A stretch of 64,000 nucleotides of DNA from positions 1 through 64,000 of the forward strand of contig JAJSLI010000076.1 of the NCBI GenBank assembly GCA_021272315.1, read 5' to 3'. Shown here piece by piece: positions 1 through 64,000 of this stretch; the first letter of the stretch is position 1; each line of letters starts with the position of its first letter. The translations under genes were made by a program, and so were the position numbers. The notes beneath the pieces were generated by a model. It saw only the letters and a program-made list of their open reading frames with translations, had not been told where the DNA came from and made no database searches. Source of the DNA: Methylacidiphilales bacterium (lineage in GTDB: Bacteria; Verrucomicrobiota; Verrucomicrobiia; Methylacidiphilales; UBA1321).

Positions 1-102
1 ACCAACGGCAAACCCGCCAAAGTCGCCCTCACCGCCTGCGCCCGTAAACTCCTCATCCATCTCAACAGCCTCCTGAAAAATCCCCAACTTTCCCCTTGCT
101 AA
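1..102 (+). CDS. IS110-family transposase, C-terminal end (5' part outside window)
   Basis: The first 33 codons are the 3' end of a gene that starts upstream of the window; the stop is TAA at 100-102. The residues NGKPAKVALTACARKLL followed by HLNSLLKN match the conserved tail of IS110/IS116/IS902 transposases, which are DEDD-type recombinases. Only the end of the C-terminal domain is visible, so I cannot say whether the gene is intact. The end of the element should lie in the next few tens of bases, where a dispersed repeat (129-165) begins. Confidence 0.7.
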   Translation, partial: TNGKPAKVALTACARKLLIHLNSLLKNPQLSPC

Positions 103-128
103 CCAAGACCGTTGCTTCGACAAGCTCA

Positions 129-165
129 GGATGACGGATTGTTTAGAGAACGGGTTTTGCAGGGT
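129..165. repeat. dispersed repeat, copy 1
   Basis: This stretch begins GGATGACGGATTGTT and continues through AGAGAACG and TTTTGCAG. It recurs with few changes at 62090-62128, about 62 kb away in the same orientation. It is preceded by CTTCGACAAGCTCAGGATGACG, a phrase whose second half (GCTCAGGATGACG) also recurs at 62039-62052. It is intergenic in both places and overlaps the apparent N-terminus of the next ORF, which argues for a later start of that gene. Confidence 0.6.
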
Positions 166-181
166 CTCAACTTGGTGGCAA

Positions 182-577
182 ATGGCGGTAAAATGGTTTA
201 AGATGACGCTGATGAGCGCTTTTCGTGATATAAATTATGCGAGATGGCTTCTTGTATCGGCTATTATTGCCATTGCAGACGTTGCCTTTGTTTTTTATGG
301 GGTTGATGACCCTGAAAGTATAAAAACAACCATGGAATTTGTTTGTGCGTCGGCCTTCTTGCTGCTTTTCCCAATCATCATTCCTAAAATGTACTTGCTT
401 GGCCTTGTGCAACTGTGTCTTCAAACACAGTTAATAGGTTGTGATTCTAGTTATAGCGAGCACACCCAGGCCCTGTTTTATGGTCTCGGTGATCTTCCGA
501 TCTTTTTGTTCTACGTGATCGTTTTTAAGCTAATCCAATGTCGCTGGCAATGGGTTAAGAAAAATCGAATCTGGTAG
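182..577 (+). CDS. small membrane protein of unknown function
   Basis: I do not recognise this family. The reading frame is open from 131, but its first codons lie inside a dispersed repeat, so I place the start at the ATG at 182 (131 aa) with ATG 203 as an alternative. There are about three hydrophobic segments (LLVSAIIAIADVAFVFYGV, FVCASAFLLLFPIIIPKMYL and LPIFLFYVIVFKLIQ), and the C-terminus is basic. It has lower GC than the genes that follow and sits between an IS110 end and a gene on the opposite strand, which fits an accessory gene. No ribosome-binding site is evident. Confidence 0.45.
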   Translation: MAVKWFKMTLMSAFRDINYARWLLVSAIIAIADVAFVFYGVDDPESIKTTMEFVCASAFLLLFPIIIPKMYLLGLVQLCLQTQLIGCDSSYSEHTQALFYGLGDLPIFLFYVIVFKLIQCRWQWVKKNRIW

Positions 578-608
578 CTGGTATCATGAACCAGCACACT
601 GACTCCTC

Positions 609-1514
609 TCAAGGAATCGTCATCACTGCTTGGGCCGAAGTCATGAGCGCGGCGTTGCCATCGGCGGGCGCTTCCTCGATGTAGCTGCCGCCTTCCTGGT
701 CGGCCAGGGCGTGCAACTGCCGTTCCGCGTCCGTGTTCGCCCGCGGCGAGATGCCCACGACGCTGAGCGCCGGTTGCTGGCCGTCCGCTCCCAGGATTTG
801 GGCGGTATCGCCGAGCAGATCGGTCAGGCTGATATTCAGGTCGCCGTCGGTGGCCAGGACGAGGCGTCCGGGATGAAGCGCCTGCGCCGAGGCGAAACCG
901 GCGGGCAGGTTCGTGCCGCCGCCGCAATCGAACTCCTCGTTGATATACTCGATGGCGGCCTCGCGGGTCGCGTTGTTGGCGGGCACCAGCGGGCCGCTGT
1001 TCTGCGCGCTCTCGCCGTAGACCGTGATGGCGAACGGCGTGCCGTCCACCAGCGCGCGGATGCGCCGGGTCAGCGCCTCGCGCGCGAAGGCCAGCCGGGT
1101 CGCTCCGGCATAGGGCTCGTACATGCTGCCCGAAACATCGAGCAGAAAGACCACGCCGCAGGCCGGGTTGAGTTGCGGGGCGGGGCTTGGGCACAACACC
1201 GATTCCGGCGAAAGCGCCCGGACCTCGCCGTTGGGGCTGGCGGCGAACGCGATGACCGCGGGCGTCGTGGTTCCGGGCTTGTAGCGTTGGTCCAGCGACT
1301 GGGCCAGGACCGGAAGCGCCTGCTGGATCGGAGCGAGTTGCCAGCGGGCGGGCACTTGATTGGAAGGAATCAGGACGAGGTTCGTCGTCTTTTGCGGGGT
1401 GGACGCCGGCGCGGAGGCCAGGTGAACATGGAAATCAAAAATCGCGACGCCTGCCGCCAGACCGGCGTGCAAGGCGAACGAGACACCGAGCATCAGGGTG
1501 ATTCCGGGACGCAC
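609..1514 (-). CDS. von Willebrand factor A (VWA) domain protein
   Basis: A 301-residue protein, probably starting at GTG 1514. The N-terminus has one hydrophobic stretch (residues about 7-27, GVSFALHAGLAAGVAIF) that would act as signal peptide or membrane anchor. Residues about 120-290 form a VWA domain: FLLDVSGSMYE carries the MIDAS motif DxSxS at 126-130, a conserved threonine lies in GGGTNLPAG, and LVLATDGDLN carries the later MIDAS aspartate. VWA domains bind a divalent metal and mediate protein-protein contacts. The protein therefore probably faces the periplasm and binds a partner, but no partner gene such as a MoxR ATPase is adjacent. A GC-rich open frame on the other strand (630-1736) is its antisense shadow. 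Confidence 0.75.
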   Translation of the reverse strand: MRPGITLMLGVSFALHAGLAAGVAIFDFHVHLASAPASTPQKTTNLVLIPSNQVPARWQLAPIQQALPVLAQSLDQRYKPGTTTPAVIAFAASPNGEVRALSPESVLCPSPAPQLNPACGVVFLLDVSGSMYEPYAGATRLAFAREALTRRIRALVDGTPFAITVYGESAQNSGPLVPANNATREAAIEYINEEFDCGGGTNLPAGFASAQALHPGRLVLATDGDLNISLTDLLGDTAQILGADGQQPALSVVGISPRANTDAERQLHALADQEGGSYIEEAPADGNAALMTSAQAVMTIP

Positions 1515-1583
1515 AAGCGCAGCGTAGCCACTTATTATGCAAAGTCAGTAAAAACATCGCTAATGCCGCCAGAGGAGGTTCCT

Positions 1584-1702
1584 CGTTCCCAAGTTTCACT
1601 TGGGAACGCCTCTTGCCTTCGCGAAATTTCATTTCGCGCTGATTTTTGGATCGGCAATGAAATTGCCTCCACAAGTGCGCTCCCAAGTGAAACTTGGGAG
1701 CG
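1584..1702. repeat. compound palindromic element made of four tri-loop hairpins
   Basis: Four perfect hairpins stand in a row, each with a three-base loop of TTC or GAA: 1584-1608 (arms CGTTCCCAAGT), 1620-1638 (arms CGCGAAAT), 1653-1667 (arms GGCAAT) and 1678-1702 (arms CGCTCCCAAGT). The first two loops are TTC and the last two GAA, so the whole element is close to an inverted repeat of two halves, as in bacterial BIMEs (paired REP sequences). A related half element lies at 16191-16261. It is intergenic, between the divergent VWA gene and a P-loop kinase gene. Confidence 0.8.
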
Positions 1703-1781
1703 AGTTAAGCGCATAAGCCAAGCCAGGAAGTTTTGAGTCCGTAACGGCAGTGTGCTACCTCAGAGACCATGGGGAGACTCG

Positions 1782-2228
1782 ATGCCTATTATCCATTTAA
1801 TCTGTGGTCTGCCCGGCTCGGGTAAGACAACGTTGGCCAGACGACTTGAGCGTGACATGCCCGCTTTGCGGCTGACTCCTGACGAATGGATGGCACGGAT
1901 AGTCGGTGACGGCCACGATGAGGTAAAACGCGCAGCGGTCGAGGCGGTGCAGTGGGAAATCGCGGCGCAAGCGCTCAGCCTTGGCATTGATGTGATTCTT
2001 GAAAATGGTTTCTGGTCGCGCAGTGAACGAGATGATTTCCGGGCGCGGGCCGCTGCCCTCGGTGCTGCTACAAAACTGCATTATCTTGATGTACCGCTCG
2101 ATGAGCTGAAAAAACGCATCGCGTTACGCAATGCGGCGCTTCCGCCGGATACATTTCATGTTGAGGTGGCTCAAATCGACTTATGGGCTAGCCTGTTCGA
2201 GCCTCCGACCCCGGACGAGCTTGAATAA
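1782..2228 (+). CDS. P-loop ATPase/kinase (AAA_33, zeta-toxin-like fold)
   Basis: I start the gene at ATG 1782 because GGGGAG (1771-1776) sits five bases before it; an upstream in-frame start at 1752 lacks such a site. The product is 148 aa. GLPGSGKTT near the N-terminus is a Walker A motif, TPDEWMARI supplies the acidic residue typical of these small kinases, and VILENGFWSRSERDDF resembles the Walker B/lid region of the AAA_33 group. These proteins phosphorylate small molecules, nucleotides or nucleic-acid ends; the substrate cannot be deduced here. No antitoxin-like gene is next to it, so a toxin role is not supported. Confidence 0.7.
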   Translation: MPIIHLICGLPGSGKTTLARRLERDMPALRLTPDEWMARIVGDGHDEVKRAAVEAVQWEIAAQALSLGIDVILENGFWSRSERDDFRARAAALGAATKLHYLDVPLDELKKRIALRNAALPPDTFHVEVAQIDLWASLFEPPTPDELE

Positions 2229-2288
2229 GTGAAGTGATCCGCTGTTTTATACAATTGGCGCGGGAAACATCTCTTGGCAGTTTGAGGC

Positions 2289-3902
2289 GTGCCTGATCGT
2301 TGGATTGAGAAATATCGCTGGGGGTGGTGCGCCTTGTCGGGGCTGCTGCTGGTCATCAGCTTCGCGCCCTTTTCATGCGCAACGGCGGCTTGGGTTGCCC
2401 TAGTCCCGGCGTGGTGGGTCATCACACGCAGCGAAACGGCGCGCCGCCATCCCATCCGCCACGGCTACCTCATCGGCCTGATCTATTTCGGCGGAACGTT
2501 CTGGTGGATCAGCAACGTCACGGTCATCGGAACGGTCCTGCTCATTCTCTACCTCGCGCTTTACCCCGCGTTCTGGTTCGTACTCGTGGCGCGATTGCTG
2601 CCGCCGCGGCAGGGCGCGCGCCCGGTCCTCCTTCAGGCTCTCGCCGCGGCGGCCTTGTGGGTGACGCTCGAGTGGTGGCGAAGCTGGTTCCTGACCGGAT
2701 TCAACTGGAACGAGCTTGGCATCGCCCAGGCCCCAAGCGTTGTCTTCCGGCAACTGGCCGCTTACGGCGGCGTACCGCTGCTCTCCTTTTTCCTGGTCAC
2801 GGTCAACGTTCTCTGGGCCGAAGGCGTACTTGAAATGGTCCGCACGCTGCGCGAAAAAAGGGTGGTCCGCCTTTCATTTCCCTTTGCGGCGGCGCTCCTG
2901 CTCATCGCGCTCGGTTTTGCGCTCGGCTGGCATCATCTCCAACGGCACCGGGGTGAGAGCCCCTCGTCCGGTCTCAGCTTCGCCTGCATCCAGCCCGACA
3001 TCCCGCAGGCGGTCGGCGTGGGCTCCGAGAACGAGGAAAACGGGGCTCTCGACGCCACGGTCAAGCTTTCCGCCCGGGCCGTCGCGGACAAACCCGATCT
3101 GCTGGTCTGGCCCGAGGCGATGCTGGACGAGGAGATTTTCCGCGACCGTCCGTTGAACGAGGCGGTACGCGATCTTTGCGGCGAGTTCGACGGCTGGTTC
3201 CTGCTCGGCTCGCCCGACTTCGACATGGCAAACCGCAAGCTCTACAACTGCGCCTACCTCTTCTCCCCGCGCGGCGAAAAATACGAGTATTACCAGAAAA
3301 CGCACCTGGTCATCGTGGGCGAGTTCCTTCCTTTCGGTGACCTCGTGCTCTGGACGGATGCCAAGGGCCATATCACCCGATTTCGCGACCTCGTCGGCAT
3401 GGAAATAGATTTCACGCCCGGACCCGGCCCGAAAAAATTCGTGATGAAAAATCCCGACGTTTCCTTTGCGCCGCTGATCTGTTTCGAGGACACGCTGCCG
3501 GAGGTGGGCGACCGGGCGGCGCGGCTGCGGCCCGATTTTTTCGTCACCATCACCAATGACGGCTGGTACCAGGGCTGGTGCGCCGCCTGGGGCGTCAGGC
3601 AGCACCTCGCCAACGCCGTCTTTCGCTGCGTCGAGCACGACCGGCCCATGCTCCGGTGCGCCAACAACGGCATCTCGTGCGTGGTCGACCAGGACGGTTC
3701 GTCGGCGGACCGCTTCCGCGACGGCTCGGGAAATTCGATCGACGTCGCCGGAATCTTTGCCGGGCGGCTCGTCTTTTACCCGCCGCATGCCACCCTGTGC
3801 GAAACGTGGGGCGAGTGGATCGTCTTGATCTCCTCCCTCGTGACGGGCATGCTTGGCCTTCGGCTTTTTATCAACTTAATGGTCCGATCCCGTGAATCTT
3901 GA
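2289..3902 (+). CDS. lnt: apolipoprotein N-acyltransferase
   Basis: Lnt adds the third acyl chain to the N-terminal cysteine of lipoproteins at the periplasmic face of the inner membrane. The 537-residue protein has the family layout: about six hydrophobic segments in residues 15-210, then a nitrilase-like domain. The catalytic triad is visible as E276 (VWPEAM), K337 (QKTHLV) and C398 (PLICFED). The length is normal. The start is GTG 2289; GAGG directly before it is too close to be a good Shine-Dalgarno, so the exact start is unsure. It heads a tightly packed envelope operon: the next gene starts within bases of its stop, and lpxI, an oxidoreductase and lpxB follow. Confidence 0.93.
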   Translation: MPDRWIEKYRWGWCALSGLLLVISFAPFSCATAAWVALVPAWWVITRSETARRHPIRHGYLIGLIYFGGTFWWISNVTVIGTVLLILYLALYPAFWFVLVARLLPPRQGARPVLLQALAAAALWVTLEWWRSWFLTGFNWNELGIAQAPSVVFRQLAAYGGVPLLSFFLVTVNVLWAEGVLEMVRTLREKRVVRLSFPFAAALLLIALGFALGWHHLQRHRGESPSSGLSFACIQPDIPQAVGVGSENEENGALDATVKLSARAVADKPDLLVWPEAMLDEEIFRDRPLNEAVRDLCGEFDGWFLLGSPDFDMANRKLYNCAYLFSPRGEKYEYYQKTHLVIVGEFLPFGDLVLWTDAKGHITRFRDLVGMEIDFTPGPGPKKFVMKNPDVSFAPLICFEDTLPEVGDRAARLRPDFFVTITNDGWYQGWCAAWGVRQHLANAVFRCVEHDRPMLRCANNGISCVVDQDGSSADRFRDGSGNSIDVAGIFAGRLVFYPPHATLCETWGEWIVLISSLVTGMLGLRLFINLMVRSRES

Positions 3903-3903
3903 A

Positions 3904-4623
3904 ATGAATTCCAGACCCTTTTTTTCCGTCGTGGTTTCGTTTTACAACGAGGCGGAAAATCTGTCCCGGCTCATCCGCGAGATCGACGCGATGCTGCGCG
4001 CCATGGAAGAGACGGCCGAGATCATCCTGGTGAATGACGGCAGCACCGACACCTTCGTGCGCCCCCCCGCCAGCCCCTCCTTCGCCATCCGCTGGTTGGA
4101 CATCAGCCAAAACAGCGGCCAGAGCGCCGGCATGTTCTACGGCATCCAGGCGGCGCAGGGTGATTTCATCATCATGCTCGACGCCGACCTGCAAAACGAC
4201 CCGATGGACGTGCCCCAAATGTGGCGCAGGCTCCAGGACGAGGAACTCGATCTCGTCACCGGCGTCCGGACCGTGCGCAAAGACACGTTCATTCGCCGCG
4301 CCTCCTCCAACATTGCCAATGCCGTCCGGTCCGCCCTCCTGCGCGACCACACCAGCGACACCGGCTGCGCGCTCAAGATCATGCGCCGCGAACCGGCCCG
4401 GCGGCTGCCCGGTTGGACCGGTATGCACCGCTTCATCCCGGCCCTCTTCCTGTCGGCGGGTTACCGGATCGGGGAAATCCCGGTCAACCACCGCCCGCGC
4501 CACGCCGGGGTCAGCAAGATCGCCGGAGGCAAGCGGGCCGTCCGCGCCACGGTCGATCTCCTCGGCATGCTCTGGTTTTCACGCCGCCAATTCAAGGGAC
4601 GACTCCTGCCCGAGGATCGGTGA
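3904..4623 (+). CDS. family 2 glycosyltransferase, polyprenyl-phosphate sugar transferase type
   Basis: The product (239 aa from ATG 3904; GTG 3892 would add four residues and overlap lnt) is a GT-A fold enzyme. SFYNEAENL is the N-terminal start of the GT2 domain, LVNDGST is the nucleotide-binding motif and MLDADLQNDP carries the DxD metal-binding motif in the form typical of dolichyl/undecaprenyl-phosphate sugar transferases. It has no C-terminal membrane helices, unlike ArnC or GtrB, so it would work at the membrane surface. The position between lnt and lpxI, with overlapping stop and start (TGATG at 4621-4625), suggests a role in decorating lipid A or another envelope glycan. The exact donor is unknown. 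Confidence 0.8.
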   Translation: MNSRPFFSVVVSFYNEAENLSRLIREIDAMLRAMEETAEIILVNDGSTDTFVRPPASPSFAIRWLDISQNSGQSAGMFYGIQAAQGDFIIMLDADLQNDPMDVPQMWRRLQDEELDLVTGVRTVRKDTFIRRASSNIANAVRSALLRDHTSDTGCALKIMRREPARRLPGWTGMHRFIPALFLSAGYRIGEIPVNHRPRHAGVSKIAGGKRAVRATVDLLGMLWFSRRQFKGRLLPEDR

Positions 4624-5468
4624 TGATCGCGCCCAGCCCGAATCTCGATGCCCTGGGCATCATCGCCGGGCAGGGGCGCTATCCCATCCTGCTGGCCGAG
4701 GCGGCTCGGGCCCGCGGCGTCAAGCGGCTGGCCGTCGCCGGTTTTTCGGGCGAGACCCTGCCGGAAGTCGAGAAGCTGGCCGACCACTATGTCCGGCTCC
4801 GCGTCGGGCAGCTCGGCGGTCTCTGCCATTTTTTCCGCGAGCAGAAGATCGAACGGGCCATCATGGCCGGGCAGATCGCGCCGGGGCACCTCTTCGACCT
4901 GCGGCCCGATTTCAAGGCGTTGCTCCTGCTGGCGCGGCTCAAGGAACGCAACGCGGAATCGATCTTCGGCGCCGTCGCGGATGAATTGAAAAAATCGGGC
5001 GTCGAACTTCTCCCCGCCACCACTTTTCTCGAGGACGCAGTGCCGGAGCCGGGGCGCATCGCCGGGCCGAACCTCTCGCGCCGCCAGTTGGCCGACGTCG
5101 CCCTCGGTTTCCGCGTCGCCAAGGAAATCAGCCGCATGGACATCGGCCAGTGCGTCGTGGTAAAAAAAGGGACGATAGTCGCCGTGGAAGCCTTTGAAGG
5201 CACCGACGCAGCCATGGAGCGGGGCGGACGCCTCGGGAAAGGGGAGGTGGTTTTGGTCAAAGTCAGCAAGCCGAATCAGGACTTCCGCTTCGATGTTCCC
5301 GTGGTCGGCACGCGCACGATGGAGAAGGCGCGCGACTGCGCCGTGAGAGTGGTCGCCTGCGAAGCGCGCCGCACCCTGCTGCTGGACCGCGCGCTCGTCC
5401 TGGAACAGGCCGAACGCTGGGGCATCAGCCTCTTCGCGGTCGATGATTCGATAGGAACAAATTTATGA
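4623..5468 (+). CDS. lpxI: UDP-2,3-diacylglucosamine pyrophosphatase, LpxI type
   Basis: LpxI hydrolyses UDP-2,3-diacylglucosamine to lipid X plus UMP and is used by bacteria that lack LpxH. The 281-residue product matches the family in length. It begins with LGIIAGQGRYPILLAEAAR, typical of the N-terminal domain, and contains GQLGGLCHFFREQKIERAIMAGQI. The C-terminal half contains IGQCVVVKKGTIVAVEAFEGTD, the characteristic DUF1009 stretch that includes the acidic catalytic residue (EGTD). The start at ATG 4623 overlaps the preceding stop, and the longer open frame that begins at 4221 is an artefact of high GC. It overlaps the next gene by four bases (ATGA). Confidence 0.93.
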   Translation: MIAPSPNLDALGIIAGQGRYPILLAEAARARGVKRLAVAGFSGETLPEVEKLADHYVRLRVGQLGGLCHFFREQKIERAIMAGQIAPGHLFDLRPDFKALLLLARLKERNAESIFGAVADELKKSGVELLPATTFLEDAVPEPGRIAGPNLSRRQLADVALGFRVAKEISRMDIGQCVVVKKGTIVAVEAFEGTDAAMERGGRLGKGEVVLVKVSKPNQDFRFDVPVVGTRTMEKARDCAVRVVACEARRTLLLDRALVLEQAERWGISLFAVDDSIGTNL

Positions 5469-6394
5469 GCAATGAAAATATACGGGTCGGGGTGATCGGA
5501 GTCGGGCATATCGGGCGGGAGCACGCGCGGATTTATTCGCAGCTTCCCGGCGTCGACTTTGTCGGTGTTTACGACATCGAGGCGAAGATTGCCGAGAAGG
5601 TCGCGCAGCGCCATGACGTCAAGGCGTTTCCAACGGCGCAGGCGCTGGCGGAGGCGGTTGACGCCGCCACGGTGGCCACGCCCACCAGCACGCATCACGA
5701 GATCGCCGGGCTTTTCCTCGGCTTGGGCCGGCACGTCCTGGTCGAAAAACCAATCACCGACAATACCGAACAGGCCAAGGGGCTGATAGATATCGCCAGC
5801 AGCAAGGACCTTGTCTTTCAGGTCGGGCATATCGAGCGATTCAATCCCGCGCTTCAGGCGCTCGAGGAAAAGCTGACCCGCCCCCGCTTTATCGAGGCGC
5901 ACCGGCTCTCCACCTACCCCGGGCGCAGCACCGACATCGGCGTCGTGCTTGACCTGATGATCCACGATATCGAAGTGGTGCTCCACCTCGTGCGCTCGCC
6001 CATCCAGTCCATCGATTCGGTCGGCACCGCCGTCCTGAGCAAGGGCGAGGACATCGCCAACGCCCGCATCCGGTTCGAGAGCGGCTGCGTGGCCAACCTC
6101 ACCACCAGCCGGATCAGCTTCGAGAAGATGCGCAAGATCAGGGTCTTTCAGGACGACGCCTACCTCTCCCTTGACTACTTCGACCAGAGCGGCGTGATTT
6201 ACCGCAAAATGGAAAACCGGATCATCAAGGAAAACATCAAGGTCGAGAAGGACGAGCCGCTCAAACTCGAGCTCTCCGCCTTTGTCGACTGCATTCGCCG
6301 GCACGGCTCGCCCCGCGTGGGCGGCCCGCAGGCGGCGGCGGCCCTCGCGATCGCCATGCAGGTCACCGAACAAATTGCCCGTCAAAATGCGTAG
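5465..6394 (+). CDS. Gfo/Idh/MocA-family NAD(P)-dependent oxidoreductase in the lipid A operon
   Basis: A 309-residue protein with an N-terminal Rossmann fold (VGVIGVGHIGREHARI), the family motif VEKPI near residue 100 and HDIEVV in the C-terminal domain. Enzymes of this family oxidise or reduce sugars and nucleotide sugars. Because it overlaps lpxI by ATGA and is followed immediately by lpxB, a nucleotide-sugar or lipid A precursor substrate is likely. One known precedent is GnnA, which oxidises UDP-GlcNAc at C3 so that GnnB can make the 3-amino sugar used in some lipid A. No GnnB-like aminotransferase is visible here, so GnnA activity is only a suggestion. Confidence 0.82.
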   Translation: MSNENIRVGVIGVGHIGREHARIYSQLPGVDFVGVYDIEAKIAEKVAQRHDVKAFPTAQALAEAVDAATVATPTSTHHEIAGLFLGLGRHVLVEKPITDNTEQAKGLIDIASSKDLVFQVGHIERFNPALQALEEKLTRPRFIEAHRLSTYPGRSTDIGVVLDLMIHDIEVVLHLVRSPIQSIDSVGTAVLSKGEDIANARIRFESGCVANLTTSRISFEKMRKIRVFQDDAYLSLDYFDQSGVIYRKMENRIIKENIKVEKDEPLKLELSAFVDCIRRHGSPRVGGPQAAAALAIAMQVTEQIARQNA

Positions 6395-7616
6395 AACTCG
6401 TATGAGTTCCAGTAAAACCAAAAAAGCCCCGGTGACGGACCTCGTGCGCCCGCCCGATTCCACCGTTCCCGAGCGTCCCCTGACCCTCCTCATGGTGGCG
6501 GGTGAGACCAGCGGCGATTCCCACGGTGCCGAGCTTATCCTGGCCCTGCGGCAGCAGCAGCCCAACGTGCGGATCATCGGCGTGGGCGGTCCGCGCATGG
6601 CCGCCGCCGGGCAGAGGCAGCTTTTCGACCTGTCGGCCCACGCCGTGCTGGGTCTGGCCGAAGTGCTCAAGCACTACTTCAAGTTTCGCGGCTTCTTCAA
6701 CCAGGTGTTGCAGCTCGCCCGGACGGAAAGGCCCGACGCCGTCATCCTCATCGACAACCCCGGCTTCAACCTCCGCCTCGCCACCGCCCTGCGCCGCGAG
6801 CTGCCCGGTTCGCGCACCATTTACTATATCAGCCCGCAGGTCTGGGCGTGGAAGGCGGGGCGCGTCAAAGCGATGCAGCGCGACATCGACCTGCTTCTCG
6901 CCATCCTCCCCTTCGAGAAAAACTGGTACGCCCAGCGGGCGCCGAAATTCAACGTCCAGTGGGTCGGCCACCCGCTTCTGGACCGGATCCACCAGGTCGA
7001 GGTCGCCGAGCCGAACGCCGGCTGGATCGCCCTCCTGCCCGGCAGCCGCCGGACCGAGGTTCGTGCCCACCTGCCGGTTTTGTGGGAGGTGGCGCGCCTC
7101 ATGGCCAACCAGCACAAGGGGCTCAAGTTTGTCCTCCTTTCCCCGAACGATGAAATCCAAAAATATTCGCTCTCGTTGTTGGAGAAATTCCCCGCGCCGA
7201 ATTTTGATTTTGAGTACAACATCAGTTACGCCATCTCGCATCTCTCGCGCTGCGCCCTGGCCTTGGTCGCTTCGGGCACGGCTTCGCTCGAATGCGCCCT
7301 CGTCGGCGTCCCGCAGGTGGTCGTCTATCGTGTCCACCCGCTCACCTTCGCCGTGGGCCGGCAACTGGTGAAGGTGAAGCATCTCAGCATGGTCAACGTC
7401 CTCGCCGGCGAGGACGTCGTGCCCGAATTACTCCAGGAGCGGTTCCAGCCCGAGCTCGTGGCCCGCGAGGCGCTCGATCTCCTCGTCAATCAGTCCCGAC
7501 GCGACAAGATGAAACACCGCGTCGCCGAAATCGTGGCCACGCTCGGCGGGCCCGGCGCGAGCCAGCGCGCCGCCAAGGCCATTCTTTTCGAGGCCGCCTT
7601 TGCCAAAGTCGGGTGA
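6387..7616 (+). CDS. lpxB: lipid-A-disaccharide synthase
   Basis: LpxB (GT19) joins UDP-2,3-diacylglucosamine and lipid X to form the tetra-acyl disaccharide of lipid A. The N-terminal motif LMVAGETSGDSHGAELI is diagnostic. Also present are IDNPGFNLRLA, YYISPQVWAWK, ALLPGSRRTEV and, near the C-terminus, VASGTASLECAL, which together form the two GT-B domains. The start may be ATG 6387 (overlapping the previous stop, 409 aa) or ATG 6402; either gives a short basic extension before the conserved core. It is the last gene of the envelope operon. A degraded copy of its 3' end lies at 9372-9413. Confidence 0.94.
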   Translation: MRRTRMSSSKTKKAPVTDLVRPPDSTVPERPLTLLMVAGETSGDSHGAELILALRQQQPNVRIIGVGGPRMAAAGQRQLFDLSAHAVLGLAEVLKHYFKFRGFFNQVLQLARTERPDAVILIDNPGFNLRLATALRRELPGSRTIYYISPQVWAWKAGRVKAMQRDIDLLLAILPFEKNWYAQRAPKFNVQWVGHPLLDRIHQVEVAEPNAGWIALLPGSRRTEVRAHLPVLWEVARLMANQHKGLKFVLLSPNDEIQKYSLSLLEKFPAPNFDFEYNISYAISHLSRCALALVASGTASLECALVGVPQVVVYRVHPLTFAVGRQLVKVKHLSMVNVLAGEDVVPELLQERFQPELVAREALDLLVNQSRRDKMKHRVAEIVATLGGPGASQRAAKAILFEAAFAKVG

Positions 7617-7620
7617 GATT
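7578..7620 (+). repeat. 3' end of lpxB that is duplicated downstream
   Basis: The last codons of lpxB and the stop (GCCTTTGCCAAAGTCGGGTG) reappear with a few substitutions and one gap at 9372-9413, where they follow an unrelated membrane protein gene. The two copies flank the PATAN-FHA gene and that membrane protein gene in direct orientation. Confidence 0.6.
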
Positions 7621-8438
7621 TACGGTCCGGTACGACCAGCCAAAGCCTGTTGCTGCTGTTGCTTGCTTTCCAACTCGCGGCTTTTTTCGGGATTTTCCCT
7701 CTTGAGGATCAGCGTATAGCCCCCAAGGCTCAATCGGTCCCAAACTTTCATATAGGAATCGCCCACCGCTTTGCCGTTCACGAAGGTTCCGTTGATCGAG
7801 TCCAGGTCTCGGACCAAGACGCCTCGATTGTTCAATTGCAAAAGGCAGTGTTTTCGAGACACCCGCGCATCATCGATCACCCAGTCGCAATAAACTTCCC
7901 GGCCAACGAGGCTGACCCTCCTGTTCAGGACCATTTTCCAGGTGGGATTGCTTTCCGGTACGAGATAGAAACCGGCGTCCAGGATGTCCACATCCTCTTC
8001 CGGCTGGTGGACCGATTCCTTCCGGGGCAGGGGCAGCGTCTCCCGCTTTTGGGCGGAGATCGCCTCAGGGTAGACGTCCCTGGCCAGTGAGCGGCGAAGC
8101 AGGTACTCCCGAAGATCGATCTGGATATCCTTGGAAATAGGCGCGGCATCGACAATCCAGACGAAATTTGAAGCCGGCAGGTCCAACCCATGCCGGAGCG
8201 CCTCCTCTCCCGCCCGTTCCGGCCCATGCGCGGAGACGACAAAGCCGTCTTCCACGAAAACCTCAACCGACTCTTGCATGTTGAGTATCAGGAGATCGCC
8301 CGTCTGGTGGTTTTGACTCAAGCGGACCAAGGCCTCTTCGACGGTAAAAAGCTGATTGTAATTTGTCCCGAGTCGAACAGTCTCTTTCCCGGCCATTTTT
8401 TCCGCCTCGAAATCCTGGGATTTTGATGGAGTGCTCAT
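7620..8438 (-). CDS. PATAN (DUF4388)-FHA domain signalling protein
   Basis: The product from ATG 8438 is 272 aa (an upstream in-frame start at 8471 is possible). Residues about 30-110 resemble a PATAN/DUF4388 domain (VEEALVRLSQNHQTGDLLIL, then VEDGFVVSAHGPERAGEEAL), a module common in delta-proteobacterial and PVC signalling proteins. Residues about 180-255 form an FHA domain, which reads phosphothreonine: VGREVYCDWVIDDARVSRKH contains the GR and SRKH motifs, and DLDSINGTFVNGK contains the NG motif. The end is glutamine rich. A Ser/Thr kinase is encoded at 34.4 kb, a possible but unproven partner. The gene is convergent with lpxB, only three bases from its stop. Confidence 0.75.
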   Translation of the reverse strand: MSTPSKSQDFEAEKMAGKETVRLGTNYNQLFTVEEALVRLSQNHQTGDLLILNMQESVEVFVEDGFVVSAHGPERAGEEALRHGLDLPASNFVWIVDAAPISKDIQIDLREYLLRRSLARDVYPEAISAQKRETLPLPRKESVHQPEEDVDILDAGFYLVPESNPTWKMVLNRRVSLVGREVYCDWVIDDARVSRKHCLLQLNNRGVLVRDLDSINGTFVNGKAVGDSYMKVWDRLSLGGYTLILKRENPEKSRELESKQQQQQALAGRTGP

Positions 8439-8817
8439 AAACAAAATGGAATTGGGACAGCGCCCATTCATTTATTCTGCACCGGGCATGCCACATGCGA
8501 TGCCCGCTCTATTACGTACTATAGCACAATGGGTTGCATTTTCAGGAGATTCCCAACGGCCATTTCCTCGTCGAAAGTTCTGGGCAAGATGCCCATAAAA
8601 CGAAGCCTGACTTGCAAATAGCACAAAGTTCGGAACTTAACTCTGAAATCCCGGAAAACATTGCATCATGCAGCCATTTTCCAATTCCTTTACTCACGAC
8701 CGGCAAAGGTCACCTACCGATCTCTGCATTAGAGGCTAACGGATCGGTCTGTATCTTGCTTAACGGAGGCATGAGCAATTCTTGACGGGAAAAAGTCAGG
8801 ATTTAGGGTTTCCTTGG
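8439..8817. other. intergenic region without a convincing gene
   Basis: About 380 AT-richer bases lie between the divergent PATAN-FHA gene and a membrane protein gene. An open frame at 8534-8785 has no good start (TTG), no family resemblance and ordinary composition, so I leave it out. GGAGG at 8765-8769 followed by ATG 8771 opens only a four-codon frame ending at 8785; it overlaps TTG 8782, a possible alternative start for the following gene. Confidence 0.5.
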
Positions 8818-9363
8818 ATGAATACAGATGAAATGCCTGCCGCCGCACTTCAACCCTCCCGGCCGCATGTCGCGCTCATCTGGCTTATTCGTGGCACGGG
8901 GGCGGTCATCGCCATTCCTTCGGCTATGGCGATATGCTTCATCGTGGTCGTCTTCCCCATCCTGATAATCATTAACCATCACCCTTCGACGAGTGGCTGG
9001 ATGCAAATAGGAATTGGATTTGCTATTATGTTCTTGGGACTGCCCTTTTACGGTCTTATCGCAAAGTTTGGCTACGACATGTTCCGAGAGGTAAAGGCGA
9101 CTACTATCGCCAACTTCTCCTTCATCTTCTCATTCCTAACGGCCTATGCTCTTTATCATCTCCTGCCTCTGAGCCTTCCTAAAATCCTCGCGGACTATAT
9201 GGAGAATTACCTGCCTTTGCTCGGTCAAGGCGGCGGTCCCGGATTTAGCTACCGCCTAGCTCTTGCCATTATCGGCTTCTTTATTCTTTACTCTGTGGTC
9301 AAGGCCTATCTCCTCCGCGTCTTGGAGTTAACCCCTCCCAATCATTCGCAAAGCCCGCCGTAA
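8818..9363 (+). CDS. four-helix integral membrane protein of unknown function
   Basis: I do not recognise the family. From ATG 8818 the product has 181 residues; TTG 8782 would add twelve. Four hydrophobic segments are visible: GAVIAIPSAMAICFIVVVF, IGIGFAIMFLGLPFYGLIA, FSFIFSFLTAYALYHLLP and ALAIIGFFILYSVVKAYLL. The codon usage is less GC-biased than in the flanking genes. Directly after the stop lies a degraded copy of the lpxB 3' end (9372-9413), so the gene may have arrived through a local duplication or insertion. Confidence 0.5.
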   Translation: MNTDEMPAAALQPSRPHVALIWLIRGTGAVIAIPSAMAICFIVVVFPILIIINHHPSTSGWMQIGIGFAIMFLGLPFYGLIAKFGYDMFREVKATTIANFSFIFSFLTAYALYHLLPLSLPKILADYMENYLPLLGQGGGPGFSYRLALAIIGFFILYSVVKAYLLRVLELTPPNHSQSPP

Positions 9364-9371
9364 ATTCTCCG

Positions 9372-9413
9372 GCCTTATCTTAGAGGTCGCCTTGGCCAAA
9401 GTCGGGTGAGGTT
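9372..9413 (+). repeat. degraded duplicate of the lpxB 3' end
   Basis: GCCTTGGCCAAAGTCGGGTG here corresponds to GCCTTTGCCAAAGTCGGGTG at the end of lpxB, and matching bases extend to both sides. It contains no gene. It lies just before the stop codon of the convergent protease gene, exactly as the original lies just before the stop of the convergent PATAN-FHA gene. Confidence 0.6.
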
Positions 9414-11072
9414 CTAGTTGCTGCTATTCGTTCTCGGCAGCCGACCCAACCGGTCGACATTATTGCTGATGGAGTCGAGTTCGTCCTTCAGCGCCCTGCG
9501 GTAGGCGTATTCCTCCTGGGCTCGTTCCTGGTCGAAAGTATAAAAATTATTCATGTTTTTGATCTGGTCCACGTCGGTGTCGGCGATGCCTTGAAGATCA
9601 AAAACCAAGGACCGGGCCGCCTGAATGTCCTGCGCGGTATCGGCCCCTGAGGTCTGCTGGTTGTAATTGTCATTGGCCTTCATGATCTTGTCATCCGTCT
9701 TATAAATATCGGCATTTGGATCGCTGTCGCTGCTGCTGGCGTTTCCGCCTTGGTTATTGTTGTTGGCCGGCGTGTTCAGGAAGGAATCGAGACACAGGCT
9801 TTGTTTGTGAAATTGATCGAGAAACAAGGACTCGGTCTGAAGCCGTTTCATGTCGATGGGAATCCAACTCGGAACGGTGTCCAGCCTCAGGCCAAAATAG
9901 CGCATCGAACCGGAAATGGCCGAATTTCGGCTCGCGAACGAAGCCTTGTCCAGGTCGTCGGAGTTGACGACCTTGATCGCCTCCGTGACCACGCCCAGAA
10001 CCTTGCCGCTTTTCGTGTGAAAAATCGGACCGCCGCTGTTGCCGTGGTAGATCGGGTTGTCGAACTCGATCCGTTCCGGTCCGATCCCGAGCACTTTCCC
10101 CGCTGTGTTCAGCATGACCTCGCCTCCCTGGCTGTTGCCGGGCGTGATGACTTCGTCGCCGGGTTGCACCGTCTGGCTGATGGTCGTCGACAGATCCAGA
10201 TAGTTGAAATTCGCATCCTGAATGGCGAGCATGGCGAGGTCCCGGTCGGAGGCACCCTTGGCGGAAAGAAGGGTGACCTGCGCGCCCGAGTTGGTCGTGA
10301 CCTTGAGATGGGGATTATTGGCAATGACATGAATATTCGTCACGACGACGGGACCGTCAGCCGTCTTGACCAGAAAACCCGTTCCCTCGGCATTGTCACC
10401 CACAATCAACACCACTGCCCGCGCCTGGTCATCGGTCATCTTGCCGCCTGAAGCCGGGGCCGGGCTTGCGGGCGGCGTCGGCGGCGGTGCCGGCGCGGTT
10501 GCGATATTCGTTGGCGCGGGCATGGTCTGGGCTGCATTTTGCGGCGCAAAAGGCATGTTGGGATTGGTACCGGGCGCGGTTTGCGCGACGGTTCCCGGCG
10601 CGAGGACCGACGCAGGCGGGGCGTAGTTCGGGTCTCCGGGCGAGGACAACATCGGGTTGGCATCGGGTCCGCTCAAGGCCGCGCCGTTGACGACCTCCGC
10701 GATGACGATGTGCCAGGGGACCTTCATCTCCGGGTGTTCGCTGTTCAACTGGATGTAATAGGTCCCGCCTTTCGGCTGATAGAAGGAGCCTTTGAATGAG
10801 CCGCGGATTCCCGTGATAATCGTCCCATCCGCGGACAGGAGCGTCAGGCTGATCGGCCGGGGGGAAAACCAGAGCACCTCCCATTTGTCCTGGACGGTAA
10901 AGGTCGCCGTGGACGTGTTGACATCGCTCCCGTCGAATTTTTGCACCACGTGGGCGTCGGCGAACGCGGCGAGATTGCCCGCCGTCAAGCCGATCATGAC
11001 GGCGAGGAAAAACCGAAGCACGAAAAATCTCTTACCAGCCCGCAAAACCAACCGCAATTGCGAAAACGGCAC
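9414..11072 (-). CDS. secreted trypsin-like serine protease with proline-rich linker
   Basis: A 552-residue protein (GTG start at 11072). Residues about 15-40 form a signal peptide (FFVLRFFLAVMIGLTAGNLA). Residues 45-125 are a beta-rich domain without a recognised family, and 150-210 are an Ala/Pro-rich linker. Residues 212-370 form a trypsin-like (S1C, DegP-like) domain with H248 (VTNIHVI), D278 (DRDLAML) and S346 (HGNSGGPIF). There is no PDZ domain. The C-terminal 150 residues are polar and helical (AQEEYAYRRALKDELDSI). It is probably periplasmic or surface located. The gene ends next to the degraded lpxB tail and is convergent with the membrane protein gene before it. Confidence 0.75.
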   Translation of the reverse strand: MPFSQLRLVLRAGKRFFVLRFFLAVMIGLTAGNLAAFADAHVVQKFDGSDVNTSTATFTVQDKWEVLWFSPRPISLTLLSADGTIITGIRGSFKGSFYQPKGGTYYIQLNSEHPEMKVPWHIVIAEVVNGAALSGPDANPMLSSPGDPNYAPPASVLAPGTVAQTAPGTNPNMPFAPQNAAQTMPAPTNIATAPAPPPTPPASPAPASGGKMTDDQARAVVLIVGDNAEGTGFLVKTADGPVVVTNIHVIANNPHLKVTTNSGAQVTLLSAKGASDRDLAMLAIQDANFNYLDLSTTISQTVQPGDEVITPGNSQGGEVMLNTAGKVLGIGPERIEFDNPIYHGNSGGPIFHTKSGKVLGVVTEAIKVVNSDDLDKASFASRNSAISGSMRYFGLRLDTVPSWIPIDMKRLQTESLFLDQFHKQSLCLDSFLNTPANNNNQGGNASSSDSDPNADIYKTDDKIMKANDNYNQQTSGADTAQDIQAARSLVFDLQGIADTDVDQIKNMNNFYTFDQERAQEEYAYRRALKDELDSISNNVDRLGRLPRTNSSN

Positions 11073-11139
11073 GATTAGGCAAAATCACCCTGCGATTAGC
11101 GGAGGTCGGTCTGTGGCAGGGCAGGGGACTGAGCCTCGC

Positions 11140-11730
11140 TTAAGGCACCACAGAAGCATTCTTCAGGTAAAGCGTTCCCTGGCCGCACGGCACGCAAAAG
11201 CAAATCACGCGGCTTGGGACACGCTCAATATCGTCCAGATTTTCTGTCACCGTGGTCCAACTGCCCGGAGTTGCCTGGGCCAGTTTATACGACCAACCCG
11301 GCCCGATCCTAATCCAGAAATCGCAGGAGGGGATGACGATGCCGGTCCAGGAATAGGAACCCTTTTCCCATGTCTTGGTGTAGTCCTGCGGGGACGAGCT
11401 TCGCTCGAAATCACTGGAGGCAAAAATATCGACTTTGACATGCAGCGACGTCGGATTGTCGCGAAGATCGAATTCCTGCGAAACCAAACGCGGATGTTCC
11501 CTTGAGAGTTTCAGCTTGATCACCGGCGTCACACCAGGATCGCTGTCGGCGCCCTCGGTGCCGTCCGCTTTCAGGAAAGCCTGCTCTCCATCCCCCTGCC
11601 ACCCGGACGTGCCGTCCTTCATGTCGCCATTGAAGAGATAATCGGCCAGGAGCGGCGAAATCAAGAGCGGGAGGATAAGCGCAAACAAGATCGGCAGGAA
11701 TCGCTTCAAATGGTAGGGCATGGAATTCAT
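11140..11730 (-). CDS. exported protein of unknown function, carbohydrate-binding-like beta sandwich
   Basis: Starting at ATG 11730 (or 11721) the product has 196 residues and a signal peptide (PILFALILPLLISPLLA). The mature part begins LFNGDMKDGTSGWQGDGEQ, a phrase resembling the opening of carbohydrate-binding (CBM4_9/galactose-binding-like) beta-sandwich domains, where a 'northern' strand reads NGDFSxGLxGW. The family match is by eye only. A C-terminal pair CFCVPC may form a disulphide or bind metal. It lies directly upstream of the protease gene on the same strand, 67 bases apart, and could be cotranscribed with it. Confidence 0.5.
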   Translation of the reverse strand: MNSMPYHLKRFLPILFALILPLLISPLLADYLFNGDMKDGTSGWQGDGEQAFLKADGTEGADSDPGVTPVIKLKLSREHPRLVSQEFDLRDNPTSLHVKVDIFASSDFERSSSPQDYTKTWEKGSYSWTGIVIPSCDFWIRIGPGWSYKLAQATPGSWTTVTENLDDIERVPSRVICFCVPCGQGTLYLKNASVVP

Positions 11731-11875
11731 GAGCCCGAACCTACGAATAAAATCGTGGTAACACAAGATTGAGGAACGTCCAGCTCGCACAATGGACACG
11801 CGGCTGCTGCGCGGGCAACCTCCAAGTCCTCGGCAATTGCTTTTGCAACCCGGGGAAAAGGATTACGTTTTTACC

Positions 11876-12436
11876 ATGGCCAACCAGATCCAGTTGAACC
11901 TGCGGGACATCAACCAGCTCTTCAACACCATCGATCCCTCGCCCTTTCCGGAAAAGGACCTCGACCGAAGCGCCGAGGATTTTATCGTGAGCTGGGCGCA
12001 GGAATTTCCCGTCGAGGAACCGGTCGACCTCATTGTCTACCTGAGAAAATTCCCCGAGGGGCACCCTCCCAAGCATCTCATCGAAGAGGCCATCCATCAC
12101 TATTTCGCCTATCGGGCGCGGCTGACCCAATTGGAGTTCCGGCGTCTGATGCGGCAGGGCCGGACCAGCCTCATGGTCGGGCTTTCCTTCCTGGGGCTCT
12201 GCCTTTTTATCACCGAAATTCTCCTGCCCACGTCAACCAGCATCCTGCCCGAGTTCATTCGGCAGGGCCTGACCATCGCCGGCTGGGTGGCCATGTGGCG
12301 GCCCATGGAAATCTACTTCTACGATTGGTGGCCGCTGCTCCGCCGTGGAAAAATTTTTGATAAACTCAGCCGCATGCCCATTGAAGTCCGCAAGGGCCAT
12401 GATCCCGAAGCGGAACTCCTGCCCGCCGCGCCATAA
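11876..12436 (+). CDS. membrane protein of unknown function
   Basis: The start is ATG 11876 (186 aa), with GGGGAAAAGG a little upstream; the frame is open from 11792. The N-terminal 110 residues are soluble and acidic, including FNTIDPSPFPEKDLDRSAED, with a helical region HLIEEAIHHYFAYRARLTQ. Two hydrophobic segments follow (TSLMVGLSFLGLCLFITEIL and QGLTIAGWVAMW), and the chain ends with a basic then acidic cytoplasmic tail. I know of similar uncharacterised proteins in diverse bacteria but cannot name a function. The gene stands alone, divergent from the exported protein gene. Confidence 0.6.
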   Translation: MANQIQLNLRDINQLFNTIDPSPFPEKDLDRSAEDFIVSWAQEFPVEEPVDLIVYLRKFPEGHPPKHLIEEAIHHYFAYRARLTQLEFRRLMRQGRTSLMVGLSFLGLCLFITEILLPTSTSILPEFIRQGLTIAGWVAMWRPMEIYFYDWWPLLRRGKIFDKLSRMPIEVRKGHDPEAELLPAAP

Positions 12437-12458
12437 ACGCCAACGAAGCCTTGACCCG

Positions 12459-12474
12459 CTTGCGCGCTCGCAAG
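12459..12474. terminator. small hairpin between convergent genes
   Basis: CTTGCG and CGCAAG pair around the loop CGCT, 23 bases after one stop codon and about 70 bases after the stop of the gene coming from the other side. There is no long T tract, so a terminator role is only a guess from its position. Confidence 0.25.
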
Positions 12475-12544
12475 CTCCATGGCGCCGCTGTTCTGGTGAC
12501 GGCCTAGGAACCCGCCCCCCTTTTATTCCAGTCTGCCCCTAGGA

Positions 12545-13276
12545 TTATTGCGTATCGGGCTCATCCGGTGTGGGCAGCTTTTTAGGACCGAAGGTCAGGC
12601 GAACCGTAATCCCGATGACGTTGAAATCCGGCCTGTTACTCGGAAAGTTGAACTCGCGGCAATAATAGAGTTCGACGTCCGCGTACGATCCCAACTTCTT
12701 TTCGAGTCCTCCAAAGACACGATCCTGCGTCCAGGCGTTCCTGCCTTCGTCGTAGAACCCCTCGTTCGCGATAAACCCGCTTAAACCGAGATTGTCGGGG
12801 CCGATTGGCTGGGAAAGAACGCACTTGGGCCGCAATCGCCACGAAGCCGGCAACCCTTCGGGCATGCGGTATTCCGTGGTGTTGAGGAGCGTGAAGGTGG
12901 CCGTTTTAATGGGGATGCGATACGAGGTAAGAAGGCACAGGGTGCTTTCGACCCGGCTGGTGCTGCTCGCGGGATCGTCCACCGTGTACAAATAGGAGGG
13001 CATGATGGTGAAATTGGAAAGCGGCTGCCAGCCCATGCCGACCCGGCCCGAGGTCCGGCCCCAATATCCAAAATCATCGGTCAGACGAAACTCACCGGCG
13101 GTGAACACATTAAATTCCGGGGTGAGCTTGTAAGTCAGCCGGGTTTCATCCCAAAGCTGATCATCCGTGGAAGGTGGCGGAGGCGCGCCTCGTGCCAGGG
13201 CCACGGCCAACAGGCACACGCCGGGCAACAGGCCCAGCCAAAAATGATGCGCCGGGCGCACGAAGTTGTGTCTCAT
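12545..13276 (-). CDS. DUF2490-type outer-membrane beta-barrel protein
   Basis: The 243-residue product has a signal peptide (FWLGLLPGVCLLAVALARG). The mature part shows alternating amphipathic strands with the order expected for DUF2490 proteins: WDETRLTYKLTPEFNVFTAG, then a barrel region ending in GITVRLTFGPKKL. DUF2490 proteins are predicted small outer-membrane barrels without established function. The gene is convergent with the membrane protein gene at 11.9 kb, and about 185 bases separate its start from the divergent SpoIIAA-like gene. Confidence 0.65.
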   Translation of the reverse strand: MRHNFVRPAHHFWLGLLPGVCLLAVALARGAPPPPSTDDQLWDETRLTYKLTPEFNVFTAGEFRLTDDFGYWGRTSGRVGMGWQPLSNFTIMPSYLYTVDDPASSTSRVESTLCLLTSYRIPIKTATFTLLNTTEYRMPEGLPASWRLRPKCVLSQPIGPDNLGLSGFIANEGFYDEGRNAWTQDRVFGGLEKKLGSYADVELYYCREFNFPSNRPDFNVIGITVRLTFGPKKLPTPDEPDTQ

Positions 13277-13461
13277 GGATATCAGCCGGGGTAACGGGCA
13301 CCGGTGCCGTTTTCATAGCCCATCTCTCCATGCTTGCCAAGGAAAGGGTGCCCGATCCCGTTTAGTTGGGATTTTGTACAGTGGGCGGGAGATGGTATAT
13401 TGGCCAGGGGCGATTCCCCAAAACAACAGAGTCGTCACGGGTCGGCAAAAAGGAAGTGTGT

Positions 13462-13827
13462 ATGGTCGAATTGATTGCCGGGAACATGAGAGCGAATGTC
13501 GTGGCGTTGGCGGCACATGGGAAGGTGACCCACAGCGATTACGAACGGGTCGTGATTCCAACCGTGAAAGAAAAGATCAGGCTGCACGACAAGATACGGT
13601 TCTTCTTTCATTTGGGGGAGGATTTTGCGGGCTACAGCGCCGAAGCCATTTGGGACGACGCCAAGATCGGCCTTCAGCATGTCATGGCATTTGAAAAGAT
13701 CGCGGTGGTCACAAATGTGGTGTGGGTCAAGGAAGCCGTGCGTATTTTTGGCGTTTTTGTGCCATGTCCGGTAAAAGTTTTTGCGAACGAGGATATCTCC
13801 AACGCCGCGGCCTGGGTGAATAAATAG
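13462..13827 (+). CDS. SpoIIAA-like (STAS-fold) protein
   Basis: ATG 13462 is preceded by AGGAAG (13451-13456), so I prefer it to earlier in-frame starts. The 121-residue protein has the pattern of the SpoIIAA-like family: VALAAHGKVTHSDYERVVIP followed by the helix and strand IRFFFHLGEDFAGYSAEAIW, then WDDAKIGLQHVMAFEKIAVV and a C-terminal segment FANEDISNAAAWV. These single-domain proteins have a STAS-like fold and are thought to act in signalling or lipid binding, but their role is undefined. The gene is convergent with the ClC gene, 17 bases apart. Confidence 0.75.
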   Translation: MVELIAGNMRANVVALAAHGKVTHSDYERVVIPTVKEKIRLHDKIRFFFHLGEDFAGYSAEAIWDDAKIGLQHVMAFEKIAVVTNVVWVKEAVRIFGVFVPCPVKVFANEDISNAAAWVNK

Positions 13828-13844
13828 ACGGTGACGGGATGGGC

Positions 13845-15575
13845 TTAATCGGCCCCATGTTGCGCGGCAAAATTTTGCTGGGCCCGCAGCAGGTCGTGCA
13901 GCGTCACCAACCCGGCCACGCGGCCCGCGTCCCGGTCCAAAATCAGGACGATGCCGTGCAGGGACTCGACCAATAAGCCCTGCACGTGCGCGATGGAGTC
14001 CGTCCGAAGGCAGGTTGGGCCCGCGTGGATCGGCACGGCCTGGGATTGATTCATCGCTTCGATCATTTCCTGCCGCAGGGCAATGCCCGGCGGTTGGTTG
14101 TCCGCCTGGTAGACGAATCGCGTGTAGGGAAATTTCTCCAGGGCCGCCCCGAGCGTCTTGCCCTCCAGGTCGGCCAAAAATACGGGCTGGTAATTCGCGA
14201 TGGCCGATGCCGGATAACCCTCCCAATCCCGGAAATCACGCGGCGGCACCACCGTGCTGATCTCGTGCCCGTCATCCTCCAGGACTTGTTCGTAAAATCC
14301 GACCGGCTGCAACCAGCGGCACAAGGCCTGGCTGAGAATTCCCGCCACCAGCAGCGCAGGAATAATCGAAAATTGCCGCGTCATCTCGAAGACGATCAGG
14401 ATGGACGTAAAAGGCGCGCGAACCACCGCCCCCAGGCACGTGCTCATGCCGATAATCATCAAAAGCAGCCGGTCGTCCGAAGCGAATGGAACGCCAATCG
14501 CGCGGAAGAACTCCTCCAGCGCGCAACCCGTCATGGCCCCGAAGAACAGGCTGGGCGCGAACACCCCGCCGCAGCCGCCGCTGCCGTAGGAACAGACGGT
14601 TGCGAAAAGCTTGGCCGTCAGCAGGATCAGCGGCAGCCAGCCGAGAATATTTCCGTTTAAACTGTCCGTCAGGTCGCCGTAGCCGAGACTGAAAACGCCC
14701 AGCCGGCCGTAACCCACGAAAACAGCCGCGCCGATGGCCCAGGTGAAAATCGACCCGAAAGCCGGGCGCAGCCAGGTCGGAATGCGGCTCAGGCTCGAAC
14801 TGCGGAACGCGTTGCGCAAACCCAGGCTTCCCTTTTGAAACAGGACCCCGATGACCGTGGCGGCGAGGGCGACCACCGGCACCAGCAGACGTCCGTTCCA
14901 CGTGTCGGATTCAACCGGCGGCAGGGCGAAGGCCGGGTTCTTGCCCAGAAACGCATGCACCGCGAACGCGCCCAGGACCGCCGCCACCACCACGCTTCCG
15001 AGCAGCGGACTGTTCAGATCGCCCAGGATTTCCTCCAGGACGAAGGCAATCGAAGCCAGCGGCGTGTTGAAAGTCGCCGCCAGCCCCGCCGCGGCGCCTG
15101 CCGCGCTCGCCCGACGTCGCCCCGTTTTGGCCGTGCCGAGCGCGCCCGCCAGATTGGAGGCCACCGTGCCCGCCAGTTGCACCGAAGGCCCTTCTCTCCC
15201 CAGGCTGGCCCCGCCCCCGACAGCCAGAACACCCGCGATGAATTTGACCCACGCCACCCGCCAGGGCACAAAACCAAAGTCCTTCCAAAACGCCAGCTTC
15301 AACTGCGGAATGCCGCTACCCGCCGCGTCGGGGGCAAACCGGTTCAGCAGAAAACCCGAAACCAGGGACGTGCCCACCATGACGCCGAAGCTCGCCCAGG
15401 CAAAATTGAACGCCCCCCAATGGGAAAACCGCACCAACGTCGCGGAATAAAATTGGGCGATGGCCAACTCGAAAGCGACGGCGGACAACCCCGCCGCCAG
15501 ACCATAGAGCCCCGATTCGACCAGCGGTTGACTGCGCTTCGGGAGCCAGCCCAGAAGATGGTCGCGTAAACTCAT
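13845..15575 (-). CDS. ClC-family chloride/proton antiporter with C-terminal CBS region
   Basis: The 576-residue protein starts at ATG 15575; the frame stays open for another 111 codons, but that part runs through palindromic repeats and is not coding. The ClC ion-path motifs are all visible: GSGIPQL, GREGPSVQLAG (with the gating glutamate) and GGVFAPSLFFGAM. FVLEEILGDL carries the internal glutamate pair that marks proton-coupled antiporters, not channels. The C-terminal 110 residues contain CBS-like segments (IHAGPTCLRTDSIAHVQGLL and RVAGLVTLHDLLRAQ) that may bind adenine nucleotides. It would exchange chloride for protons across the inner membrane. Confidence 0.9.
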   Translation of the reverse strand: MSLRDHLLGWLPKRSQPLVESGLYGLAAGLSAVAFELAIAQFYSATLVRFSHWGAFNFAWASFGVMVGTSLVSGFLLNRFAPDAAGSGIPQLKLAFWKDFGFVPWRVAWVKFIAGVLAVGGGASLGREGPSVQLAGTVASNLAGALGTAKTGRRRASAAGAAAGLAATFNTPLASIAFVLEEILGDLNSPLLGSVVVAAVLGAFAVHAFLGKNPAFALPPVESDTWNGRLLVPVVALAATVIGVLFQKGSLGLRNAFRSSSLSRIPTWLRPAFGSIFTWAIGAAVFVGYGRLGVFSLGYGDLTDSLNGNILGWLPLILLTAKLFATVCSYGSGGCGGVFAPSLFFGAMTGCALEEFFRAIGVPFASDDRLLLMIIGMSTCLGAVVRAPFTSILIVFEMTRQFSIIPALLVAGILSQALCRWLQPVGFYEQVLEDDGHEISTVVPPRDFRDWEGYPASAIANYQPVFLADLEGKTLGAALEKFPYTRFVYQADNQPPGIALRQEMIEAMNQSQAVPIHAGPTCLRTDSIAHVQGLLVESLHGIVLILDRDAGRVAGLVTLHDLLRAQQNFAAQHGAD

Positions 15576-15639
15576 CGCGCGCCATCCTACCGGAAACCGG
15601 GCGCGGACGGAAAGCGCTTCCCTCGTTCCCCATGTAGCG

Positions 15640-16135
15640 GCGCTCTTCAAGAGAAGTCCCGTAGGGACAATGCGAAAGTAGCCCGGCGCTTTAGCGCTGG
15701 GAAACAAGGCCCCCTTATCGAGGAGTCCCGGAGGGACGATAGAAACGCATCCCTCCCTCTGCGGCAACCGAATGGGGGCGGATGTTCCATCGGCTATCCC
15801 TGTCGGGTAGCCCGGCAACGCCACGCGTGCGTGTGTTGTCCGGGTGACCTCGCGTTGCGAGGTCACAAGAAGCGATCCCCATCGGCTATCCCGAAGGGAT
15901 CGCAGCAAAGCCGGTGGTAAGACCGACCCGTCCCGCTACGGCGGGAGCGGGCGTCGCCACCACCGGAAGGCATCCCCCAAAAACCGACCCCGGCAGGGGT
16001 CGCAGAGTTCGGCTACCCCTGCCGAGAAAACGGTGCCCGTCCCCGTTTATGCACCGCCTTGGCCACCCTGTAGGGGTGGCAATCCTATAGCCCAGGGTAG
16101 GCGCGCGGACACGTCCCACGCGCCTACCCTGGGAA
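15640..16135. repeat. tract of GC-rich palindromic (REP-like) repeats, copy 1
   Basis: This half-kilobase is almost entirely hairpins. GTCCC/GGGAC tri-loops recur near 15657 and 15727. GTGACCTCGC-GTT-GCGAGGTCAC lies at 15844-15866. A nested element has outer arms CCGGTGGT (15911-15918) and ACCACCGG (15959-15966). CGACCCC/GGGGTCG follows near 15985, and a 15-base stem pairs 16091-16105 with 16119-16133. The block 15911-16003 recurs in inverted orientation at 62370-62448, with stems kept and loops changed. ORFs predicted across it are artefacts. Confidence 0.8.
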
Positions 16136-16190
16136 CCGCCCCCGAATCAGCCCAACCCTGAAAGGCGTTGAATCTGTCTTTATCTTCCCT

Positions 16191-16261
16191 CGCTCCCAAG
16201 TTTACTGCCCTCCGCAGGAGCTTGGGAGCGCCACCTGTTCCTCGCGAAATTGCATTTCGCG
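16191..16261. repeat. half copy of the 1584-1702 palindromic element
   Basis: CGCTCCCAAG (16191-16200) pairs with CTTGGGAGCG (16221-16230) around a 20-base loop. Next, CGCGAAAT-TGC-ATTTCGCG occupies 16243-16261 and is followed by CTGA, as in the copy at 1620-1642. The stems match those of the element at 1.6 kb but the loops differ. The rest of the interval up to the autotransporter (16262-16516) shows no gene and no promoter I would defend. Confidence 0.7.
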
Positions 16262-16516
16262 CTGACTCGAACGAAGGCCATCGCGGCGGAATCACCAATC
16301 CGGGAAGTCGCTTTGACCAAGATCGGCTTGTCCACGTCGCTCCACCCCTTGCTCCGTCATGAAAAACGGCTTTTGGGATAAGGTAGGGTTTTACCCCATA
16401 TTCAGGATTCTTCTGGCTGGTTTACTTGAGTACGATGGAACGGGCACCCCTTCATCAAGCTTGACCTTGAAAAAGGGTCACGTGATGATAGCCAGTTCAC
16501 CCAAGGAGAAATGACC

Positions 16517-19500
16517 ATGCGCCAACCACGCCTTTTCACGGCCTCGAGCCTTGCCCTGCTCGCCGCCACCACGTTTCTCGCCCTGCCCGCGCGCGCGCAG
16601 ACTTCCCCCTTCATCCTGAATGGGGCCGCCACACCCAACAACACCGTCGTCACGGCCAGCGGCGCCAGCGATGTGGTGACGACCTCGAACGGCACGTTCG
16701 ACCCCTCTTCAGCCTTCTCGGATTCCGGCGGCAATACCAGCGTCGTCATCAGTTCAGGCACGACCATTACCGTTGTCTCGGGCAACCAGGCGATTTCGCT
16801 CGAGAGCGGCACCGTGAACAACTACGGGCAGGTCACCACCACCGGCGGCGGCAATACGGCCATCGTGATTCTCTCCACCCCCGCCACGGTAACCAACCAG
16901 GCTGGCGCGTTACTCTCCGGGGGTTCCAATGGCGTCGCCATCCAGGCCGGCGGTACCGTCACCAATTATGGCACAATCACAGGCTCCGACACGGACGGCG
17001 TCTTCGCCTTGACCGGTTCCGCCACCGTCATTAATAACGCGGGCGCCACGATTGATGGATACAGGAACGGCGTCGATCTCGAGGATGGCGGCATGGTGAC
17101 CAACGCGGGCACCATCACTGGCACCGACGGCGTGGGCATCCAGGTTCTCCACGCCACCGGCACCGTGACCAACACCGGGATCGTTGCCGGCATTGAGGAC
17201 GGTATCGCCCTGGATGTAGGCGGCACCATCACCAACTCCGGCGCCATCACCGGTACCGGCGTTGGCGGCGTCGGCATCCTGGCCCTGGCCAACTCCAGCA
17301 CCGTCACCAACTATGCCGGCGGCGTTATCTCCGGTCCCGGCGACGGTATCTCCCTCAACGCCGGCGGCTCGGTCACCAACTCCGGCTCCATCACCAGTTC
17401 CAACAACACCGGCGTCTTCATTGGCAGCGGCGCCGGCAGCGTCATCAACAACGCTGGTGGCGTTATCTCCGGTCCCGACGACGGCATCTCCCTCAACGAC
17501 GGCGGCACGGTCGTCAACTCCGGCACCGTCACCAGTTCCGAGCTAACCGGCGTCTTGATTACCGGCGGCATCGGCAGCGTCACCAACAACGCCGGCGCCT
17601 CCATCTCCGGACCCAACGACGGTGTCGACCTCACCAGAGGCGGCACGGTCGTCAACTCCGGCGCCATTACCAGCTCCGACAGCCTCGCCGTCTTGATTAC
17701 CGGGGGCACCGGCAGCGTCACCAACAATGCCGGCGGCATGATCCAGGGTAATGAGACCAGCGTCGAACTCGACAGCGGCGGCACCGTCTACAATGCCGGG
17801 CAGATCATTAACACGAACGCATCTTTTTTTGCCGTCCACATCACCGGCGGGGGTGGCACGATTACGAATGCCGCCACCGGCACCATCACCAGCTCGAATG
17901 ATGCCATCGAGGTCAACTCCAGCGGCGTCACCGTCACCAATTACGGTACCGTGACCAGTGCGGACCGCTACGCCATTTTCGGCGGAGAGGGAAATGACAT
18001 CATCAACTACGGCACCCTCACCACCATGGAAGGGCTCAACACAGCCAACCCGGCTTATAATGCCGTCTTCATCGACGGCGGCACCTTCACCAACGTGGAT
18101 GGTATCGTCAACGCCCCCTCGCTTTACTATGCCGTCCAGTTCAGCGGCAGCGACAATACCGCCAATATCGGCAACTTCTCCCGTTTCAACGGTAGCACGG
18201 CGCGCGATCTCTTCGGCGGCGGCGAGTCCAACGAGGTCCTCAACTTCAACTTCGTCGGCGGCACGGTCGACCCGCTGGTGGGCACAGCCGCCTACGGCTC
18301 GCTCACCGCGCAAGGCTACACCTACACCTTCCAGGCCTTCTCCACCGTCAACATCACCTCCACCACCTTGGCCGCCCTCGGCGCCACCCCCAACGAAACC
18401 GCCATCGGCGGCGCGCTGGACAACGCCATCAACCTCGCCGGCGCGCAAGGCGCCTCCCCGGCGGCCCTCATCAAAATTGATAACGCCCTTTCCAATATCT
18501 ACGCGGGCAATCCCGGCGCCGTCGGCTCCGCCCTCTCCGAGTTGAGCCCCGAGAAATTCGCCGCCTTCACCAGCGAAACCGCCTTCAACAACGCCAGCTT
18601 CGAGACCCAGGCCACCGACAGCTACCTCAACAGCCGCCGTTTCGGGCCGAACGGCACCTTCATCGGCGGCAACGGCAACATCGATGCCAGCGGCATGAGC
18701 GTCAACGATCCGAACTACGATCCGCAGCTCTCCGCGACCCACAGCCGCCTCCTCGCCTGGAACCCGGCCCCCGTCTCCAACGGCCTGCTCAGCGACGTCG
18801 CCGATCCCGTCCTCGCCGGCACGGAAATGCAGGACAGCAAGGACATGAAGCAAATCACCCCGGTCAACGACACCCCCTGGAACGTCTTCGTCCGCGGCAA
18901 CGTCGTCCTCGCCCAGGGCTTCTCCCAGGCCGATGTCCCCCACTTCGACGACAACAGCGAGGGCGTCACCCTCGGCGCCGATTACCGCTTCACGCCCAAC
19001 TTCCTCTTCGGCCTCACCGCCTCCTACGAGCACACCGACGCCACGCTCGACACCGACGGCAGCTCCGCCACCGTCGACAGCTACTCCCCCGGCCTCTACG
19101 CCAGCTACGCCGACCACGGCTGGTACGCCAACTTCTCCGGCAACTACCTCCACAACGCCTACACCCAGACGCGTGACATCAGCTTCCTCGGCCAGACGGC
19201 CAACAGCGCGCCGGAAGGCAATGAAGGCGTCGTCAACCTCGATGGCGGCTACGACTTCCACCACGGCGCCCTCACTTTCGGCCCGCTCGCCGGCCTCCAG
19301 TACACCCACCTCGCCGTTGATGGCTACGACGAATCCGGCTCCGCCGCCGACCTCGCCGTGAACGAGGACGACTCCGACTCCCTCCGCAGCCGCCTCGGCG
19401 GACGCCTCAGCTACATCTTCTGCACCTGCGGCGGCATCAGCATCACCCCGCACCTCGACGCCTCCTGGCAGCACGACTTCCTCGACCAGAGCCGCGGCAT

Positions 19501-19702
19501 CACCAGCCAGTTCACCGGCTTCGGCGGCGGCTCCTTCAGCGTCAACACCCCCGAGCCCAGCCGCGATTCCGCCCTCATCGATTCCGGCCTCGATGCCGAC
19601 CTCAATCGCACCGTCACCGTCTTCGTTGACTACGAGACCCAGGCCGGCTCGGACAACTACTTCGGCCAGTCCGTCCAGGCCGGCGTCAAAATCGGCTTCT
19701 GA
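16517..19702 (+). CDS. autotransporter (type V secretion) with repetitive passenger
   Basis: ATG 16517 lies eight bases after AAGGAG (16503-16508), so I prefer it to ATG 16511; the product has 1061 residues. A signal peptide (ASSLALLAATTFLALPARAQ) is followed by a long Gly/Thr/Asn/Ser-rich passenger of predicted beta-helix type. It includes tandem 46-residue units such as NAGGVISGPDDGISLNDGG. A spacer with NAINLAGAQGASPAALIKID precedes the C-terminal autotransporter barrel (from about residue 790, NVFVRGNVVLAQGFSQ), which ends in GVKIGF, with the terminal phenylalanine expected for BAM-dependent assembly. Cysteines are nearly absent except CTC in the barrel. The likely role is an adhesin or other surface protein; no protease or lipase domain is seen. 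Confidence 0.88.
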   Translation: MRQPRLFTASSLALLAATTFLALPARAQTSPFILNGAATPNNTVVTASGASDVVTTSNGTFDPSSAFSDSGGNTSVVISSGTTITVVSGNQAISLESGTVNNYGQVTTTGGGNTAIVILSTPATVTNQAGALLSGGSNGVAIQAGGTVTNYGTITGSDTDGVFALTGSATVINNAGATIDGYRNGVDLEDGGMVTNAGTITGTDGVGIQVLHATGTVTNTGIVAGIEDGIALDVGGTITNSGAITGTGVGGVGILALANSSTVTNYAGGVISGPGDGISLNAGGSVTNSGSITSSNNTGVFIGSGAGSVINNAGGVISGPDDGISLNDGGTVVNSGTVTSSELTGVLITGGIGSVTNNAGASISGPNDGVDLTRGGTVVNSGAITSSDSLAVLITGGTGSVTNNAGGMIQGNETSVELDSGGTVYNAGQIINTNASFFAVHITGGGGTITNAATGTITSSNDAIEVNSSGVTVTNYGTVTSADRYAIFGGEGNDIINYGTLTTMEGLNTANPAYNAVFIDGGTFTNVDGIVNAPSLYYAVQFSGSDNTANIGNFSRFNGSTARDLFGGGESNEVLNFNFVGGTVDPLVGTAAYGSLTAQGYTYTFQAFSTVNITSTTLAALGATPNETAIGGALDNAINLAGAQGASPAALIKIDNALSNIYAGNPGAVGSALSELSPEKFAAFTSETAFNNASFETQATDSYLNSRRFGPNGTFIGGNGNIDASGMSVNDPNYDPQLSATHSRLLAWNPAPVSNGLLSDVADPVLAGTEMQDSKDMKQITPVNDTPWNVFVRGNVVLAQGFSQADVPHFDDNSEGVTLGADYRFTPNFLFGLTASYEHTDATLDTDGSSATVDSYSPGLYASYADHGWYANFSGNYLHNAYTQTRDISFLGQTANSAPEGNEGVVNLDGGYDFHHGALTFGPLAGLQYTHLAVDGYDESGSAADLAVNEDDSDSLRSRLGGRLSYIFCTCGGISITPHLDASWQHDFLDQSRGITSQFTGFGGGSFSVNTPEPSRDSALIDSGLDADLNRTVTVFVDYETQAGSDNYFGQSVQAGVKIGF
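17315..17866 (+). repeat. 138-bp in-frame tandem repeats within the autotransporter passenger
   Basis: Equivalent codons (GCC GGC or GCT GGT before the ISG segment) occur at 17315, 17453, 17591 and 17729, a constant period of 138 bases or 46 residues. A looser preceding unit has its equivalent start near 17171. The DNA copies are close but not identical, so slippage or recombination could change copy number and passenger length. Confidence 0.8.
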
Positions 19703-20154
19703 ACTCAGCCTGAGCCGACTAGTATAAAGGGGTCAGACCGCACTATTGACACCAAGTTGCCGAGTGGTAAAGCCAGGTCACGCCTCGGGAATGGCGCACT
19801 TCAGCCCTTTGCAGTCCTCCGTGCGAAAATGTTGGCTCTCTGCCGCAAGCTCGGGAAATGGGCGCCTAACAGCACAGCCGCGCAGGACGCCAAGACAGCG
19901 CCTGCGGCCTGGGGCATGATCGCCATTCGTGAAACCAGCTCAATTCCTAAACGCGGTTCCCTCCCGCTTACTCCCGCCCTTCGGGCTCCGGCCCGCCATC
20001 GCGACCCAACAACGACTCCTAAAGTACCCACAGGGACCAGCTAAGGACCCACAAGGGGCAGCCAGGGGCCACAAGGCGCAGCAAAACGCGCTTACAAAAT
20101 TTTATTTTCTCTCCGGAGAAAATCCATGCGTTGATTTTCAACGACTTGCGTCGA
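19703..20154. other. intergenic region with degenerate repeats, no supported gene
   Basis: Between the autotransporter and the end of aroC. AAAGGGGTCAGACC (19727-19740) looks like a repeat-type motif; I cannot prove this inside the window. Around 20026-20090 three imperfect units of about 21 bases begin with CCCACAGGGACC, CCCACAAGGGGC and GCCACAAGGCGC. Two short open frames (19757-20044 and its opposite strand) resemble no family and lack ribosome-binding sites. Confidence 0.45.
20105..20122 (-). terminator. hairpin downstream of aroC
   Basis: TTTTCTC and GAGAAAA pair around the loop TCCG, 33 to 50 bases beyond the aroC stop, with an AT-rich stretch next to it in the direction of aroC transcription. 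The stem has few GC pairs, so terminator function is tentative. Confidence 0.3.
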
Positions 20155-21240
20155 TTACTCCCCAGCCACCGCCCGCTGGCGCAGGAAATGATCGGCAAGC
20201 ACGAGGCGCGTCATCGCCTCGACCATCGGCACAGCGCGAGGCAGCACACACGGGTCGTGACGCCCGCGCGCCTTCAGTTCCGCCGCTTCCCCGGTTACGG
20301 AGACGGTCTGCTGCGCCTGGGCAATGGTCGCCGTCGGCTTGAACGCGATGCGAAAAACAATGTCCTCGCCGTTGGAAATCCCCCCCTGCACGCCGCCGCT
20401 CCGGTTCGTCACCGTGCGAACACGCCCGCCTTCGTTCACGAAAGCGTCGTTGTGTTCGGAGCCTTTGAGAAGCGTCCCGGCAAAACCGGAGCCGATTTCA
20501 AACCCCTTGCTGGCGGGCAGGCTGAGCATCGCCTTGGCCAGGTCGGCCTCAAGCTTGTCGAAGACCGGTTCGCCCAGCCCCACCGGCGCGTTGCGGACGA
20601 GACACGTCACCACCCCGCCCAGCGAGTCGCCCGCCGCGCGGGTCTTTTCGATGAGCGCAATGACCCGTTCCGCGTCGGCGCTGTCGGGCCAGCGGACGAT
20701 GTTGCTTTCCACTTCGGCGTACGAAATTTTCTCCAGCGGCACGTTCGCCGTCAGGTCGTGCACCCGCGAAACGAACGCGACGATCTCCAGTTTCGGCGTG
20801 ACCTTTTTGAAAATCTGCCGGGCCACCGCGCCGCCGGCAACGCGCCCGATGGTTTCGCGGGCGGAAGCGCGGCCGCCGCCCTGCCAGTTGCGGATGCCGT
20901 ACTTGGCCTGGTAGGTGTAATCGGCGTGGGAGGGGCGGTAAAGCGTCTCCATCTCCTTGTAGGCCTCGGGCCGCTGGTCCTCGTTGCGCACCAGGATCGC
21001 GATGGGCGTACCCAGCGTTTGGCCCTCGAACGTGCCCGAAAGAATCTCGCACACGTCGGCCTCCTTGCGCGGCGTGACGATCTTGCTCTGGCCGGGCCGC
21101 CGCCGGTCGAGGTCGGCCTGCACGTCCGCGGCGGTGAGGGGAATGCGCGGCGGGCAGCCATCCACGACCACACCAATCCCGCCGTCGTGGGACTCGCCCC
21201 ACGTCGTGATCCGGAAAAGATGGCCAAAGGTGTTCGGCAT
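20155..21240 (-). CDS. aroC: chorismate synthase
   Basis: AroC converts 5-enolpyruvylshikimate-3-phosphate to chorismate using reduced FMN, the last step of the shikimate pathway. The 361-residue product starts at ATG 21240 with [17 protein letters not shown], the family N-terminus. It also has [29 protein letters not shown] and, near the C-terminus, [18 protein letters not shown]. An upstream start at 21270 adds ten non-conserved residues. One oddity is GESHD where most members have GESHG; the active-site histidine is kept. It is divergent from aroK, an earlier step of the same pathway, across 108 bases that should hold both promoters. Confidence 0.96.
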
Positions 21241-21348
21241 GAGAAAGGCCACTCTAACAGATTGACGCAATTACGGAATGACGGAATTGTGGCGGTAAAG
21301 GTTGTTCGAAAAGTTGTCAAAGACGCGCTCCCGGAGCATCTTAAGGGC

Positions 21349-21870
21349 ATGGCCAGACACGTTACTCTTATCGGCATGATGGGCGCCGGGAAAAGCAGCG
21401 TCGCTCCACGGCTTGCGGATAGGCTGGGCCGTCGCGCGATCGAGATCGACGAGTTGATCGAGAAAAAGGAGGGCATGACCATCGGCGAGATCTTCATTGC
21501 CAAGGGGGAGGCCTACTTCCGCCGCGTCGAGTGCGAACTCATTCGGGAAGTCATCAAGCAGCCTCCCGCCGTCCTTTCCCTCGGTGGCGGCGCGTTCCAA
21601 TGGGAGGCGACCCGCAAACTTCTCCTCGCTGAAACCGTTGTCATCTATCTCGCGGCCACGCTGGAAGTCCTCTGTTCCCGGCTCCAGGCCGGCATCAACG
21701 CGCGCCCGCTGCTCAACGCGCCCGGTATCGATTTCCGGCAGACGGTGCATGATCTCCTCGAACGCCGCGACGCCAACTACGGTCTGGCCCATTACCGCGT
21801 CGAGACCGATTCACACACGCCGGATGACGTGGCCAAAGCCATCATCACGCTGCGCGAGGCTTATGAATGA
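21349..21870 (+). CDS. aroK: shikimate kinase
   Basis: AroK phosphorylates shikimate at O3 with ATP. The frame is open from far upstream, antisense to aroC, but the protein begins at ATG 21349 (173 aa) with ARHVTLIGMMGAGKSSVAPR, which includes the Walker A motif. EIDELIEKKEGMTIGEIF holds the substrate-binding aspartate, EAYFRRVE the conserved arginine, LSLGGGAF the glycine-rich shikimate loop and ARPLL the lid arginine. Length is normal for the family. It overlaps queG by four bases (ATGA), so the two are cotranscribed. Confidence 0.94.
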   Translation: MARHVTLIGMMGAGKSSVAPRLADRLGRRAIEIDELIEKKEGMTIGEIFIAKGEAYFRRVECELIREVIKQPPAVLSLGGGAFQWEATRKLLLAETVVIYLAATLEVLCSRLQAGINARPLLNAPGIDFRQTVHDLLERRDANYGLAHYRVETDSHTPDDVAKAIITLREAYE

Positions 21871-22907
21871 ACATGCTCGTCTCCGCGCCTGATTCCGCCG
21901 CGATCAAGTCACGTGCCATCGCACTCGGCTTCGATATCTGTGGCATCACCGGCGCCGATCCGAGCAGCCACGCCGATTTCTACCGACAGTGGATCGCCGA
22001 TGGCAAGGCGGGTGAGATGGCGTGGCTTGCGCGTGACCCCAACCGCCGCGCTGATCCCCGCGCCGTGCTGCCCGGTGCACGCAGCCTTATCGTCGCCGGT
22101 CTCAATTCTTGGCAGCCGCAGCCGGCGGGGAGGGGACGCGTCGCCCGCTACGCCCTTGGCGACGATTATCACGCCATTCTGCTAGAAAAACTCGAGACCC
22201 TCGCCGTGGAACTCGTTCGGGCCGGGGGTCAGGCCAAAATCCATGTCGATACCGGGCCCGTTCTCGAAAAGTCCCTTGCCGGGCGTGCCGGAATTGGCTG
22301 GCAGGGCAAGAGCACCATGCTGATTAGTCCCAAACTCGGCCCATGGCTGCTGCTCGGCGAGATTCTCACGACCCTTGACCTTGAGCCCGATACGCCGCAG
22401 CGCGATCGCTGCGGTTCCTGCACCCGCTGCATTTCCTCCTGCCCCACCGGCGCGATCACGGCTCCCTACCAGCTCGATGCCCGTCGCTGCATCGCTTATC
22501 TCACAATTGAGTTGAAGGGCTCCATCCCGGAGGAACTGCGTCCGCTTATCGGCGACCGCGTTTACGGCTGCGACGAATGTCTCGACGTCTGCCCCTGGAA
22601 CCGCTTCGCCCGCCGCACCCGCGAAACCCGATTTCATGCGCCGGAGGAAGATGTCGCGCGTGACCGGCTCCATGCTCTACTCGATATCACCGGGGCCGAG
22701 TTTAAGCGCCGGTTTGCGCGCAGCCCCATCCTCCGCGTCAAACGTCGTGGGCTCCTGCGCAACGTCTGTGTCGTTTTGGGCAACATCGGCGACAGCAGCG
22801 ATCTTCCCGCGCTCGAAAAAGCCTCGCGCCACGAGGAGCCGCTGGTTCGTGAACACGCCGCCTGGGCTATGCGGCGGATCAGGGAGAGAATCGGGCTTCC
22901 CGGCTAG
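21867..22907 (+). CDS. queG: epoxyqueuosine reductase
   Basis: QueG removes the epoxide oxygen of epoxyqueuosine in tRNA, the last step of queuosine synthesis, using cobalamin and two [4Fe-4S] clusters. The 346-residue protein has the catalytic aspartate in IHVDTGPVLEK (D128), a first ferredoxin-type motif at C182, C185, C188 and C192 (CGSCTRCISSCPTG), a second formed by C208, C235, C238 and C242 (CDECLDVCPW), and a C-terminal HEAT-like segment (ALEKASRHEEPLVREHAAWA). No other queuosine gene is in the window. It follows aroK with an ATGA overlap. Confidence 0.93.
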   Translation: MNMLVSAPDSAAIKSRAIALGFDICGITGADPSSHADFYRQWIADGKAGEMAWLARDPNRRADPRAVLPGARSLIVAGLNSWQPQPAGRGRVARYALGDDYHAILLEKLETLAVELVRAGGQAKIHVDTGPVLEKSLAGRAGIGWQGKSTMLISPKLGPWLLLGEILTTLDLEPDTPQRDRCGSCTRCISSCPTGAITAPYQLDARRCIAYLTIELKGSIPEELRPLIGDRVYGCDECLDVCPWNRFARRTRETRFHAPEEDVARDRLHALLDITGAEFKRRFARSPILRVKRRGLLRNVCVVLGNIGDSSDLPALEKASRHEEPLVREHAAWAMRRIRERIGLPG

Positions 22908-22936
22908 ATTCACGAAGCGGGTCAAGCCGCCATGCT

Positions 22937-23365
22937 TCAAGGTGTCGCTTGCGTCTGCGTTTGCTTCTGCTGCTGCACCGTCGCTTGGGCCTGTCCCTGT
23001 GCGTTGGCGTCATCGATGATCTTCTGCTGTTTAAGCTTGTCCGCTTCGTCTTTTTCCTTCTGGAGGGCCAGAGCGTCTTCGGCATCCCTCTTGGCCCGCG
23101 CTTGGGCGGCGATTTTCGCCTTTACCGGATCGTAGTGAAATCTCTTTTGCAAATCGGGTGGCAGCTTGTCCAGTGGCACCAACGCGCCGCCATTCTCGTA
23201 CAAGATGGTCACGGCATCGTCTTCCACCTTGACCACCAAAACGTTATGGTAGGTCTTGCCATCGGTCGTGACCCAATCGACGGCTTGCGCTCGAACCATC
23301 GTCAGGACTATCCAAAAGCCAATAACGAGCAGCAAGGGCTTGAGGCCGAAAAGGGGGCGAATCAT
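22937..23365 (-). CDS. small exported protein with coiled-coil tail
   Basis: A 142-residue protein with a signal peptide (LFGLKPLLLVIGFWIVLTMVRAQA). The mature N-terminal part (DWVTTDGKTYHNVLVVKVED followed by VTILYENGGALVPLDKLPPD) is a small beta domain seen in many exported Verrucomicrobiota proteins, as far as I recall. It is followed by a charged helix (AQARAKRDAEDALALQKEKD) and a Gln/Thr-rich end. No enzymatic motif is present. It may be a periplasmic structural or binding protein. It is convergent with queG, 29 bases apart. Confidence 0.65.
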   Translation of the reverse strand: MIRPLFGLKPLLLVIGFWIVLTMVRAQAVDWVTTDGKTYHNVLVVKVEDDAVTILYENGGALVPLDKLPPDLQKRFHYDPVKAKIAAQARAKRDAEDALALQKEKDEADKLKQQKIIDDANAQGQAQATVQQQKQTQTQATP

Positions 23366-23663
23366 AAAAGTGAGAATATCAAGCCAGATTGTACGTTGTC
23401 ATTACTGATTATAGCAAATCCAGCTTCAAAAAGCCAGTCTCAAAAAGGATCGGTACAGCTGGGCATACATTACCAGCGATACGAAGATAGACAGACCGGC
23501 AAATGTTTAGGTTACACTCTTTTTATTTTAGATCGTTTGTCTGGAGTCTGCCATAAGAGCTGGCCAACGTTCTTTTTATCGCTTGAGAGGGCCTGCCCAT
23601 CCGACCACTTTTCTTTCAAAGTGGCTTGATAATTGCGGTGCTCACGGGCATATTCCCCGCGTT
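23366..23663. other. AT-rich intergenic region upstream of the pyruvate dehydrogenase genes
   Basis: About 300 bases between divergent genes hold no supported ORF. The region is clearly richer in A and T than its surroundings, for example CACTCTTTTTATTTTAGATC near 23515, and must carry the promoter of the pdh genes and that of the small exported protein. I could not single out a promoter with confidence. Confidence 0.4.
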
Positions 23664-24722
23664 ATGCCCGCCGCAGACTCTGACGTTAAGAATTCGAAAA
23701 CCAGCGGTTCATCTCGTCTTCCCAATCTTCAGCCTCAGCAAAAGGTCGCACTTTATCGTCAAATGCTTCTTGTCCGGCGGTTTGAGGAAAAAGCCCGCCA
23801 GGCGTTTACTCAGGCCAAGATCAAGGGGTTTTGCCATCTTTACAACGGCCAGGAGGCCGTTGCTGTAGGAACGATCTCCGTCCTCAACGACGACGATGCC
23901 GTTATCACCGCCTATCGCGACCACGCCCACGCCCTTGTCCGTGGCGTTGACCCTAAGGCCTGCATGGCCGAGCTCTTCGGCAAAATCACCGGTTGCTCCC
24001 GCGGCAAGGGCGGTTCGATGCACTTCTTTGGAGTTGAAAAACATTTTTATGGCGGTCACGGCATCGTTGGCAGCCAGATTCCCCTCGGCACCGGTCTCGC
24101 TTATGCCCAGAAATACCTCGGGACCAATCGTGTAACGCTTGCCTACATGGGCGACGGCGCGATCAACCAGGGCGCGGTGTACGAGTCGATGAACCTCGCC
24201 GCACTCTGGAAACTTCCAGTCATTTACATCGTCGAGAACAACGAATACTCCATGGGCACCAGCGTTGCCCGTTCTTCCGCCGGCGATCCGTTGACCAAGC
24301 GTGCCGGGGCTTTCGACATGGCAGCCATTCAGGCCAACGGAATGGATGTCGACGATGTCCGAGCCAAAACCTTCGAGGCCGTTTCACTCGCACGCACTGA
24401 AAGCCAGCCAACCCTGATGGAAATCCGCACCTATCGGTACTTTGGCCATTCCATGTCGGATCCCGGCCACTATCGCAGCAAGGAAGAAATCGCGTCCCGC
24501 CGCAAAACCGATCCCATCGAGCTTTACAAGGCCCGCCTCATCGAGCAGAAAGTCGCCACCGAGGAAAAGCTCAATGCCATCGACGAGGAAGTCCAGGCCA
24601 TCGTCCAGGCCGCCTACGATTTCGCTGAAGCCAGCCCCGAACCCGAATTTGAAACCGTCTTTGAGGACATCTTCACGCCCGAGGACCAGATTCCCGAGTT
24701 TCGTCCCGACCCGCGGGGTTAA
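23664..24722 (+). CDS. pdhA: pyruvate dehydrogenase E1 component, alpha subunit
   Basis: E1 alpha/beta decarboxylates pyruvate with thiamine diphosphate and transfers the acetyl group to lipoyl-E2. The 352-residue product (ATG 23664; the frame opens at 23583) has the thiamine-diphosphate motif in YMGDGAINQGAVYESMNLA ending in ENNEYS, the substrate channel segment YRDHAHALVRG, and GGSMHFFG, all typical of PdhA. The segment RYFGHSMSDPGHYR corresponds to the regulatory loop of E1 alpha. E1 beta follows 44 bases downstream and E2 after two intervening short genes; E3 (lipoamide dehydrogenase) is not in the window. Confidence 0.94.
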   Translation: MPAADSDVKNSKTSGSSRLPNLQPQQKVALYRQMLLVRRFEEKARQAFTQAKIKGFCHLYNGQEAVAVGTISVLNDDDAVITAYRDHAHALVRGVDPKACMAELFGKITGCSRGKGGSMHFFGVEKHFYGGHGIVGSQIPLGTGLAYAQKYLGTNRVTLAYMGDGAINQGAVYESMNLAALWKLPVIYIVENNEYSMGTSVARSSAGDPLTKRAGAFDMAAIQANGMDVDDVRAKTFEAVSLARTESQPTLMEIRTYRYFGHSMSDPGHYRSKEEIASRRKTDPIELYKARLIEQKVATEEKLNAIDEEVQAIVQAAYDFAEASPEPEFETVFEDIFTPEDQIPEFRPDPRG

Positions 24723-24766
24723 ACCTGGCGCCGTCAAAAAGCATTACATCACTTGAAATTATTTTC

Positions 24767-25741
24767 ATGCCCACCTTGACTTACCGCGAAGCTCTCAACC
24801 AGGCCCTTTCCGAGGAAATGGAGCGCGACGACCGCGTTATGCTGATGGGCGAGGAAGTCGCCGAGTACGATGGCGCCTACAAAGTCAGCCAAGGCCTGCT
24901 CAAGAAATTTGGTCCCAAACGCGTTGTTGATACGCCCATCAGCGAAAGCGGTTTCAGCGGTCTTGCCATCGGCGCCGCCATGTACGGGCTGCGCCCCGTC
25001 GTCGAGTTCATGACTTGGAGCTTTTCCCTCGTTGCCTACGACCAGATCATCAACAACGCCGCCCAGGTCCGCTACATGTCCGGCGGCCAACTCTCCGTCC
25101 CCATCGTTTTCCGGGGTTCCTCCGGCGGCGGGCTTCAGGTTGGCGCCACCCACTCCCACACGCCGGAGAACTGGTACGCCAATGTTCCCGGGTTGACTGT
25201 CATCACTCCTGCTTTCCCCGACGATGCCAAAGGTCTCCTAAAAAGCGCGATCCGCAGCAACAATCCCGTCTGCTTCCTCGAAAACGAAAAACTCTACGGC
25301 TACAAGGACGAAGTCCCCGAGGGCGAATACCTCACCGAAATCGGCAAGGCTCGCGTTTGCCGCGAAGGTGGCGATCTGACCATCGTTAGCAACAGCGGTT
25401 CCACCCATCGCGCGCTCAATGCCGCGAAACAACTCGAAGCCGAAGGTATTTCCGTTGAAGTCATCGACCTCCGTACCGTCAAGCCGCTCGACTTCGCCAC
25501 CATCGCCGATTCTGTCGTCAAAACCAATCGCGTCCTCATCGTTGAGGAAAACAAGCCTTTCGCCGGCTGGGGCGCGCAGGTTGCCTACCAGATCCAGCGT
25601 GAACTCTTCGACGATCTCGACGCTCCCATCCACCGCCTCACTTCCCTCGACGTTCCGCAGCCCTACAGTGGCAAGCTCGAACAGGCCATCCTCCCCAACG
25701 AGGAAAGGGTCATTGCGGCGGTCAGGGAAGCCTTGGCCTAG
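24767..25741 (+). CDS. pdhB: pyruvate dehydrogenase E1 component, beta subunit
   Basis: Partner of PdhA in the heterotetrameric E1. The 324-residue protein begins with LTYREALNQALSEEMERDD and has GEEVAEYDGAYKVSQGL, the glutamate that activates thiamine diphosphate, then GLAIGAAMYGLRPVVEFM and the C-terminal transketolase domain (ISVEVIDLRTVKPLD, RVLIVEENKPFAGWGAQVA, LDVPQPYS). The length and all motifs are normal. A 24-codon basic ORF and a UPF0173 hydrolase gene separate it from pdhC, which is unusual for this operon. Confidence 0.95.
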   Translation: MPTLTYREALNQALSEEMERDDRVMLMGEEVAEYDGAYKVSQGLLKKFGPKRVVDTPISESGFSGLAIGAAMYGLRPVVEFMTWSFSLVAYDQIINNAAQVRYMSGGQLSVPIVFRGSSGGGLQVGATHSHTPENWYANVPGLTVITPAFPDDAKGLLKSAIRSNNPVCFLENEKLYGYKDEVPEGEYLTEIGKARVCREGGDLTIVSNSGSTHRALNAAKQLEAEGISVEVIDLRTVKPLDFATIADSVVKTNRVLIVEENKPFAGWGAQVAYQIQRELFDDLDAPIHRLTSLDVPQPYSGKLEQAILPNEERVIAAVREALA

Positions 25742-25785
25742 GCAAGTGTTCCGGAAATTACTATCCCAAAGGGTCTGGAGTAAAG

Positions 25786-25860
25786 ATGTCGAAACGATTT
25801 AGGCGAAAGTCAACCGTTGTAAAGAAGCGTTGGGGATACCACACTAGCCGACATGAGTAA
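25786..25860 (+). CDS. very small basic ORF (24 aa), candidate translated small protein
   Basis: ATG 25786 is preceded by GGAG (25777-25780) at five bases, one of the best ribosome-binding sites in the window, and the frame ends at TAA 25858-25860. The peptide starts SKRFRRKSTVV and ends with WGYHTSRHE; ten of its 24 residues are Lys or Arg. Its stop overlaps the start of the next gene (ATG 25853), so translation of the two is probably coupled. It could be a ribosome- or RNA-binding micro-protein, or just a leader that couples translation. I cannot assign it to a known family. Confidence 0.5.
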   Translation: MSKRFRRKSTVVKKRWGYHTSRHE

Positions 25861-26602
25861 GAAGCACTTGCCCGACGGCATTGAAGTCCGCTGGCTTGGC
25901 CACGCAACTTTCGATCTCCTCGGTCCCGCCGGGCAGAAGTTCCTCATTGATCCCTTCATCGCCAACAACCCGGCTTTCCCGAAGGAACGTGGGGCGGAAG
26001 TGACCGCACCCGGAGCCTACCATGCCCTCCTTGTCACTCATCCCCACAGCGATCATATCGAGGACGCCCTGCCTTTGCTTCTGAACGATCTCGAACTGAA
26101 AGTCATCTCTCAGTTCGAAGTCGGCAATTGGCTCAAGGCGCAGGGCGCGGTGGAAGGACAAATCATCGGAATGAACACCGGGGGCACGGTCACGTTCCAG
26201 GATGTCCGCATCACCATGGTCCCCGCCGCCCATACCAGTTCCGTCCCCGACGCGAACGGCCAGCGCGCGCTTGGCTCTCCCATCGGCTACGTTCTCCGGT
26301 ATGCCAACGGCTTCACCGTTTACAACACCGGCGATACCGCCGTCATCATGGACATGCAGATTGTCCACGACCTCTACAAGCCGGACCTCGTCATCCTCCC
26401 CATTGGGGACTACTACACCATGGGGGCCGAACAGGCCGCCTACGCACTTAACCTTCTCAAACCCAGTTACGCTATCGGTGGTCACTGGGGCACTTGGAAC
26501 GGCATGCCGCCCGGTACGCCGGATGCTCTTGAGAAAGAGCTGGCCCGATACAAGATACCCACGCAACTTATCAAATTGAAACCCGGCGAAGCCCTTACCT
26601 AG
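25853..26602 (+). CDS. UPF0173 metal-dependent hydrolase (metallo-beta-lactamase fold)
   Basis: The 249-residue protein starts with IEVRWLGHATFDLLG, the usual opening of the UPF0173/YtkL group. The metal ligands are visible: THPHSDH (HxHxDH), AAHTSS for the third histidine site, YNTGDTAV for the bridging aspartate, and GGHWGTWNG for the last histidine. Proteins of this group are predicted Zn-dependent hydrolases of unknown substrate. The gene lies inside the pyruvate dehydrogenase operon, eight bases before pdhC, so it is expected to be cotranscribed. A housekeeping function repairing or hydrolysing a metabolite near pyruvate or CoA metabolism is conceivable but not shown. Confidence 0.88.
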   Translation: MSKKHLPDGIEVRWLGHATFDLLGPAGQKFLIDPFIANNPAFPKERGAEVTAPGAYHALLVTHPHSDHIEDALPLLLNDLELKVISQFEVGNWLKAQGAVEGQIIGMNTGGTVTFQDVRITMVPAAHTSSVPDANGQRALGSPIGYVLRYANGFTVYNTGDTAVIMDMQIVHDLYKPDLVILPIGDYYTMGAEQAAYALNLLKPSYAIGGHWGTWNGMPPGTPDALEKELARYKIPTQLIKLKPGEALT

Positions 26603-26610
26603 ACATCTTT

Positions 26611-27858
26611 ATGGCCAAAGACATTCTCATGCCCATGCTCAGCCCCTCCATGACCGAAGGCACCTTGGCGAAGTGGATAAAAAAGGAAGGCGATGCCGTC
26701 AAGTCGGGCGACGTTCTCGCCGAAGTCGAAACCGACAAGGCCACCATGGATCTCGAGTCCTTCGACTCGGGCATTCTTCGCAAAATTCTCATCCAGGAAG
26801 GCGAAAAAGTTCCAATCAACACCCGCATCGGTATCATAGGGACCAAAGACGAAGCCATCGACCTTTCCGCGCCAGCCAAGCCGGACGCATCTGCCGCTGC
26901 TCCCGCCAAAAAGGAAGAAGCCAAGGCTCCAGCTGCCGCTTCTGCCGCGCCCCTGACAGCCACTCAGGCTACCCCTTTGGGCGGTTCCCGAGTCAAAGCT
27001 TCTCCGCTCGCGAAAAAAATCGCCAAGACCCAAGGTGTGAATCTAGCCAACCTCACTGGTTCCGGCCCGGGCGGACGCATCGTCAAAAATGACGTTCTCA
27101 ACGCTCCGGCCGGCGGTCAGGCCTACGGCGGCTCCTCCATCTATCCCCGTGGTCCCGTCGCCAAGGAGGGCGTTCAGAAACTCAGCACAATGCGTGCGAT
27201 TATCGCCAAGCGCCTGTTCGAGAGCAAAACGCAAATTCCTCACTTCTACCTCGAGATCGAGGTCGATGCCAAGCCACTCCTCGAACTGCGCGCGCAACTC
27301 AACGAGTCCCTTGGCAAACTCAATCCCCCGGTCAAACTCAGTCTTAACGATTTTGTGCTAAAGGCTGCCGCCGAAGCTGTCCGCCACGTTCCCGCCGTCA
27401 ACGCCTCCTTTGAAGGTGACTCAGTCCGGCAGTTCGCCGACGTTCAGCTCTCCTTTGCCGTTGCCATTCCCGAAGGGCTCATAACCCCGATCATCCGCGA
27501 GGCGCAGAACAAATCGCTTCTTCAGATCAGCGCGGAGGCCAAGGCGCTTGCCGTCAAGGCGCGCGATGGCAAGCTCAAGCCCGAGGAATTTCAGGGCGGC
27601 ACTTTTACCATCTCCAACTTGGGCATGCTGGGTATCGACCGCTTCAGCGCCGTCATCAATCCACCCCAGGCCGCGATCCTTGCCGTCGGCAACATCGTCA
27701 AAAAAGCGGTGGTCGGACCCAACGACGAGATCATCGTCGGACATCGCCAAAGCATCACACTGTCGTGCGATCACCGCGTGGTCGACGGTGCGGTCGGCGC
27801 TGCCTACCTCAAGGAACTGCGCGAACTCGTCGAGAAGCCGGCGCTGTTGTTGCTCTAA
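26611..27858 (+). CDS. pdhC: dihydrolipoamide acetyltransferase, pyruvate dehydrogenase E2
   Basis: E2 transfers the acetyl group from lipoyl to CoA and forms the core of the complex. The 415-residue protein has one lipoyl domain with K43 in VETDKATMDLES, an Ala/Pro/Lys-rich linker, a peripheral-subunit-binding domain (SPLAKKIAKTQGVNLANLTG with GPGGRIVKNDV), a second linker and the catalytic domain from about residue 185 (KLSTMRAIIAKRLFESK). The catalytic His and Asp lie in SCDHRVVDGAVGA. Only one lipoyl domain is present, as in many bacteria. Its stop codon overlaps the stop of the convergent transglutaminase-like gene. Confidence 0.95.
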   Translation: MAKDILMPMLSPSMTEGTLAKWIKKEGDAVKSGDVLAEVETDKATMDLESFDSGILRKILIQEGEKVPINTRIGIIGTKDEAIDLSAPAKPDASAAAPAKKEEAKAPAAASAAPLTATQATPLGGSRVKASPLAKKIAKTQGVNLANLTGSGPGGRIVKNDVLNAPAGGQAYGGSSIYPRGPVAKEGVQKLSTMRAIIAKRLFESKTQIPHFYLEIEVDAKPLLELRAQLNESLGKLNPPVKLSLNDFVLKAAAEAVRHVPAVNASFEGDSVRQFADVQLSFAVAIPEGLITPIIREAQNKSLLQISAEAKALAVKARDGKLKPEEFQGGTFTISNLGMLGIDRFSAVINPPQAAILAVGNIVKKAVVGPNDEIIVGHRQSITLSCDHRVVDGAVGAAYLKELRELVEKPALLLL

Positions 27859-29483
27859 TCCGTTTCCGGGCTCTTTGCCGTATCCTGTCCGGATGGCGGT
27901 GTTGTTGTGGCGCGATTTTTCGGCACGGTCTTCAACACCTCAACCTTTAGATTCTGCATCAACTGCAAAATGGGAGCGTTCAGATCGACGAGTGGATTTA
28001 TTTCCTCCAGCGCCGTCTTCGTGATCGCGATATGCCCCACGTCGAATCCATCCAGCGCGGCGTCCATCGGCACCCATTGGTCCGGGCCGATCCACGCTTC
28101 CGCCCACATGTGAAAGCCAAAAATCCCGGTGTCGGTGTCTACCTGGTCACTTACTGCCGGTTCGTCCACGCCCGGCGGTATGTAGCCCAGGCCCACCACG
28201 CACCGCGTCGGCAGCCCCGCCGCCCGGCCGATCGCCGCGCACAGCACCGCATGCTCCGTGCAATCGCCCTCGTGCGACTTCGCCGTCTCCTCCGCCGAAG
28301 CGAACCCAATGTTCAAGTCCTTCTTGTAGATATAAGCCCGTACGAAGGACTCGATCATTTGGGCAGCTTTCACGGGATTTTTTTCATTGCCCACCGCCTC
28401 GCTCGCCAACTTCTGGATTTCGGGCGAATTCACTTCCAGGTAACTTGTCGGCTGAAGGAACTGGTGCAGTTCGGGGGTGTCGATGTGCGGCAGTTGCCAC
28501 GTCGCATCGGCGGGAGTGTAGGCCGGCACGGTGACTTCGATCTCGCTGGTGCCCGGGCTTGAGGTCAACACTTTCTGTTCTCCGCCGTCCCACAACGTCA
28601 GCGGCTTGGTCTGGTCCGAGCAACTGATCCGGTAAACGGCCTGCGCCAGCTTCTGAGGTTCCGGGATTGCCCTATTGGGATGGATCAGGGTCGAGGCGAA
28701 AATTTCCGCGCCTTCCGGCTGTTTCATGCACTCGGCCCTGTCGGTCACAAATTCGTACAGGTCGCCGATGCCCGGGATCACGGTCAGCGATTCGACATCG
28801 TTCGATTTGTCATCCACCCACGAGGTTGACGTCAGCCCCGGCATGATGCTTGCCTCGCTGGTCAACCGCCACAGTTGCCGTTCGGTTCCGCGCACGTTGC
28901 GCATCTCTTGCCCGACAACTGTCCCCTTAACCACCACCGGAGCCTGAGGGTATTCGCCGTCAAACGTGTTGAATGTGAACGTCTGCCCCGGTTTCAAAGG
29001 AACCAGCAGGGTCTGTTGCCGGACCTTCTCCGGTCCCAGCGCCGACAGTGGCGGAATGTGGTAACGTTGCGTTTGCCCGCGGCTCGTCACCACCAGGTCG
29101 TCGCCTTCACGCGTCCCGCTCGACACGATGTCCGAACCTGCGCCGGAGGTCTCCTGCTCAAAGTTTAGCACAACGCCGTCCGCGTCCTCCGTGACCTTTG
29201 AGGTCGAGGTGATCTTCATCGTGAAAACCTGGCCACCCAAGTCGCGGGTTGCCACGAATTCCTCCACCTCCACCGTGTGGAACTGCTTCCCTCCCGGCGT
29301 GTCGTTTTCCGTGGTGATCGTACTTCCGAAGCCGCACTGCTTGTTTTCCATCACCAGCACGGACCATTGCTCGAAGACCGGCGCAGTTGTTCCGCTATGC
29401 GGGACAGGAGTATTCGCCCCGTTTGTCGAGATCGGTTGGGCGTACAGCGCCGGCCCCATCAGCAGCCAGACCAGCGCCGCCAT
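27855..29483 (-). CDS. exported transglutaminase-like protease-fold protein
   Basis: The frame is open from 29723, but a signal-peptide start at ATG 29483 (LVWLLMGPALYAQ) fits best and leaves 16 bases to the gene upstream; the product has 542 aa. The C-terminal third has a transglutaminase-like core with Cys in HEGDCTEHAVLCAAIGRAAG, His in FGFHMWAEAW and Asp in PMDAAL, the usual catalytic triad. The N-terminal two thirds are beta rich with no recognised domain. In bacteria such proteins act as periplasmic peptidases or amidases, not as cross-linking enzymes. It probably forms a unit with the 702-residue protein upstream. Confidence 0.8.
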   Translation of the reverse strand: MAALVWLLMGPALYAQPISTNGANTPVPHSGTTAPVFEQWSVLVMENKQCGFGSTITTENDTPGGKQFHTVEVEEFVATRDLGGQVFTMKITSTSKVTEDADGVVLNFEQETSGAGSDIVSSGTREGDDLVVTSRGQTQRYHIPPLSALGPEKVRQQTLLVPLKPGQTFTFNTFDGEYPQAPVVVKGTVVGQEMRNVRGTERQLWRLTSEASIMPGLTSTSWVDDKSNDVESLTVIPGIGDLYEFVTDRAECMKQPEGAEIFASTLIHPNRAIPEPQKLAQAVYRISCSDQTKPLTLWDGGEQKVLTSSPGTSEIEVTVPAYTPADATWQLPHIDTPELHQFLQPTSYLEVNSPEIQKLASEAVGNEKNPVKAAQMIESFVRAYIYKKDLNIGFASAEETAKSHEGDCTEHAVLCAAIGRAAGLPTRCVVGLGYIPPGVDEPAVSDQVDTDTGIFGFHMWAEAWIGPDQWVPMDAALDGFDVGHIAITKTALEEINPLVDLNAPILQLMQNLKVEVLKTVPKNRATTTPPSGQDTAKSPETD

Positions 29484-29499
29484 TCTCGGCAACTGTCCG

Positions 29500-31608
29500 T
29501 TACTGCGGCTTGCTTGGTTCCGGCGTGGAAGGATTTGCATCTGAATTTGTGCTTGCGGAGGCCGGTGTAGGCGGGGGATTCGCCGTCGAATCGGGCATCG
29601 GCGCCGCCGTCCCCGAGTTGGTTGCCGGGCTGGTCGAGTCAGGCACGGGCGCCACATTCGTCGCAGAGTCCGGCGTGGGAGTAGGAGTGGGAGCGGCAGG
29701 GGCAGCATTCGTCGTGACGCCAACCGGGGGATTGACCGAGTTGGTCACCCCTGCACCCGGAGTGCTATTGATCGTCCCCTGGGGTTGTCCTTGGAACGGT
29801 ACGCCGCCATTCAGTTTTGCCCCATAGCCCATCGCCTGGGCCGTGGCGATTGTTCCGAGTGCGGCCACGCCATAATAGATCCCCTGGTTGCCGATGCCCG
29901 ACACCGAGTAGCCCTGTAGCCCGTCGTTATCCGACGAAATCACCGTTGACCAAGTCCCGATGGGCGCCAGCCAGGTCAAGTCCTGAGGAAGATCGTACCC
30001 TTTAAGCGCTGAGGCCAGCGTTTGGTTGAACATCGCCGCCATCGACAGGTACGGCATGATCTTTCGGTAGGTCCGGTCCAGCAATTTGGGCGAATCGAGA
30101 AACATGATCTGTGTCGAGCCATTGCGCTTGTCCCCGATTTGACGCGTGAAGTCGGCATTGTGCGTCAATTTCAGTGGTTCCAGTCGTTCGAAACTTCGCA
30201 CGGCCTGCTGCTCCGTCAGAAAAATTCCAAAGTAGGGACCGTCCTCTGTGATGGTTGGGCTGATTGGGAGCGGTTGGGTCACGAACTGTAGCGAGGCATA
30301 ATTATGTCCCTCCGAAGAGATTTCGTTGATCACGGCCTGGTTTTCGTAGGTTTTGCGCGTCGTCTCGATGATCGCCTTGATTACCGGCTTGAAGTCGTCT
30401 GGTTTGTCCAGTTTCACAAAAAAACCAACTTCCGGATAGGGCGTGTCTTCGCCCCAATCGAGCTGAAGCGAGGCCTCCGATCCCAACGCGTCGAGGATGT
30501 TATGCTGGAAGTCGATACCAGCGCCTTGAGCCCAACTTTGTATCGCCTGCGTCAGCAAGGGCACCATGGGGTTCATCGGTTGGCCCGATGGCCCCGGCGC
30601 CGCCTGGTCCTGCAGATTCTGCCACACCTTTTTAAAATCGACGCTGTAACCGGTGTAAAAGAGCGTGTCTGGCCCGGTGAAATTCAGTGTTTCATACGCG
30701 CACGGCGTTGACGCCACGCCCAAATCCGCCTGTGCCTGTTGCGGCAGCAGAAACGAGAAATGATCCACGATCTCCCCGTCCTTGAAATTCATACTCATCG
30801 CCGCCCCGCTTGCCGCTCCCAGTTTTTTCACCAGGTAATTGACCGCCGGATTGTTCTGTTTCGCCATGGCCGAATTCTGCAGGATGTCGACGATCGCGTG
30901 ATAGTTGAGATAAACCAGCGCCAGCGAATCGCCGCCGACCCGGGCGAGTGACTTTTGGTAGTCGGCGTTCTGCGCCAGGCTCGGCGTTGACGACTTCTTC
31001 TGATACCTCTCCAACCAGTCTTGCAGCGAGGCTTCACCCCACGCCGTCACGGTCCATCCGTCCAGTTGTGCCACGCAAATCTTGTCCGATGCGCCCGGCC
31101 CCTGCAGATACTGATAATCGACCCCGGCCACATTTCCGGTGCCAGTTGTCCCCTCTTTCAACAGGTCGGGATAAGCCGCTTTCAGCTTGTCGACAAAGGC
31201 GTCGAAATTGCCCAGGCCCGGCTTTGGTTTCATCGCCGCGATGAACCCGGTCTTCTCCGGGTGGTCGGCGTCGTAATGGGTGATGGCGATGAACGATTGT
31301 CCACTCAGGTTCGGCAGGAACGTGTTGATCAGGTCAAGGTACTTGTCCCCTATCTGATGCTGGATCGAATCGCTCAGCGGCTTCGTATTCGGCGACTCAA
31401 TCAGCGTCTTCAACTGCGACGTCTGGTAGTCCGTGACAATTTTCGCCGCGTTCGGGATTGTCGCGAAAAACACCGTGGTGTCCGGGACCAGATCGGCTTC
31501 GGCAACAGCGTTGCCGCCATACAAATAGTACCAGGTTCCTTCTCCCGCGAGCAACACAAGGAGAAGAAGCACAATGACGACGACAAGAACCATGCGCACG
31601 CGGGTCAT
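29500..31608 (-). CDS. membrane-anchored periplasmic protein of unknown function
   Basis: The 702-residue protein starts MTRVRM and has one N-terminal transmembrane helix (VLVVVIVLLLLVLLAGEG). A large periplasmic part follows, opening with AVAEADLVPDTTVFFATIPN, and its style resembles DUF3352-type proteins with repeated alpha/beta modules. The last 90 residues are a Pro/Thr/Ala/Ser-rich tail (for example TNVAPVPDSTSPATNSGTAA) that may span the cell wall region. No catalytic motif is evident. It sits 16 bases upstream of the transglutaminase-like gene on the same strand, suggesting a shared envelope role. Confidence 0.65.
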   Translation of the reverse strand: MTRVRMVLVVVIVLLLLVLLAGEGTWYYLYGGNAVAEADLVPDTTVFFATIPNAAKIVTDYQTSQLKTLIESPNTKPLSDSIQHQIGDKYLDLINTFLPNLSGQSFIAITHYDADHPEKTGFIAAMKPKPGLGNFDAFVDKLKAAYPDLLKEGTTGTGNVAGVDYQYLQGPGASDKICVAQLDGWTVTAWGEASLQDWLERYQKKSSTPSLAQNADYQKSLARVGGDSLALVYLNYHAIVDILQNSAMAKQNNPAVNYLVKKLGAASGAAMSMNFKDGEIVDHFSFLLPQQAQADLGVASTPCAYETLNFTGPDTLFYTGYSVDFKKVWQNLQDQAAPGPSGQPMNPMVPLLTQAIQSWAQGAGIDFQHNILDALGSEASLQLDWGEDTPYPEVGFFVKLDKPDDFKPVIKAIIETTRKTYENQAVINEISSEGHNYASLQFVTQPLPISPTITEDGPYFGIFLTEQQAVRSFERLEPLKLTHNADFTRQIGDKRNGSTQIMFLDSPKLLDRTYRKIMPYLSMAAMFNQTLASALKGYDLPQDLTWLAPIGTWSTVISSDNDGLQGYSVSGIGNQGIYYGVAALGTIATAQAMGYGAKLNGGVPFQGQPQGTINSTPGAGVTNSVNPPVGVTTNAAPAAPTPTPTPDSATNVAPVPDSTSPATNSGTAAPMPDSTANPPPTPASASTNSDANPSTPEPSKPQ

Positions 31609-31675
31609 AAGTTCTGTATGGTGGCCCGCTGCAAAAAATCAGTCAACAGTCCCTCATCGTCCCATCGACACAGGC

Positions 31676-32488
31676 TCAATTTTTTTCTCCAGCCAGCTCC
31701 TCCGCTCGGGTTTTCGCCGCGGCCAGGCATTTTGCCATCAGTTTCTCCAGCGCGTCGTGTTCCTCCAGCACAGCGCACCCCGCCAGCGTCGTTCCCCGCG
31801 GACTTTTCACCTGCGCCGCCAGTTCCAACGGCGCCAGCTTTGACCCGGCCGCCAGCTCCGCCGAACCCAGCACTGTCTGCAAGGCGAGGTCGTACGCCAG
31901 CTTCTCCGGCAATCCGAGCGCCACGCCTCCTTTCGTCAGCGCGTCGATAAAATGAAAAACATAGGCCGGACCGCTCCCTGAAAGCGCCGTGATTGCGTCC
32001 ATCTGCTCCTCTTCCACACGCCAGGCCTTGCCCGCCGCCGAAAGGATCCCCTGCACCAAGTCGTAATCGGCCTCCGTCACCATCGCCCCGCCGGCGTAGG
32101 CGCTGGCTCCGGCCCCGATTTGCATCGGAGTGTTCGGCATGGCCCGCACGACTCGTGCCGTCGAGTGTAGCCAGCCCGCGATTTTTTCCAGAGTTACTCC
32201 CGCCGCAAGCGACAGGAACAACTTTCCCGCGCTCCCCTCGCGCAACGTTGGCAACACCTCTGAAAAAACCTGCGGCTTGATCGCCAAAATCACCAGGTCG
32301 CTTTCCGTCACCAGCGCTTCGTTGTCCGATGTCCACTTTGCTCCCGGCAAAAGATTGAGAAAAGGCCCGCCTGATTTCTCCGTCCGCGACGAACAAATCA
32401 ACCGCCCAGCGGTAATCACGCCTCCCCGCACCAGCCCTGACGCCAGAGCCCGGGCCATCTTGCCCGCTCCGATAAAGCCAACGATCAT
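31676..32488 (-). CDS. proC: pyrroline-5-carboxylate reductase
   Basis: ProC reduces 1-pyrroline-5-carboxylate to proline with NAD(P)H. The 270-residue product has the N-terminal Rossmann motif (VGFIGAGKMARALASGL), VILAIKPQVFSEVL, VRAMPNTPMQIGAGASAY and the signature helix region DAITALSGSGPAYVFHFIDA that forms the active site. The C-terminal segment VKSPRGTTLAGCAVLEEHDA matches the conserved SPGGTT region, with R in place of the usual first G. No other proline gene is adjacent. The overlapping longer frame 31605-32396 is a shadow. Confidence 0.93.
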   Translation of the reverse strand: MIVGFIGAGKMARALASGLVRGGVITAGRLICSSRTEKSGGPFLNLLPGAKWTSDNEALVTESDLVILAIKPQVFSEVLPTLREGSAGKLFLSLAAGVTLEKIAGWLHSTARVVRAMPNTPMQIGAGASAYAGGAMVTEADYDLVQGILSAAGKAWRVEEEQMDAITALSGSGPAYVFHFIDALTKGGVALGLPEKLAYDLALQTVLGSAELAAGSKLAPLELAAQVKSPRGTTLAGCAVLEEHDALEKLMAKCLAAAKTRAEELAGEKN

Positions 32489-32663
32489 GGTTCTTTTGTA
32501 GCGTCGGTATGGAATCGCCGCACTTTAATTCTTTCTGATTGTGATGTTGGGATTGTGGTCGTATGCCAAAGCATCGCGATGGCTGTCTTAACGACCGTGT
32601 CGACGAAAAAAGCCATCAGACGAGTCTCGCCATGGCCGCACGTTGTAGTATTCTGAATCATCT

Positions 32664-33116
32664 ATGAGTCTTGCCGCCCAAATTGATGCCGACCTGAAAA
32701 AAGCCATGATCGCGCGCGAAGCGGATAAACTTTCCGTCCTGCGCATGTTGAAATCCGCCGTAAAATACGCAGCCATCGAAAAGGGCGGAGCCGACTCGGT
32801 TCCCACCGATCTCGATGTGCTGGCGGTGGTGCGCAAGGAGGTCAAGAAGCGGGAAGACTCGATTTCCAGCTACACGCAGGCGAATCGGCACGATCTCGCC
32901 GACAAGGAAAAGCAGGAACTCGAATTTCTCCGCACCTTCCTTCCCGAGCCGTTATCGCCCGAAAAAATCGAAGCGCTGGTGAAGGAAGCCATCGTCGAAA
33001 CAGGCGCGACCAGCAAGGCCCAGATGGGCGCGGTGATGAAGGCGGCGCAGGCCAAGGCCGCTGGCCGGGCCGATGGCAAGACGCTAAGCCAGGTCGTGCA
33101 GCGGCTGCTGGGGTAG
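32664..33116 (+). CDS. GatB/YqeY-domain protein
   Basis: The 150-residue protein matches the YqeY family in length and sequence: LAAQIDADLKKAMIAREADK, then LSVLRMLKSAVKYAAIEKG, a middle segment with REDSISSYTQANRHDLADKE and the C-terminal helical bundle ending in DGKTLSQVVQRLLG. The C-terminal part is homologous to the tRNA-binding tail of GatB, the amidotransferase subunit. The role of stand-alone YqeY proteins is unknown; tRNA binding is an inference. Start at ATG 32664; no neighbouring gene appears linked. Confidence 0.9.
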   Translation: MSLAAQIDADLKKAMIAREADKLSVLRMLKSAVKYAAIEKGGADSVPTDLDVLAVVRKEVKKREDSISSYTQANRHDLADKEKQELEFLRTFLPEPLSPEKIEALVKEAIVETGATSKAQMGAVMKAAQAKAAGRADGKTLSQVVQRLLG

Positions 33117-33198
33117 AGCCATTGCTTTCATGTAGCGGTGGTCTAGGATTGGCCAGAAGTTGTTCGTCGTTTTCAATGGCTCTGTTAGCGTAGAGAGC

Positions 33199-34392
33199 AT
33201 GCGGTTACTTTTCACCAGTTTGGTGTTCTTGGTCGTGCCACTGATAGCCTTTGCGCAAAGTGCGCCTAACGATGCGAAGGGCCACTCTTATGCTGGAAAA
33301 ACTCTCGAAGAGCTTGATAAAGCCATTGTGGATTTGGGGCGTGCCATCCAACAGAACCCGAACGATCCATTAAACTACTATAATCGGGGGCTTGCCGAAC
33401 AGGAAGCTGCTGGCCATGAGGCCGCAATTGCGTTTCAACCCTGGACGGTGTCAACGCCCCCTCCGCCTACTCCAGAGCAAATTGCCGCTGATAAAGAGGC
33501 GGCTAAGTATACGGCTGCGGCTCTTGCCGATTTCAGTAAGGCGATAGAACTTAATCCACGGTATACGGAGGCTTACCTCCAGCGCGGAAAAATTGAATGG
33601 GGTCACGTAGTAAGCCTTGACGATGCAAAACGGGCCAGAGCAGACATGTGGAAAGCCATCGAAGTCGATCCTAAAAACGCGGAGGCTTATAAGACTTTAG
33701 GAGGAATCGACGGAGATAGGCTCCAAGCCATTAAGGAGTACACGAAGGCAATTGAGATTAATCCTAAGGATGCCTGGGCCTATTACGGTCGAGCCACAAA
33801 TGAGCAATGGGGGGACAAACAGACGGGAGACCATTGGGACGCTGGGTTAAAAGACTTTGCGGCAGCAATTCAACTCAATCCGAATGAAAAGCAGTTCACT
33901 GCCGGACGCGATCAGGAACTGAAGCTCCTTGGTTACTTCGATGATCTCAATCGAATATACCGCGATCAAAAAAGCTTGGCCGCTGGTCAAAACGAACAAA
34001 CCAAGCTGCCAGGAAGCGCAAAAAAAACAGAGGATGTTATCCCCGAATGCAATACTGCTTTCGAGGGTGAAGTCCTAGGCGTCGGATCGATCGGCATGGT
34101 GGGAGGCGGTGTGCCGGGGTATTTTGATAACAAAGTTAAGGTTTTGCAGGTCTTTCGGGGTTCTGTCGACGCCGTGGCTAATACCGTGGACTATGAGGTC
34201 GTAAATGCGTCTACTGAGCTCGTCCCTCAGGTGGGAAATAGATGCATATTTCTAGCTCAAAAATACACTGTTACGGGATCGCTTGATGCGGGAACGATCC
34301 GTTTTAGGGTATTCAAGGTGCTCACTGCCACGGATGACAATATCGCGAAAGTCAAACAATTGATCGCCGCCGCTCCGGTTCTCGACAAATAG
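33199..34392 (+). CDS. exported TPR-repeat protein with C-terminal beta domain
   Basis: I start at ATG 33199 because a signal peptide follows directly (LLFTSLVFLVVPLIAFAQ); the frame opens at 33160. The 397-residue protein has several tetratricopeptide repeats in residues about 30-240, with typical hallmarks such as NPNDPLNYYNRGLAE, ELNPRYTEAYLQRGKIEWG, VDPKNAEAYKTLGGID and INPKDAWAYYGRA. Residues about 280-397 form a separate beta-rich domain that starts at IPECNTAFEGEVLGVGSIGM. TPR arrays mediate protein-protein contact, here in the periplasm. Base composition is visibly less GC rich than in neighbouring genes, which suggests a different history. Confidence 0.75.
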   Translation: MRLLFTSLVFLVVPLIAFAQSAPNDAKGHSYAGKTLEELDKAIVDLGRAIQQNPNDPLNYYNRGLAEQEAAGHEAAIAFQPWTVSTPPPPTPEQIAADKEAAKYTAAALADFSKAIELNPRYTEAYLQRGKIEWGHVVSLDDAKRARADMWKAIEVDPKNAEAYKTLGGIDGDRLQAIKEYTKAIEINPKDAWAYYGRATNEQWGDKQTGDHWDAGLKDFAAAIQLNPNEKQFTAGRDQELKLLGYFDDLNRIYRDQKSLAAGQNEQTKLPGSAKKTEDVIPECNTAFEGEVLGVGSIGMVGGGVPGYFDNKVKVLQVFRGSVDAVANTVDYEVVNASTELVPQVGNRCIFLAQKYTVTGSLDAGTIRFRVFKVLTATDDNIAKVKQLIAAAPVLDK

Positions 34393-34414
34393 AGAAAACG
34401 GGTGCCAGCAAAGT

Positions 34415-35359
34415 TCAATCGGCAGGCGGGCGCTGGACGAATTTGCCGAGCAGGCTGGCGGAAGAGCGTCGGAGATCGAGCTGGCACTCGTCGAGGGTCG
34501 GCAGGGTGCGCAGGGCGCCGACCGCGCTGGGTGTGCGACGCGCTGGGTCCTTTTCGAGGAACCGCATTACCCAGTGATCGAGTTTGGGCGAGATGTCTTT
34601 GCGTAGTTGCTTCATCGGAAAGGGCGTACTTTTGAGGTGGGCGTCGATCAGCGCGGCGACATTCTCGCCGTCGTAGGCGGGATGACCGGTCAGCGCCTCG
34701 TAAAAAATGCAGCCGAGGGAGTAGAGATCGGTTCGCTGGTCGAGCGGATGCCGCTGGAACTGTTCAGGCGCCATGTAATGGACCGAGCCCATGAGCGAAT
34801 TGAAATGGTCGATCGACTGGGGCTGCGGAATATCGAGGTATTTGGCCAGGCCGAAATCAAGAATCTTGACATGGAACCGCGATGAAACCCTGGAGCGGCT
34901 GATCATAAAATTGCCGGGCTTGAGGTCGCGATGGATGAGGCCGAGGGTGTGCGCTGCAATGATGGCGTCAAGCGTTTGTTGGGCGAATCGGAGAAAATCC
35001 TCGAACTGGAGAGGGCCGCGCGTGAGGATGTCCTCGAGCGTTTCACCCTCAATGAGTTCCATCACAACATAGGCGCCCTCAACGTCGATGCCGTAATCGA
35101 AAATTGTGACGATGTTGGGGTGTTGCAAACAAGCCGTGGTCATGGCTTCGCGCCAAGTCTGTTCCAGCAGTTTGCGGTCGGTTTGTGCGGTCTGCATCCG
35201 CACCCGCTTGACGGCCACGGCTCGGCCAAGGTGGTGGTCCCACGCGCGAAAGATATCGCCAAGGCCGCCCCGGCCGATCAACTCCCGAGTTTCAAAGCGG
35301 CCAGCCAGCCATTTATCTGGCGACGGATCCATGGGAGCGCTTGTCTCCGAATCGCTCAT
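34415..35359 (-). CDS. Hanks-type serine/threonine protein kinase
   Basis: The product from ATG 35359 has 314 residues (35395 would add twelve). All catalytic motifs are present: GRGGLGDIFRAWD (glycine-rich loop), VAVKRV (ATP-binding lysine), IHRDLKPGNFMIS (catalytic loop), LDFGLAKYL (DFG) and MAPEQF (activation segment end). The chain ends soon after the kinase domain with no transmembrane helix or sensor domain, so it is a soluble kinase. Substrates are unknown; the FHA protein at 7.6-8.4 kb could read its phosphothreonines, but the two genes are 26 kb apart. It lies upstream of the ftsB-like gene's end region on the same strand as eno. Confidence 0.92.
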   Translation of the reverse strand: MSDSETSAPMDPSPDKWLAGRFETRELIGRGGLGDIFRAWDHHLGRAVAVKRVRMQTAQTDRKLLEQTWREAMTTACLQHPNIVTIFDYGIDVEGAYVVMELIEGETLEDILTRGPLQFEDFLRFAQQTLDAIIAAHTLGLIHRDLKPGNFMISRSRVSSRFHVKILDFGLAKYLDIPQPQSIDHFNSLMGSVHYMAPEQFQRHPLDQRTDLYSLGCIFYEALTGHPAYDGENVAALIDAHLKSTPFPMKQLRKDISPKLDHWVMRFLEKDPARRTPSAVGALRTLPTLDECQLDLRRSSASLLGKFVQRPPAD

Positions 35360-35470
35360 CAGCGTCAGTTTAGAGTGGGTTTCCAAATAGGGCAAGGCCG
35401 GGTGATGGGAATCAAACAGCTTTGAACTTTTCGCTCGTCTGGATTCGAGGGAGAAATCACCCGCGAAAAA

Positions 35471-35878
35471 TCAATTCGAGACGTCGTCGTTTGCGGTCGT
35501 CGGCGTCATCGGCTTGGCGGGAACGGGCGTGATGACGTAGGGGTCAAAGAGGAGGACCTTTTCTCCTGGGCGGGCCATGAGCAGCCGATCTCGGGCGATA
35601 TGTTCAACGTAAGCCGGATCGTTTTTCATTTGCTCGGTCTCGACCATGAGCTGTTGTTGCTGCTCCTGCGCGGCGGTAATTTCGCGATTGAGGTCTTTCT
35701 TCTGGTCATTCAATAATTTCGCTTTTTCCAATACGGGGACAAAAAAAAGCATGAGGCCCGAGAGGAGGACGATGCCCGTGATCACCTGGGTGATGTGGAC
35801 GAGCGTGGCCCAGATATTCCCGCCGCTCTGTCGTTTGAGCGGAATACTGGAAGGATCAAGATAGCGGGCGCCGGCCAT
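35471..35878 (-). CDS. FtsB/DivIC-like septum formation initiator
   Basis: The 135-residue protein has a short cytoplasmic N-terminus, one transmembrane helix (ITQVITGIVLLSGLMLFFV), a periplasmic coiled coil (AKLLNDQKKDLNREITAAQE followed by QQQLMVETEQMKNDPAYVEH) and the motif ARDRLLMARPGEKVLLF, which matches the conserved ARExLGMVxPGE motif of FtsB/DivIC. These proteins link early and late cell-division proteins. It follows eno by 18 bases on the same strand, an arrangement that is widespread in bacteria and supports the assignment. Confidence 0.85.
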   Translation of the reverse strand: MAGARYLDPSSIPLKRQSGGNIWATLVHITQVITGIVLLSGLMLFFVPVLEKAKLLNDQKKDLNREITAAQEQQQQLMVETEQMKNDPAYVEHIARDRLLMARPGEKVLLFDPYVITPVPAKPMTPTTANDDVSN

Positions 35879-35896
35879 GGTTGGGTTGCTGTCTGA

Positions 35897-37177
35897 TTAG
35901 AGCGTACCTCCAAAAACAGCGTTGTCACCAAGATCTTCCTCTATGCGGAGCAATTGGTTGTACTTGGCGAGGCGGTCCGTGCGGGAGAAGGAACCAGTCT
36001 TGATCTGGCCGACGTTGAGCGCGACGGCGATATCGGCGATGGTCGTGTCCTCGGTTTCGCCGGAACGGTGGCTGAGGACCGAGGTGTAGCCGTTGCGTTT
36101 GGCCAGCTCGACCGCGTCGAAAGTTTCCGTGAGCGAACCGATCTGGTTGACCTTGACCAGGATTGAGTTGGCGACGCCGAGGTCGATGCCCTTCTGGAGA
36201 AAATCGACGTTGGTGACGAAAACGTCATCGCCGACAAGCTGCGTGGTCTTGCCCATGGCGTCGGTGAGCTTTTTCCAGCCGTCCCAGTCGTTTTCCGCCA
36301 TGCCGTCCTCGATTGAAACGATTGGGTATCGCTTGGCCAAGCCCTGGTAAATTGCGACAAGCTCCTCGGCGGTCTTTTCGCTGCCGTCTGATTTTTTGAA
36401 AATGTATTTCTTCTTTTCCTTGTCGAAAAATTCGCTGCTGGCGGGATCGAGGGCGAAGAAGATGTCCTTACCCAGGACGTAACCGGCCTGTTTGACGGCT
36501 AGGGCCAGAACTTCGAGGGCATGTTCGTTCGACTTGAAGGCCGGGGCGAAGCCGCCTTCGTCGCCACCGCCGGTGCCGAGCTTTTGGTCGTGCAGCACTT
36601 TCTTGAGCGAGTGATAAACTTCCGCGCCGTAGCGGATGGCTTCGCTGAACGTCGGCGCGCCTTTCGGCACGATCATGTATTCCTGAAAGTCAATCGGCGC
36701 GTCGGAATGGGCGCCGCCGTTAAGCACGTTGGCCAGCGGCACGGGGAGCGTCTTCGCGTTCGTTCCGCCGAGGTACTTGTAGAGCGGCAATCCAACTGCC
36801 TTGGCTGCGGCCTGCGCGTTGGCGAGGGAGACGCCGAGGATGGCGTTGGCGCCGAGGTTTTTTTTGGTTGGCGTGCCGTCGAGCTTGAGCATCCTCGCGT
36901 CGATCGCGAGCTGCTCGGTGCTGTCGAGCCCAATGATCTCAGGTGCGATCTTCTTGTTCACGTTTTCGACGGCCTTGAGGACGCCCTTGCCGCCGAATTT
37001 GGTCTTGTCGCCGTCGCGCAATTCTAGCGCCTCGTGCTCGCCCGTGCTGGCACCGGAAGGGACGATGGCGCGCGCGCGTGTGCCGTCCTGGAGGAAGACC
37101 TCCGCTTCGAGGGTGGGATTGCCGCGCGAGTCAAGGACTTGGCGGGCGATAACTTTAGTAATGGTGGTACTGCTCAT
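35897..37177 (-). CDS. eno: enolase
   Basis: Enolase interconverts 2-phosphoglycerate and phosphoenolpyruvate in glycolysis. The 426-residue protein starts at ATG 37177 with [20 protein letters not shown], the family N-terminus (37183 would add two residues). It has ATVEAE-like [10 protein letters not shown], the substrate loop [26 protein letters not shown], the active-site lysine region [17 protein letters not shown] and [20 protein letters not shown]. It lies between the greA-like gene (six bases upstream) and the ftsB/divIC-like gene, probably one operon. Confidence 0.97.
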
Positions 37178-37183
37178 AAACAT

Positions 37184-39037
37184 CTAAGCGGGTGTGGAGA
37201 GATCGATCTGGTGGGGTTCAATTTTTTCGATGACAACGTGCCGGATGCCGCCCTCGTCGGTGGAGAGCTCGATGCGCTCACCGACCGTGTGATTGAGCAA
37301 CGCCCGTGCCACCGCGGTCTGGTAGGAAATAATTCCTTTGCTCAGATCGCTGTCCCAGGCGCCAAGGATGATGTAGACGATCTCTTCACCGCCGACCTCG
37401 TCTTTGAGCGCGACTTTGGTGCCGAGCGAAACCTTCGATGTGTCAGGGTTGGCGAAGTCGGTGCCTTGGGCGCGAACGAGCATCTGTTCCAGTTCGGCTT
37501 TGCGGCGCGCGAGGATCGTTTGCATTTCCTTGGCCGACTTGAACTCATGGTTCTCGCGCAGATCGCCGTAGCCGCGCGCAATGCCGATATCCTTGCTGTT
37601 CTGTGGAATCTGGCGCAAGACCAAATCTTCCAGTTCCGTCTTGCGACGCTGGAGGCTGGGCCACGAAACGATAAGGCCCGCTTCGGGGGCGGCAGCGGTC
37701 TTGTTGTCGCCTACGACCATGGCCTGAACTTCGGGATAGAGTTTGATGATCGAGGCGAGGAGCGACCTTTTGTCGAGTTCCTCGAAGACCGGGCTGAGCA
37801 GGATCGCGCGGGTGATGTCGCGCACATCGCCCACCGGTGAGTCCTTGAGGATGGCCGCAACGAGCGCCTTGTCCGACAGGACGAGTTCGTAAAGCTTGGT
37901 CCCTTTCTTGATCTCGGAAAATTGGTCTCTCTCGAGAACGGAAAGAATGGCCATGAAAAGCTGCGGTTCGATTAGCGGGCCGTAGACGGCGGGCCGGTTC
38001 TTGCAGAGCCAAAAGAGAAAGTCGCAGGTAATGTTCCGTTCGCGGATGTAGCGATTGACCGCTGCGTGGACCTCGGCTTCGCGCCCGGTGGCTTGGAAGG
38101 ATTCCGTGATGACCTCAGCAACGCGCCCATTGGCTCGGGGTAGCAGACCGAGGAAAAGAGCAGGCCAGGCGTCGGGCAGGCCGATACGCAACGAATCGAG
38201 CAACTTGGGCTGGCGCGAACCCGGCAGCGCATCAAGCAGGGCGCTGAGCGCCGGGGCGTTTTGCGGGGCGAGCATGGTTACAGCCCACGGCCCGGTTTCG
38301 GGCGGTCGACCGGCTTGGGCGAAAAATTCATCGCGGGCGAGGGAGAGTTCAACCTGGACCGCCAACTGCGACTTGGGAACCTTGGCCAGCGTGCCGTGGA
38401 GGATTTCAGCCACTTCATTCAGTGCGGTGTCACTCTTGATTTCGGACCAGTACTTGCCAAGGCCGGTCAGGGCGGTGACAACCGCCTTGGGACCGTTGGC
38501 CAGCCGCAAATGTTCAAGTGCGGAGTCGCCCAGCGCGGTCGGCGCATCGAGCTTGCGCAGTGCCTCGGTCTTCTTGCCGGGCACGTAGTAATGGCCATTC
38601 TTTTTGAGGGCGCGCTTGGCGCTGTCCCACCACTTCTTGTATTCGGGGGTGGGGATGACGTCGGGGCTGAGCAGAGCATGGATACCGTCGGCGGTCGCTT
38701 GCGGGCCAAGACTGCGGATGCAATCGTCAACCACGGCGGCCGGGTTGTCCTTTGCCTTCTGGCGCAACGCATCGAGAGAGGCTGCTTTTTGGACCATGAT
38801 GTGGTCGGCAGCGAGCGGTGTGAGCGACTCCGCCGCATAGGCAAATTGCATCACGTGGCCGCGCTTGGATTTAAAGTCGATATGGACGCTGTCGCTGGCG
38901 CTGTTCCATTCCTTGATCTGGCCAAAGCCCCAACTGCGGTGGAGACAATAGATTCCGGGGACGAGAGCCTTGAGTTTTTCCGTCAAAGCGGGAGAGAGAT
39001 TTTCAGGCAGTGTCGCGGTCAATAACTCCAAATCCAT
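37184..39037 (-). CDS. greA: long GreA-type transcription elongation factor with N-terminal extension
   Basis: GreA/GreB factors insert a coiled coil into RNA polymerase and stimulate cleavage of backtracked RNA. The last 160 residues of this 617-residue protein form a full GreA: coiled coil with GYGDLRENHEFKSAKEMQ (acidic tip D492 and E495) and a C-terminal FKBP-like domain (LGTKVALKDEVGGEEIVYII and GISYQTAVARALLNHTVGER). The first 450 residues are helical with an N-terminal segment CLHRSWGFGQIKEWNSASDS that resembles a small beta domain. Standard GreA has about 160 residues. Chlamydiae have a long GreA of around 700 residues, so this extension may be a shared PVC trait. It is six bases upstream of eno. 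Confidence 0.85.
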   Translation of the reverse strand: MDLELLTATLPENLSPALTEKLKALVPGIYCLHRSWGFGQIKEWNSASDSVHIDFKSKRGHVMQFAYAAESLTPLAADHIMVQKAASLDALRQKAKDNPAAVVDDCIRSLGPQATADGIHALLSPDVIPTPEYKKWWDSAKRALKKNGHYYVPGKKTEALRKLDAPTALGDSALEHLRLANGPKAVVTALTGLGKYWSEIKSDTALNEVAEILHGTLAKVPKSQLAVQVELSLARDEFFAQAGRPPETGPWAVTMLAPQNAPALSALLDALPGSRQPKLLDSLRIGLPDAWPALFLGLLPRANGRVAEVITESFQATGREAEVHAAVNRYIRERNITCDFLFWLCKNRPAVYGPLIEPQLFMAILSVLERDQFSEIKKGTKLYELVLSDKALVAAILKDSPVGDVRDITRAILLSPVFEELDKRSLLASIIKLYPEVQAMVVGDNKTAAAPEAGLIVSWPSLQRRKTELEDLVLRQIPQNSKDIGIARGYGDLRENHEFKSAKEMQTILARRKAELEQMLVRAQGTDFANPDTSKVSLGTKVALKDEVGGEEIVYIILGAWDSDLSKGIISYQTAVARALLNHTVGERIELSTDEGGIRHVVIEKIEPHQIDLSTPA

Positions 39038-39155
39038 AGTGATTGGATCATAGTGCGGAAGACGGCTTCGAAATGCAACGGATTTCCTGTCCGGGTGCTA
39101 AACCAAATGTCGCACCGCCATTGCGCGGAAGCACAAACTCAGGCAAAATGCCGGT

Positions 39156-39491
39156 ATGACTCCCTGGCCTGTCCTTCTTCTCTACGTTTATGGTGCCCTC
39201 TTGATTGTCGGAGGCGTGATGGGTTACGTGAAAGCGAAAAGCGTCCCGTCTGTCGCCGCCGGCGTAATCTGCGGCCTGATCGCCTTCCTCCTTGGCGCCA
39301 ATTATACTTGGCACGATGCGCCCTATGCAGCACTTGTCCTTGCCTTGGTGCTGATTTTCCTGATGGGGCGCCGATATCTGCGCACCCGCAAGGCAATGCC
39401 CGCCCTGCTTATCGTGGGGCTGAGCGTCATCGTCGTCCTCGCGCAGCTTTACGTCCTGATTTTTATCGGTCCCGGTCACGATCCTCTATGA
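39156..39491 (+). CDS. TMEM14-family small membrane protein
   Basis: The 111-residue protein has four hydrophobic segments and the family pattern: YVYGALLIVGGVMGYVKAKS, SVAAGVICGLIAFLLGAN, then ALVLALVLIFLMGRRYLRTR and PALLIVGLSVIVVLAQLY. The glycine-rich first helix ending in KAKS is the hallmark of TMEM14 (UPF0136). Eukaryotic members act in mitochondria, but bacterial function is unknown. The gene ends one base before aat begins, and the two are probably cotranscribed. Confidence 0.8.
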   Translation: MTPWPVLLLYVYGALLIVGGVMGYVKAKSVPSVAAGVICGLIAFLLGANYTWHDAPYAALVLALVLIFLMGRRYLRTRKAMPALLIVGLSVIVVLAQLYVLIFIGPGHDPL

Positions 39492-39492
39492 C

Positions 39493-40146
39493 ATGAACAT
39501 CCTGCGTCCGGATAGTCTCTCCTTCCCGGATCATCAAGCGGCCAATCGCGATGGCTTGCTCGCCCTCGGCGGGGATCTTTCCGTTCCGCGTCTCTTGCTG
39601 GCCTACCGTTCGGGAATATTTCCCTGGACCGACGAGCCGCTGACCTGGTGGTCGCCCGATCCACGGGCCATTTTCGAGATCGACTCCTTTCGTCCGCCGA
39701 AGCGGCTCGAATCGAAGCTGCGCCGGAAACAATTCGATCTGACGCTCGATCGTGATTTTCATTCCGTGATCCTTGCTTGCGCGGAACCCGCATCGGGTCG
39801 CGAATCGACTTGGATCAGCGGTCGCTTTATCGAGGCCTATACCGAACTGCATCGCCAGGGCCACGCCCACAGCGTCGAAGTCTGGCGGAACCGTCGGCTT
39901 GTCGGAGGTATTTACGGAGTTGCCATTAACGGCCTTTTCGCCGGGGAATCGATGTTTCATCGCGAGACGGATGCCTCCAAGATCGCGCTGTGCCACCTGA
40001 TGGACCACCTCCGATCGCGGAAATTTGAGCTATTCGACACGCAGGTGCTCTCTCCTCTCACGGCTCGGCTCGGCGCCATCGAGATTCGCCGGCATGATTA
40101 TTTGAAAAGGCTCGCCGCAGCCTTGCGCAACCCCACTTGTTTCTGA
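39493..40146 (+). CDS. aat: leucyl/phenylalanyl-tRNA-protein transferase
   Basis: Aat attaches Leu or Phe from aminoacyl-tRNA to N-terminal Arg or Lys of proteins, creating a degradation signal for ClpS/ClpAP (N-end rule). The 217-residue product has DGLLALGGDLSVPRLLLAYR, GIFPWTDEPLTWWSPDPRAI, the family signature FIEAYTELHRQGHAHSVEVW and GGIYGVAINGLFAGESMFHR, with LFDTQVLSPLTARLGAIEI at the end. Length is normal. ATG 39493 lies immediately after the TMEM14 stop. No clpS or clpA gene is in the window. Confidence 0.95.
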   Translation: MNILRPDSLSFPDHQAANRDGLLALGGDLSVPRLLLAYRSGIFPWTDEPLTWWSPDPRAIFEIDSFRPPKRLESKLRRKQFDLTLDRDFHSVILACAEPASGRESTWISGRFIEAYTELHRQGHAHSVEVWRNRRLVGGIYGVAINGLFAGESMFHRETDASKIALCHLMDHLRSRKFELFDTQVLSPLTARLGAIEIRRHDYLKRLAAALRNPTCF

Positions 40147-40297
40147 GGTAAGAGATCGCCTCACTTTCCAGGAAGGCATCGACTCCGGTCATCCGTTTGT
40201 GCGCCTTGAGCAGGAGGTCTCCGGTTAGCGCGGGACATCTGCAAAGCTTCAGTGAAGTTAGCCTTTTAAGATTCAGGGGCCTCTTGGAATTTGCGGA

Positions 40298-40316
40298 GTG
40301 TCGTAATTTATGACAC
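40298..40316. promoter_or_regulatory. near-perfect 19-bp palindrome upstream of the NtrC-type regulator
   Basis: GTGTCGTAA and TTATGACAC are inverted repeats with one mismatch around a central T. The site ends 58 bases before the start codon of the sigma-54-dependent response regulator. Its size and symmetry suit a dimeric helix-turn-helix protein, perhaps the regulator itself. No -24/-12 promoter of the usual GG-N10-GC form was found next to it. Confidence 0.4.
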
Positions 40317-40374
40317 GGGCGGGCTTGCCGCGCGGGTACGCGACGGGTAAGTTGGGCGGGATGGCTAATGTACC

Positions 40375-41820
40375 ATGAGCGCGAAACCCTTGATCGGCAT
40401 TGTCGACGACGAGCGCAATATCCAGGCGACGCTGGCGGCGATTTTGGAGCGGCGGGGATATGCGGTTTGGCCGGCCTTCACGGCCAAACAGGCGTTGCAG
40501 ATGATCGCGGAGCAGGGTCCGGAGGTGCTGTTGCTGGACCTCGGCCTGCCGGACAGCGAGGGGCTTGACCTCTTGCGGAAGATCAAGCAGGAATACCCCA
40601 ACCTGCCGGTGATCGTGGTGACGGCAAACGATTCGCTCAACAACGCCATTGCCTCGATCAAAGAGGGAGCGTTTCATTTCATCAGCAAGCCTTACGTGCC
40701 GGAGGAACTGATAAGCCTCGTGGCCAAGGCGCTGGAGCACCGGGGGCTTCGCCAGGAGACGATGCAATTGCGGCAGGAAACCGAACGGCTCAAGAAACGG
40801 GTGCAGCGGGCGGAGGCCCAGTTGCAGGTGGTGTTCAAGAACTCGAAGATGCAGGAGTTGTTCGACTTGGTGGACCAGGTGGCTCCGAGCGAGGCGAATG
40901 TGCTGGTCGTCGGTGAAAGCGGCGTCGGGAAGGAAATTTTTGCGAACAGGATCCACGAGCAGAGTCCGCGCAACCAAGGGCCTCTCATCAAACTCAATTG
41001 CGCGGCTTTCCCACAGAACATGATCGAGGGTGAGCTCTTCGGCTACAAAAAGGGAGCGTTCACCGGCGCGAGCCAGGATTTTCCGGGCATGCTCAGCGCG
41101 GCAGGCGGCGGAACGCTCTTTTTGGACGAGATCGCGGAGATGCCGATCGATCTGCAGACGCGGTTTCTGCGGGTGTTGCAGGATCACGAGTTCCGTCCGC
41201 TGGGTAGTACGCAGGTCCTGAAGGCCGATTTCCGGCTGGTGGCGGCGAGCAATCGCCGGCCCGAGGAAGCGATCCGGAGCGGACGGCTGCGCGAGGACCT
41301 TTTCTACCGGCTAAACACGTTCACGCTCTACATCCCGCCGTTGCGGGAGCGGACGGAGGACATTCCGGAGCTGACGCAGCTTTTCCTGCAGCGCTTTTGC
41401 ACCAAGATGAACAAGCCACTCTTAACCATCCAGTCGGAGGTCTACGACGCGCTGCTGCGCTATCACTGGCCGGGCAACGTGAGGCAGTTGCAGAATGTGA
41501 TTGAGCGCGCGGTGGTGCTGGCTCAGGGAAGCATGATCACGCCGCGCAACCTGCCGCACGAGGTCGTGCACGCAACGCCCCACGATCCTGTATCGAGCCC
41601 GCAGGAGTTGCCGAACGAGCCGGGGCTGATCGATTCTTCACAGCGGATGCGCCATCTGATGACCGAATCGCAGTCGCTCAATCTGGCGCAGCGGGAAAAG
41701 GCGGCGCTGCTGGCGGCGCTGGAGCAGTGCAACGGCAACAAAAAGAAGGCGGCAGAATTGCTGGGAATTCACCGCCCGACCCTTTACACCAAACTGCGGA
41801 AATTTGGGCTGGGGGTGTAA
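40375..41820 (+). CDS. sigma-54-dependent response regulator (NtrC family)
   Basis: The 481-residue protein has the full three-domain layout. Residues 1-125 form a receiver with acidic pair DD at 11-12, phosphoacceptor D55 (LLLDLGLPD) and lysine in ISKPY. Residues 150-385 form the AAA+ domain with Walker A GESGVGKE (180-187) and the sigma-54 loop GAFTGA (227-232), so it should truly activate sigma-54 polymerase. A Fis-type helix-turn-helix closes the protein (NGNKKKAAELLGIHRPTLYT). No histidine kinase gene is adjacent, so it is an orphan regulator here. A palindrome at 40298-40316 may be its binding site. Confidence 0.94.
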   Translation: MSAKPLIGIVDDERNIQATLAAILERRGYAVWPAFTAKQALQMIAEQGPEVLLLDLGLPDSEGLDLLRKIKQEYPNLPVIVVTANDSLNNAIASIKEGAFHFISKPYVPEELISLVAKALEHRGLRQETMQLRQETERLKKRVQRAEAQLQVVFKNSKMQELFDLVDQVAPSEANVLVVGESGVGKEIFANRIHEQSPRNQGPLIKLNCAAFPQNMIEGELFGYKKGAFTGASQDFPGMLSAAGGGTLFLDEIAEMPIDLQTRFLRVLQDHEFRPLGSTQVLKADFRLVAASNRRPEEAIRSGRLREDLFYRLNTFTLYIPPLRERTEDIPELTQLFLQRFCTKMNKPLLTIQSEVYDALLRYHWPGNVRQLQNVIERAVVLAQGSMITPRNLPHEVVHATPHDPVSSPQELPNEPGLIDSSQRMRHLMTESQSLNLAQREKAALLAALEQCNGNKKKAAELLGIHRPTLYTKLRKFGLGV

Positions 41821-42002
41821 CGACGGGCTGTACCGAGTAAAAAGATGCCTTTTCAATATCGGTATCGAGATTGGCAACGTGGTTGAATCGTAATCCGGAT
41901 TGTGTCAAAGCGCATGGTTGAGATATTCTTCTGTACATTTTTACCGAAGTGGCTATAAAACTCTCAACTTTGTTTCCCCGACTCAAACAGAAAGCTGACA
42001 TC

Positions 42003-42467
42003 ATGAAAACGATCCTTGCCGCCTGTCTTATCGGTCTTCTTCCCGCCATGGCTTTGGCCCAAACGATCGCCCCTCCCGACGATTCCAGCAAACCCAAGCC
42101 CTTCCAGCCGGTTTTGCCCCAACAGCATTCCGGTCTTGGCCGCATCGGCGTTCGTATCGCTTTCGACAAGGACACCAGCCTGCCTTACATCGCCGGTTTG
42201 ACCAAGGGTGGTCCTGCGGTCGATTACGGTTTTCGCGTGGGGGATGTCATCATGAAGATCGACAAGAATCTTACCACGACGTTGACTGAGGATGAAGTGC
42301 ATCTCGCTTTGCGCGGACAGCCCGGCACGGGCGTGGAACTGACAATCATGCGCGACGACGATCCCAAGTTCGTTGTGCGCGCGGTCGAGCGGCGCATTCT
42401 TTCCGATGACGCGGAGGAAATGATCAACCCCCCGCTGAGCGAAGTTGCCAAGCAGGATTGGGATTGA
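42003..42467 (+). CDS. exported PDZ-domain protein
   Basis: From ATG 42003 the product has 154 residues with a signal peptide (TILAACLIGLLPAMALAQ). The mature part is one PDZ domain: GRIGVRIAFDKDTSLPYIAG, GGPAVDYGFRVGDVIMKID (the carboxylate-binding and structural core) and the strand GVELTIMRDDDPKFVV. There is no protease domain, unlike DegP. A short acidic C-terminus follows. PDZ domains bind C-terminal peptides, so it may be a periplasmic scaffold or substrate adaptor. It lies 182 bases after the regulator gene, with its own probable promoter. Confidence 0.75.
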   Translation: MKTILAACLIGLLPAMALAQTIAPPDDSSKPKPFQPVLPQQHSGLGRIGVRIAFDKDTSLPYIAGLTKGGPAVDYGFRVGDVIMKIDKNLTTTLTEDEVHLALRGQPGTGVELTIMRDDDPKFVVRAVERRILSDDAEEMINPPLSEVAKQDWD

Positions 42468-42470
42468 GCC

Positions 42471-42495
42471 GGGTGACCTCGCGTTAGCGAGAGCC
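42471..42495. repeat. partial copy of a palindromic repeat
   Basis: GGGTGACCTCGCGTT here is identical to 15 bases of the palindrome at 15842-15866, and CTCGC-GTTA-GCGAG still forms a short hairpin, but the outer arm has decayed. It begins four bases after the PDZ gene stop, where it might also influence transcript ends. Confidence 0.55.
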
Positions 42496-42568
42496 CAAGT
42501 AACAACCCCAATACTCCGGGGTCCATTATTTTGATCGCCGGGCTTGTTTCTGCTTCCATTATTGCCCT

Positions 42569-44065
42569 GTGACCACGCTGCCATCCCGCCAAGCTCCGGC
42601 TGCTCTCGTCATCGGCGCCGGTTTTGGGGGCCTGGGGGCGGCCATTCGCCTGCGAGCGAGGGGATATGACACAACCCTGCTCGAAATGCGCGACAAGCCG
42701 GGCGGCCGCGCCTATGTCTTCGAGGACAAGGGTTTTACTTACGACGCCGGACCCACCATCATCACCGTTCCGTTTCTGATCGACGAACTTTTCGCCTTGG
42801 CCGGCAAAAAAACCGAAGACTACGTGAAGATCGTCCCGGTCACGCCTTATTACCGGATTGTTTTTCACGATGGACAGGTATTTGACTACACGGGCAACGA
42901 GGAGGAAGTCGTCGAGCAGATCAAAAAATTCAATCCGGATGACGTGGCCGGCTACCGGCAATTTGCCGAGAAATCGCGCGCCATCTTCGAGCGCGCCTTT
43001 GTCGACCTCGCCGACCAGCCCTTCTCCTCTTTCGCCGACATGATACGGGTCGCGCCCGACCTCATCCGGCTTCGCTCCCACGAATCGGTCTTCCAACTTG
43101 TCTCCCGCTATATTAAGCATCCGCTTTTGCAGCAGGTCTTCAGCTTTAACCCTCTTCTTCTCGGCGGCAACCCGTTCCAGTCCTCCTCCATCTACTCGAT
43201 GATCCATTATCTCGAGCGCAAATGGGGCGTTCATTTCGCAATGGGCGGAACCGGTGCGCTCGTGCAAGCCCTCCTGCGCCTCTTCACCGACATGGGCGGC
43301 AAAATCCGGCTCAACGCCTGCGTCGAGGAATTGCTGGTCGAAAACGGGGCGGCCCGCGGCGTTCGGCTCTCCTCGGGCGAAGAACTTCCCGCCGCGGTGG
43401 TCGTTTCCAACGCCGATGTCGCCAATTTCTACAAGAAAGCCGTGCCTGCCGCGGCGCGGAAGAAATGGACCGATAAGCGGCTCGACCGGATGCGTTATTC
43501 GATGAGTGTTTTTCTCATCTATTTCGGGACGGACCGAACCTATCCCGACCTGGCCCACCACACGATTGTCCTTGCCGAGCGCTACCGGGAACTCTTGGAG
43601 GATATTTTCCGGAAAAAGATTCTCGCGGACGATTTTTCGCTCTATCTCCACGCGCCGACCCGGACCGATCCCTCGCTTGCGCCGCCCGGATGCGAATGCT
43701 TTTATGTGCTCTCCCCGGTGCCGAATCTTGGCGGGAAGGTCGATTGGAACGCGGTGAAGGAATTTTACGCCGACGCGATTCTGGCCTCGATCGAGAAGCT
43801 CTGTCCCGATTTGCGAAGGCATATCGTCAGCAAAATCATCTGGACGCCGCTCGATTTCGAAACGCAACTCGACGCGCACCTCGGCTCAGCCTTCCAGTTC
43901 GAGCCGATTTTGACCCAGAGCGCCTGGTTCCGGCCCCACAACGTCAGCGAAGATGTGAAGAATTTCTTTCTCGTCGGCGCGGGCACCCATCCCGGCGCGG
44001 GCGTGCCGGGCGTTCTCAGCAGCGCGAAGTTGCTGGAGAGAGTGTTGCCTGCTCTGCCAGTCTGA
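42569..44065 (+). CDS. phytoene desaturase-like FAD-dependent oxidoreductase (CrtI family)
   Basis: The 498-residue product (GTG 42569) starts with an FAD-binding motif LVIGAGFGGLGAAIRLRARG followed by DKPGGRAYVFEDKGFTYDAG, the usual opening of CrtI-type carotenoid desaturases. It ends with FLVGAGTHPGAGVPGVLSSA, the conserved C-terminal FAD contact of the same family. Substrates in this family are C30 or C40 polyprenes, so a role in carotenoid or related terpenoid synthesis is likely. No phytoene or squalene synthase gene (crtB/crtM) is present nearby, and the precise reaction cannot be fixed. The stop lies 12 bases from the convergent glmM stop. Confidence 0.85.
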   Translation: MTTLPSRQAPAALVIGAGFGGLGAAIRLRARGYDTTLLEMRDKPGGRAYVFEDKGFTYDAGPTIITVPFLIDELFALAGKKTEDYVKIVPVTPYYRIVFHDGQVFDYTGNEEEVVEQIKKFNPDDVAGYRQFAEKSRAIFERAFVDLADQPFSSFADMIRVAPDLIRLRSHESVFQLVSRYIKHPLLQQVFSFNPLLLGGNPFQSSSIYSMIHYLERKWGVHFAMGGTGALVQALLRLFTDMGGKIRLNACVEELLVENGAARGVRLSSGEELPAAVVVSNADVANFYKKAVPAAARKKWTDKRLDRMRYSMSVFLIYFGTDRTYPDLAHHTIVLAERYRELLEDIFRKKILADDFSLYLHAPTRTDPSLAPPGCECFYVLSPVPNLGGKVDWNAVKEFYADAILASIEKLCPDLRRHIVSKIIWTPLDFETQLDAHLGSAFQFEPILTQSAWFRPHNVSEDVKNFFLVGAGTHPGAGVPGVLSSAKLLERVLPALPV

Positions 44066-44077
44066 AGCCGGTTGCCG

Positions 44078-45436
44078 TTACAAGACCGCGAGGTGGTTTC
44101 GTATCGAAGCGAGAATACGATCAGCCACCGGCTGGAGGAGTGCCTCGTCGCGGGTTTCAACCAGGAGCCGGATTTTCGGTTCGGTGCCCGAGTAACGGAG
44201 CAGGATGCGGCCCTTCGTGCCGAGCTCCTTTTCAACGGCCTTGACCGTATCGGTCACCTCGGGCAACTGGTCGAGTGGGATGCGTTCACGCACCTTCACG
44301 TTGACGAGAAGCTGCGGATATTTCCGCAGGGCGAGACGCAACCGGCTCAGCGGCTCGCCGCGCGACTTCATGATTCGCAGGAGTTCGAGCGCGGTGACGA
44401 GTCCATCGCCGGTCGTGTTGTAATCGCGTAGGATCACGTGACCCGATTGCTCGCCGCCGACGTTGAGGTTGTGCGCCAGCATCAGCTCCAGCACGTAGCG
44501 GTCGCCGACGGCGGCGCGCAAAAGTTTTCCACCCGCCGCGGCAAGGCACTCGTCAAGGCCGAGGTTGCTCATCACGGTCGCTACCAGCGTGTTTTCAGCG
44601 AGCCTGCCTCGCTTGAGCCAATCGAGGGCAATAACGGCAAGCATCTCGTCGCCGTCGAGCAGCGAGCCGGTCTCATCGCAGCAAATGAGCCGATCCGCAT
44701 CGCCGTCGTGCGCGAGCCCGATCTGCGCGCTGAACTCGGGTACGGCCTTTTGAATCAAATCGGGACAGGTGCTGCCGCAGCCGTCGTTGATGTTGGTGCC
44801 GTTGGGTTCAGCGTTCAGCGCCCGCACTTCGGCGCCGAGCGCCCGCAGCACACTCGGCGTCGTTTCGTACGCCGCGCCGTGCCCGGCATCGACCACCACC
44901 CGTACGCCGCGCAGGTCGAGTCCCTGTCCGTAAGCTTCCACGGCGAGATCGGCATAACGGGCCGCGCTGTCCGGCCATGTCTCGACACGACCGATCCTTC
45001 CGCCGGTCGCGCTCTGGTTGCGCAAGGCATCGCTGAGGATCAGTCCCTCGAGTTCAAGTTCGAGCGCGTCGTCGCACTTGAGCCCGTCTGCGTTGAAAAT
45101 TTTCAGGCCGTTGTCCTCGAAAGGATTGTGCGAGGCACTGATAACGATGCCCGCGCTGCCTCGCAGATGCCGCGTTAGGAACGCAATGGCCGGAGTGGGA
45201 ACGACGCCCACCAGCATGACGTCGGCGCCCATCGAGGCGATGCCTTCCGCCACGGCCTGTTCGAGCATCGGCCCGGAAATTCGCGTGTCGCGACCGATCA
45301 CGACCGGCCTGTCCGGCTGGGCAAATTTCGCCGCCACGGCGCGGCCAAAGGCCACGGCGAGTGCCGGCGTCATCGGATATTCATTGGCGCGGCCGCGAAT
45401 CCCGTCCGTTCCGAATAGCCGCGATGGGGTCCCCAT
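44078..45436 (-). CDS. glmM: phosphoglucosamine mutase
   Basis: GlmM converts glucosamine-6-phosphate to glucosamine-1-phosphate for UDP-GlcNAc synthesis, which feeds peptidoglycan and lipid A. The 452-residue product (ATG 45436; TTG 45445 also possible) has RLFGTDGIRGRANEYPMTP at the N-terminus, the phosphoserine loop GIVISASHNPFEDNGLKIF, the metal-binding LAHDGDADRLICCDE, and GGEQSGHVILRDYNTTGDG for sugar binding. The end ILLRYSGTEPKIRLLVE is the phosphate-binding loop. It follows the FKBP gene by nine bases and may be the last gene of the export locus upstream. Confidence 0.95.
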   Translation of the reverse strand: MGTPSRLFGTDGIRGRANEYPMTPALAVAFGRAVAAKFAQPDRPVVIGRDTRISGPMLEQAVAEGIASMGADVMLVGVVPTPAIAFLTRHLRGSAGIVISASHNPFEDNGLKIFNADGLKCDDALELELEGLILSDALRNQSATGGRIGRVETWPDSAARYADLAVEAYGQGLDLRGVRVVVDAGHGAAYETTPSVLRALGAEVRALNAEPNGTNINDGCGSTCPDLIQKAVPEFSAQIGLAHDGDADRLICCDETGSLLDGDEMLAVIALDWLKRGRLAENTLVATVMSNLGLDECLAAAGGKLLRAAVGDRYVLELMLAHNLNVGGEQSGHVILRDYNTTGDGLVTALELLRIMKSRGEPLSRLRLALRKYPQLLVNVKVRERIPLDQLPEVTDTVKAVEKELGTKGRILLRYSGTEPKIRLLVETRDEALLQPVADRILASIRNHLAVL

Positions 45437-45445
45437 AAGGCGCAA

Positions 45446-45985
45446 TTAAATTCCGCCGGAAGGAGAAGCTTCGATGGACATGATCTCGACCTTGAAAATC
45501 AGCGTGGCGTTGGGCGGAATTGTGTCGCCGGCGCCGGCCTGGCCATAACCGAGCTGCGGGGGAATGATCAGCTTGCGTTTGCCGCCCGCTTTCATGCCCG
45601 CAAGGCCTTCGGTCCAGCCCTGGATGACCTGGGTGACGCCCAACACGAGAGAGAAGGGTTGCCCGCGGTCGTAGGAGGAATCGAACTTGGTCCCGTCCTG
45701 CAGCTTGCCCTCGTAATTGACCGCAAGGTGGTCGCCGGACTTTGCGGCCGGTCCCGTGCCCACGACCAAGTCGACATACTTCAGGCCCGATGGTGTGGTG
45801 ATGACCGGCTTGCCGCTCTCCGAGTCTGTCTCTTGGGAAGCCATGCCGGACGGCGCGGGTGGGGCGCTCTGGGCTTGCAGGACATTTCCGGTGAAAAGCT
45901 GTTCCACCGCGCCAAAAGTCAGCGCCAGGAAAAGCATGCCGGCAAAAACAAAACGACGATAACGGAGGGAGGGAAGCATTTTCAT
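45446..45985 (-). CDS. exported FKBP-type peptidyl-prolyl isomerase
   Basis: The 179-residue protein has an N-terminal signal or anchor segment (FVFAGMLFLALTFGAVEQLF) and a linker of about 35 residues. One FKBP domain follows: TTPSGLKYVDLVVGTGPAAK, VNYEGKLQDGTKFDSSYDRG, FSLVLGVTQVIQGWTEGLAG, KLIIPPQLGYGQAGAGDTIP and ATLIFKVEIMSI. All active-site aromatic and aliphatic positions look normal. It should act on proline peptide bonds in the periplasm, helping protein folding. It lies 55 bases downstream of the ABC transporter gene and nine bases upstream of glmM on the same strand. Confidence 0.92.
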   Translation of the reverse strand: MKMLPSLRYRRFVFAGMLFLALTFGAVEQLFTGNVLQAQSAPPAPSGMASQETDSESGKPVITTPSGLKYVDLVVGTGPAAKSGDHLAVNYEGKLQDGTKFDSSYDRGQPFSLVLGVTQVIQGWTEGLAGMKAGGKRKLIIPPQLGYGQAGAGDTIPPNATLIFKVEIMSIEASPSGGI

Positions 45986-46040
45986 GAAGGGGTCAGTTAA
46001 ACGTAAATCTCTCTAAAAAGCGAGAGCACACTGCGGTTGA

Positions 46041-47834
46041 TTACAACAACGGTTCCGGAGCCGCCGTCTTCCGTCTTTCCTGGCCAGCCGCATTCCAAAG
46101 CCGGGCGTAAACGCCGGCGCGAGCCAGCAGTTCCGGACCGGTGCCCGATTCAACGACCGAACCATTATCAAGGACGTGAATGCAGTCAACGTGGTGAATC
46201 GTGCTCAGCCGGTGAGTGACAATCAAAGTGGTAAAACGCCGCATCAGCGCCTGAAGCGTTTCCATGATTTCGGCCTCGGTTTCGAGATCGAGCGCGCTGG
46301 TTGGTTCGTCGAGGAGCAGGATCGGCGCGTTTTTCAGGAAGGCGCGGGCGAGGCCGATCCGCTGCTTCTGGCCACCGCTAAGCCGTACGCCCCGCTCGCC
46401 GACTTCCGTGTCGTAGCCGCGCGGTAGTTTCTGGATGAAGGCGTCGGCCTGCGCCGCTTCGGCCGCGGCACGAATCTCGGGGCGGCTCGCCTCGGGGCGG
46501 CCATAGGCGATGTTTTCCAACACCGTGCCGGAGAGCAAAAGTGTGTCTTGCAGCACGACGGAAATATTGGCGCGGAGCGATTTTTTTGTGGCGTCGCGTA
46601 CGTCGAAGCCGTCGACCCGTACACGGCCCGAGCCGGGATCGTAAAAGCGAGGCACGAGGGAAAGCAGCGTCGTCTTGCCCGCGCCGGTTCCGCCCACCAA
46701 GGCGACCGTCTGTCCCGGCTTTATTTCAAGGCTGATGCCGCGCAGGATCGGATGATCCGGCTCATAGGCAAAACCGACGTTTTCGAACGCGATCTCGCCG
46801 CGGGCGCGTGGCATCGGCTTCGCGCCGGGCATTTCCGGCACCGAGTCCTCCGCGTCCAGGATTTCAAAGACGCGCTGCATGCCCGCCACCGCGCCTTCCA
46901 TGGCCCAGGCGGTGTAACTGAGCCGTTCCAGCGGCTGGTAGAGTAGGCCGACATAGGCGAGGAAAAGGGTGAGTTGCCCGATTGAAAGCCGGTGATCGAG
47001 GATGTGGAGCGTCGCCACGTAGAGGACCAGCGACAGGCCGAGCGCCATCACCACCGATACCGCCAGCGATGAAATTGCACTGGTGATGGTGAGGTTGAGA
47101 TTGGCGGTGTAACTCTGCCGGGCTTCGCGCTCGAACTCGCGCACCTCGTATTCCTCCTGACCGAAGGCGTGGACAATGCGGATGCTGGTCAGGCCTTCGC
47201 TGGCGCGGGCCAGCACGTCGCTTTCCTCCTGTTGCAGGGTCGTCGTCTGCCGCCGTACGCGCGCGGAAAAGAAATAAATGGTCAGCCAGAGCGGTGGCAG
47301 GATCAACAGCGAGATGAAGGCCAGTTCCGGGTCCATTTTCAGCATGTAAACAAAGGTGATCAGCAAGGCGATGGAGGAGCCGACGATGGTATCGAAGCCG
47401 CGGTTAAAAAATGTCTGGATCGCCTGCGAATCGTAAGCGACCCGGAAGGTCGAGTCGCCGCTGCGCCGCCGGTCGTGAAAATGGAGCGGGAGGTATTGCA
47501 GGTAGGAGTAGAGCTGGGTGCGGACCTGCAGCAACGCCTTCAAGCCGACTTCAATCGAGACGTAATTGCTCCAAAACCCGGTCAGTCCGGCCAGAAGGTA
47601 GAGTGCGACCATGGCCAGCGCGGCGTAGAGCGCCGCTGCGCCTGGTGAAAACGTGAACGATTGCCATTGGACCGGTTCCCCGGCCTGCCGCGTTAGTACG
47701 TGATCGATGATCCACTGGATCGGCATGAACTTGAGCAAATTGAGGTTCGAACCGATCACCTGGAGGATCAGGCTGAAGCAGATCGTGCCAAGGTAGGGGC
47801 GGTAATAACCGATGACGCGGCGGTAAAGGTTCAC
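46041..47834 (-). CDS. MsbA-like ABC exporter (fused membrane and ATPase domains)
   Basis: From GTG 47834 the product has 597 residues, the usual size; the frame is open to 47972 but no ATG is available, and the N-terminus overlaps the end of the preceding gene. Six transmembrane helices occupy residues about 10-310. The ATPase domain has Walker A LVGGTGAGKTTLLSLV, the signature RLSGGQKQRIGLARAF, and Walker B ILLLDEPTSALD. Half-transporters of this type export lipid A, lipid-linked sugars, lipids or peptides as homodimers. The overlap with the glycosidase-glycosyltransferase gene upstream suggests it exports the glycan or glycolipid made by that enzyme. Confidence 0.9.
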   Translation of the reverse strand: MNLYRRVIGYYRPYLGTICFSLILQVIGSNLNLLKFMPIQWIIDHVLTRQAGEPVQWQSFTFSPGAAALYAALAMVALYLLAGLTGFWSNYVSIEVGLKALLQVRTQLYSYLQYLPLHFHDRRRSGDSTFRVAYDSQAIQTFFNRGFDTIVGSSIALLITFVYMLKMDPELAFISLLILPPLWLTIYFFSARVRRQTTTLQQEESDVLARASEGLTSIRIVHAFGQEEYEVREFEREARQSYTANLNLTITSAISSLAVSVVMALGLSLVLYVATLHILDHRLSIGQLTLFLAYVGLLYQPLERLSYTAWAMEGAVAGMQRVFEILDAEDSVPEMPGAKPMPRARGEIAFENVGFAYEPDHPILRGISLEIKPGQTVALVGGTGAGKTTLLSLVPRFYDPGSGRVRVDGFDVRDATKKSLRANISVVLQDTLLLSGTVLENIAYGRPEASRPEIRAAAEAAQADAFIQKLPRGYDTEVGERGVRLSGGQKQRIGLARAFLKNAPILLLDEPTSALDLETEAEIMETLQALMRRFTTLIVTHRLSTIHHVDCIHVLDNGSVVESGTGPELLARAGVYARLWNAAGQERRKTAAPEPLL

Positions 47835-47868
47835 GGTGAATGGTCCCGTTGGGTCGGGATAAAATCGA

Positions 47869-50493
47869 TCATCCTTTCGCGCCGGGTTTACGTTTCCCCA
47901 GCGGCTGGAGGCCGGCGCGGATCGCGGCGACCTCGACCAGTTCCGCCAGCCGGTGCCGCAGGCGCAGTCCATGGATCAGCCAGAGCAACGCAAAAAAAGA
48001 TACCACCGTGAGGACGTAGAGCGAACTGAGTGGGCGCCAGAGCATGATTACCAGCGAAAAGGTGAGGAGGAATCCTCCGACCAGCGATGAAAAGGTGCTG
48101 ACATTGAGAAAATTCCCCACGCGTGTCAGCCGCCGTCCGCGCGGATAAATTTCTGTCATCGAGAGCAGGCGCAGGTTCCACCAGCGGCTGGCAAAAATAT
48201 GCAGGTCCCAATTGGTCCAGCCGGTATCGAGCGAAAATTTCCAGCCTTCCTCATCGAGCAACTGCTCTGTTTTCACAAGCAAATGGGAGCGTTCCAGGCC
48301 CGTTTCGCTCCAAAAGGCGAGCTGCCCGGAAGCGCTCCACCTCACCGCGAGGTGCGGCGCGTCTTCCTTGGTATCGATGACCGCGGGTGGTGTCCGCTTG
48401 CCGCGCAACCAGGTGAAGTAGCGCGCCCAAGCCCGGCGCCAAGGCTGCATGATCGCCAGATAAAGCAACAGCAGCCGCGCGGGAATGCTGTCGAACTTCG
48501 CCTCGATGCGCGCCTGCGCCATGTAGACCAGCCCCACGATCAGCGTCATGCCGAACATGATCAGTGGAATCAGCCGCAGCCAGGAAAGGGGGGGCGGGAT
48601 CGACAGAAAAAAGATGAAGAGTGTCACCGCCAGCCATTCGAGGCTCCCGAGCAATGCGGCAAAAGGCGAATAGCGCTTTGGGTAAATGCATTGGAACAGG
48701 CCGGTGCCGAACACCCCGTGATAGATGATCGGGCGCGTAAAAAACGAATCCATCCGCACCTGGGAATAGACGTTGCCGTGCCAGATCGCTGAACCGGTCG
48801 GCCCGAAATACTGCAGGTGCTTGTAGCGCAGCATCGCTTCGGCCTCTCCGTAGCCGAGCTGCTGGCTAAAGTATGTCCGCACCTCGAAGCGGCGGTAATG
48901 CCAAACCACTGCGGCCGGGCTGAACACGATTTGATAACCATGCTGCATCAGCCGCCAGCAGACGTCTACGTCGTCACCAGCCTTGCGGTACTCGGGATCG
49001 AAGCCTCCGATCTCCTCAAGAGCCCATTTGTGATAGGCCATGTTGCAGCCGGGCACGTGTTCCGCAATGGTGTCGGTTATCAGCACGTGGCTGGGTGAGC
49101 CGGGAGCGGCTCCGACCGTGGCCTGGATCCAGTCGGTTGCGGGTGGCGAAATATTCGGTCCGCCGACCGCGGCAAAGTTGCCGGATAACAACGCGTGGAC
49201 GAGGAAGTAGAGCCAGTCGCGGTCGGCCATGCAGTCGGAGTCGGTGAAGGCGATCACGTCGCCCAGGGCCGCGGCGATGCCTACGTTGCGCGCAACGCTC
49301 AGTCCTTTGTTTACCTGGACAATGTTCCGCACCTGCGGGAAATCCTTCATGATTTCCTGCGTATTGTCTTTGGAGCCGTCGTCGACAAAGACCACCTCAT
49401 AGTTCGGGTAATGGAGATCCCGAAGCGAATTAAGACAGTCGCGCAGGGTACGCGCACCATTGTAGGAACAGACGATGACCGTGACCATCGGTAGCTCGGA
49501 CTCCGGTTTGAAACGCTGGTAGAGCGGACGTTCCGGTTTCTTCAGAAGGGGTTGCAGTGCCTGGTAGCTCAGCTTGGGACGGCGTTCGCGGGTCACGATA
49601 CCGAAGGCCCAATCGGTCACATCAATGCCGTCGGTGAACCACTCATCGGTCCAGGAAAAAATGAATGTTCCGGCCAGCCCACTTTCGAAAACGGTCGTCA
49701 CGTGCTCTGCCAACAGCCGCGCCTGCTCATCCTCAGAGTGTCGGATCGTGTCCATGCCAAATTCGCTCAGGAGGAGCGGTTTGTCTCCGGCCAGGTTTTG
49801 CAGGCGGCCGAGATAATTCACCAAGTCCTTCTTGCGGTGGAGATAGATGTTGTAGCTGTAGAAATCGACCTCGTTTGGCAGCAGGTATTCGGTGGGCGGA
49901 AAATTTGCATAGGCGGCCAGAGCGCCCGGATCGTGCTTTTTCACGATCCGCACGAGGGAATTCAGGAACTCCTCCATCCGCCGCGGGCCGTACCAGCGCA
50001 CCAGATCGGCGGGGATTTCGTTGTCGATGAAAAAGCCAAGCAAGGAAGGATGCCCGGAGTTCGCTTGCGCCGCTTCGGCGATGTTTTGCCGGATTGTTTC
50101 CAGTGTTTCGTGATCATCAAGGAAAAGTACCCGCTTGTGCCACGGAATCGTCACCATGACACGCAGGCGTTGCCCAAGTGCCAGATCGAGAAACCACCGC
50201 GGCGGTGTGTGGTAGACCCGCACAACGTTGATTCCGAGTTCCCGCATCAACCCGAAATCCACAGCCACTTTTTCCGGTTGAGGCAGGTTTGGGCCGTCAT
50301 CGGTCGCGGGCCGGAACGGGCCGTAAGTTACACCCTGCAAATAAAACTTTCGGTCACCCTCAAAAAAGAACTTGGACCGTACCTGCAGACGGGGAAGGTC
50401 GGTCGCGGAGATCGGCGCCGCGTTAACTACATCATGCACGCCCGGCAGTTTCTCCGAGCCCGATGCGCCCGGCAAGTCAGGACTTGGCCCCAT
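47869..50493 (-). CDS. glycosidase-glycosyltransferase fusion protein (GH clan A + GT2)
   Basis: An 874-residue two-enzyme protein. Residues 35-315 resemble a clan GH-A TIM-barrel glycosidase (GH2 or GH5 type): likely acid/base E159 in FFIDNEIP and nucleophile E244 in LLSEFGMD, followed by FSWTDEWFTDG. Residues 335-560 form a GT2 transferase with VTVIVCSYNG, VFVDDGSKDN (D371), TDSDC (DxD at 418-420) and GGFDPEYRKAGDDVDVCWRL (acceptor region). Membrane helices occur only after the GT2 domain (about 605-665 and 800-845). The polypeptide therefore seems to keep both catalytic domains on the cytoplasmic side. It overlaps the RND gene by 17 bases and the ABC exporter gene by about 35. Confidence 0.85.
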   Translation of the reverse strand: MGPSPDLPGASGSEKLPGVHDVVNAAPISATDLPRLQVRSKFFFEGDRKFYLQGVTYGPFRPATDDGPNLPQPEKVAVDFGLMRELGINVVRVYHTPPRWFLDLALGQRLRVMVTIPWHKRVLFLDDHETLETIRQNIAEAAQANSGHPSLLGFFIDNEIPADLVRWYGPRRMEEFLNSLVRIVKKHDPGALAAYANFPPTEYLLPNEVDFYSYNIYLHRKKDLVNYLGRLQNLAGDKPLLLSEFGMDTIRHSEDEQARLLAEHVTTVFESGLAGTFIFSWTDEWFTDGIDVTDWAFGIVTRERRPKLSYQALQPLLKKPERPLYQRFKPESELPMVTVIVCSYNGARTLRDCLNSLRDLHYPNYEVVFVDDGSKDNTQEIMKDFPQVRNIVQVNKGLSVARNVGIAAALGDVIAFTDSDCMADRDWLYFLVHALLSGNFAAVGGPNISPPATDWIQATVGAAPGSPSHVLITDTIAEHVPGCNMAYHKWALEEIGGFDPEYRKAGDDVDVCWRLMQHGYQIVFSPAAVVWHYRRFEVRTYFSQQLGYGEAEAMLRYKHLQYFGPTGSAIWHGNVYSQVRMDSFFTRPIIYHGVFGTGLFQCIYPKRYSPFAALLGSLEWLAVTLFIFFLSIPPPLSWLRLIPLIMFGMTLIVGLVYMAQARIEAKFDSIPARLLLLYLAIMQPWRRAWARYFTWLRGKRTPPAVIDTKEDAPHLAVRWSASGQLAFWSETGLERSHLLVKTEQLLDEEGWKFSLDTGWTNWDLHIFASRWWNLRLLSMTEIYPRGRRLTRVGNFLNVSTFSSLVGGFLLTFSLVIMLWRPLSSLYVLTVVSFFALLWLIHGLRLRHRLAELVEVAAIRAGLQPLGKRKPGAKG

Positions 50494-53356
50494 TGTTCAC
50501 CCGCGGTTTGAGCAGCGCGAGGATTTGGGGCAGGATGAAAATCGCGGTGACCAGGCCGATGGCAATGCCGAGTGACATCAACTGGCCAATGTCGAACATG
50601 CCCCGGAAGGTCGAGACGAGCAGGGAACTGAACCCGAAAAGAGAGGTCAATGACGACATGATGATCGCCTTGCCCGTGCTGCCCGAAAAGATGCTGAGTT
50701 TTCCGTCCTCTCGGTAGCGGTCGATGATGTAAACCCCAAACGCGACGTCGATGCCGATAATTAGCGGCAGGGTCACAATGTTGGCCGGGTTGAACTGGAT
50801 ATTCAGCCAGACCATCGCGCCGGTGCGCCAGAGCACCGCCAAGACCAGCGGCGTGAGGGTCAGTAGCAGGTATTTTAGGCTCTGAAAATGGAGGAGAATC
50901 AGCACCACGATGGTGGCAAAGGCCCATACGGCCGCCCAGAGGTAACTGACGCGCAATAATTCCGTGGCGTAATAATTGAGCACGGGCGTGCCTGTTGCCT
51001 TGGGCGCGACGGCCAGCACTTGATTGACGAATTCTTCGTCGGGTGCGCGTTCCCAGAGGTCCTTCTTGCCGTAGATCTGGAGCAGAACCTTACCGTTAGG
51101 CGCGAGGAAGAGCTTTTGCAGTTGCGGCGGGACGTCGGCCAGCGTCAGGCCCCGGTCAGCCTTTTGAATTCTAAGTAACTCCATGTTCTTTTGCATGGTG
51201 GTGAACGCGCCGCTCGAGGAGGCGCTGAACCGCTGCTGAATCGTCGCGACGGGCGCGGAGTTGAGCGCCTTGTCGGCCCGGTCCAGCGCGGGAACCATTT
51301 CGCTGAAGGCGGCCACGGCGTCCTTGGCGATCTTGGAAACGCCGACGAAGCCCTTGGCTTGTTTCAAGGCTTCCTTGGCTTGGCTGAGCAGGCTTTCGAT
51401 GTCCCGGCGTGCGCGGGGGATGTCGACATTGTTGTTTGTTGGCGGTTTGAGATTTAACGCGCTTGCAGTGGCCACGATCTGCTGGATGACCGGCATCTTG
51501 ACATCCTGATTCTCCGGAACAAGGTCGAGCAGCGAATCAACCTTTCCTACGACCGGCAGCGCCGCGAGTTTTTTGGCGAGGTCGCGCGCCTGGTCGAGGT
51601 TGTCGGCGACGACGGAGGCGTAGATGGTCGATACCTCCGCCCCCTGGTCGTTGCGGGAGGCGTTCATCACTTGGTAAAGCGTCTTCACCGATTCAGCGGA
51701 CGGGTTGTCGAGATGGAGCAGGTTGTAGTCGAATTTCAGGTAGGGCAGGCTTAGAATCGAAATCACCGAAATCACCGCTGAGAGCACAATCCAGAACCAA
51801 GGGTGGCGCACCATGTCGCGGTCCCAAGTATGGATGAAATGCCAGGCCGAATCGTTGGATTGGGTCTGCAACTGTTCGGGGGTCCGATTCCGGTCGCGAA
51901 GGATGAAGATTGCAGGCAGAACAACCAGGTTGGCTGTGATGCAAAGGACCATGCTTGCGCCGGCAATAATGCCCAACTCGGCCAATCCGACAAAATCGTT
52001 GAAACAAAGGCTGAAGAAAGCTGCCGCTGTCGTGCTGCCGCCGGTAATGATGGCCACGCCGGTGTGTTGCAGCGCGACGGTCACCGCCTCGCTGATCGTC
52101 CGGCCATGGCCGAGTTCCTCCTCGTAGCGACCGAGAATCTGGATGCCAAAATCGATGCCGATGCCGAGGACCATCGGAATCACCGCGATGGAAAGGATAT
52201 TGAAATGGCCCACGATGACGAGGGCAAACCCGAGTGACCAGAGCACGGCCATGATCAGGGTCAGGAAGGTAAACGCCGGGCGCAGGAACGTGCGGTAACT
52301 CAGGAAGAAGAGAGCGATGATCAGTGCCAAGGTAATGCAGCTCGCTTTGGTCGTGTCGATTTTTGTCATCAGCATCTCGTCGGTGTCCAGCGCCGGTTCG
52401 CCCGTAAGCTTGACCTGGACGCCGGGATGCTCCATTTCGATTTGCCGCAGTTTTTCGCGAATCCTCCCGGTCGTCTGGCTGAAAGGCGCATCCGAATCCT
52501 TTTCGTCCTCGCCCGTGTAGGCGAAGACCAGAACGGACTGCCCATCTTGCAGGCTGAAATACTCGTGTTCGGCGAGCATCTCCGTCGCGTCAAGGTCGCC
52601 GAACGCGGTGTCGTCGGAAGCCTTGTACTCCGCCTGCGGCAGCTTTTTTCCGCTGGCCTGCTCCGTCACCTTATTCAGGATCGAGACGAATTGCCTCACG
52701 AAGGGCTTGAACTCGGTCCAATTTTCTTTTTTGCGAAGATATTTTTCATCAAACTTCCTGTTCGCCTCGTCGAGAATCGAGTTGAGGTCCAGGGCCATCT
52801 GTTCTGATTGCGCCTGGCTTTTCTTTTGCAGATTCAGTTGCGATTTAAGTTGGTCGGCGATCTTCTGTAATTCGTCCAGGTTGCGCGTAAAGAGCAAACG
52901 CTGCTTCAACGCCGAAAAATCGATCTTGCAAAGGACTGCGCTGATCTGGGGCTTGAGCGTTAGCAGATACTGGCCTACTTCGTCCGCCACCTGTCGGTTT
53001 TGCGCAGGGTCGTTCGATTGGATCAGAACAATGAAGCGGTAATCACTGCCGAAGTCGTGGACCAGTTCCTTATAGTTTCGTTTCGGTTCGAACTTGTCGC
53101 TGAGCAGGTCGGTCGTGTTATTGATTACGTTGAAACGCTTCCAGACCACAAAAATGCTGCCCAAGGCAAACAAGATGCCGATGGCCAGGATCAGGGCCGG
53201 CCGGGCGCAAACCACCCGGGCGACTTGGCCCATGATCCATTGTAGGACTCGATGTATCAGCGACATGAAGAGTTGAAATTTGGGCGTCTCTTTAAAATAA
53301 GGCAAGGCCGTGTTGATCAGGCGCATCGAAAAGCCTTGAGTAACTGCCTCCACCAT
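50477..53356 (-). CDS. RND/MMPL-family exporter (HpnN-like)
   Basis: The 959-residue protein has the symmetric two-half plan of MMPL transporters. The first helix is PALILAIGILFALGSIFVVW and is followed by a large periplasmic domain with a coiled coil (LKSQLNLQKKSQAQSEQMAL). The first membrane block carries VLGIGIDFGIQILGRYEEE. A second periplasmic domain follows, then a second block with LIIGIDVAFGVYIIDRYRED. The GIDFG/GIDVAFG motifs are typical of MMPL and sterol-sensing-like helices. Family members export lipids, including hopanoids (HpnN). It is the first gene of the minus-strand export cluster, so a lipid or lipid-linked glycan substrate is plausible. Confidence 0.85.
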   Translation of the reverse strand: MVEAVTQGFSMRLINTALPYFKETPKFQLFMSLIHRVLQWIMGQVARVVCARPALILAIGILFALGSIFVVWKRFNVINNTTDLLSDKFEPKRNYKELVHDFGSDYRFIVLIQSNDPAQNRQVADEVGQYLLTLKPQISAVLCKIDFSALKQRLLFTRNLDELQKIADQLKSQLNLQKKSQAQSEQMALDLNSILDEANRKFDEKYLRKKENWTEFKPFVRQFVSILNKVTEQASGKKLPQAEYKASDDTAFGDLDATEMLAEHEYFSLQDGQSVLVFAYTGEDEKDSDAPFSQTTGRIREKLRQIEMEHPGVQVKLTGEPALDTDEMLMTKIDTTKASCITLALIIALFFLSYRTFLRPAFTFLTLIMAVLWSLGFALVIVGHFNILSIAVIPMVLGIGIDFGIQILGRYEEELGHGRTISEAVTVALQHTGVAIITGGSTTAAAFFSLCFNDFVGLAELGIIAGASMVLCITANLVVLPAIFILRDRNRTPEQLQTQSNDSAWHFIHTWDRDMVRHPWFWIVLSAVISVISILSLPYLKFDYNLLHLDNPSAESVKTLYQVMNASRNDQGAEVSTIYASVVADNLDQARDLAKKLAALPVVGKVDSLLDLVPENQDVKMPVIQQIVATASALNLKPPTNNNVDIPRARRDIESLLSQAKEALKQAKGFVGVSKIAKDAVAAFSEMVPALDRADKALNSAPVATIQQRFSASSSGAFTTMQKNMELLRIQKADRGLTLADVPPQLQKLFLAPNGKVLLQIYGKKDLWERAPDEEFVNQVLAVAPKATGTPVLNYYATELLRVSYLWAAVWAFATIVVLILLHFQSLKYLLLTLTPLVLAVLWRTGAMVWLNIQFNPANIVTLPLIIGIDVAFGVYIIDRYREDGKLSIFSGSTGKAIIMSSLTSLFGFSSLLVSTFRGMFDIGQLMSLGIAIGLVTAIFILPQILALLKPRVNNGAKS

Positions 53357-53411
53357 TTACGGTTACTTAACTGTTGCGCACGTGAATAACCGTGTGCAGT
53401 TGGTTCAGTGA

Positions 53412-53479
53412 TGACAGGCGTTGACTCGCAATTCGCCCTGTCAAATCATTGGCTAACGACCGCTTAAGACAGGCTTAAG
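53412..53479 (+). promoter_or_regulatory. leader with mutually exclusive hairpins before the receiver-PATAN gene
   Basis: TGACAGG (53412-53418) can pair with CCTGTCA (53437-53443). The same CCTGTC can pair instead with GACAGG (53468-53473). Finally CTTAAG-ACAGG-CTTAAG occupies 53463-53479 and ends exactly at the start codon ATG 53480. No Shine-Dalgarno is visible, as most of the space before the start lies in this structure. The arrangement could attenuate translation or serve as a protein-binding site for the divergent promoter pair. Confidence 0.35.
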
Positions 53480-54664
53480 ATGCTGCATCAGGGACTTATC
53501 CTCACTTCTCACCGCGAATACGCGCACATCCTGCGTCTCGGCTTGCTTGGTCTCGGCGACCTGCAAACACGAGTCGATGTCGAGCTCGATGCCCTGCGGG
53601 CCATGCAACTCGTTCCCCAGCAGTACGACCTGATCCTTATCGACAACATGCTCGACGCCATGGATGGTTTGCAACTGCTTCAGTTGATGAAGCAACAAGC
53701 GCCCGCCACCAAATTCGTTGTCGTAAGCGATGCAGCGGACGAGTCCTCTCGCGCCGACGCTTATAAAAGCGGCGCCGATTTTTTCCTCGAGCGCCCCCGC
53801 ACGCCCGAAGCCTTCAAGATTGCGATCGACGCCATTGCCGCGTTGTCCAAGCCCAGTCAGGACAATACGCCCCTGTCCAACGAGCAAAACGGTCCGCTGG
53901 TCAAGATCACCGACATTGTCCAGACCCGCTGTCTTTCCGGCGATACCGTGCTTTTACTTGTGCGGGGGAAAACCCAGAGCGGCGACATCTTTATCTACCG
54001 GGGAGAAATTTTTCATGCCCAGTATCCGGGCAAGAGCGGCGAAGCGGCTTTTTCAGCCATGTGCCGGTGGGACGAAGGGCGCGTCCAGGTCAAGGTCCTC
54101 AAACTGAACCACGTGCCGCCCCGCACGATCGAAATCGGCTACCGCCAGTTGCTCGAAAAGGCCAATCTTCTGGTTGACCAGACCACGGAAAAATCTTTAG
54201 CCACCGGTGAGCTCCGTCTTGTGTCGGGCAAAACGAACCCGGGCGCGGCAGTTCCCGATGTCATGATCGAGGCTCCACCTCTTGATTTGGACAGGCTCTG
54301 GGAAGAAACGGTCTCGATGCCCGGCTCTCCCTCAGCACCCCCCTCGCCCGAAGAGGGGACACCGCTGCCCCGTGTCAACTCCCACTGGAAGGTCAGCCTT
54401 GTGGGAGAATTGATCGAAGGTTCGCAGGTCGGGGATGCCGACAGATGCGCCTTTATCACCTACTTTATTTATCGCAAGCTTGCCGACGTCGCGGTCGCCC
54501 TCGAGGTCGACTATTTCAGCCACTTGACTTTGCTCGGGCCCCACCTGAACCAGGTGTTGTTGGCTGATAACCTCGGCATTCGACACGCGGTTTTCGACGC
54601 GGAGCGGACCAATGAAGCCGATCGCGAACAATACGTGAAATGGTGCTGTGAACAAAGCTTTTGA
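53480..54664 (+). CDS. receiver-PATAN (DUF4388) signalling protein
   Basis: The 394-residue protein begins with a receiver-like domain (residues 1-125): GLILTSHREYAHILRLGLLG, phosphoacceptor aspartate in LILIDNMLDAMDGLQLL and lysine replaced by arginine in FFLERPRT, so phosphorylation may be altered. Residues 140-240 form a PATAN/DUF4388 domain (TLLLVRGKTQSGDIFIYRGE-type pattern, HAQYPGKSGEAAFSAM). A Pro-rich linker and a C-terminal domain of about 100 residues follow. There is no DNA-binding domain, so output is by protein contact. A Roadblock-like gene overlaps its end. The window carries a second PATAN protein at 7.6 kb. Confidence 0.7.
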   Translation: MLHQGLILTSHREYAHILRLGLLGLGDLQTRVDVELDALRAMQLVPQQYDLILIDNMLDAMDGLQLLQLMKQQAPATKFVVVSDAADESSRADAYKSGADFFLERPRTPEAFKIAIDAIAALSKPSQDNTPLSNEQNGPLVKITDIVQTRCLSGDTVLLLVRGKTQSGDIFIYRGEIFHAQYPGKSGEAAFSAMCRWDEGRVQVKVLKLNHVPPRTIEIGYRQLLEKANLLVDQTTEKSLATGELRLVSGKTNPGAAVPDVMIEAPPLDLDRLWEETVSMPGSPSAPPSPEEGTPLPRVNSHWKVSLVGELIEGSQVGDADRCAFITYFIYRKLADVAVALEVDYFSHLTLLGPHLNQVLLADNLGIRHAVFDAERTNEADREQYVKWCCEQSF

Positions 54665-54995
54665 GAAAATCGCGCTCATTCAGGGCCTCATCGCCGCGGC
54701 CTTTGTCACCGCGGATGGAAAACTGGCCGGCTGGTGTGCCAACAGCGCCATCGCTCCCGACAACCTCAGCTACATCGCCGAAACCTGCCGCGTCATCCTC
54801 TCTGCCAATCGCGCCGAGCAGCGAGCCGCCCATACCGGTGTTGTCGCGTTTGGCAAGCGCACTGTTGTCTTCCGCGAAGGTGAAGCCGGATTTCTTCTGG
54901 TCTATCTTGACTCGCCGGTCAATGACGCCGTCCTCGCATGGCTTTTCAACCAGATCAATCCGCTCCTCGAAGCCGAGGGCGTCAAATTCGAATAA
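54648..54995 (+). CDS. Roadblock/LC7-like protein
   Basis: The 115-residue protein (GTG 54648, overlapping the previous gene by 17 bases) has the length and alternation of Roadblock/LC7 proteins: an N-terminal helix EKIALIQGLIAAAFVTADGK, the strand pair TVVFREGEAGFLLVYLDSPV and a final helix AWLFNQINPLLEAEG. Such proteins bind small Ras-like GTPases (as MglB does MglA) or act as scaffold subunits. No MglA-like GTPase is in the window. The resemblance is by eye, so the family call is tentative. Translation is probably coupled to the receiver-PATAN gene. Confidence 0.55.
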   Translation: MNKAFEKIALIQGLIAAAFVTADGKLAGWCANSAIAPDNLSYIAETCRVILSANRAEQRAAHTGVVAFGKRTVVFREGEAGFLLVYLDSPVNDAVLAWLFNQINPLLEAEGVKFE

Positions 54996-55000
54996 ACCTC

Positions 55001-55273
55001 ATGCAACGGGTCATCGTTTTTTATTCGGGTCGCGTTCAAGGCGTCGGTTTCCGCGTCACCGCACGCCGGCTTGCCTGCGGTTACAACGTGGTCGGCGCCG
55101 TCCGCAATGTGTCCGATGGCCGGGTCGAGTTGATCGCCGAGGGAACGCGCTCCGAACTGGAGGCCTTCCTCACCGGTATTGTTGAGAGCGAACTCTCCGG
55201 CTTTATCGCGAAGAAAAGCGAAACTTGGCAGGAGGCGCAAGGGGACCTGCGCGGCTTCGTCATCGTGCCTTGA
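55001..55273 (+). CDS. acylphosphatase
   Basis: The 90-residue product (ATG 55001, five bases after the previous stop) is a complete acylphosphatase: GRVQGVGFR holds the phosphate-binding cradle and R18, and VRNVSDGRVEL holds the catalytic N36. These small enzymes hydrolyse carboxyl phosphates such as acetyl phosphate or acylphosphoproteins. The usual C-terminal end GFVIVP is present. It is the last gene of the plus-strand group with the receiver-PATAN and Roadblock-like genes and is convergent with cdsA, 12 bases apart. Confidence 0.9.
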   Translation: MQRVIVFYSGRVQGVGFRVTARRLACGYNVVGAVRNVSDGRVELIAEGTRSELEAFLTGIVESELSGFIAKKSETWQEAQGDLRGFVIVP

Positions 55274-55285
55274 AGGACCCGGCTT

Positions 55286-56341
55286 TCAAGGCGGCCCGGC
55301 CGCCGTCGAGAATTGCAGGTAGACGTAGAGTACCGGCGCGGTGAAAAGAATGCTGTCGATCAGGTCGAGCGCGCCGCCGATGCCCGGAATCGTGCGGCCC
55401 GAGTCTTTGATGGAGGCGTCGCGCTTGATCACCGACTCCGCCAGGTCGCCCACCACGCTGATCAGCGGCAAAAGCAGACCCAGCACAATGCTCGATGTAA
55501 ACGAGAGGGCCTGCATCCGTTCGCCCAACGCCTGCGTCAGCAGGACGCTGACCACCAGCGATGTGAGGATGCCCCCCGCGAAACCCTCCCACGTCTTGCC
55601 CGGGCTGATCCTCGGAATCATTTTGTGCCGCCCGATGAGCGACCCGACCGCGTACGCGCCAACGTCGGAAAATTTGGTCACCGCCAGAAGATAAATCAGC
55701 AGGAAGCGGTTCTGTTCCGGATGCCCCGGCATGAAGGCCAGCAGCGCCACGAAATTGAACAGGAAGGGCACATAGACCAAGCCCAGCAGCGTCAGCGCCG
55801 CCGTGGTGATCGGCGCGCGATGCTTTTCCTGCCGCACCACCAGCCGGATGAACGCGCCGAGCACGCTGAAGACCAGCACCAGTTCTTCGCCGAAATGGAC
55901 GAACCGGGCCCGGTCCGGATTGAATATCAAAAAGTACCATGTCGTGAGGAAGACCAGCGCGCCGCAAAAAAGGCCGCTCTGCTTGAAGACCTTGTGCCCT
56001 TTCTCCTCCTGCGCGAGGTAAAATTCCCATTGGCCCGCCAGGCCGAAAAGGGCGATCAGCAACAGCGAGCCGGTTTCCCAGCCGGAATAGACGAACAGGA
56101 TCGCCACGATCCAAAGAGCCACCCACGAGAGCAGCCTTTTGAAAAATGTGCGCGGATCGATGCGCGGGCGCGGTGTCGATAAGACTTTCTCCGCGACGCC
56201 CTGCGCGGGGAGGGGGGGATTTGTGCCGGAGGATGTCGGGCTTTCGGAGGGCACGCAGTCCAGACAATGTCTTCTTCCAACGATTTTGTCTAGAGACAGT
56301 TCCGAGGGGCCGGGGGCAGTCCGAAAATCGCGTGAGCGCAT
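55286..56341 (-). CDS. cdsA: phosphatidate cytidylyltransferase
   Basis: CdsA makes CDP-diacylglycerol from phosphatidate and CTP at the inner membrane, the branch point of phospholipid synthesis. The C-terminal half has the signature KFSDVGAYAVGSLIGRHKMI, ISPGKTWEGFAGGIL and VVGDLAESVIKRDASIKDSG followed by IPGIGGALDLIDSILF. Six or more hydrophobic segments precede and surround it. I choose ATG 56341 (351 aa), but the first 60 residues are polar, not conserved and may be non-coding; the true start could be later. The upstream gene is a monooxygenase, not uppS as in many genomes. Confidence 0.88.
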   Translation of the reverse strand: MRSRDFRTAPGPSELSLDKIVGRRHCLDCVPSESPTSSGTNPPLPAQGVAEKVLSTPRPRIDPRTFFKRLLSWVALWIVAILFVYSGWETGSLLLIALFGLAGQWEFYLAQEEKGHKVFKQSGLFCGALVFLTTWYFLIFNPDRARFVHFGEELVLVFSVLGAFIRLVVRQEKHRAPITTAALTLLGLVYVPFLFNFVALLAFMPGHPEQNRFLLIYLLAVTKFSDVGAYAVGSLIGRHKMIPRISPGKTWEGFAGGILTSLVVSVLLTQALGERMQALSFTSSIVLGLLLPLISVVGDLAESVIKRDASIKDSGRTIPGIGGALDLIDSILFTAPVLYVYLQFSTAAGPP

Positions 56342-56426
56342 GACGAGCCGGTGGAAAAGAATAGAAGGTCCGGATTTGGCGCGATCAAGCGCGATTTGCG
56401 CGCTAGCCGGTATTAAAAGCAACGGC

Positions 56427-57473
56427 TTAAAAAGTGCCTGCACTCTTTTTCACTCGCACGAGAGGCGCTACTTTATCGCCGAGAAGTTCTATGGCGTGCA
56501 AGGCTCTGGCATGGGGAAGTGTGCCGGGACTCATTTGCATGTTCAGGCGGGAAATCCCTCCAAGGACCTTGTTATAGTGGAGGATTTTTTCGGCAACCGT
56601 TTTGACGTCGCCGACGATCAGCGCCCCCGTGGGAGCGAGCATGGCATCGTAATGGGCGCGACGCGTGGGCGGCCAACCCCGTTCCTTGCCGATCTCGGTG
56701 AACATGCGGGCGAATCCGGGATAAAAATCATCGGCTGCCTGCGAATCGGTGTCGGCCACATAACCGACCGCATGGATGCCGACCTTCAGGCTCCCGGGGG
56801 AATGACCCGCTTTAAGTCCGGTCTCGCGGTAGAGATCGACCAGGGGACGAAACCGGTGGGGTTCGCCTCCGATAATGGCGATCATGAGGGGAAGACCAAG
56901 CGCGCCGGCCCGGGCGAAGGAGGCGGGCGTCCCGCCGACTCCAATCCAAACGGGGAGGGGGTTCTGTACCGGGCGGGGGTAAACCGCCTGCCCGGTAAGT
57001 GGAGCGCGATGCTTGCCGGACCAGTGGACGTGCAAGTTCTCCCTGATTTTGAGCAGGAGTTCGAGTTTTTCGGAAAAGAGGGAGTCGTAGTCGCGGAGTT
57101 CGAGCCCGAAGAGCGGATAGGCCTCGGTAAAGGAACCCCGCCCGGCCACGATTTCCGCCCTGCCCTGCGAGATCAGATCAAGGGTGGCAAATTCCTGGAA
57201 TACCCGTACCGGATCGGCGGCGCTGAGAACCGTTACCGCGCTGGTCAGGCGGATGCGTTTGGTTCGGGCCGCGGCTGCGGCCATGATGACGACGGGAGCC
57301 GAATCGAGAAATTCTTCGCGGTGATGTTCGCCGATGCCGAAGGTGTCGAGGCCCACACGGTCGGCAAGCTCAACCTCATCGAGCAGGTTCTGCAATCGCA
57401 CGACCGGGTCGTACAGCGCCCCGGTGACAGGATCCGCCAGCGTGGCGATGAAGCTATCGATTCCAATTTCCAT
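56427..57473 (-). CDS. LLM-class flavin-dependent monooxygenase
   Basis: The product from ATG 57473 has 348 residues (frame open to 57584). EIGIDSFIATLADPVTGAL begins the luciferase-like TIM barrel. FGIGEHHREEFLDSAPVVI, LTSAVTVLSAADPVRVFQEF, QGRAEIVAGRGSFTEAYPLF and LPVWIGVGGTPASFARAG are conserved in bacterial luciferase-like monooxygenases. It uses reduced flavin and oxygen on an unknown substrate. It lies five bases downstream of a TetR regulator gene, so the two form an operon and the TetR protein probably senses the substrate. Confidence 0.9.
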   Translation of the reverse strand: MEIGIDSFIATLADPVTGALYDPVVRLQNLLDEVELADRVGLDTFGIGEHHREEFLDSAPVVIMAAAAARTKRIRLTSAVTVLSAADPVRVFQEFATLDLISQGRAEIVAGRGSFTEAYPLFGLELRDYDSLFSEKLELLLKIRENLHVHWSGKHRAPLTGQAVYPRPVQNPLPVWIGVGGTPASFARAGALGLPLMIAIIGGEPHRFRPLVDLYRETGLKAGHSPGSLKVGIHAVGYVADTDSQAADDFYPGFARMFTEIGKERGWPPTRRAHYDAMLAPTGALIVGDVKTVAEKILHYNKVLGGISRLNMQMSPGTLPHARALHAIELLGDKVAPLVRVKKSAGTF

Positions 57474-57477
57474 CCTT

Positions 57478-58041
57478 TTACGCCCCCGCTTCCAACGCGG
57501 TATGGATGGTCGGCAGAACGGCATCGGCCAATTGGTCCGCCGTGGTCTTCTTTTCACGGCTCCATTGCAGCGCCGCGCCCGCAATGGCCCAACTGACCAT
57601 CGTCGCTTTCAATTCGGGATTTTTGGCTTGATGGCTTCTCAAGCCCTCCAGCAAAAATTCACAGAGAATGGCCTTCACCTGGGATTCGACGAATGGCTCG
57701 AATTGCCGCTGGTGTTTCTGACAGCCGGAGGATACCTCGGCCAGAAAATCGCAGGCGGCGAGGATCAACTGCCTCAGGCTGGTTTCACACGTCCCCTCGC
57801 TTCCCGCCATCCGGGCCTCAATCAGCGTGCTGAATCGTTCGCCGATCATCGCCTCCAGCAAGGCGAACTTGTCGGTGAAGTGATCGTAAAAAGTGGCCCG
57901 GTTAAGCGTGGAGCGATCCGTGATGTCCTGTACCGAGATAAGATCGAACGCCTTTTCAGCAAGCAGGCTTTGGAAGGCCTGAAAAAGCATCTGCCGTGTA
58001 CGGCGGATGCGAGGGTCTACTTTGGAAGGATCGAGGGGCAT
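57478..58041 (-). CDS. TetR-family transcriptional regulator
   Basis: The 187-residue product (ATG 58041; 58056 is possible) has the N-terminal TetR helix-turn-helix: DPRIRRTRQMLFQAFQSLLA, FDLISVQDITDRSTLNRATF and YDHFTDKFALLEAM. The ligand-binding half is helical with LRQLILAACDFLAEVSSG. It precedes the LLM monooxygenase on the same strand with a gap of a few bases. A palindrome at 58092-58110 lies in the intergenic space shared with the divergent DUF5069 gene and is a candidate binding site, so the regulator may control both directions. Confidence 0.9.
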   Translation of the reverse strand: MPLDPSKVDPRIRRTRQMLFQAFQSLLAEKAFDLISVQDITDRSTLNRATFYDHFTDKFALLEAMIGERFSTLIEARMAGSEGTCETSLRQLILAACDFLAEVSSGCQKHQRQFEPFVESQVKAILCEFLLEGLRSHQAKNPELKATMVSWAIAGAALQWSREKKTTADQLADAVLPTIHTALEAGA

Positions 58042-58091
58042 GTTTGAAACTAGCATTTGACAAGTAAACCGTCTAGTGATGTATTACCTAC

Positions 58092-58110
58092 AGATGGCGT
58101 TTTACCATCT
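58092..58110. promoter_or_regulatory. candidate TetR operator
   Basis: AGATGG and CCATCT form a perfect inverted repeat around the seven-base spacer CGTTTTA. Related half-sites TCTAGTGA (58072-58079) and TCTAATGA (58108-58115) repeat in direct orientation. The position, 51 bases before the TetR start and 29 bases before the DUF5069 start, suits autoregulation and divergent control. Confidence 0.45.
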
Positions 58111-58138
58111 AATGACGACTGATCAACCAAATAAACCT

Positions 58139-58576
58139 ATGAATACCTCTAAAAACCTCACAAAAGAAGCGCCCCGCAGTCCCAGAAACCGTCTCGGAGG
58201 CTACGCCCTGTTGGCACGTATGATCGACAAAGGTCGCGCCGATATCGCAGGCACCGTTGGCGAATACCACTACGCCTGTCCGCTCGATCAAATGCTCCTC
58301 GAGTTCAAAGGGGTGAAGGCCGACGAGGTTAAGAAACTCCTCGCCTCGGGCGCGACGGATGACCAGGTCGTGACTTGGTTCAACAGCCATGGCACACCGA
58401 AAACCAGCGCAGAAATCCAGGCATGGTCCACGGGAGTCGAAGGCTACCGCCCTTACGACAATCCGGAAAAGAAGGATTGGTTCGTCGGCGAATGCGCCAA
58501 GGTGGGACTCAAGCCGGAAGCCTCGACGCTCGTCGATTTTCTCGAAGCGGATGATGCCGCCAGTTTCAAAAAATAA
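58139..58576 (+). CDS. DUF5069-domain protein
   Basis: The product from ATG 58139 has 145 residues (ATG 58112 would add nine). RSPRNRLGGYALLARMIDKG, then EYHYACPLDQMLLEF and KLLASGATDDQVVTWFNSHG match the DUF5069 pattern. The family is small, cytoplasmic and uncharacterised. The gene is divergent from the TetR-monooxygenase pair over less than 100 bases that hold the putative operator, so the regulator may also control it. A GC-rich imperfect hairpin follows at about 58583-58618 and may aid termination. Confidence 0.85.
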   Translation: MNTSKNLTKEAPRSPRNRLGGYALLARMIDKGRADIAGTVGEYHYACPLDQMLLEFKGVKADEVKKLLASGATDDQVVTWFNSHGTPKTSAEIQAWSTGVEGYRPYDNPEKKDWFVGECAKVGLKPEASTLVDFLEADDAASFKK

Positions 58577-58739
58577 CCCGATGGGGGAAGGGTGGTCGAT
58601 TCGTGGCCACTCTTTTCCCAGCCAAACCTTCGGCCTTTCCCATTGCCCTTGAATGACGCGATGGTCAATCTGTTGCAAGGGGGAGTCGGTCAAAAGAATC
58701 TCCGATGGGGAAAAGGCGCTCTTTTACAGGATCGCTCAA

Positions 58740-59444
58740 ATGAAATCGCTTTTACCATTCCTCACGTTTTTTCTTGGAATCGTCGCTCTCCCGATTTGGG
58801 CGCAGCCAAGTTCTCCGGAGGAATTCATCGCCGCCTACCGGACGGCCATGCAGGAGAAGAGCGTCGGGAAACTCGACGCGCTTACCTATACCGTCGGAAT
58901 GAGCGACGCGGACAAGAAGCAGGCCGATTCCATGCAGCAGATGGGTTTCAGGGACGAGGCGATTGCCGGGATTACGCTCGAGCCTCTTCCAGCGGATTCT
59001 CCCTCGGTCGCCATCATGAACGGGAAGAGGTATGAGCAGACGTATCCCCCGACCGGGCTGATTAAAATACAGTATGGGGCTGCCAACGGCCCCGATTCGT
59101 CGTCCCAAGGCTACGCGATCATTGGCGGTCACTACTTTCTTGTTTCCGTCAAGAGCACCGATTTGGGGTGGAAAGGGCCGCCGGACAAGCCGCTTACTTT
59201 TATGGTTGCGGGCTGGGTCAAAGACAAGGTCCAGATTCAAGCAACGTGGAACACCAGTGGGGTGGACCAGGAACAAAGTTTTAATGGTAATTCAGGGGGT
59301 GGCATGGGGCAGTATTGGGTAAAGTTCACGGTGACAAGCGCGGACGATGCCACCGATCTCACGCTGGTTCTCTCCGAGGACAACAAGGAGATCTTTCGTT
59401 CCCCACCGCTCAAAGGGAAAGGGACGATTGAATACAAGAAGTAA
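58740..59444 (+). CDS. exported protein of unknown function
   Basis: From ATG 58740 the product has 234 residues, with a signal peptide (LLPFLTFFLGIVALPIWAQ). The mature part starts with a short helical stretch (SPEEFIAAYRTAMQEKSVGK) reminiscent of DUF-type ketosteroid-isomerase-like N-termini. Beta-rich segments follow (IGGHYFLVSVKSTDLGW and YWVKFTVTSADDATDLTLVL). No catalytic motif or family is recognised. It stands alone on the plus strand between the DUF5069 gene and the next orphan. Confidence 0.6.
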   Translation: MKSLLPFLTFFLGIVALPIWAQPSSPEEFIAAYRTAMQEKSVGKLDALTYTVGMSDADKKQADSMQQMGFRDEAIAGITLEPLPADSPSVAIMNGKRYEQTYPPTGLIKIQYGAANGPDSSSQGYAIIGGHYFLVSVKSTDLGWKGPPDKPLTFMVAGWVKDKVQIQATWNTSGVDQEQSFNGNSGGGMGQYWVKFTVTSADDATDLTLVLSEDNKEIFRSPPLKGKGTIEYKK

Positions 59445-59613
59445 AAGGGTCCCGACCCGTGAGACCGAGTGGTTTGGGTCAATAATCTGTCTCCGTTTAC
59501 CGACAAAGATGACGTTTCTGTAAAATCTTGGATGACAACTCCGGCAATCGCATCTTTTCGTAGCCTTTGTTGAAAAAGATGCTATAGGTTTTTCCGGTCC
59601 TCTGGTCCCCGTT

Positions 59614-60453
59614 ATGTCCTGCACGGTCACAGCTTTTGCCGTGAAAATCGCCTCCCCTGGAGACGCGGGCATGGAATTGGTCATCGCCCGGGAAGTGATT
59701 TATGAGTGGAACGCGCTCCACGCCGTCGAGCAAAAGCAGGTCCTCCTTCCGCTTTCGGGCGGTGACGCTTCCAGCGCGGATCTCCTCATCGCCATCTTTT
59801 GCGCCGCCCAAGGCACGCCCGACGAGTCTTCCTCGAGCGGCATCGAACTGGCCATCGAAAAGCAGATCGAGGCCGGGCGTCCGGTGCTCATCTACTTTTC
59901 CGAGGGCCGGGCCGATCTCAAGGGGATCAATGTCCACGAAGCTCGCGAGCTTGATGACTTCAAGAAGCGGTTCGAGTCCCGCGCCGCCCTGGATTCTTTC
60001 AGCGACGAAAAGGAGTTCCGCGCCAGGTTTGCGCGGCAACTCGACCTGACCGTCGCGTCCCACGCCCATTTCCGGATCGAGGCCCCTGGGCCGGTCCCGG
60101 TTCCCGCTTCGAGCTCTCCGGTTGCTCCGCACGATCCCGCCGTCATTGAATTATCGGAACAAGCCCGCGCGCTCCTGTCCGAAGCCTGCGACGATCCCGA
60201 GGCCTACATCGGGCGGATCAAGGACGCGAACAACCTCAAGCTCCAGGCCAACGGACGTCAGCTTGTTCCCCAAGGCGATCCGGCGGTGGCGATTCTTTGG
60301 GAAAAAGCGTTCGAGCAACTTATCTCCCAGGGGTTCATCCGTGACGCCGGTTGCAACGGACGGCTTTTTCAGATCTCGCCCAAAGGTTTCGAGTGGCTCA
60401 AGGGTATCGGCAAGTCGCCCGTCGGTTATATCGCCGAACTTGGGGGGATGTAG
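59614..60453 (+). CDS. DUF4062/SLOG-like N-terminal domain protein with winged-helix-like C-terminus
   Basis: The 279-residue protein opens with VKIASPGDAGMELVIAREVI followed by YEWNALHAVEQKQVLLPLSG. This resembles the start of DUF4062-like domains (SPGDVxxER, WN, VLLPL), which occur in putative nucleotide-signal or effector proteins, some linked to phage defence. ADLLIAIFCAAQGTPDESSS and EIEK-like ELAIEKQIEAGRPVLIYFSE continue the pattern, but the stretch between them and LLPL is shorter than usual. The last 70 residues (FEQLISQGFIRDAGCNGRLF then QISPKGFEWLK) look like a small winged-helix domain. Function unknown; it is an orphan gene. Confidence 0.55.
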   Translation: MSCTVTAFAVKIASPGDAGMELVIAREVIYEWNALHAVEQKQVLLPLSGGDASSADLLIAIFCAAQGTPDESSSSGIELAIEKQIEAGRPVLIYFSEGRADLKGINVHEARELDDFKKRFESRAALDSFSDEKEFRARFARQLDLTVASHAHFRIEAPGPVPVPASSSPVAPHDPAVIELSEQARALLSEACDDPEAYIGRIKDANNLKLQANGRQLVPQGDPAVAILWEKAFEQLISQGFIRDAGCNGRLFQISPKGFEWLKGIGKSPVGYIAELGGM

Positions 60454-60577
60454 TTCTTCTCACTGCCGGTTTAGATGCGGGAAAAGGGAAGAGGCATGTT
60501 TTTCGATTGGGGATTACCTGAAGATGGCAGGCCCCTTTTTTTCGCAAATACTCGAGCTCCATTTAGAAACATCGGTC

Positions 60578-61540
60578 TTAAGCACACTTGAAAATATCCC
60601 GTAAACTTTTAAAATCGCTTCGACCAAATGGGCTTCCCACCGGCAAGCCACGCCGGATTTGATCATCGTTAAACGAGGTTTGTGGAACTAAATCCTCCGG
60701 CAAATTGGTCGCCGGAGCCCCCTCCCAGTGCACGCCCTCAGCCAAGATGTGAACCTGTGCAAGCGCTATGAGAGGAACCTTCATGCATCGCTCGAATATC
60801 CACCCCAAAACGAAATGAAACCAGACTGGCATTGGAAATATGAAGGTTTTTTTACCAATGACCCTGGCAACGCGACGCACCGCCTCACTCAGAAGCATCT
60901 CTTCTGGACCTGTGACATACACTGTCCGGTCGGATAACCGATTTTCTTCCAAAGACGACTGCAGAATGCGGACCACATCCTCAACCGCAACCGGCCGAAC
61001 AGGTTGTTCTCGAAATCCCACGCTACCAAATAAGGGAAATGTGTACAAAGAATGACTGAGGTGATCGAGCATATGATCGCCTTTGCCATAAATCATTCCT
61101 GACTTGAGTATCGTATAATCGAGGCCGGAGGCGCGGATGATTTCCTCGGCAGCCCATTTTGATTCATGGTATGGGGAGCCACAAGCGGGACGCGCCCGCA
61201 AAAAACTTAGCATGACAATCTTCCTTACCCCGGCTCGCCTTGCAGCACCGACCAGCTTTCGGGTTCCTTCAATGTGAACTCGCTGATAAGTCTGACTGCC
61301 GATTTCCCGATTGATTCCCGCACAATGAACCACGGCCTCGCATCCCGTCATTGCCTGAAAGAGTTTGTCCTCGTCGTCGGTTCCGATGAGGGCCACGTTT
61401 AAACGCATTAACTGACGCAGGCTTTCCACGCGTCGATCCATTCCGCGCGCAATAAGCACAACCTCGTGACCGCGTATCGCCAGCGATCGAGCCAAGTTTC
61501 CCCCGACAAATCCAGTTCCGCCAGTGATGGCTATTTTCAT
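60578..61540 (-). CDS. NAD(P)-binding epimerase-like protein (atypical SDR, NDUFA9-like)
   Basis: The 320-residue protein begins MKIAITGGTGFVGGNLARSL, the extended SDR nucleotide-binding motif. VVHCAGINREIGSQTYQRVH, KIVMLSFLRARPACGSPYHE and SKWAAEEIIRASGLDYTILK follow the atypical SDR pattern, in which the usual YxxxK is changed to a HESK-type motif. PVAVEDVVRILQSSLEEN is typical of the NDUFA9-like group. Such proteins can be redox sensors or biosynthetic reductases. It overlaps the end of the ArsR gene by four bases (ATGA), so the regulator and this protein are cotranscribed. Confidence 0.8.
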   Translation of the reverse strand: MKIAITGGTGFVGGNLARSLAIRGHEVVLIARGMDRRVESLRQLMRLNVALIGTDDEDKLFQAMTGCEAVVHCAGINREIGSQTYQRVHIEGTRKLVGAARRAGVRKIVMLSFLRARPACGSPYHESKWAAEEIIRASGLDYTILKSGMIYGKGDHMLDHLSHSLYTFPLFGSVGFREQPVRPVAVEDVVRILQSSLEENRLSDRTVYVTGPEEMLLSEAVRRVARVIGKKTFIFPMPVWFHFVLGWIFERCMKVPLIALAQVHILAEGVHWEGAPATNLPEDLVPQTSFNDDQIRRGLPVGSPFGRSDFKSLRDIFKCA

Positions 61541-61851
61541 AATAAAGGCTTCCTCCGATTTATTTTGTTTCTTTGCAACATTTGGGTGGGGCAGACCGCG
61601 CTTAAAAAATCCCCCACATGCATGGCCAGATTTTTCTCCAACAACCGATAGAAGATGCGGTTTCCATCCCGCCGCTCCTTGACCAATTCCGCCTCCTTGA
61701 GAATCGTCAGGTGCCTGGAAATGGAGGGGCCGGATATCTGGAAAAGTGCGGTAATGGCTCCAGCGGCCAACTCCGTGTTTTTAAGCTCTTGGAGAATCTG
61801 CCTGCGAGTCGGATCTGCCAAGGCCCGAAAAACTTTTGCTGTGCCATGCAT
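61537..61851 (-). CDS. ArsR-family transcriptional regulator
   Basis: The 104-residue protein has the ArsR winged helix: FRALADPTRRQILQELKNTE, AGAITALFQISGPSISRHLT and ILKEAELVKERRDGNRIFYR with a C-terminal helix ending in DFLSAVCP. The classical metal-binding ELCVCDL motif is absent, so it need not sense metals. A perfect palindrome with nine-base arms lies just six bases before its start codon (61857-61880) and is a strong candidate operator for autorepression. The NAD(P)-binding protein gene downstream overlaps it. Confidence 0.92.
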   Translation of the reverse strand: MHGTAKVFRALADPTRRQILQELKNTELAAGAITALFQISGPSISRHLTILKEAELVKERRDGNRIFYRLLEKNLAMHVGDFLSAVCPTQMLQRNKINRRKPLL

Positions 61852-61856
61852 AGTTT

Positions 61857-61880
61857 ATATTTAGCAAAATAGCTAAATAT
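61857..61880. promoter_or_regulatory. perfect palindrome, probable ArsR operator
   Basis: ATATTTAGC and GCTAAATAT are exact inverted repeats around AAAATA. The site touches the region where the ribosome and promoter of the ArsR gene must lie, five bases before the start codon. AT-rich palindromes of this kind are the usual target of ArsR-type dimers. Confidence 0.75.
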
Positions 61881-62089
61881 GTCAATAGAAATCTTTTTAA
61901 AAGGGCCAGTCGTACGACGGGGGGAGGTGCAGAAACTTGGGAATGAGGGAACTGAAGGGTTTCCTTGGGATTCGATATTTTAGGGCGCCAGTCCCACTTT
62001 TTGGTAAGGCGAACAAGGTCCTTCGACGGCGCTTCGCTTGCTCAGGATGACGTTTTTTCAGCGGCGATTTCATCGCGGGGGAAGGCTCG
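61881..62089. other. intergenic region upstream of repeat tract
   Basis: About 200 bases with no supported gene. GCTCAGGATGACG (62039-62052) matches the phrase before the repeat at 129, and the stretch is best read as repeat-derived. Small open frames on both strands resemble no family. Confidence 0.4.
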
Positions 62090-62128
62090 GGATGACGGAT
62101 TGTTGAGAGAACGACTTTTGCAGAGGTC
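62090..62128. repeat. dispersed repeat, copy 2
   Basis: GGATGACGGATTGTT, AGAGAACG and TTTTGCAG recur here in the same order as at 129-165, with a few substitutions. Next come GC-rich palindromes (62273 onward). Confidence 0.6.
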
Positions 62129-62272
62129 CCCGTTGGGGTTGCCGATGGGGACATCCGCCGCTGCCCGTTTTTGACATCGCAATTTGCGATGTCAAAGCTT
62201 CGGCCTCCTTTTTGGTGAGTCGGAAGAGAAAATCATCAGGAAACCGATGGCGGTTGCGTCGTCATGGCTCAA

Positions 62273-62480
62273 GCAAGCCGGAGGCTTGCCAGCCAAATAG
62301 CCGGTGGTTGAGCGAAGCGATACCACCGGAATAAATCCTCATGCGATTGCACCCCGGCAGGGGTGCCAGCTATGCTGCGACCCCTACCGGGGTCGGTTTT
62401 TTGGCATGCCTTCCGGTGGTGGCGACCGCTTCGCGGTCTTACCACCGGCTAATATGCTGCCATCCCTTCGGGATGGAAGG
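62273..62480. repeat. tract of palindromic (REP-like) repeats, copy 2
   Basis: Hairpins in order: GCAAGCC-GGA-GGCTTGC (62273-62289); CCGGTGGT paired with ACCACCGG (62301-62329); GCACCCC-GGCA-GGGGTGC (62349-62366); CGACCCC-TACC-GGGGTCG (62378-62395) followed by a run of T; a nested hairpin with outer arms CCGGTGGT/ACCACCGG (62413-62448) and inner GACCGC-TTC-GCGGTC; and CCATCCC-TTC-GGGATGG (about 62460-62477). The block 62370-62448 is the reverse complement of 15911-16003 in plan. The GGGGTCG hairpin plus T run could also serve as a terminator. Confidence 0.8.
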
Positions 62481-62495
62481 GCGGACTGTGGCCGC

Positions 62496-63629
62496 TTACT
62501 TGAACTCCTCGACATTCCGGACGAATTCCTCGACGCGGGCGCGCAGGGCCGCGTCGTCGCCGGCTTCGTAGAGGCCGCCGCCGATGAGGAGGACGACTTC
62601 CCGTCCGTAGAACGAAAGGACGTCGGCGACCTGGTGATATTTGATTCCGCCCGCCGGCATGGGCAGCGTGGGGGGCAAATTCGGAATTTCGGGCTGGGTC
62701 AGCGCCTTGGCCAGTTTGCCGCAGGTGGCGCGGCTGTAGGCGAAGCGTCCGCCGAAATTGGCGAAGATGGTGGCGTCGGCGCCGTAGAGGGGGAAGAGTT
62801 TCCCGTAGAGCAACTCGGGGGCGATGCGCGTCGCGCCGCCGAAGCTGGGGTGGCCGAGTACGGGCACCCGGGCATGGTGGGCGACGATTTCGGCGAGGAA
62901 GGGGAGGCCGAGGAGCATCGGGGCGACCATCACCGCGCCGACGCCTTCATCCTGCGCGAACTGGAGCTGTTTCAGGACGGTCGAGGGGGTGCCGATGAGG
63001 TTGGGCACGTAGATCGAGCAGCGGCCCGAGGCACTGTTCGCCTCGCGGACGGCCTTCTGGCAGGCGCGCACCCGTTCCCGGAAGGGATGAAAGGTGTGGT
63101 TGGCCAGCCCGTGATCGTCCTTGATGATGTCGATGCCCCCTTGCGCGAAAAGCGCGCAGAGTTGCGCGATCCGTTCCGTGCTGAGGCCGATCGGCTTGAG
63201 CGCGGTGCTGGTGATGGCCCGCTCCGGGACGTTGAGGATTTTGCGCAGGCCCGCTGTGCCGAATTTTGGGCCGGGCAGCGCTTTTTTGCGTCCCGGCCAG
63301 TCGGAGGGGAGGGCGAAGTCGGCCAGCAGGACGTGCTCCTGGATGGAGGAGTTGCCGAAGAGGACGTTGAGGAACTGCGCCGGGTCGTCCGCCGTGGCGA
63401 TGATGGGGAAGTCGATGACCGCCCGGTGGGTCTCGCCCTCAAGCGGATCGAGGGAGGCGAGCCGCCCCACGATGTTGTCCAGGACGAACTTGTCGCGCAG
63501 CGCCGCGCGGGGCAGTTCCACGGTTTGTTCCAGCAGGAGCGACTCGACCCGCGCATCGAGGTCGTAATTGGTGGAGGCGGTGACGTGATAGGTGGCCCGC
63601 AAGGCGGGCCAGGGGGCGGGGGAGGACAT
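62496..63629 (-). CDS. RuBisCO-like protein (form IV-type)
   Basis: The 377-residue protein has a RuBisCO large-subunit fold with STALKPIGLSTERIAQL (K145, the equivalent of the first active-site lysine) and GGIDIIKDDHGLANH (K170, D171, D172, H173). In carboxylating RuBisCO the last metal ligand here is glutamate; histidine replaces it, and the loop and C-terminal residues (HPSFGGATRI, ADATIFANFGGRF, GGGLYEAGDD) follow the RuBisCO-like pattern. So it should not fix CO2; known relatives act as enolases, isomerases or decarboxylases on sugar-phosphate-like substrates. No pathway neighbour is visible. The plus-strand frames over it are shadows. Confidence 0.85.
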   Translation of the reverse strand: MSSPAPWPALRATYHVTASTNYDLDARVESLLLEQTVELPRAALRDKFVLDNIVGRLASLDPLEGETHRAVIDFPIIATADDPAQFLNVLFGNSSIQEHVLLADFALPSDWPGRKKALPGPKFGTAGLRKILNVPERAITSTALKPIGLSTERIAQLCALFAQGGIDIIKDDHGLANHTFHPFRERVRACQKAVREANSASGRCSIYVPNLIGTPSTVLKQLQFAQDEGVGAVMVAPMLLGLPFLAEIVAHHARVPVLGHPSFGGATRIAPELLYGKLFPLYGADATIFANFGGRFAYSRATCGKLAKALTQPEIPNLPPTLPMPAGGIKYHQVADVLSFYGREVVLLIGGGLYEAGDDAALRARVEEFVRNVEEFK

Positions 63630-63710
63630 GGGGAAAGAGAGTTAAGCGGAGGGGCCGCCCGGGATCAATCCGCATTCAGCCCGGACAGGAAGCCGGCTGA
63701 ACAGGGTGCT

Positions 63711-64000
63711 TTAGCTTCCGCGCAATCTTTTCGAAAGTTTTGCCGGATTTTGCGAGCAGTGAAAAACGTAATAAATGTAAACCGAAATGTCGTCGTACTC
63801 GAAGTAAACGGCGTAGGGAAAACGACGCAGGAGGATTCGTCGAAAATCATCGAACCGTACAGGATATTGTTGGGGATTTTTGGCGATCTTGTCGAAAGCC
63901 GATTCGAGGCAGCGGAGAAATTCGTCTCCCAAACCGCGATCCTGTTCCTCATACCAATTATAGGCGTCTTGAGCATCCGCCTTTGCCTCGGGGCTGAGGA
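63711..64000 (-). CDS. RelE/ParE-family toxin-like protein (5' end outside window)
   Basis: Reading on the minus strand from the window end gives LSPEAKADAQDAYNWYEEQD, RGLGDEFLRCLESAFDKIAK, NPQQYPVRFDDFRRILLRRF, PYAVYFEYDDISVYIYYVFH and CSQNPAKLSKRLRGS before the stop. This is the ParE/RelE fold: an N-terminal helix pair, RRFPYAVYFEY and a final basic helix. The start and any antitoxin gene lie beyond 64000. A longer frame (63665-63976, another phase) is a shadow. Confidence 0.8.
   Translation of the reverse strand, partial: LSPEAKADAQDAYNWYEEQDRGLGDEFLRCLESAFDKIAKNPQQYPVRFDDFRRILLRRFPYAVYFEYDDISVYIYYVFHCSQNPAKLSKRLRGS

Follow-up and report, generated by a model that had tools for sequence, protein, structure and literature searches.

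A GH157-like barrel fused to a GT2 glycosyltransferase in Verrucomicrobiae: a candidate editor of a glycan inside the cell

Introduction

The window analysed here, a stretch of 64,000 nucleotides from a Methylacidiphilales bacterium, contains a minus-strand gene, starting with ATG, which encodes a glycoside hydrolase (GH) barrel and a family 2 glycosyltransferase (GT2) in a single polypeptide. What could a hydrolase do in the same chain as a synthase, and on which side of the membrane does it work? No paper on GH–GT2 fusions of this type was found in the open-licence PMC literature, which is weak evidence of absence.

Domain architecture

Pfam recognizes two domains in the fusion protein, the GT2 domain and a barrel of clan GH-A (Table 1); neither a GH94 nor a GH144-like domain was found. 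The original prediction had placed the barrel glutamates E159 and E244 ahead of a GT2 domain with a DxD motif at 418–420, and every residue number proved correct: the motif FIDNEIP leads to E159, LLSEFG to E244, and DSD occupies 418–420. In the soluble module between the two membrane hairpins, R687, R691, R735 and D763 are invariant in the alignment A2.

Table 1. Position of the fusion gene, its parts and its neighbours in the window (residue numbers are those of the fusion protein).
Feature	Coordinates	Strand	Evidence
GH–GT2 fusion gene, 874 aa	47869..50493	-	ORF calling; fusion kept in relatives; no variation at either active site in 105/105 homologues
Clan GH-A (β/α)8 barrel, residues 32–323, GH157/GH2/GH72-like	49525..50400	-	Pfam, profile against PDB, AlphaFold (pLDDT 92.4), Foldseek, VIA-align
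E159, putative acid/base, in the NE motif ending strand β-4	50017..50019	-	N158 and E159 invariant in 105/105; aligns with the NE of LaGH157
E244, putative nucleophile	49762..49764	-	Invariant in 105/105; aligns with the Glu replaced by Ala in LaGH157 E224A (9g4n)
GT2 (GT-A fold) domain, residues 334–560	48814..49494	-	Pfam; nearest NCBIfam model MftF
DSD (DxD) metal/donor motif, residues 418–420	49234..49242	-	Residue numbering and homologue alignment
GDD, residues 506–508, candidate catalytic-base region of the GT2	48970..48978	-	D507 and D508 in 104/105, one gap
QQxGYGxAE, residues 544–552, at the place of QxxRW in processive GT2s	48838..48864	-	Conserved; QxxRW in 0 homologues
First transmembrane hairpin, residues 614–659	48517..48654	-	Hydropathy; helices in the model; missing from the f5 homologues
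Soluble inter-hairpin module, residues 660–799	48097..48516	-	Kept in helix-free homologues too; K+R 20 against D+E 14
Second transmembrane hairpin, residues 800–840	47974..48096	-	Hydropathy, model helices, charge count
MsbA-like ABC exporter, directly downstream of the fusion	46041..47972	-	Pfam/NCBIfam; adjacency in Methylacidiphilales/subdivision 6
HpnN/BstA-like MMPL (RND) transporter, overlaps the fusion start by 17 nt	50477..53356	-	Pfam/NCBIfam; neighbour in closest relatives only

The glycosidase barrel

The features of clan GH-A are found in the barrel by model, fold search and alignment: a (β/α)8 fold, a glutamate after strands 4 and 7, and an NE motif. Glyco_hydro_72 (PF03198) matches residues 30–96 with an E-value of 5e-9, above the cut-off, yet over only 71 of the 314 profile positions, and Pfam does not detect a full GH72 catalytic domain. 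Glyco_hydro_2_C (PF02836) matches residues 38–251 (4e-7, 29.8 bits against a cut-off of 21). The barrel begins around residue 37, and Pfam finds no counterpart of the N-terminal sugar-binding and immunoglobulin-like domains of GH2.

In fold searches of the PDB (Foldseek, VIA-align) the best match is the GH157 enzyme of Labilibaculum (LaGH157; Z 31.3, 3.0 Å, 300 residues, 18% identity). The GH2 β-glucuronidases come next with a Z of about 30; the fold by itself is therefore undecided between the two families, and the hint of β-1,3-glucan that it gives is weak. The sequence profile separates GH157 from the other families more clearly than the fold does, with E-values of 1.6e-25 for GH157, 2.6e-11 for a GH2 β-galacturonidase, 9e-8 for GH158 and 1.4e-6 for the GH72 enzyme Gas2. 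By profile and fold, the barrel thus appears nearest to GH157, then to GH2 and GH72. The profile match to LaGH157 comes at 17–18% identity, and L056, a protein of the phylum without the fusion, is far closer to that enzyme (E 2.3e-65).

GH157, GH158 and GH72 enzymes are all active on β-1,3-glucan, and those of GH72 are transglycosylases. The LaGH157 structures contain laminari-oligosaccharides; the one in which the glutamate aligned with E244 is mutated (E224A, 9g4n) was solved with laminaritriose. A GH157 enzyme from Bacteroides cleaves linear β-1,3-glucan (PMC10229575). The kinship of the barrel is a lead which hints at β-glucan chemistry.

L056, L057 and L058 are non-fused GH157-like enzymes from other classes of the phylum, which could serve as an outgroup for the barrel. 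The N-termini of L056 and L057 are hydrophobic and, by eye, resemble secretion signals.

The glycosyltransferase domain

Pfam Glycos_transf_2 matches residues 338–495 with an E-value of 5.8e-31. The nearest NCBIfam model is MftF (TIGR03965), to which all 44 aligned members have a match, the best at an E-value of 6.9e-56. This likeness has limits: the GT2 of the window scores 153 bits against an equivalog cut-off of 280, the MftF model does not include a GH, and the 91%-complete genome from which the window comes has no mycofactocin radical-SAM gene (TIGR03962) over the cut-off. Assignment as the MftF of the mycofactocin pathway was therefore rejected. The hopanoid glycosyltransferases HpnI and HpnB were also rejected, with scores far below the cut-offs (30.3 of 310 and 28.7 of 379, respectively).

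The QxxRW motif of processive GT2s of the BcsA, NodC and PgaC type occurs in none of the aligned homologues, which have QQxGYGxAE instead. Without a channel and without the processive motif, a short cytoplasmic chain would be the natural product of such an enzyme.

Distribution and conservation

The same barrel–GT2 fusion is carried by more than 100 loci, so that a chance fusion or an assembly error can be rejected. Among the matches listed, the closest named loci belong to Candidatus Methylacidiphilales and to other Verrucomicrobia MAGs, and the fusion is present in 10 of the 12 genomes of the family. The genome searches covered the phylum of the window, one contig scan giving the best 80 loci. 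A strong barrel match occurs in 27 of 289 sampled genomes of the phylum, all in the same class, and the frames examined among these matches are the same fusion. Seven weak barrel matches in other classes of the phylum, L056–L058 among them, have no GT2 in the same frame. Plasmids gave GH2-type enzymes or weak partial matches only, and in the viral fold library the only matches were to a GT2 or to a GH separately, with low coverage. The homologues span 690–900 residues, with 0 to 4 helices. The homologue at L154:5418-9068 has a frame of about 1217 aa, with some 350 extra residues ahead of the barrel, which may be an extra domain or the result of a false start.

The catalytic residues were counted in 105 distinct aligned homologues. 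The barrel has the catalytic glutamates on which the original prediction relied: E159 and E244 never vary, nor do W118, N158, N215 and W285 of the clan GH-A active-site set, whereas R92 is missing from one gapped row only and position 217 is Tyr in 103 homologues and Phe in 2. Similarly, D371, D372, D418, D420 and H532 of the GT never vary, D507, D508 and D510 are absent in one gapped row only, and QQxGYGxAE is invariant except at its variable positions and for a single G549A substitution. Within the genus, dN is about 0.08–0.10 for the barrel and 0.04–0.07 for the GT; the corresponding dN/dS ratios, about 0.04–0.07 and 0.03–0.05, are only approximate, since dS is higher than 1. Selection on the barrel is strongly purifying, and the invariant active site of this domain together with the low dN/dS indicates that it is not a mere relic.

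Topology of the fusion protein

The hydropathy profile shows helices at about 614–632, 641–659, 800–818 and 822–840, and none in residues 1–330 or between the GH and the GT, which bears out the earlier claim that transmembrane helices appear only after the GT2 domain. In the model, residues 1–30 are disordered (pLDDT about 32). Positive charges number 20 in the middle module and 8 in the tail, which are both on the GT side of the hairpins, compared to 1 in each hairpin loop. The charged module and tail and the tiny loops thus put the GT, the middle module and the tail on one side of the membrane.

A segment was flagged in only two of 118 homologous frames. On inspection, the segment of L036 precedes the probable start of the protein, and that of L131 is a mild hydrophobic peak within the barrel. 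Eight homologues of one family, f5 (L045, L048, L049 and L051–L055), have no helix at all. Their frames, of 688–734 residues, are devoid of both hairpins and retain the GH, the GT and the C-terminal module, and several of them begin with a Met a few residues ahead of the barrel, e.g., MEALCVDGKFFRAGG. A GT2 requires cytoplasmic nucleotide sugar. Therefore, the GH and the GT of the f5 proteins share one compartment, and the whole protein is cytoplasmic. The f5 homologues are also convenient soluble forms for structural work and assays.

For the membrane-bound form encoded in the window, this argues strongly that the glycosidase is cytoplasmic as well. The original prediction, which placed the glycosidase on the same side as the GT and named an exporting N-terminal signal as the observation that would speak against it, is thereby upheld: no signal peptide or other export signal is predicted in the fusion protein, no helix precedes the GT, and the helix-free homologues starting with Met are the strongest evidence. 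The GH and the GT are thus very probably both inside the cell; this location, like the conservation of the two active sites, is well supported.

Genomic neighbourhood

The open reading frame of the MsbA-like exporter overlaps the fusion gene by 104 nt. In relatives, the exporter starts within a few bases of the stop of the fusion, so that the true start is probably inside the called frame. Further downstream are an FKBP-like protein (recognized by eye) and a phosphohexomutase. A consensus scan for promoters and terminators gave nothing beyond chance for promoters in this operon.

An ABC exporter is encoded directly downstream of the fusion, on the same strand, in 22 of 68 scorable loci. In a tree of 76 sequences, which was quickly made, has long branches and was used for clustering alone, this pairing is clustered yet extends over deep branches (8 changes compared to 19.3 in shuffles). 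It occurs in all four Methylacidiphilaceae-like rows (L088, L089, L098 and L123) and in the three inspected genomes of the same order outside the family (G053, G089 and G277). Among Methylacidiphilales/subdivision 6 sequences, the ABC exporter is the clearest functional partner of the fusion. The genome encodes seven full-length MsbA-type exporters, of which the copy in the window is not the best match to MsbA. In Chthoniobacterales and other families, the fusion has no ABC gene beside it and adjoins housekeeping genes, e.g., hemL, purM and queA, which implies that export is not general, or that it is encoded elsewhere.

The MMPL/RND protein is similar to HpnN (504 of 752 bits) and to the sterol transporter BstA (259 of 1400), both scores being below the cut-off. 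The search for recurrent neighbours detected no uptake system or catabolic cluster beside the fusion.

In some Chthoniobacterales, a membrane protein of about 470 aa adjoins the fusion and looks, by eye, like a GT-C mannosyltransferase (L134:11632-13044). A similar protein occurs in L121, L126, L128, L133, L135, L136 and L138, with no Pfam match at E 1e-5.

Elsewhere in the window, the 579-aa product of 20131-21870 (+) has a shikimate kinase domain at its C-terminus only (417–572), its first 416 residues having no Pfam match at E 1e-6. The 617-aa product of 37184-39037 (-) has GreA/GreB domains only at 461–607, after a long N-terminal extension in which Pfam matches nothing at the same threshold. 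The 377-aa product of 62496-63629 (-) resembles the RuBisCO large chain, with a match only at 126–242, and is possibly a RuBisCO-like protein. An Acido-Lenti-1 RNA (Rfam RF01687) is found at 15655-15701 (-), with a score of 38.3 for a gathering score of 37.

Possible functions

We lean, with some reserve, towards a glycan synthase with two activities, both in the cytoplasm: the GH would trim or transglycosylate what its own GT makes, and the ABC protein would export the result at loci where the two genes adjoin. The GT2 would take its sugars from a nucleotide-sugar donor and, by non-processive elongation and without a membrane channel, build a short chain carried by a soluble or lipid acceptor. 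The tethered barrel, taken as a catalytically active, retaining relative of GH157, would reshape the same product inside the cell, either by cutting and re-joining the chain (transglycosylation, branching or cyclisation) or by trimming it to length. In Methylacidiphilales and their relatives, the adjacent MsbA-like exporter would then carry the finished product across the inner membrane. It would be futile to have a free hydrolase act on the same product, whereas a tethered retaining enzyme could serve as a transglycosylase, a cyclase or a length-setter; a hydrolase and a transglycosylase cannot be told apart by sequence. We infer the editing step, i.e., the action of the GH on the product of the GT, as well as its substrate, which may be of a β-glucan type, and export by the adjacent ABC protein.

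A more specific proposal is tentative. The fusions may form a class of synthases widespread in Verrucomicrobiae, in which the GH157-like barrel would be the transglycosylase (for cyclisation, branching or length setting) of its own GT2, and a cyclic or capped β-glucan would be finished before ABC export. We hold this to be conceivable rather than expected.

It is unlikely that the enzyme instead makes a glycolipid, the GT attaching a single sugar or a few of them to a hopanoid or another membrane lipid, the GH proofreading by taking off wrong or surplus sugars, and the ABC and RND proteins moving the lipid. The presence of HpnN/BstA-like and MsbA-like genes in the same apparent operon, the hairpins which hold the enzyme at the membrane and the weak HpnI and HpnB scores would all fit such a role, but these scores are a small fraction of the cut-offs, the RND gene is a neighbour in the closest relatives only, and the helix-free homologues have no membrane anchor.

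We give still less credence to salvage or remodelling, in which the barrel would hydrolyse a cytoplasmic oligosaccharide, either imported or stored, and the GT would re-use the freed end as an acceptor. Many homologues have no exporter nearby, and the closest relatives without a fusion within the phylum resemble GH157 and are presumably catabolic, L056 and L057 having apparent secretion signals. Against this, the sole functional neighbour that recurs is an exporter, not a gene cluster for uptake or catabolism.

Non-catalytic GH-like domains occur in other proteins, and the barrel might likewise have lost catalysis and hold the chain for the GT as a carbohydrate-binding or scaffolding module; the near-invariance of the whole active-site set in the 105 homologues makes this very improbable. 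Lastly, a periplasmic barrel, as in the Pseudomonas GH17–GT2 protein NdvB, was rejected as scarcely credible: the disordered N-terminus and the periplasmic GH17 of the Pseudomonas fusion (PMC10237404) would agree with it, but the lack of a signal or helix before the GT, the helix-free homologues and the charge distribution all oppose it, and with no helix between the two domains an exported barrel would put the GT outside too.

Comparison with known GH–GT synthases

Read as a bifunctional synthase, the fusion combines a pair of activities that is already known from other GT–GH synthases, and is not a new category. In the cyclic β-1,2-glucan synthase Cgs, the GT, the cyclase and the phosphorylase are all cytoplasmic (PMC10901819), and export of the product falls to the ABC protein Cgt (PMC11842490). 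The earlier statement that the purpose of GH–GT fusions is not established therefore needs correction, since same-side combinations with an assigned purpose exist. Like the fusion, Cgs has GT2-like (GT84) and GH-type domains in one chain, cytoplasmic soluble domains and ABC export (Cgt/ChvA); by prediction and comparison, the fusion follows this plan, with the exporter adjacent in a subset of loci. Cgs differs in its size (more than 2500 residues), its six helices, its GH144-like cyclase and its GH94 phosphorylase, whereas the only GH of the fusion is an unrelated one, a clan GH-A barrel ahead of the GT.

In the pseudomonad NdvB/"Orphan" GH17–GT2 proteins, the barrel is predicted to be periplasmic, with a signal sequence and three helices between the GH and the GT (PMC10237404). 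The same two activities are there divided between the two faces of the membrane. These proteins resemble the fusion in that a clan GH-A barrel precedes a GT2 within a single chain, and the isolated GH17 domain is a transglycosylase. The fusion differs in having no signal, no helix before residue 614 and a barrel that is GH157-like, not GH17. As for GH157 itself (LaGH157, BcellWH2_01931), it provides the nearest solved barrel by profile and fold, with its nucleophile at the position of E244, but the characterized enzyme is free, located at the cell surface, catabolic and devoid of a GT, and the identity with the barrel of the fusion is about 17–18%.

The fusion thus has the domain order of the NdvB GH17–GT2 proteins, the topology of Cgs and a third kind of GH. 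It looks like the built-in editor of a glycan, and suggests that Methylacidiphilum and its relatives have an envelope or periplasmic glycan that is yet to be described. It would represent a second solution, unrelated to Cgs and conserved across the class Verrucomicrobiae, whose small helix-free form would make the role of a hydrolase inside a synthase directly testable with a soluble protein.
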